From NCBI GenBank assembly GCA_937896495.1, contig CALBNQ010000222.1:1-17350 (forward strand): a stretch of DNA of 17,350 bases, written 5' to 3'. The translations under genes and the position numbers were made by a program. Below, in pieces: positions 1 through 17,350 of this stretch; position 1 is the first letter of the stretch, and every line of letters starts with the position of its first letter. Origin of the DNA: an uncultured archaeon. Its GTDB lineage: Archaea > Thermoproteota > Nitrososphaeria > Nitrososphaerales > Nitrosopumilaceae. Below the pieces are notes generated by a model that was given only the letters and a program-made list of their open reading frames with translations, had not been told where the DNA came from and searched no databases.

Positions 1-2
1 AG

Positions 3-44
3 AGTGCTGCTGAATCAAATCAGATAGATAAAGTAACTACATAG
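3..44 (+). CDS. possible 3' end of a plus-strand gene entering from the left
   Basis: One plus-strand frame is open from the window edge and ends at a TAG at 42-44. It reads SAAESNQIDKVTT, a polar tail that would suit the C-terminus of a soluble protein. The other two plus frames hit stops sooner. Only 13 codons are visible, so neither family nor reality can be judged. If real, the gene converges on the multicopper oxidase remnant, with about 60 AT-rich bases between the two stops. Confidence 0.3.
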   Translation, partial: SAAESNQIDKVTT

Positions 45-74
45 AATTTAAAAAAAATCTACATGTGGCACAAA

Positions 75-105
75 CCAAATGTATTAAAAAAATAAAAAAA
101 TAAAA
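75..105 (-). terminator. T-rich terminator after the multicopper oxidase remnant
   Basis: Just past the TAA of the minus-strand oxidase, the transcribed strand reads TTTTATTTTTTTATTTTTTT, two long T runs without a stable hairpin. Archaeal polymerase stops on such oligo-T tracts, so this is a likely transcription end for the phnDCE-oxidase direction. Confidence 0.5.
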
Positions 106-867
106 TTAGTTGACAGTGAATAAAGAAGACATTCCTGCCATAATATGATCATTAACATGACAATGATACAACCATGTACCAATATCATCAGGAATCATAT
201 CAACTACTTTGAGACTTGCTGGCATCAACTCCATTACATCAACTCGGTTATTATTCCACAATACAGTACTTCCATGCCAATGAGGAGTATGAAGATCAAC
301 TTCAGTTCCCATTCCAATTAGATACCACCGTACCTTATCGCCTTGATTCATGTCAAGTCCTGGTTGATTACCGTAAAGATAACCATTAATTCCATGCATC
401 AGATTACTTTCAGCAAATCCTTCATCTTCTAGAACTTCTTTATTATCACAAGTTTCTTGTGTAAATGTTTCTAAATTATCACACAGATAATTGCTAGAAT
501 TTTCATCAAAGACAGTAAACAAAGAAACAAATTCTCTATCCACATCTAATGGTCTACCGTTAGAATCTGCCATTCCTTTTGCAGTTACAATCATTGGCCC
601 AACAAGGCCTGAATTTGTATCCATTGGGGAATCCACATGAGAATGATACATCCACGTAATAGAACTAGGATCATTAGGACCAGGTCCTGCACGAGATGGA
701 ACTTTCCAGGTGTATTTGTGTGTATTACCAGGAGCAACAACCCCGTCTAATTTCTCAGAATCATCAGTGCCATCGTTATATGAAGCACCTTCAGATGTTT
801 TATCGTAAAAAACACCATGTGGATGCATACTATACGGTATTTGGGCATTATTTTTGAAAATTATTTT
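106..867 (-). pseudogene. 5'-truncated two-domain multicopper oxidase
   Basis: Cupredoxin-type multicopper oxidase of the laccase/nitrite-reductase-like kind common in thaumarchaea; such enzymes are secreted and oxidise metals or organic substrates while reducing O2. Counting from the first ATG (828), all four copper motifs are present: HPHG (residues 2-5), HSH (62-64), HTPHWHG (180-186) and HCHVNDHIMAGM (222-233), with type-1 ligands C223, H228 and M233. The in-frame sequence before that ATG, KIIFKNNAQIPYS, is typical first-domain sequence, so the homology begins upstream of the only start codon. No ATG, GTG or TTG lies further up before an in-frame TAG near 915, and the frame runs into the 3' end of phnE. 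The signal peptide and first strands of domain 1 are missing. I read it as a deletion remnant. It could still be translated from 828 by coupling to phnE, but the product would stay in the cytoplasm without a complete first domain. Confidence 0.7.
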
Positions 868-1646
868 GTTGTTACTTCCATACCATGTTGAGATTTGATG
901 ATGTATTTGTCTCTAATTTTTACACTTGCCCAATCAATTACTAAAACAGTAATCAATACAACCAACATAAAAATTGCAGCTTTACCATATTCAAAGAATT
1001 TGATGTAATTGATAATATAAAATCCAATTCCTCCAGCTCCTACCAATCCAAGTATACTTGTTTGGCGAATATTATAATCAAACATGTAAAGCATTTGACT
1101 TAGTAAATGAGATGCAGATTCGGGAATTACAACATAACTGATTAATTGTACTTTAGATACACCGATTGAGCTAACAGCATCCATCGGATCAGAATCAATT
1201 GTTTCAATTACCTCATATTGTAATTTCGCAATAAATCCAATAGTGTACATGGTGATTGCCAAAACGCCTGCAAACGTACCTGAACCAACCATAATTACAA
1301 ACAATAACGCCCATAAAATTGAAGGGAATGTACGAATTGCAGCTAAAAGTGCACGGATTGGGGCATAGACAAATTTACTATTCAAGTTTCTTGCAGATAG
1401 TAAACTAAGAGGTAAAGCAATTGCAATTCCAATCACAGTTCCAATAAATGCCATTTGAATTGTTTCAAACATTGCCCAAAGAGCAGTTGGGATGTACTTG
1501 GGTTCTACTGCAACCATCTCTTCAATAACAATCATAAGATTAGGTAATCCTTCAACAAATTCTACAGGACTTACTTCAACATTATAGGATGCAACTACAA
1601 GTAATGCAAGAATTATTCCAATTACAATATTATTTTTTGGTGTCAT
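861..1646 (-). CDS. phnE: PhnE-like ABC transporter permease
   Basis: Integral membrane permease of a PhnCDE-type importer for phosphonate, phosphite or a related oxyanion. The 261 residues match the family's usual length. The first hydrophobic segment is at about 7-21, with further segments near 62-84, 98-120, 124-142 and 218-238. The cytoplasmic coupling loop (about 145-178, EVIETIDSDPMDAV...GVSKVQ) would contact the ATPase. The signature NIRQTSILGLVGAGGIG at 192-208 is characteristic of PhnE. Its ATG lies inside the end of phnC (17-bp overlap), so the two are translationally coupled. The stop codon at 861-863 lies within sequence that also encodes the truncated oxidase in another frame, so the last few residues may have been altered by the rearrangement. 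Substrate specificity cannot be read from the sequence; no C-P lyase genes are nearby. Confidence 0.85.
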   Translation of the reverse strand: MTPKNNIVIGIILALLVVASYNVEVSPVEFVEGLPNLMIVIEEMVAVEPKYIPTALWAMFETIQMAFIGTVIGIAIALPLSLLSARNLNSKFVYAPIRALLAAIRTFPSILWALLFVIMVGSGTFAGVLAITMYTIGFIAKLQYEVIETIDSDPMDAVSSIGVSKVQLISYVVIPESASHLLSQMLYMFDYNIRQTSILGLVGAGGIGFYIINYIKFFEYGKAAIFMLVVLITVLVIDWASVKIRDKYIIKSQHGMEVTTK

Positions 1647-2460
1647 CAGAATACATCTCCATTATTTCTTCAGTAGTCATATCTCCAGTTTGAAAATCAA
1701 CAATATTATCACCTTCAACTCCAATCTCTAAAATTTTTCTTCCTTCTTTGATAACTGCAACTCTATTTGCATATTCCAATGCTAATTGCATATCATGATG
1801 AACCATAATTGCAGTCAAATTCATTCTTTTTTGAGCATCTACAATCAAATCCATTATTTCACGAGCAGTTACATGATCTAATTCTGAAACAATTTCATCA
1901 GCTAGTAAAATAGTAGGTTTTTGCATTAATGCTCTAGCAATTGCAACACGTCTCTTTTCCCCACCGCTTAACATGTAGATTTTCCTGTATTCTTTTCCCA
2001 TTAGCCCAACTAATTGAATTATTCTTTTTGCTTCTTTGATTTCATGTTCAGGAAATTTTTTCAACAAAGACTGAATTTTGTTTAGTCGAGGTAATGAACC
2101 AATTAGAACATTTTCAAGAATAGTAGTATTTTTTATCAAACCTAAATTTTGAGGAATATATCCAATTGTATGCATCATTTTTTTGAATTTTTTATCGTTC
2201 ATGTTAGGGGTGATGTAGTCAATTTTGATTATACCCTTACTGGGAATCATCATAGAATTCATCAATTTGAGTAAAGTCGATTTTCCAGAACCAGATTGTC
2301 CTACAATTGAATAATTTGTTCCCCTATCAATAGATAAATTGATTCCCTCTAATGCAAAATTTTTTGAATCATAAGATGTCCAAACATCACTCATTTGGAT
2401 AATTTTTTTTGTAGAGATTAATGAAAAAGGAGGGTTTTTGGTCATCTGAATTTGTTTCAT
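1630..2460 (-). CDS. phnC: PhnC-like ABC transporter ATPase
   Basis: Cytoplasmic ATPase that powers the PhnDCE importer. Visible motifs in order: Walker A GQSGSGKST (54-62), Q-loop PQN with Q104, signature LSGGEKRR (164-171, with E in place of the usual Q), Walker B ILLADE (184-189) and the H-loop VHHD (220-223). The 276 residues run slightly longer than many PhnC proteins because of an N-terminal tail of about 20 residues. A second ATG at codon 6 could be the true start; I keep the first. It lies 17 bp after the stop of phnD and overlaps phnE by 17 bp, so the three form one operon. It has about 30% sequence features in common with FbpC/PotA-type ATPases as well, but the neighbours decide the assignment. 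Confidence 0.85.
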   Translation of the reverse strand: MKQIQMTKNPPFSLISTKKIIQMSDVWTSYDSKNFALEGINLSIDRGTNYSIVGQSGSGKSTLLKLMNSMMIPSKGIIKIDYITPNMNDKKFKKMMHTIGYIPQNLGLIKNTTILENVLIGSLPRLNKIQSLLKKFPEHEIKEAKRIIQLVGLMGKEYRKIYMLSGGEKRRVAIARALMQKPTILLADEIVSELDHVTAREIMDLIVDAQKRMNLTAIMVHHDMQLALEYANRVAVIKEGRKILEIGVEGDNIVDFQTGDMTTEEIMEMYSDDTKK

Positions 2461-2477
2461 GTTCAGAATTCCAGTTT

Positions 2478-3566
2478 TTATTTGCTCTTGTTGTATTTGT
2501 CAAGAATTAATTGATCAAGCCCAGTTAATGCATTGATAAATTTGCCAAAGTCACCAATATGCATACTAGTTGTAGTTGGGACTAGTGCTTCAGCACCATA
2601 CAAATCCTTCAAGATATGATTATTCTCATCATAATTTAATTGGATTAATGCATGTACCAATGCTGTTTTAGATGATTCTGACATTTCAGAATTAACCATA
2701 AACACATGTGAAGGAACAGGTCCAATCGTTGTGACAGGTCGTAACTTCATTTGATCCTCTAATTCAAGGTATTTTTTTGGAGCAATGTCTGAACCAAATG
2801 CAACATCTACATTTCCGTTTAGAAGTAGCTGTAATGCTGCTTTGTATCCTCCAGCAAAAGTATAACTTTCAAAGTTTTTTGCAAGAGCAGATTCTAGAGC
2901 AACAATATCATCACCTTCAATGTTAATGTGACCTTCAGTAACCAAAGTTCCCATAGGTCGAACAAATCCAGAAGAACCAGTTATACTAGTAAAAGCAACT
3001 CGTTTACCAACAGTGTCTTCAATTGATTGAATAGAATCATTTTCAGCAAGCGTCCAAACAGTTGCTTGATAATTTACTTTTCCTGCAACAAGTTCAGCCA
3101 AAACAGCCTCTGCACCAGTTCTATGGTGAGTAATCCATGCAGGTCCAGTATCCATAAAGGCCGCATCAATGTGTCCAAATCGCATTCCTTCAATTATTGC
3201 CTCATATCCTGATGGGACAACAATCTCAACATCTACACCAAGTTCATTTTCAAGAAATAATTCCAAAGCTATAGCCTTAGGAGTAAGTTCATCTGCCTTC
3301 TCAATTGGAATAAATCCAATAGTTAATGTATCAATATCAAGTGATTTTGATCCAGATGAAACATCAATGATTTCATTTTCAACAAGAAATTTTATTCCAT
3401 TTAGAAAAGTGGAATCATCTACTGTACCATCAGCCCACCAACCAGCATTATTTTTAATCCATTCAGGGACTAAACTTTGTGCATGTACATCTTGAGACAA
3501 AGGTATTGTTGTAACACCAATTACTGCAACAACAGCAATTAATGTTAAAATAATTTGTCGTTTCAT
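2478..3566 (-). CDS. phnD: PhnD-like substrate-binding protein with N-terminal NAGWW domain
   Basis: Extracytoplasmic binding protein of the PhnD / phosphate-phosphonate periplasmic family, which captures the ligand for the phnCE transporter. Residues 1-29 are a signal peptide or anchor (hydrophobic 5-21, then VHAQ) with no lipobox cysteine. Residues 33-67 form the 'VPEWIKNNAGWWADGTVDD...FLNGIKFLVENEII' unit found in many secreted thaumarchaeal proteins. The binding domain runs from about 80 (LTIGFIPIEKADEL) to the end, with the family motifs SGYEAIIEGMRFGHIDAAFMDTGPAW (119-144, key residues Y121, D134, D139) and SITGSSGFVRP (194-204). At 362 residues it is longer than standard PhnD because of the extra N-terminal unit. 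It is first in the operon, with a good TATA box 34 nt upstream. The ligand is unproven: phosphonate, phosphite and other oxyanions are all possible. Confidence 0.85.
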   Translation of the reverse strand: MKRQIILTLIAVVAVIGVTTIPLSQDVHAQSLVPEWIKNNAGWWADGTVDDSTFLNGIKFLVENEIIDVSSGSKSLDIDTLTIGFIPIEKADELTPKAIALELFLENELGVDVEIVVPSGYEAIIEGMRFGHIDAAFMDTGPAWITHHRTGAEAVLAELVAGKVNYQATVWTLAENDSIQSIEDTVGKRVAFTSITGSSGFVRPMGTLVTEGHINIEGDDIVALESALAKNFESYTFAGGYKAALQLLLNGNVDVAFGSDIAPKKYLELEDQMKLRPVTTIGPVPSHVFMVNSEMSESSKTALVHALIQLNYDENNHILKDLYGAEALVPTTTSMHIGDFGKFINALTGLDQLILDKYNKSK

Positions 3567-3593
3567 GATTTACTAAAAAGTTTAGGCAAAGCT

Positions 3594-3605
3594 AATTATT
3601 TAAAG
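3594..3605 (-). promoter_or_regulatory. TATA box of the phnDCE operon
   Basis: CTTTAAATAATT on the minus strand, centred 34 nt upstream of the phnD ATG. With archaeal spacing, transcription would start about 8 nt before the ATG, giving a very short leader. An inverted repeat lies 25-40 bp further upstream. Confidence 0.65.
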
Positions 3606-3628
3606 CAAGATAAGATTCCACATACTTG

Positions 3629-3644
3629 TTCTAAAATCCTAGAA
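3629..3644. repeat. inverted repeat TTCTA-N6-TAGAA upstream of phnD
   Basis: Five-base arms with a six-base spacer, upstream of the phnD TATA box and downstream of the stop of the second winged-helix gene. It could be an operator for one of the two adjacent regulators. The same arms and spacing recur inside the hairpin at 15901-15924, and a contracted TTCTAGAA lies at 4451-4458 upstream of the first regulator. The arms are short and AT-rich, so chance is possible. Confidence 0.3.
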
Positions 3645-3689
3645 TAAGTTAAGAAATTCAAGACTTGTGATTTTCTACATCAAATTAGA

Positions 3690-4043
3690 TTATATTGATT
3701 TAGGATTTGAAGTATTAGGGTATAATATCAAAACAGGTTCTAATGTATCTAAAGTGATTTCAACTTTACCAATTCTACTTCTATATTGTTTAATTTTTTT
3801 ACCCTCTTTTGAAATAATGAATTTATCAACTTCTGCAAGAGTAAGATCATCTAAGGTGGATAGTGTTTTGTAAACAGTTGAAATTGAAATTTTTAACTCC
3901 TCTGCAATTTGTGTTGCATCTTTTGATTCTTCTTTAATTGAAAATAATACAGCCCTAGTACACACGCTACTTAGTGATTCTATAATTTTTTGTGTAACGT
4001 CAAACTCAGATAATTGAATAATTGTGGGTTTTGACATTATCAT
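3690..4043 (-). CDS. winged-helix transcriptional regulator (second of a tandem pair)
   Basis: Small DNA-binding protein with one winged helix-turn-helix domain of the ArsR/TrmB kind. The recognition region is DATQIAEELKISISTVYKTLSTLDDL, followed by a wing with VDKFIISKEGKKIKQYRS. It is a paralogue of the gene just upstream: both share a DVTQK-I-E-L segment, the ISTVYK/LSSVYK helix, the L(E/D)(E/D)LTL linker and a C-terminal P-LIL-PN tail. The frame opens with a GTG at 4044-4046 that overlaps the previous stop; ATG codons follow at 4041-4043 (TGATG overlap, chosen here) and 4035-4037. It is translationally coupled to its paralogue and sits 123 bp upstream of phnD, so control of phnDCE or of themselves is plausible. 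No effector domain is visible. Confidence 0.75.
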   Translation of the reverse strand: MIMSKPTIIQLSEFDVTQKIIESLSSVCTRAVLFSIKEESKDATQIAEELKISISTVYKTLSTLDDLTLAEVDKFIISKEGKKIKQYRSRIGKVEITLDTLEPVLILYPNTSNPKSI

Positions 4044-4375
4044 CACACGTTAGGAACTAAAATCAGTGAAGGTTCAGGCTTTTTTATAGATATGTCTGCA
4101 GTCTTTACACGACTCTTGTATACTTTGTATTTTCTACCTTTATCAGATAGCATCCACTTTTCGATTTCTATTAAAGTGAGTTCTTCTAAATCTGCCAATT
4201 TTTTATACACAGAGCTGAGGGGGATTTTGAGTTTATCAGATAGTTCAGCTGCTGTTTTACCTTGTTTTATCATTGAGAATAATATTGCACGAGATTCTGA
4301 ATCAGCAAGTGTTTCTATTACTTTTTGTGTAACATCATATTTTTTCAATTGAGGTAAGGTAAATCGTCTGGACAC
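4043..4375 (-). CDS. winged-helix transcriptional regulator (first of a tandem pair)
   Basis: A 110-residue single-domain winged-helix protein with the helix-turn-helix at about residues 41-66 (KTAAELSDKLKIPLSSVYKKL) and a basic wing (SDKGRKYKVYKSRVK). It starts with GTG; no ATG lies in frame near it. The GTG is 27 nt from the centre of a strong TATA box, so the mRNA would be almost leaderless. The next gene overlaps its stop and is a diverged copy, so the two may form a heterodimer or act separately on related sites. The duplication is old: only the HTH core and the flanking DVTQK and LIL-PN motifs remain clearly alike. The regulated genes are not known from the sequence; phnDCE and cbtB are the nearest candidates. 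Confidence 0.75.
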   Translation of the reverse strand: MSRRFTLPQLKKYDVTQKVIETLADSESRAILFSMIKQGKTAAELSDKLKIPLSSVYKKLADLEELTLIEIEKWMLSDKGRKYKVYKSRVKTADISIKKPEPSLILVPNV

Positions 4376-4394
4376 TGATTTGCATTTATTTATG

Positions 4395-4406
4395 ATGTAT
4401 TTAAAC
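4395..4406 (-). promoter_or_regulatory. TATA box of the tandem regulator pair
   Basis: GTTTAAATACAT on the minus strand, centred about 27 nt upstream of the GTG start. This spacing supports GTG as the true start and predicts an mRNA with almost no leader. Confidence 0.6.
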
Positions 4407-4511
4407 AGGTAGATTTCATTCTCATTCTATAGACTTGGAACAATATACTATTCTAGAAAATGAAAATAAGAAAAATAAAACAAACATGAAAATTATTTAA
4501 AAATTAAACTA

Positions 4512-4727
4512 CTAATGACAAGGAAATCCTGCTGCATGACGCATGTCATGAGTTAGTTCATGGATGTACAAATCTGCATAAGCTTGCTCTCCAATGACTA
4601 GACTGAAGATGTGACCTTGATCATAACCAACAACAAATAGTCCGACTGCAAATACTATTGCTAATGCAATAATTGCAAGTTTTGGGACATCATTTTTTGA
4701 TACACTGATTTGTCTTGATTGAGACAT
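4512..4727 (-). CDS. cbtB: CbtB-like small cobalt-transport subunit (copy 1)
   Basis: A 71-residue membrane protein of the CbtB family, proposed to act with CbtA in cobalt uptake. It has a short polar N-terminus, one membrane segment (about 17-36, AIIALAIVFAVGLFVVGY), then a His-rich tail: DQGH (37-40), HELTHD (56-61) and the C-terminal HAAGFPCH (64-71). These His and Cys residues are the likely metal ligands. The last 54 codons are identical at every base to the second cbtB at 5614-5829, while the first 17 residues differ. It lies 152 bp downstream of cbtA and has its own TATA box at 4747-4757, preceded by TCATCCAA, half of the operator found at the other cbtB. The HExxH string suggests a protease motif, but in this family it belongs to a transporter tail. 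Confidence 0.85.
   Translation of the reverse strand: MSQSRQISVSKNDVPKLAIIALAIVFAVGLFVVGYDQGHIFSLVIGEQAYADLYIHELTHDMRHAAGFPCH
4514..4678. repeat. 165-bp perfect direct repeat, copy 1 (inside cbtB copy 1)
   Basis: This block is identical without any mismatch to 5616-5780. It covers the last two bases of codon 17, all 54 following codons and the first base of the stop codon. Outside it the two cbtB genes diverge at once, including different stop codons (TAG here, TGA there). Identity at every third codon position points to recent gene conversion or duplication, not selection on the protein. Confidence 0.95.
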
Positions 4728-4746
4728 GTATCAATTCTCATCTGAA

Positions 4747-4767
4747 TATATTTAAAGACTTGGATGA
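4747..4767 (-). promoter_or_regulatory. promoter of cbtB copy 1 with TCATCCAA half-operator
   Basis: Read on the minus strand, TCATCCAA (4767-4760) stands directly before the TATA box CTTTAAATATA (4757-4747), which is centred 26 nt upstream of the ATG. The same octamer occupies the same place before the TATA boxes of the other cbtB and of the divergent DUF4443-like gene. Confidence 0.6.
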
Positions 4768-4879
4768 GTAGTTAGATCTCATTTTAAAATTACTGATATT
4801 CAAACAAATGAGACATAGAACTTCAATAACAGTATATTTCAAAATTAATTTTAAAATAATTCAAAGTACAAAAAATGTC

Positions 4880-5599
4880 TCAATGAATAGAATTTTTTAC
4901 ATCGGGTCTAAATTTCATCCACAAACTACCAAAAATAACAGCCAATGACGCCCAAAATATGGTAACTGCAACAACAGACATTGCTCTAAATCCATTTACC
5001 AGATCCATAGGTGCTGTAACTTCATCTGGATTTGGAGGCATCAATACAAAAAGTATTGAGATGAATAAGCCATATCCGACAAATGCAAGAATTTTTTTTG
5101 ATTGAAGTTTTTTGTAGATTTGAAAAAATCCAACTGCAGAGAATCCAGATATGGCAATAAATGATAAAAAGAGAATAGAACGAAGTACAACAGTTTCTCC
5201 ATCACCAACAGTTGGAGGATTTGCAGGATATTTCAAAAATGGAATAATGTAGATAGTAATCCACATTACTGCTGCAAGTATAATTGATTTTTTCATGTCA
5301 TTTCCAGGTAAAGTATTTCTAGATAATACATAGACAATGCCAAATAATCCACCCATACTAGTTCCTAAAATTGCACCAGCTAGAACCTGCCCACTTTTTT
5401 GCCAATCTCTGTATGCATCATATTCAACCCAAAATGCAAGAGTATCTTCTTCCTCACCTGATGCAAACAGATTTTGATTCTCAATTCCAATTGCTTCATC
5501 CAAGTATGGTTCAACAATAACTAAATTAGTAACACCATGAATAGTGCCAGCTAAAGCACCTGAAAACAAAACAATTGCTAAAAATAAAATGGTCTTCAT
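4880..5599 (-). CDS. cbtA: CbtA-like cobalt transporter subunit
   Basis: Integral membrane protein of the CbtA family (probable cobalt transporter), 239 residues, the usual family length. Hydrophobic segments at about 3-28, 72-93, 105-122, 140-161, 168-187 and 206-228 give five or six membrane spans. The conserved family motif FLKYPANPPTVGD is at 121-133, and H21, E30 and the acidic loop 48-61 are possible metal-facing residues. It lies 14 bp after cbtB copy 2 in the same direction, so the two form an operon; a second cbtB follows 152 bp downstream with its own promoter. Cobalt is the expected cargo from the family name and from the cobalamin synthesis of these archaea, but transport has not been shown here and nickel cannot be excluded. 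Confidence 0.85.
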   Translation of the reverse strand: MKTILFLAIVLFSGALAGTIHGVTNLVIVEPYLDEAIGIENQNLFASGEEEDTLAFWVEYDAYRDWQKSGQVLAGAILGTSMGGLFGIVYVLSRNTLPGNDMKKSIILAAVMWITIYIIPFLKYPANPPTVGDGETVVLRSILFLSFIAISGFSAVGFFQIYKKLQSKKILAFVGYGLFISILFVLMPPNPDEVTAPMDLVNGFRAMSVVAVTIFWASLAVIFGSLWMKFRPDVKNSIH

Positions 5600-5613
5600 A
5601 TTATATCATCATC

Positions 5614-5829
5614 TCAATGACAAGGAAATCCTGCTGCATGACGCATGTCATGAGTTAGTTCATGGATGTACAAATCTGCATAAGCTTGCTCTCCAATGAC
5701 TAGACTGAAGATGTGACCTTGATCATAACCAACAACAAATAGTCCGACTGCAAATACTATTGCTAATGCAATAATTGCAAAGACAGGAATTTCTGATTTA
5801 CTCTTTGTGATTTGTGTTGGACTAGACAT
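5614..5829 (-). CDS. cbtB: CbtB-like small cobalt-transport subunit (copy 2)
   Basis: Partner of the CbtA encoded just downstream. Its 71 residues have the same plan as copy 1: a polar N-terminus (MSSPTQITKSKSEIP), one membrane span at 18-36 and the His-rich tail HELTHD...HAAGFPCH. From residue 18 on it is identical to copy 1 in protein and in DNA, whereas residues 1-17 match only in pattern. It is the first gene of the cbtB-cbtA pair. Its promoter lies back to back with that of the DUF4443-like regulator, and the perfect palindrome at 5864-5882 abuts its TATA box. The tight spacing to cbtA (14 bp) suggests this copy is the ancestral partner and the one at 4512 the duplicate. Confidence 0.85.
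   Translation of the reverse strand: MSSPTQITKSKSEIPVFAIIALAIVFAVGLFVVGYDQGHIFSLVIGEQAYADLYIHELTHDMRHAAGFPCH
5616..5780. repeat. 165-bp perfect direct repeat, copy 2 (inside cbtB copy 2)
   Basis: Partner of 4514-4678, offset by exactly 1102 bp, same orientation, no mismatch. Recombination between the two copies would delete cbtA and leave one hybrid cbtB. Confidence 0.95.
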
Positions 5830-5851
5830 ACAATTGCATCAAAATTATTTT

Positions 5852-5863
5852 AATTAATAAATT
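5852..5863 (-). promoter_or_regulatory. TATA box of the cbtB-cbtA operon
   Basis: AATTTATTAATT on the minus strand, centred about 28 nt upstream of the cbtB copy 2 ATG and directly next to the palindrome at 5864-5882. Confidence 0.5.
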
Positions 5864-5882
5864 ATTGGATGATTCATCCAAT
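5864..5882. promoter_or_regulatory. 19-bp perfect palindromic operator between cbtB and the DUF4443-like gene
   Basis: ATTGGATGATTCATCCAAT: two 9-base arms around a single central T. It fills the space between the TATA boxes of two divergent genes (5852-5863 leftward, 5882-5889 rightward), the position where a bound dimer would block both. Its arm TCATCCAA recurs before the TATA box of cbtB copy 1. Confidence 0.7.
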
Positions 5883-5889
5883 TTATATA
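5882..5889 (+). promoter_or_regulatory. TATA box of the DUF4443-like regulator
   Basis: TTTATATA centred 27 nt before the ATG at 5913, which predicts a leaderless mRNA. Its first base is the last base of the palindromic operator, so self-regulation is likely. Confidence 0.65.
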
Positions 5890-5912
5890 AGAAATTATAC
5901 TATTAGGCGTAA

Positions 5913-6542
5913 ATGAAAAAAGAGATAAAAAAATTATTAGATATTGTAACAAGAAAAGGTTCTAGTAAAATTTTGAGTTTTAGTACACCGCATGTTTTCA
6001 AAGCATTACAAATTCTTGATGAACAAAAGTATGTGAGTAGAATAACATTTTGTAATGAATTGCACATCGGAGAAGGTGCAGTTAGAACATTGATTTCACA
6101 TTTGAAAGAAGATGAAATTGTAGATACAATCAAAGCTGGCACATTTCTAACAACAAAAGGTAAAAAATTCACAAAGAAATTTTCAGAGGTAATTGCAAAA
6201 CAATGCACGATAAAATCATGTAATATTGCTAGAGAAAAATATAATCATGTATTTCTCTTAAAAAACTATTCAAAGATAATTTGTAATGGAATGGATCAAA
6301 GAGATTATGCAATTATGTATGGTGCAAAAAGTGCAACAACACTATCATTTGAGAATGGAAAATTTGTATTTCCAAATGAAACTGATGATGCATTACTAGA
6401 AGATGTTAAAACAAAAAATATTTTGCTTAAAAAATTAAAACCTGAAGAACAAGATATCGTGATAATTGCCTCGTCAAATGATTCTTTTGTATCAGAGATT
6501 TCTGCAATAAATTCAGTTCTAACAACTTTGGCTACAAATTAA
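5913..6542 (+). CDS. DUF4443-like winged-helix regulator, divergent from cbtBA
   Basis: A 209-residue putative transcription factor. Residues about 20-90 form a winged helix-turn-helix (FKALQILDEQKYVSRITFCNELHIGEGAVRTLISHLKED, then a wing ending in KGKKFTKKF). Residues about 95-209 form a second domain (YNHVFLLKNY, GMDQRDYAIMYGAKSATTLSFENGKFVFP, EEQDIVIIAS) that resembles the ligand-binding part of archaeal DUF4443 proteins; that family name is from memory and not verified. C98 and C103 form a CX4C pair and C124 lies nearby, so metal sensing is possible. It is transcribed away from cbtB-cbtA, and the shared 83-bp region contains a perfect palindrome touching both TATA boxes. From this I infer that it represses itself and the cbt genes, perhaps in response to cobalt, nickel or cobalamin. 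Confidence 0.7.
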   Translation: MKKEIKKLLDIVTRKGSSKILSFSTPHVFKALQILDEQKYVSRITFCNELHIGEGAVRTLISHLKEDEIVDTIKAGTFLTTKGKKFTKKFSEVIAKQCTIKSCNIAREKYNHVFLLKNYSKIICNGMDQRDYAIMYGAKSATTLSFENGKFVFPNETDDALLEDVKTKNILLKKLKPEEQDIVIIASSNDSFVSEISAINSVLTTLATN

Positions 6543-6578
6543 GAAATCTATTTACTTGAAAAAATTTACAATTAATTC

Positions 6579-7223
6579 ATGGCAGGAAAACAGGTTTTAC
6601 TTGTTCCAATAATTGTAGGGGTTGTAGTTGGAATATTTTTAGTACTTTTTCCTGTTTCTGAAAATGATTCTCAAGCACTTACAAAATCAGTATTAATCGA
6701 AGGTGGATCTCCAATTATGGGAAATCATAATGCACCAATTACAATCTTAGAATGGGGAGATTATCAATGCACATATTGTTACAAATTTCATCAAGATTCT
6801 CTAAATATTATCAAGGAGGATTTTATTAAAACTGGAAAAGTAAAACTGGTTTTCAAAGATTATCCATTAAATGGTCCAGATTCAATCTTAGCTGCTGAGG
6901 CATCATATTGTGCACAAGACCAAGAAAAATACTGGCAATATCATGATGAATTATACAAAAACTGGGGAGGAGAGAGAACAGGATGGATTACAAGAGATTC
7001 TTTGAATGAATTTGCAGAGACAGTAGGCTTGAATACTGAGAAATTCAATGACTGTCTAAATGATCACAAGTACAAAGACAAAGTAATTGCACTTTATGAA
7101 TTTGGACAAGAATTAGGAATTGATGCTACACCATCATTTCTTGTATTCAATGATGAGAAAATTATCAAAATTCGAGGAAATCAACCATTAGAAGTATTTC
7201 TAAAAACGTTTGATGAATTGTAA
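6579..7223 (+). CDS. membrane-anchored DsbA-like thiol-disulfide oxidoreductase
   Basis: Thioredoxin-fold protein of the DsbA/thioredoxin_4 group that forms or exchanges disulfides in exported proteins. Residues 5-25 are one hydrophobic anchor, placing the catalytic domain outside the membrane. The domain begins at about 44 (SPIMGNHNAPITILEWGDYQC); the active site is CTYC at 64-67 and the cis-proline loop is ATPSF with P185. Two further cysteines, C111 and C159, could form a structural disulfide. The length (214 residues) fits the family. It has its own TATA box at about 6548-6558, 26 nt before the ATG, and stands 36 bp after the DUF4443-like gene in the same direction. Extracytoplasmic substrates with paired cysteines, such as the membrane protein at 9247, are conceivable partners. 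Confidence 0.85.
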   Translation: MAGKQVLLVPIIVGVVVGIFLVLFPVSENDSQALTKSVLIEGGSPIMGNHNAPITILEWGDYQCTYCYKFHQDSLNIIKEDFIKTGKVKLVFKDYPLNGPDSILAAEASYCAQDQEKYWQYHDELYKNWGGERTGWITRDSLNEFAETVGLNTEKFNDCLNDHKYKDKVIALYEFGQELGIDATPSFLVFNDEKIIKIRGNQPLEVFLKTFDEL

Positions 7224-7278
7224 ATCAAATAATCAGAAGTGAATCAATTAATATTCGCATATTAGAAAGAGAACACAA

Positions 7279-8562
7279 ATGAGGAAGAAAATTGATGTTG
7301 AAAAACAAGATTCCGTTAAACTCTATAAAATTAGAAAAACATTAGAAGAGTTATCTCGAAAATCAGGTAGAGGAACTGAACTCATTACAGTGTACATTCC
7401 AAAAGGTAAACAACTTCACGAAATTATCAGTTCACTACAACAAGAACAAGGAACAGCAGATAATATCAAATCAGATTTAACAAGATCACATGTGGTCGAT
7501 TCACTAGGCAAAGTTGTTTCAAGATTAAAACTATACAAAAAAACACCAGAACGTGGTTTAGTAATGTTCTGTGGGGCACTTCCACATGAAGAAGGAGGAC
7601 CATTAGGAAGTGAGGTAGTTACAGTATGGGAAGTAGAACCTCCAAAAGACTTGAATCAATATTTGTACAGATGTGATGATCATTTCCATGTAGATATTCT
7701 AAAGGATATGTTAAAAGATGATAATCTAATTGGATTTTTGGCAATAGATGCAAAAGATGCAGGATGGGGATTATTACACGGTGATAAAATTGAGGTGTTA
7801 TCACAGACAGGTTCTGGAGTAGCAGGAAAACACAGACAAGGAGGACAGTCTGCAAAAAGATTCCAAAAGTTAAGAGAGATGGAATTGAGTTATTTTTACA
7901 ACAGAGTTGCTCAAACTACAAGGGAATATTTTATTGATATCTATCCAGTAAAGGGATTAATCGTTTCAGGTCCAGGTCCTACAAAAGAGGATTTCATCAA
8001 TGGAAATTATTTGGAGTATAGATTACAAAATAATATAATTTCAACAATTGATTCATCCTATTCTGGAGCTGAAGGAATTAGAGAAGCTTTTGCAAAGTCA
8101 TCAGATATTTTAGGAAGTTTTAGAATGGTGGAAGAAAAGAAACTCATTGAAAATTTATTCAGAGAAATTAATACAAACACTGGAAAAGGGTCATACGGTT
8201 TACAAGAAGTTTTAGAATTTTTGAAAAACAATGTAGTTCAAACTTTGATAATAACAGATAACACAAATCTTTCCAGAGTAGAAGGACAATGCAAACGTTG
8301 TAAACATATTCAAGAAGACATCATAGAACGACCTCTAGTTATTCCAAAAAAGACAGAATACAAAAACAATCCATGTCCAGAATGTAAAGCCATGGAAGTG
8401 GAAGTAAATGAACAAGACATTGTAGATTATTTAGAATTACTTGCAGCAAAAACTGGAACAGAATTGGAAGTTATTTCAGGTAGTGCAGAACATGGGAATA
8501 TGCTTGCAAGTCTTGGAAAAATAGGAGCAATTCTAAGATACAATCCAGGACATTCTAAGTAA
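7279..8562 (+). CDS. prf1: peptide chain release factor aRF1
   Basis: Archaeal class-1 release factor: it reads all three stop codons in the ribosomal A site and triggers peptide release. The 427 residues match the family. The N-terminal domain holds the stop-codon NIKS motif (62-65) and YRCDDHF (130-136, the YxCxxxF motif). The catalytic loop GKHRQGGQSAKRF has GGQ at 188-190. The C-terminal domain carries a four-cysteine zinc site (C338, C341, C366, C369), which binds the GTPase partner region. A TATA box at 7245-7256 lies 28 nt upstream of the ATG. Its last 8 bp overlap tail-to-tail with the HIT gene on the other strand. A single-copy housekeeping gene, useful for placing the organism. Confidence 0.96.
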   Translation: MRKKIDVEKQDSVKLYKIRKTLEELSRKSGRGTELITVYIPKGKQLHEIISSLQQEQGTADNIKSDLTRSHVVDSLGKVVSRLKLYKKTPERGLVMFCGALPHEEGGPLGSEVVTVWEVEPPKDLNQYLYRCDDHFHVDILKDMLKDDNLIGFLAIDAKDAGWGLLHGDKIEVLSQTGSGVAGKHRQGGQSAKRFQKLREMELSYFYNRVAQTTREYFIDIYPVKGLIVSGPGPTKEDFINGNYLEYRLQNNIISTIDSSYSGAEGIREAFAKSSDILGSFRMVEEKKLIENLFREINTNTGKGSYGLQEVLEFLKNNVVQTLIITDNTNLSRVEGQCKRCKHIQEDIIERPLVIPKKTEYKNNPCPECKAMEVEVNEQDIVDYLELLAAKTGTELEVISGSAEHGNMLASLGKIGAILRYNPGHSK

Positions 8563-8962
8563 GAATAGTTCGAATCTTTTTTGATAATTCTAAAAGTTCA
8601 GAGTCATCTGCAATTTCTCGTTTTGTCCAAATTGCTCCCTTTACAGCATATCTAGGAATTATGTGAATATGTACATGAGGAATAATCTGTTTTGCAGATT
8701 TTCCGTTATTTTGGCTCAAAGTAAATGCATCAGCTCCTGTAGCATCCAAGATGGCTTTAGCTACTTTTGGAACAACTGAGAAGATGTTTCCTACATCAGT
8801 AATCTCCATATCAGTGATTTTTTCATGATGTTTTCTTGGAATTATCAAACTATGACCCACATCAACAGGGTATTTGTCTAAAAATGCAACATGTGATTCG
8901 TCTTCATAGATAAAATGTCCATCTCTTTTCCCATCTAAAATATCACAAAAAATACAAGTCAT
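8555..8962 (-). CDS. HIT-family nucleotide-binding hydrolase
   Basis: Histidine-triad protein, 135 residues, most like the HINT/HIT group that hydrolyses or transfers nucleoside monophosphates from phosphoramidates or dinucleotides. It opens with CIFCDIL (C3 and C6, possibly one half of the zinc site of HINT-like proteins), continues with GHSLIIPRKHHEKITDM (36-52) and ends the core with the triad HVHIHIIPR at 96-104, middle H98 being the expected nucleophile. A TATA box at 8981-8992 is centred 25 nt before the ATG. The stop lies within the end of aRF1 on the other strand (8-bp overlap). The cellular substrate is unknown. Confidence 0.92.
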   Translation of the reverse strand: MTCIFCDILDGKRDGHFIYEDESHVAFLDKYPVDVGHSLIIPRKHHEKITDMEITDVGNIFSVVPKVAKAILDATGADAFTLSQNNGKSAKQIIPHVHIHIIPRYAVKGAIWTKREIADDSELLELSKKIRTILT

Positions 8963-9022
8963 GAATAATTTGGAATTGGGATTTAATTTATTAGTTTTAC
9001 AATTAGAATGTGTAAATTAGAT

Positions 9023-9109
9023 TCAACTATACAACAAAAATCCAAGTATCCCATAAAATGCAATAATAGATACTACAATCACTATTCCACCCAGTATTGC
9101 TTTTCTCAT
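9023..9109 (-). CDS. 28-residue single-span membrane peptide
   Basis: A complete small ORF: MRKAILGGIVIVVSIIAFYG then ILGFLLYS and TGA. It starts with two basic residues (inside-positive) and then forms one unbroken hydrophobic helix of about 22 residues, with no charge afterwards. Random AT-rich DNA seldom gives this pattern with a start and a stop at both ends of the helix. A TATA box at 9131-9140 (TCTTTAAATC on the minus strand) is centred exactly 27 nt before the ATG, as for the other genes here, which is the main reason for calling it. It sits between the HIT gene and the His-rich membrane protein. No function can be assigned; it could be a subunit of a membrane complex or a small regulator. 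Confidence 0.6.
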   Translation of the reverse strand: MRKAILGGIVIVVSIIAFYGILGFLLYS

Positions 9110-9130
9110 ATTATTTTTTGAAGAATTATC

Positions 9131-9140
9131 GATTTAAAGA
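9131..9140 (-). promoter_or_regulatory. TATA box of the 28-residue membrane peptide
   Basis: TCTTTAAATC on the minus strand, centred 27 nt upstream of the ATG at 9109. The spacing matches that of the well-supported genes in this window. Confidence 0.5.
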
Positions 9141-9246
9141 TTAAGAGAGTATTGAAAAAAGGAAGAAATTCTAAAAATTTTGAAAAATAATGTTTCATTA
9201 CCAACGAATGGTTAATTAGGGTAAATTTTAGAATCAGGATTGACTC

Positions 9247-9843
9247 ATGGGCAGAAAAGAACGACGAGAACGAGAAGTGAAACGTGAAAACTATGCCACT
9301 AAACGTTCAGCAGCCAAAAGAAAAGAGACACTCATTGCAGTTGCGGTACTAGCAGTAATAGGAGTGATTGTAGGATATGCTGCATTTTTGTTTGTCAATA
9401 TGACTGAAACTGCTCCAGGAGGTCCAGAAAATGCAGGTGCTTTAGGCAGTGAACATGCACATGCAGGAATTTTAGTTAAAATATTTGGAGACACATTTGA
9501 CTTTTCAGCACCAGCTTATCAGATCAAATCAAGTTGGATACATTTTGAAGCAAGAGATGGAACTACTGTTCACAAACATGCAACAGGAGTAACCTTGGGA
9601 TATCTCTTTGAGACATTATCTTTAGGTCTTGATGACAAATGCTTTGTATTCCAAGATGGTAGAAGTTTTTGTTCAGATGATGATTATACACTAAAGTTTT
9701 TCATCAATGATGACCAAGTATCTGATATTAGAAATTACAATTTCGCAGATGGTGACAGAATTTTGATTTCATACGGTGAGGGAACACCTGAAGAAATTGA
9801 ATCACAATTACTTGAATTGAATAATCAAGAAATCCAAGAATAG
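9247..9843 (+). CDS. membrane-anchored His-rich extracytoplasmic protein
   Basis: A 198-residue protein of a type I have seen in thaumarchaeal genomes, sometimes labelled protein-disulfide isomerase, though no CXXC or thioredoxin fold is visible. Residues 1-27 are extremely basic (GRKERREREVKRE...KRSAAKRK) and stay in the cytoplasm; 28-51 is the membrane anchor; the rest lies outside. The outer domain has clustered histidines: HAHAG (70-74), H99 in WIHFE and HKHATG (109-114), plus C132 and C142. This arrangement suggests metal binding, probably copper or zinc. The C-terminal part (about 148-177, YTLKFFINDDQV...GDRILISYG) resembles a beta-grasp strand pair as in DUF4430-type proteins. It ends 4 bp from the convergent zinc-ribbon gene. 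Function unknown. Confidence 0.75.
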   Translation: MGRKERREREVKRENYATKRSAAKRKETLIAVAVLAVIGVIVGYAAFLFVNMTETAPGGPENAGALGSEHAHAGILVKIFGDTFDFSAPAYQIKSSWIHFEARDGTTVHKHATGVTLGYLFETLSLGLDDKCFVFQDGRSFCSDDDYTLKFFINDDQVSDIRNYNFADGDRILISYGEGTPEEIESQLLELNNQEIQE

Positions 9844-9847
9844 AAAA

Positions 9848-10069
9848 TTATTTGTCTTTGGTAGTAAAGGTAGCTGCATTATCAAAGAACATGTAATATC
9901 CACATTTCATGCATTTTAGAACAGTCAATGCAGTGGTTAGAAATTCTTTATCTTCAAAACGTCCACTAAGTTTCACGTTTTCTCCTGCAATCTCGGCTTT
10001 GTTACTTTGACATACAGGACATGCAAGTTGCTTTTGTTCCATTTGTTCATCGGATTTAGGTTCGCTCAT
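9848..10069 (-). CDS. small zinc-ribbon protein
   Basis: A 73-residue protein with two CxxC knuckles: CPVC at 17-20 and CMKC at 53-56, about 32 residues apart, which together would hold one zinc ion. Between them lies a segment of beta type (AEIAGENVKLSGRFEDKEFLTTALTVLKC), and the tail GYYMFFDNAAT is typical of short zinc-ribbon proteins. The first 14 residues are acidic and polar, probably disordered. A TATA-like GTTTTAATTC at 10091-10100 lies 27 nt upstream. It is cytoplasmic; DNA, RNA or protein binding are all possible and the sequence does not decide between them. It converges with the His-rich membrane protein with only 4 bp between stops. Confidence 0.75.
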   Translation of the reverse strand: MSEPKSDEQMEQKQLACPVCQSNKAEIAGENVKLSGRFEDKEFLTTALTVLKCMKCGYYMFFDNAATFTTKDK

Positions 10070-10120
10070 AGAATCATCAAAAAATAATTAGAATTAAAAC
10101 TTAATGAAATTTCAGTCAGA

Positions 10121-10993
10121 TTAAGAATCTTCAGAGATTAGAAAAACAACATCGGCAGACGTTGAGATTGTACTTTCTGAAGAGAAGATAGGTGTACTTC
10201 CAAACAGGGATTCGTCAGCAAATGCAGTCCTCATCATAGGTGAAGGTGATGAAAAATCATCCAATGTGATTGATTGAACACCAATGATTTTTTGATTAAG
10301 AGGTAACAAAGCATTTTCTGCTTTAGATTTTGCATTTTCTATGGCATTAGCAATAAGACCATCTTTTAAAGTTGAATGAGATTGTGGAGAGATTGTAAAG
10401 TGAACAGAGTTTACTTTGTTTACACCCGAAGACACTACTGAATCAAGTATAATATCTGCTGAATCAAGTTTGTCTGTTTTCACTTGAAGAATATTTGTTA
10501 CTTGATAACCAATTAATTCAGAAGTGTGTCTACCAGTATCTTTGTCTTGATAGTAATCATACAAAGGTGTAATTGAGAATCTTGATGTACTCAAATCATC
10601 ATCAGACATACCCATAGATTTCAAAGCATTTACAGAGTTTGATAATAAAATAGAGTTAGAATCTAATGCTGATTTTGCAGTATCTCCGTTTGTTTCAACA
10701 CCAAATTCAATTACAAGCAAATCAGGTTGTACATTTGTCTGAGCAGTTCCAGTAACAGAAATAGTATGTTCAGTTTGACTAAAAGATCCCATCATCGAAT
10801 GATGTTTTGCTATTTCAGCATCATGATATATTCCAGGACTTGCAGAATCAGAAATTTCAGATGAACTAATTTGTGCATCATCATTTTGAGATATTGCAGA
10901 ATTTTCAGGTTGAATTAAAACCACAGCAAATGCCAAAACCAAGACTACTCCAACTATGGCTGCAATATTTAGTGGATTCAATAAAGATTTCAA
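10121..10993 (-). CDS. SIMPL-domain (DUF541) exported protein
   Basis: A protein of the SIMPL/DUF541 family, seen in many bacteria and archaea as periplasmic or surface proteins with only loosely known roles (stress or oxidative protection in some bacteria). Residues 8-28 are a signal anchor; 30-75 form a Ser/Asp/His-rich linker; the SIMPL domain starts at 77 with HTISVTGTAQTNVQPDLLVIEF, the hallmark of the family, and continues to the end with SRFSITPLYDYYQDKDTGRH and a closing strand ADVVFLISEDS. The 290 residues fit the family plus linker. The start is TTG (10991-10993), with a weak TATA-like element about 30 nt upstream; no ATG is available at the anchor. It is divergent from ilvD, with 134 bp between the two starts. 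Confidence 0.85.
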   Translation of the reverse strand: MKSLLNPLNIAAIVGVVLVLAFAVVLIQPENSAISQNDDAQISSSEISDSASPGIYHDAEIAKHHSMMGSFSQTEHTISVTGTAQTNVQPDLLVIEFGVETNGDTAKSALDSNSILLSNSVNALKSMGMSDDDLSTSRFSITPLYDYYQDKDTGRHTSELIGYQVTNILQVKTDKLDSADIILDSVVSSGVNKVNSVHFTISPQSHSTLKDGLIANAIENAKSKAENALLPLNQKIIGVQSITLDDFSSPSPMMRTAFADESLFGSTPIFSSESTISTSADVVFLISEDS

Positions 10994-11047
10994 GAAAATA
11001 TAACATAAAAACTAGATGAATAATTTATCACAATTACTAATTAGAAT

Positions 11048-11107
11048 ATGGGAAGGGAATACACAAAAGGAAAAAGTGTAATTTTAAAGGCAATATCTAA
11101 ATTATAG
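11048..11107 (+). CDS. possible 19-residue mini-ORF upstream of ilvD
   Basis: ATG at 11048 opens a short basic peptide, MGREYTKGKSVILKAISKL, ending in TAG 20 bp before the ilvD start. An AT-rich TATA-like element (TAATTTATC, 11021-11029) is at a fitting distance. However, the ilvD TATA box overlaps its end, so the two cannot sit on one leaderless design, and 20 codons can be open by chance. A leader peptide for ilvD is possible but not supported by any run of branched-chain codons. Confidence 0.2.
   Translation: MGREYTKGKSVILKAISKL
11096..11107 (+). promoter_or_regulatory. TATA box of ilvD
   Basis: TCTAAATTATAG centred 27 nt before the ilvD ATG, which predicts a leaderless mRNA and supports the ATG at 11128 as the start. 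Confidence 0.55.
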
Positions 11108-11127
11108 CAATCAAAAATTGACATGTT

Positions 11128-12801
11128 ATGGAAATTTCCAGTAAAAATGTAGTTGAAGGTACCAGTAGAGCTCCACAAAGAGCAATGTACAAAGCTATGG
11201 GATTAACAGATGAGGATTTATCAAAAAAATTCATAGGTGTTTGTCATACTGGAAATGAGGCAACACCATGTAACATTCACCTTCCCAGACTAGCCCTCAA
11301 AGCAAAAGAAGGAGTATCAGCTACTGGTGCAACACCTAGAGAATTTTCAACTATTGCAGTAAGTGATGGAATTGCAATGGGACATGAAGGAATGAAATCT
11401 TCTTTAATTTCCAGAGAAGTAATAGCAGATTCTATTGAATTAATGGTTAGAGCACATCAGTATGATGCACTGGTAGGAATTGCAGGGTGTGACAAAAGTT
11501 TACCTGGAACAATGATGGCAATGGCAAGATTGAACATTCCATCAGTGTTTGTGTATGGTGGAACAATAATGCCTGGAATGCTTGAAGGAAAAGAGCTTAC
11601 AGTAGTTGATGTGTATGAAGCAGTTGGCGCATATGATGCAGGGAACTTGTCATTAGAAGGATTAAAAAATATTGAAAATACTGCATGTCCAAATGAAGGA
11701 TCATGTGGGGGCATGTTTACTGCAAATACAATGGCATCAATTTCAGAAGCTATAGGATTAGCATTACCTGGAAGTGCCAGTCCACCTGCAGAAGATGATA
11801 GACGTGAAAAAATGGTTTATGATTCAGGAGTTGCATGTGCAAAATTATTAGAAAATAACATTAGACCAAAAGAAATTTTGACATTTGAAGCATTTGAAAA
11901 TTCAATTGTAATGCTAAACTCCATTGGAGGTTCCACTAACGGAATTTTACATTTGTTAGCACTTGCAAGTGAAGTGAATATCAAATTAACATATGATGAT
12001 TTTGAAAGAATTAGAAAAAAGACACCACACTTGGCAGATATGAAGCCAGGTGGAAACTATGTAATGAATTCATTAGATAAGATTGGCGGAATTCCATTTG
12101 TATTAAAAAAATTATTAGACAAAGGGTTACTACATGAAAATTGCATTACAGTTACTGGAAAAACAATCAAAGAGAATTTAGATTCAATGAGTTTTTCAGC
12201 CCCTGATCAACATATTGTCAGACCAATTGAGAATCCACTTCATGAAGTTGGAACAGCAGTCGTTCTAAAAGGAACACTAGCCCCAGAAGGGGCAGTGATT
12301 AAAACTGCAGGAGTAGAGATGACCAAATTTACAGGAAAGGCTCGTGTGTATGACAGAGAAGAGTATGCATTTGATGCTGTTTCAAAAGGGGAGATTGATG
12401 AAGGAGATGTTGTAGTTATTAGATATGAAGGGCCAAAAGGCGGTCCAGGAATGAGAGAGATGTTAGCAACAACTGCAGCCCTTGTGGGTCAAGGACTAGG
12501 AAAAAAGGTAGCAATGGTTACTGATGGTAGATTCTCAGGAGGAACCAGAGGATTCATGGTAGGTCATGTTGCTCCTGAAGCATATGTTGGCGGTCCAATC
12601 GCATTAGTGAAAGATGGAGATAAAATTACAATTGATACTGAAACTAACATTATTGATTTGCATGTAACTTCTGAAGAGTTGACATCAAGAAAAAGTCAAT
12701 GGAATCCACCAAAACCAAATTACACAACAGGAGCTTTAGCTAAATTTGCCACACTAGTAGGTTCAGCTGCTGAAGGTGCAATTACAAAACCTAATTTATA
12801 A
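11128..12801 (+). CDS. ilvD: dihydroxy-acid dehydratase
   Basis: Iron-sulfur enzyme (EC 4.2.1.9) that removes water from 2,3-dihydroxy-3-methylbutanoate and its methylpentanoate homologue, the third step of valine, leucine and isoleucine synthesis, in the cytoplasm. The 557 residues match IlvD. The cluster cysteines are visible: C48 in PCNIHL, C121 in GCDKSLPG and C193 in [12 protein letters not shown], the three-cysteine pattern of the [2Fe-2S] enzymes. The C-terminal half has [11 protein letters not shown] and the family signature [19 protein letters not shown]. The ATG at 11128 is in the usual place before the conserved [12 protein letters not shown]. Sugar-acid dehydratases of the same superfamily are the main alternative, but the sequence reads as true IlvD. 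Its last 6 bp overlap the end of the convergent HEPN-like gene. No other ilv gene is in the window. Confidence 0.96.
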
Positions 12802-13353
12802 AATTTCAGATATTTTTTCTAAATCTATTTTTTGTTGTTCTGTGACATAGATTTTGAGTAATATTTTCCAAGCTTTTTGAAAATCTGTTGAGAATTTTTT
12901 AAATCCAGAAACAGATGAAAGTGGTATAGTGGATTTTGGATTATACACCACATCGCTAATTGAAATACAATGTACTGTATCATTTCTAACTTCAAAGAGT
13001 CTAGACATGTCACGTGTAAATTCAGGAGAAAATACTTTCCAATCAAGAAATGTTCTAATCTTTCTATTAATTGGAACAAGATTTAGCAGGTATAGTAACT
13101 CGGCACTATCTGAATCATTTGAGGATTGAACTATTCTTAATCTAATTATTTCATCAAACAAAAATGCCATTTTAGAAAATGCAGAAAGTACACTATCACG
13201 ATTTTTTGCAATGGTTAGTTTTGAATTAAAACCATTTTTTAAAACACCATCATTTAGAAAATAATGTTTGTCTTTGTCAATTAGATATAATCGAATATTA
13301 GATGGTAGTTTTTTATTTTTTTTAATATTAGAGATTAATTTTGATACACTCAT
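12796..13353 (-). CDS. HEPN-like protein of unknown function
   Basis: A 185-residue mostly helical protein that I do not recognise by family. Near the C-terminus it has [13 protein letters not shown] with R123-N-D-T-V-H128, an RX4H motif like the catalytic motif of HEPN ribonucleases and of HEPN-type helical bundles. The region before it (about 50-120) has amphipathic helices ([41 protein letters not shown]), as in HEPN four-helix bundles. No nucleotidyltransferase (MNT) antitoxin gene is next to it. So it could be an orphan RNase, a host factor or a non-catalytic relative. A TATA-like CCTTAATTGC is centred 27 nt before the ATG. It overlaps the end of ilvD by 6 bp. Codon use is like that of the neighbours. 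The gene is real; the HEPN assignment is tentative. Confidence 0.65.
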
Positions 13354-13428
13354 GTGGCAACAACAAAATAAGATGCAATTAAGGATTTTGGAGATTTTCA
13401 GGCATTACGATAATATTTGAAAAGATGT

Positions 13429-13453
13429 AAAAAATAGATTCTTTTAGAAATCT
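13429..13453 (-). terminator. hairpin plus T-run terminator of the helicase gene
   Basis: On the minus strand the helicase stop codon overlaps AGATTTC-TAAAA-GAATCT, a six-pair stem with one bulged T, followed at once by ATTTTTT. Hairpin and T run together resemble an intrinsic terminator; in archaea the T run is the part that counts. Confidence 0.5.
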
Positions 13454-15023
13454 ACAGATAGTCTAGTCCTAAAACATCATGATACGCCTTTGGAATCATT
13501 TGTTGTGCTTTGAAAAATACATTATTTGCAGCGGTATCCAAAACATAGGTTCTTGCCCAATCATCCTCACTCCTAATTGAGCGTCCAAATCCCTGTAAAA
13601 GCTTCGTTAAAGTTTGAGAAGTGTACCACAAAGGGAATTTATCCATTTTGGCCTTTGTTCTTTTTTCTTTGTAATTTGGGTATGGTACCTTTGCAATAAT
13701 TTGGAACCTGGATAAATCATCTTTAAGATCAACTCCTTCCCAAAGAGATGAAGAAAGTAAAACACCAGTAGGATCAGATGCATGTTCGGATATCACTTCA
13801 TCTTGGGTCTTACCGTCTTTGTTTTTACTGTGACATATTCGAATTCGTCTTGTATTTTTTGGTGAAAGATATCTAAGGATTTTTTGACAACGAGGAATAG
13901 ATGAAGTAAGGATTAATCCTCTCTCTTCAGAATGCTCATCTAAAATTCTATCAATAGTTTTAATCACTTCCAATTCATCATTTTCAGTTGAGCCATAACT
14001 TAGTCGTTTTATGTTTAACAAATCAATACCTCTATTCTTAATTGGAAATGGGGATGTAGGAGTATCAACAAAGGCAACATCATCTTTTTCAAAGCCCATA
14101 TTTTCACAGAAACTTTGTTTGTCGATTGTAGCTGACATGAAAATTTGATATTCTGTTTCAAAAAATGTATTTGCGAATTTTGAAACGTCAATTGGTTTTA
14201 CAGAAATGGTTCTAAAATTTCCATTCAAATCTTTGAGAGGATCATTTACAACAAAATTGTCTTTATCAGTTGCAATGTCAATTTTAGCCTGAGCTGCTCT
14301 ATCATAACGTCTTTCCAATCTTGTAATCAATTCAAAATCAGGATTATTTTGAAATGCGGCACTTTCTTTGATGTCTTTGATTTGTTTTGCATAAGAGTAT
14401 GCAATATCATCAGTTAATTTTATCATAGAATCCAAATCGGTAAAATTGTATTTTTCAGTGTTCAAATTACATTCATCAACTTGTCCTGCAAAAATATCAA
14501 ATCCAACAAATTGAATAATTTGATCTTCAATTTTATGTGCTTCATCAAAAACTGAAATCTTTCTATCCAAATAATCCTCAAATAGTTTTTTGTTGAATTT
14601 CATGATTTGAAAAAATGCATGGTAATTCCACAAAGAATGTTTAGAGACCAAAGCATCGTATTTTTGAAGATAGTAATGACAAGAATCAGAGTCATGTGTG
14701 TTATCTTCAACCTTTTTTATCGTAGGCTTGAATTTACACACCTCAACTATTTCTTTTCCGTTTTTACTAGTTCTTTCTTGACATTGGCCTTTATCGCAAC
14801 TTAGTCCCCATCGCATTGCACGTCTAGTATTTTCTACTTTTTCAGTTTCCATCAATTTCAAACAAGGAAAATTTTGTTTACCTTTGACGGGTTTTAGAAA
14901 CGGAATATCCTTGATGTATTGATCTTGGAGATGTTTTGATGCAGTAACAGTAAATGAGCTATCAAAATATCTAGAAAGTGTAGCTCCGACAAGGGACTTT
15001 CCAACACCAGTGGGTGCACACAA
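13452..15023 (-). CDS. XPD/DinG-type iron-sulfur DNA helicase
   Basis: Superfamily-2 5'-3' helicase of the XPD/Rad3/DinG group, which opens damaged or structured DNA using an Fe-S cluster. Counting from the TTG at 15023: Walker A APTGVGKS (3-10), the Fe-S domain with C54 in NFPC, C76, C81, C96 and C115 (five candidates for four ligands), DEAH box VFDEAHKIED (158-167), a motif III-like FMSATI, motif V SSSLWEGVDL and motif VI QGFGRSIR (477-484). The TTG is only the first standard start codon in frame; clearly homologous sequence, including FHPREIQKEI, continues upstream to about 15140, so the true protein is about 560 residues or longer. Archaeal XPD may serve repair or replication-fork maintenance; an XPD-like paralogue and true XPD cannot be told apart here. 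It is divergent from the GIY-YIG-like gene. Confidence 0.9.
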   Translation of the reverse strand: MCAPTGVGKSLVGATLSRYFDSSFTVTASKHLQDQYIKDIPFLKPVKGKQNFPCLKLMETEKVENTRRAMRWGLSCDKGQCQERTSKNGKEIVEVCKFKPTIKKVEDNTHDSDSCHYYLQKYDALVSKHSLWNYHAFFQIMKFNKKLFEDYLDRKISVFDEAHKIEDQIIQFVGFDIFAGQVDECNLNTEKYNFTDLDSMIKLTDDIAYSYAKQIKDIKESAAFQNNPDFELITRLERRYDRAAQAKIDIATDKDNFVVNDPLKDLNGNFRTISVKPIDVSKFANTFFETEYQIFMSATIDKQSFCENMGFEKDDVAFVDTPTSPFPIKNRGIDLLNIKRLSYGSTENDELEVIKTIDRILDEHSEERGLILTSSIPRCQKILRYLSPKNTRRIRICHSKNKDGKTQDEVISEHASDPTGVLLSSSLWEGVDLKDDLSRFQIIAKVPYPNYKEKRTKAKMDKFPLWYTSQTLTKLLQGFGRSIRSEDDWARTYVLDTAANNVFFKAQQMIPKAYHDVLGLDYL

Positions 15024-15165
15024 AATTATTTTTTTATATCCTGAATCAAGTTTTTCTTCAATTTGTCCGATGATCTCTTTTTGAATTTCTCGAGGATGAA
15101 ATTCTTGAGGAAACTTTTCTAAAAGAGACAGAGTTAATTCTATTTTTTATCAATATTAAAAGCAT
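15024..15165 (-). other. helicase N-terminal coding region without an in-frame start
   Basis: In the helicase frame, 15024-15143 encode KIELTLSLLEKFPQEF, then HPREIQKEIIGQIEEK and LDSGYKKIIL, which joins directly to the Walker A motif. This is the Q-motif-like segment expected before motif I. The frame is closed by TAA at 15147-15149 and contains no ATG, GTG or TTG before 15023; CTG at 15129-15131 is the only near-standard codon. An ATG at 15163-15165 and a TTG at 15151-15153 lie in the neighbouring frame. Removing one A from the A6 run at 15143-15148 would join either of them to the helicase. A TATA-like GATATATGATAT at 15179-15190 suits the ATG at 15165. Confidence 0.7.
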
Positions 15166-15176
15166 GAAGGTTCTTG

Positions 15177-15208
15177 TGATATCATATATCATAATTTAGT
15201 TTAATATC
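15177..15208. promoter_or_regulatory. divergent promoter region of helicase and GIY-YIG-like gene
   Basis: GTTTAATATC at 15199-15208 is centred 25 nt before the plus-strand ATG at 15229. On the minus strand, GATATATGATAT (15179-15190) could serve the helicase; it is part of an inverted repeat TGATAT-CAT-ATATCA at 15177-15191. The repeat may be only a symmetric TATA element or an operator. Confidence 0.45.
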
Positions 15209-15228
15209 TAGTAGATCTATAGTGTAGT

Positions 15229-15546
15229 ATGGAACTTCTAGAGGATAAAATGAGAGTTTGGTTAGAGAATGCAAAATTTGTAAAACCAGTTCCTGGAGTG
15301 TATGTCCTATACACTAGAAGTAAAGAACCAATCTATATCGGTCAATCAATGAATTTAGAGGAGACATTTTCAAAATATGTTGATCTTGATTTTGAGGAAA
15401 ACGATTGCAAACAAAAAACTCAATTTTATCAAAGAGAATTTACAGACAATCCAAAAGAACGTCAAACAGAATTGATTGAAAAATTCAAAGAAGATACAGG
15501 TAATGTTCCTGTGTGTAATAGTGAGATCAAAGTAGAAGTACATTAG
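15229..15546 (+). CDS. small GIY-YIG-like domain protein, probably degenerate
   Basis: A 105-residue protein with the opening pattern of a GIY-YIG nuclease: VPGVYVLYTRSKEPIYIGQSMNLE, with GVY at 23-25 and YIG at 36-38. Later family landmarks are also visible: ERQTELIEKF (77-86, an acidic residue in the helix that normally carries the metal-binding glutamate) and VPVCN (93-97, the conserved Asn). The catalytic arginine expected after YIG..NL appears to be missing: the segment is NLEETFSKY where active members have NLxxR. It may therefore bind DNA or RNA without cutting it. It is divergent from an XPD-type helicase with a shared 63-bp promoter region, which suggests a repair or nucleic-acid context, as in UvrC, but no other UvrC domain is present. 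Confidence 0.65.
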   Translation: MELLEDKMRVWLENAKFVKPVPGVYVLYTRSKEPIYIGQSMNLEETFSKYVDLDFEENDCKQKTQFYQREFTDNPKERQTELIEKFKEDTGNVPVCNSEIKVEVH

Positions 15547-15575
15547 TTAGTTCACTGCCTTGCAATGTAAACTGA

Positions 15576-15585
15576 TTTTATTAAT
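15576..15585 (+). promoter_or_regulatory. TATA box of the small highly expressed membrane protein
   Basis: TTTATTAATA centred 27-28 nt upstream of the ATG at 15609, giving an essentially leaderless mRNA. It is among the better TATA matches in this window. Confidence 0.55.
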
Positions 15586-15608
15586 ATGAAAAAAGCCGAA
15601 TTTTCAAC

Positions 15609-15866
15609 ATGACGTCAAAAGCATTATTGTATGTAGGACTTGCAGTAGGCGTAGCTGCAATGGCAGCAGCCATTGCTTATGGTACTGCAAATCAGCAAAA
15701 CTACATCCCAGAAGATGCAGTCTTATCTAAAGCCGCACAAGATGGTATATTACAAAAAACCGGAGGCATGGGCGCAGATCTTAACAAAGAACAATGGCAC
15801 GAAGATCCCTATGCTGAAAAAGCAGCTGAAGTAAGAGCTCAATGGGAAAAGAACAACGGACAATAG
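15609..15866 (+). CDS. small membrane-anchored protein with codon bias of a highly expressed gene
   Basis: An 85-residue protein: one membrane segment at about 4-25 (ALLYVGLAVGVAAMAAAIAYG), then a hydrophilic, charged outer or inner domain (NYIPEDAVLSKAAQDGILQK...DLNKEQWHEDPYAEKAAEVRAQWEKNNGQ). I recognise no family. Its DNA differs from that of its neighbours: AAC, ATC, GGC, GCC and CCC codons are frequent and GC content is higher, as usual for strongly expressed genes in such genomes. A strong TATA box precedes it, and a T-rich tract plus a 9-bp hairpin follow it. A soluble tail on a single anchor, produced in quantity, suggests a subunit of an abundant membrane complex or an envelope component; this is inference. 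Confidence 0.75.
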   Translation: MTSKALLYVGLAVGVAAMAAAIAYGTANQQNYIPEDAVLSKAAQDGILQKTGGMGADLNKEQWHEDPYAEKAAEVRAQWEKNNGQ

Positions 15867-15871
15867 TCTAA

Positions 15872-15924
15872 AAGATTATTTCCAATTTATTTTAATTATT
15901 TTTATTCTAAGGTTATAGAATAAA
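15872..15924 (+). terminator. T-rich terminator and 9-bp hairpin after the small membrane protein
   Basis: After the TAG comes a T-rich stretch (TTTATTTTAATTATTTTTATT, about 15885-15905), then a perfect inverted repeat, TTTATTCTA (15901-15909) and TAGAATAAA (15916-15924) around a six-base loop. Archaeal termination needs mainly the T tract. The hairpin may protect the 3' end of an abundant mRNA or be an operator for the next gene. Confidence 0.5.
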
Positions 15925-15999
15925 GAAGATTTGTCATTTATTTTATAAAATTTGCAAATAAAGAGAAAATGATTAATTCAAGAATAAACAAAGTAAATC

Positions 16000-16128
16000 A
16001 TGCATCAATGTTACTACTGTGAGCAATTATTTGATACAAAAGAAGCACTATTTGATCATGTTGAAATTCACTCAGATATTGAAAGAAATAACGAAATCAT
16101 GGAAAGAAAAAAACAAGGAAAAAAGTAG
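16000..16128 (+). CDS. 42-residue single C2H2 zinc-finger protein
   Basis: A small gene: MHQCYYCEQLFDTKEALFDH, VEIHSDIERNNEIMERKKQG, KK, then TAG. Residues 4-24 are a textbook C2H2 finger, C-X2-C-X12-H-X3-H (C4, C7, H20, H24), with the hydrophobic core residues F11 and L17 in the classical places. The remaining 18 residues form a charged, lysine-rich helix that could contact nucleic acid. A TATA-like TGATTAATTC at 15970-15979 is centred 25 nt before the ATG, as for neighbouring genes. The exact fit to the consensus makes chance very unlikely. Tiny C2H2 proteins occur in thaumarchaea and haloarchaea and may be transcription or RNA regulators; the target here is unknown. Confidence 0.8.
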   Translation: MHQCYYCEQLFDTKEALFDHVEIHSDIERNNEIMERKKQGKK

Positions 16129-16216
16129 TCATTCCAACCTAAATTAAAAAAAATAGAGTTAATGTCAAAATTTTTCAGATTCAGGAAGTGAAATAACAAT
16201 TTAGTGATTTTCATTT

Positions 16217-16483
16217 ATGGATTGGGTTGAGAAACTATTGAAAAAATCATGCGATAAAACACTGACAAAAGGAGAAGTGTTACACAGTTTATTTCACATG
16301 ATTGAGATTAATGAAAAAACAATGAACAATATTGAAAATGACAAAAATGATTTTGGACCAGAACTTGAAGAATTAAAACAAACAGAAATCAGAGATTTAA
16401 ATTTTCATTTAAAATATTATAGAGGGTTGGTAAATTATATCAATTCAATTCCAGAAGCAAAAATCATCAATAATGGAGCATAA
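16217..16483 (+). CDS. small helical protein of unknown function
   Basis: An 88-residue soluble protein I do not recognise. It is predicted to be almost all helix: MDWVEKLLKKSCDKTLTKGE, then VLHSLFHMIEINEKTMNNIE, an acidic-lysine stretch, and a last helix (LNFHLKYYRGLVNYINSIPEA). No signal peptide, membrane span or metal motif is seen; one cysteine (C12). The start ATG is the first in frame, with only a weak AT-rich element upstream. It ends 4 bp before the stop of the convergent DUF922-like gene. Codon use fits the neighbours, so I take it as real. Confidence 0.65.
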   Translation: MDWVEKLLKKSCDKTLTKGEVLHSLFHMIEINEKTMNNIENDKNDFGPELEELKQTEIRDLNFHLKYYRGLVNYINSIPEAKIINNGA

Positions 16484-16487
16484 AATT

Positions 16488-17024
16488 TTACTTTCTAAGA
16501 CCATCAAATAACAAATCGTATTCTAATTGTTTTTCATAATTTTGTCCCAAACTTGTTTCTTTATCATATTTTTCACGTCGTTCATGTAATCTTTCTTCAA
16601 GTTTTTCAATTTCAAGTTGAATCATTTTACCAGAGTCTACTTTTGCATATTGCTTTCTTTGGTCATCATTTTGTCCTCTAGTTGAAAATGTTTTGTTGTA
16701 AAAGGCGTTTTGTAATTCTGCTAAACATTCATTTTTGAAAAGTTCTGCTAAATCAAAATGGCCCTGTTCATGTTTTAATAAATTATCATTAATTTCCAAA
16801 GATCTAAATGAAGATAATAAAGGAAAAAATTCCACAAAAAGTTCTATATTTTTTATTGAAAACACAATGTCATTGTTTACTGTATCAGATGTTACAAGCC
16901 ACATGAATCGAAATTTAATTTCACTATGAGCATCTTCGAAAATCGTAGGATTATGATCTGCTTTAAAATTACTCCAACCAAGGAAAAAGTCTTTGGACCA
17001 ACTAATAGGTTCATTTTCATTCAT
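16488..17024 (-). CDS. DUF922-like protein with HEQGH metalloprotease motif
   Basis: A 178-residue protein with the pattern of DUF922, a family of putative zinc-dependent proteases. The start ISWSKDFFLGWSNFKADHNP corresponds to the family's 'W.dF.G' opening, and NLLKHEQGHFDLAELFKNEC (82-100) holds the HEXXH motif HEQGH at 85-89, with E86 as expected base. A third metal ligand is not obvious; D91, E94 or a later Glu are candidates. After residue 105 follows a long charged helix (KMIQLEIEKLEERLHERREKYDKE) that looks like a coiled coil. No signal peptide is visible, whereas many bacterial members are exported, so this one would act in the cytoplasm. It lies 32 bp after the stop of the doubtful small ORF at 17057. 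Confidence 0.7.
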   Translation of the reverse strand: MNENEPISWSKDFFLGWSNFKADHNPTIFEDAHSEIKFRFMWLVTSDTVNNDIVFSIKNIELFVEFFPLLSSFRSLEINDNLLKHEQGHFDLAELFKNECLAELQNAFYNKTFSTRGQNDDQRKQYAKVDSGKMIQLEIEKLEERLHERREKYDKETSLGQNYEKQLEYDLLFDGLRK

Positions 17025-17056
17025 GATAATTTATTTTTCTCAAAATTTTAGCTTAA

Positions 17057-17260
17057 TTAATTTCTCTTTCCATCACGTCCACTGAATTTTCCCAAGGATT
17101 GATGTACATCAAATCCCAACCAAGAATAATTTTTAGATTCCAATAATTGGTGTTTATTTTGATGTTCAATTAAAGAGACATCACCCCATGTTCCATCATA
17201 AAGAAAAGGGCATTTCTCAAAAACAGAATTTTTTTGGGCACCCTTACAAATGATAATCAA
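17057..17260 (-). CDS. small ORF of unknown function, uncertain
   Basis: A 67-codon frame with a TTG start (IIICKGAQKNSVFEKCPFLY then DGTWGDVSLIEH...). The frame is open a further 26 codons upstream to a TGA but has no ATG. The composition is protein-like (several W, G, H and two C), and it runs in the same direction as the DUF922-like gene 32 bp downstream. Against it: no good TATA box at the expected distance, no recognisable family, and the ATG of a likely plus-strand gene lies only 20 bp away in the divergent direction. It may be a remnant of a longer gene. Confidence 0.35.
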   Translation of the reverse strand: MIIICKGAQKNSVFEKCPFLYDGTWGDVSLIEHQNKHQLLESKNYSWLGFDVHQSLGKFSGRDGKRN

Positions 17261-17279
17261 GTAACGATTATTGAAACAA

Positions 17280-17350
17280 ATGATTGAAAAATTTTTTGAA
17301 TTAAGGGATTTTGTTCATATTGTCAGATACGAATTTGGATTGTACAGGCT
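17280..17350 (+). CDS. 5' end of a plus-strand gene cut by the window edge
   Basis: ATG at 17280 opens a frame that stays open to the last base: MIEKFFELRDFVHIVRYEFG LYR. It starts with an amphipathic helix of typical protein composition. No family can be named from 23 residues, and no convincing TATA box is seen about 27 nt upstream. The frame must continue beyond the window. Confidence 0.4.
   Translation, partial: MIEKFFELRDFVHIVRYEFGLYR

Follow-up and report, generated by a model that had tools for sequence, protein, structure and literature searches.

A palindrome between cbtB and a DUF4443 gene

The stretch of DNA from a marine archaeon analysed here (17,350 nucleotides, referred to as the window) carries a perfect palindrome between two divergently transcribed genes, and the question that it raises is whether this palindrome is an operator, which protein would read it and which genes would be under its control. 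The 19-bp palindrome, ATTGGATGATTCATCCAAT at 5864–5882, sits between a cbtB gene on the minus strand (5614–5829) and a gene on the plus strand (5913–6542) encoding a 209-aa protein with a MarR-like winged helix and a DUF4443 effector domain. It was the sole perfect palindrome with arms of at least 8 and a gap of 0 or 1 in the whole window, and at up to three mismatches it occurred once, against 0.03 occurrences expected from shuffles of the window. Inside the 19-mer lies the 17-bp core TTGGAT-N5-ATCCAA (5865–5881), referred to below as the dyad. The TATA box of the regulator gene, TTTATATAA (5882–5890, plus strand), follows this core with a gap of 0, and the TATA box of the operator-linked cbtB-cbtA operon, TTTATTAA (5854–5861, minus strand), lies 2 nt off the 19-mer and 3 nt off the core. 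The sequence-only reading of this DNA, which had described the palindrome, its cbt and DUF4443-like neighbours and TATA boxes touching it on both sides, was borne out on the first two points and, for the TATA boxes, on the regulator side only.

The products of both cbtB genes of the window, the operator-linked copy and a second copy with its own promoter (4512–4727, minus strand), scored above the Pfam cut-off for CbtB (PF09489), and one protein, encoded by cbtA (4880–5599, minus strand), scored above that for CbtA (PF09490, E 1.9e-53). For the NCBIfam equivalogs TIGR02458 and TIGR02459 the Cbt proteins of the window stayed far under the cut-off, the two CbtB proteins reaching 29.4 and 28.1 bits for TIGR02459 where 64.4 are required. 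The two CbtB proteins are 86% identical; by eye, the DNA of their genes is near-identical over the last ~165 nt and differs in the starts and promoters, as if gene conversion had homogenised the copies. Two tandem genes for small winged-helix proteins (3690–4375), Sta1/Lrs14/TrmB-like with scores under those cut-offs, stand between cbtB and a PhnD/PhnC/PhnE-like ABC operon (861–3566).

The regulator protein passed the DUF4443 model (PF14544) with 83.3 bits, against a gathering score of 27, and matched the fold of a solved relative (2p8t), its N-terminal domain being PH0730-like. The structural match to MarR-like winged helices covered about residues 1–95 only, and the Pfam MarR model gave no match at E 0.01.

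Conservation of the dyad in ammonia oxidisers

Searches for the regulator returned 45 of 95 genomes of the same genus, and after a 43-aa fragment in G073 had been left out 44 were taken as regulator-positive; CbtA was present in 82 of the 95. The promoters of cbtB and of the regulator were read in the returned loci and in 52 further stretches, which gave a readable cbtB promoter for 43 of the 44 regulator-positive genomes and for 34 regulator-negative ones. The dyad, with at most one mismatch, was found at cbtB in 41 of the 43 regulator-positive genomes and in none of the 34 regulator-negative genomes. Three of the 44 for which no cbtB dyad was counted (G045, G065 and G048) carried an exact dyad before the regulator gene instead. 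The sequence-only reading had staked itself on such a search upstream of cbtB and of the regulator in related genomes, and the palindrome survived it: within the genus it is conserved as a candidate operator that is linked to the regulator.

The dyad follows cbtB rather than the regulator gene. In G030, G040, G054 and G071 the regulator gene is displaced; the dyad remains at cbtB there and the regulator promoter is without it. Second cbtBA copies in G008 and G093 carry the dyad with no regulator adjoining. In a 400-kb sample of G006 none of 306 ORFs had such a dyad, at up to one mismatch, in the 120 nt upstream. Exact TTGGAT-N5-ATCCAA was present in at least one copy in 64 of the 95 genomes, with many copies away from the cbt genes; the 12-bp pattern alone is therefore not that rare, and its place and inner sequence matter. 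A phylogenetic test on the CbtA tree pointed in the right direction and was weak, since it offered just four independent supported contrasts, 2.4 of them concordant on average and none discordant (p not significant). The apparent discordance of G030 and G040 in that tree comes solely from the cbtA piece used for them, which held no dyad-bearing cbtB promoter.

The same arrangement was found in named genomes of Nitrosarchaeum, Nitrosotenuis, Nitrosopelagicus and Nitrososphaera, the dyads of the last having one mismatch (L239) or two (L241). Cenarchaeum gave two loci, with one mismatch in the cbtB dyad of one and three in that of the other. In four of ten Nitrosarchaeum loci (L194, L197, L203 and L206), and in some others, cbtB is preceded by TTGGAC-N5-GTCCAA, a variant altered in both arms, as is expected if a dimer reads both.

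The half-site at the second cbtB promoter

The core promoter of the second cbtB copy, TCATCCAA-N3-TTTAAATA (4749–4767, minus strand), had been counted into the regulon on account of one palindrome half, the octamer TCATCCAA, at 4760–4767; its closest match to the dyad has four mismatches. The window holds five copies of this octamer (4760, 5496, 5865, 5874 and 10257) and not four as first claimed, the copy within the cbtA coding region (5496–5503) having been overlooked. Shuffles of the window gave a mean of 1.55 copies, and 4 of 200 reached five. Across the genus, cbtB promoters that lack the dyad mostly carry ATCCAAGAGCTTAAATATATTCA or close variants of it, and among such promoters the ATCCAA half was present in 14 of 35 where the genome lacks the regulator and in 11 of 18 where it encodes one. 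Since ATCCAA is equally placed in genomes that have no DUF4443 gene, we rejected the half-site as a target of the regulator; it is explained by the cbtB core promoter ATCCAAGAGCTTAAATATATTCA and provides no evidence for binding.

The 15-mer CCAAGAGCTTAAATA, taken from this cbtB core promoter, was found with at most one mismatch at 53 places in 51 of the 95 genomes, counted irrespective of the gene, one of them (G049:C128) probably not being at cbtB. A general promoter signal of ATCCAA before the TATA box was rejected as well, because it occurred at −41 to −37 in only 2 of 307 G006 genes, against a permutation mean of 0.75. The best 24 nt of promoter held 26.0 bits for regulator-negative cbtB, 16.0 bits for dsbA (n 26) and 35.8 bits for erf1 (10 rows), and in view of the last value that of cbtB is not clearly exceptional. 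Possibly the ATCCAAGAGCTTAAATATATTCA shared by dyad-less cbtB promoters is a second, older cis element.

Candidate operator sites at B12 and cobalt genes of other Thermoproteota

A search of 300 genomes of the phylum with the pattern TTGGATWANCCATCCAA, made blind to genes, gave 39 sites in 31 genomes, and the reversed pattern, used as a control, gave none. The pattern was built from sites seen earlier in some of the same genomes, and 25 newly fetched loci leave those out. By sequence match, 20 of the 25 were at B12/cobalt-type genes: cbiB/btuF, cbiB/cobN, cobD/btuF, btuF, btuC, ECF-S/DUF4430, cbtBA and regulator/cbtB. Ten proteins from the new loci were checked by family models, which agreed, some with scores under the curated cut-offs. 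Of these 20 loci, seven are ammonia-oxidiser cbt loci, and in six the match is limited to BtuF- or BtuC-type genes, whose families (PF01497, FecCD) also serve iron; among the loci from other lineages, 13 of 15 were at B12/cobalt-type genes. The count becomes 21 of 25 if a cbiNQO-like set named by eye (L412) is included, and the misses were L410/L440 and L417. At least 15 of the 39 sites, in at least 10 of the 31 genomes, had a DUF4443 gene no farther than 10 kb away, against ~0.5 expected (coordinates compared by hand); three of these ten genomes, G166, G214 and G346, are close relatives. One of the 25 new loci, L405, comes from G346 and so from a near relative of a genome already used for the pattern, G166. 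Loci L273–L302 and L363–L368 and some of the 39 sites (G214, G346, G143 and G349) were left out of the one-by-one reading.

Candidate operator sites thus concentrate at B12 and cobalt genes and form a regulon by gene content. In other Thermoproteota the dyad stands before cbiMN, cobN, cbiB, cobD, btuF/btuC-type and ECF-S/DUF4430 genes. The proposal of a regulon made up of the cbt genes and the regulator alone was right as to the unit of regulator, operator and cbt genes, and too small in scope.

The pattern TTGGA-N7-TCCAA at up to one mismatch gave 64 matches in 71 loci against 23 expected; 11 were exact, four of them in ammonia oxidisers (L243, L329 and twice in L330). Matches lie exactly between the divergent cobZ-like plus regulator and btuFC operons in L305, between btuCD-regulator and cobD in L334 (one mismatch to the 12-bp core) and between the regulator and an ECF-S gene in L337. 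In G166 (2.15 Mb) exact TTGGAT-N5-ATCCAA occurs three times, always within 9 kb around the B12-linked DUF4443 gene of that genome; one copy lies between cbiB and cobN, and the other two separate the regulator operon from a chelatase gene. G371 has a single exact dyad, at L305; G180 has two, at a cobN-like gene and at cbiMN; G316 has two, one at cbiMN and one within a gene; and G299 has one within a gene, together with one-mismatch sites at L334 and at an ECF-S gene. Of the exact sites read, those of L378, L381, L387 and L395 lie inside ORFs and that of L379 at an unrelated gene.

An overlapping double operator, TTGGATGGATAATCCATCCAA, was seen at L397:5043 (G316) and L399:4087 (G371), ahead of two genes, for 613 and 152 aa, the second being DUF4430-like by eye and with no Pfam match. 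The 613-aa protein (L401:1380–3221, G316), which likewise had no Pfam match, adjoins a btuFC-ATPase-DUF4443 set and is a candidate for a new B12-related envelope protein.

Neighbourhoods of DUF4443 genes

With DUF4443 in 236 of the 300 Thermoproteota genomes, its presence alone is not diagnostic at the level of the phylum. We fetched 60 DUF4443 neighbourhoods, a few of them from ammonia oxidisers; 40 were picked by family and several B12 queries derive from them, so that counts of B12-type neighbours are partly circular. The family is not uniform, since many of its genes adjoin GPN-ATPase-like or FtsY genes in the absence of any B12 context. A large branch adjoins a GPN-loop-ATPase-like gene (L303, L304, L307, L309–L313 and others) and another adjoins FtsY, and no dyad at up to two mismatches was detected just upstream of DUF4443 genes of these two kinds. 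The DUF4443 genes with B12-type neighbours form a set scattered over the DUF4443 tree; in that tree row L167 is an antisense ORF and its long branch an artefact; the regulator query from L320 is an antisense ORF too. Such neighbours were BtuC, a corrinoid ATPase and CobD in L334, BtuC/BtuD in L333, BtuF/BtuC/ATPase in L308, CobS, CobY and a CobT-like gene in L320, and ECF-S with DUF4430 in L314, L315, L332, L337, L339, L358 and L360.

CobD, CobS, CbiM, CbiN, CbiB and CobN were assigned over curated cut-offs. The BtuC, BtuD and BtuF equivalogs, CobY and the CobT-like match remained under them, with BtuC, BtuD, BtuF and CobY still the best hits, as did DUF4430 in L337 and L408, ECF-S in L388 and L408 and the partial CobN of L391. 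CbiN, CbiQ and CbiO in L441 were named by eye, and the names CobZ and GAD are presumptive; DUF4430 we take to be a transcobalamin-like C-terminal domain. Of the 31 genomes that have both, 5 had a DUF4430 gene no more than about 2 kb away from DUF4443 (37 hits; ~0.1 expected, estimated by hand), three of the five being known beforehand.

A candidate repressor of B12 and cobalt genes

In our judgement the DUF4443 winged-helix protein is probably the repressor of an archaeal B12/cobalt regulon that has been cut down to cbtBA in ammonia oxidisers, a reading drawn from sequence comparison. The palindrome would be the operator of this divergently transcribed protein, a dimeric winged-helix repressor which, when bound, would cover the TFB-recognition position of its own promoter and abut that of cbtB, and the proposed consequence is that both cbtB-cbtA and the regulator would be shut off. 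The unit of ammonia oxidisers would be the reduced form of an older Thermoproteota regulon, whose operator elsewhere is often TTGGATWANCCATCCAA and whose targets would comprise genes for cobalt uptake (cbiMN, cbtBA), for cobalt insertion and corrin assembly (cobN, cbiB, cobD) and for corrinoid salvage (btuF/btuC-type, ECF-S with DUF4430). The most likely signal would be a corrinoid end product acting as co-repressor, and the target genes would be switched on by a shortage of B12 or cobalt. Binding, dimer formation, repression and the role of a co-repressor are properties that we infer for the DUF4443 protein. Because the dyad belongs to the wider B12/cobalt gene set of the Thermoproteota, it suggests corrinoid sensing at least as much as cobalt sensing. 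We give about even chances to a broader proposal, that the B12-linked DUF4443 branches are the corrinoid protein sensor of the Thermoproteota. They would do in archaea what the cobalamin riboswitch does in bacteria, with an effector domain of GAD-like type and with one operator kept from Bathyarchaeota-like lineages to the ammonia-oxidising archaea. A GAD-like domain is not known to bind corrinoids.

A metal ion (Co or Ni) as effector in place of a corrinoid is a tenable if unlikely alternative. The window's own genome has the exact dyad once, at the proposed cobalt transporter, and two TTGGATWANCCATCCAA sites in other ammonia oxidisers stand at metal genes, a NicO transporter (L422) and a CsoR-like gene (L421), whose membership of the regulon is unsure. 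Sites outside the ammonia oxidisers, however, are mainly at genes for corrin assembly and for BtuF/BtuC and ECF-S/DUF4430 uptake. The cysteines also argue against a metal: the sequence-only reading had singled out a CX4C pair (C98 and C103) in the regulator, and among 34 aligned sequences these positions are cysteine in 21 and 26, respectively, so that the pair is not conserved and we rejected a CX4C metal site.

With the same operator and regulator, cbtB might instead be activated, the protein helping TFB from just upstream of the TFB recognition element, while the regulator represses itself. We regard this as improbable, although the asymmetry of the spacing would suit it, the dyad standing 3–4 nt from the cbtB TATA box in 40 of 41 distinct dyad-bearing promoters of the genus and 0 nt from that of the regulator in 36 of 37 (G079 is the exception on both sides). 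In eight promoters from outside the ammonia oxidisers the dyad lies downstream of the TATA box, between it and the start codon (L392, the btuF side of L305, L386, L396, L391, the cobN side of L383, L339 and the ecfS side of L314; TATA boxes by eye), which speaks against activation; the remaining promoters read there had the TATA box downstream of the dyad or were unclear, again by eye. Activation is also at odds with the cbtB promoters of regulator-negative genomes, which retain a good TATA box.

It is improbable that another DNA-binding protein, such as MarR-DUF7839, reads the dyad and that DUF4443 merely travels along. In its favour, operator sites were found at ECF-S/DUF4430 in G145 (L408/L436) and G363 (L407/L437), where full-length DUF4443 was not found even with a close query. 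Four genomes of the genus of these two (G192, G293, G341 and G305) have DUF4443 and gave no TTGGATWANCCATCCAA site. A MarR-DUF7839 gene faces cbiMN across the dyad in G316 (L394:3177–4028), and one in G166 (L402:3038–3853) stands directly before DUF4443 on the same strand. Within the genus, on the other hand, the presence of DUF4443 tracks the dyad, and DUF4443 is usually the gene that adjoins the operator. A search for PF25211 was positive in no more than 2 of 20 genomes and in none of 11 ammonia oxidisers; on this count MarR-DUF7839 was rejected as a general binder of the dyad. PF25211 is also present in M. jannaschii, Haloferax volcanii and Methanosarcina acetivorans, and MarR-DUF7839 may be a second archaeal B12/cobalt regulator. 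A chance palindrome, or the plain symmetry of two facing promoters, would be in keeping with the presence of ATCCAA next to TATA in cbtB promoters without the regulator, but it is refuted, with a negligible probability left to it, by the conservation data (41 of 43 against 0 of 34), by 39 sites against 0 in the control and by the variant altered in both arms.

Comparison with known systems

CsoR/RcnR, NikR and MntR are the usual regulators of cobalt, nickel and manganese, and the likeness of the DUF4443 protein to them would be the control of metal transport genes. It differs from them in having no conserved cysteine pair, and in a comparison with MntR the likeness was limited to the winged helix (E 0.29–0.52). 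Winged-helix repressors of the MarR type and CggR also count among the nearest known systems. PH0730 of Pyrococcus horikoshii (PDB 2p8t) is called hypothetical; our data gave it no B12 link, and the portions of the open-licence literature available to us held no function for it beyond the family name in a table. CbtA and CbtB are a proposed cobalt transporter; the proteins of the window pass the Pfam models and fall short of the NCBIfam equivalogs, and cobalt transport by them is putative.

We found no paper on DUF4443 in the open-licence literature, and a description may exist elsewhere. The accessible parts of that literature contained no account of such a regulation of CbtA in Nitrosopumilus, and nothing relevant on archaeal B12/cobalt regulators, the available text of PMC8123684, PMC8281238 and PMC2770081 included. 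If the proposed repressor is correct, some members of the DUF4443 domain family, which has no assigned function and occurs in 236 of the 300 Thermoproteota genomes, would gain one. With a protein, a 17-bp operator and a set of genes named, this proposed control of B12 and cobalt lends itself to direct testing.

In bacteria the cobalamin riboswitch controls genes for cobalt uptake, corrin synthesis and corrinoid transport. This range of genes is covered in part by PMC8123684, which ranks ammonia-oxidising archaea with the chief sources of B12 in ocean and soil; PMC8281238 describes the B12 genes of bacteria as riboswitch-controlled and archaeal genomes as having only sporadic riboswitches. No cobalamin riboswitch was matched in Rfam at the gathering score in the window or in 11 B12/cobalt-type loci. 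The dyad and DUF4443 may represent an archaeal control of B12 genes without the RNA switches of bacteria. The likeness between the riboswitch and the dyad regulon lies in the kind of genes controlled, whereas the riboswitch is an RNA aptamer in the leader and the element described here is a DNA dyad on the promoter.
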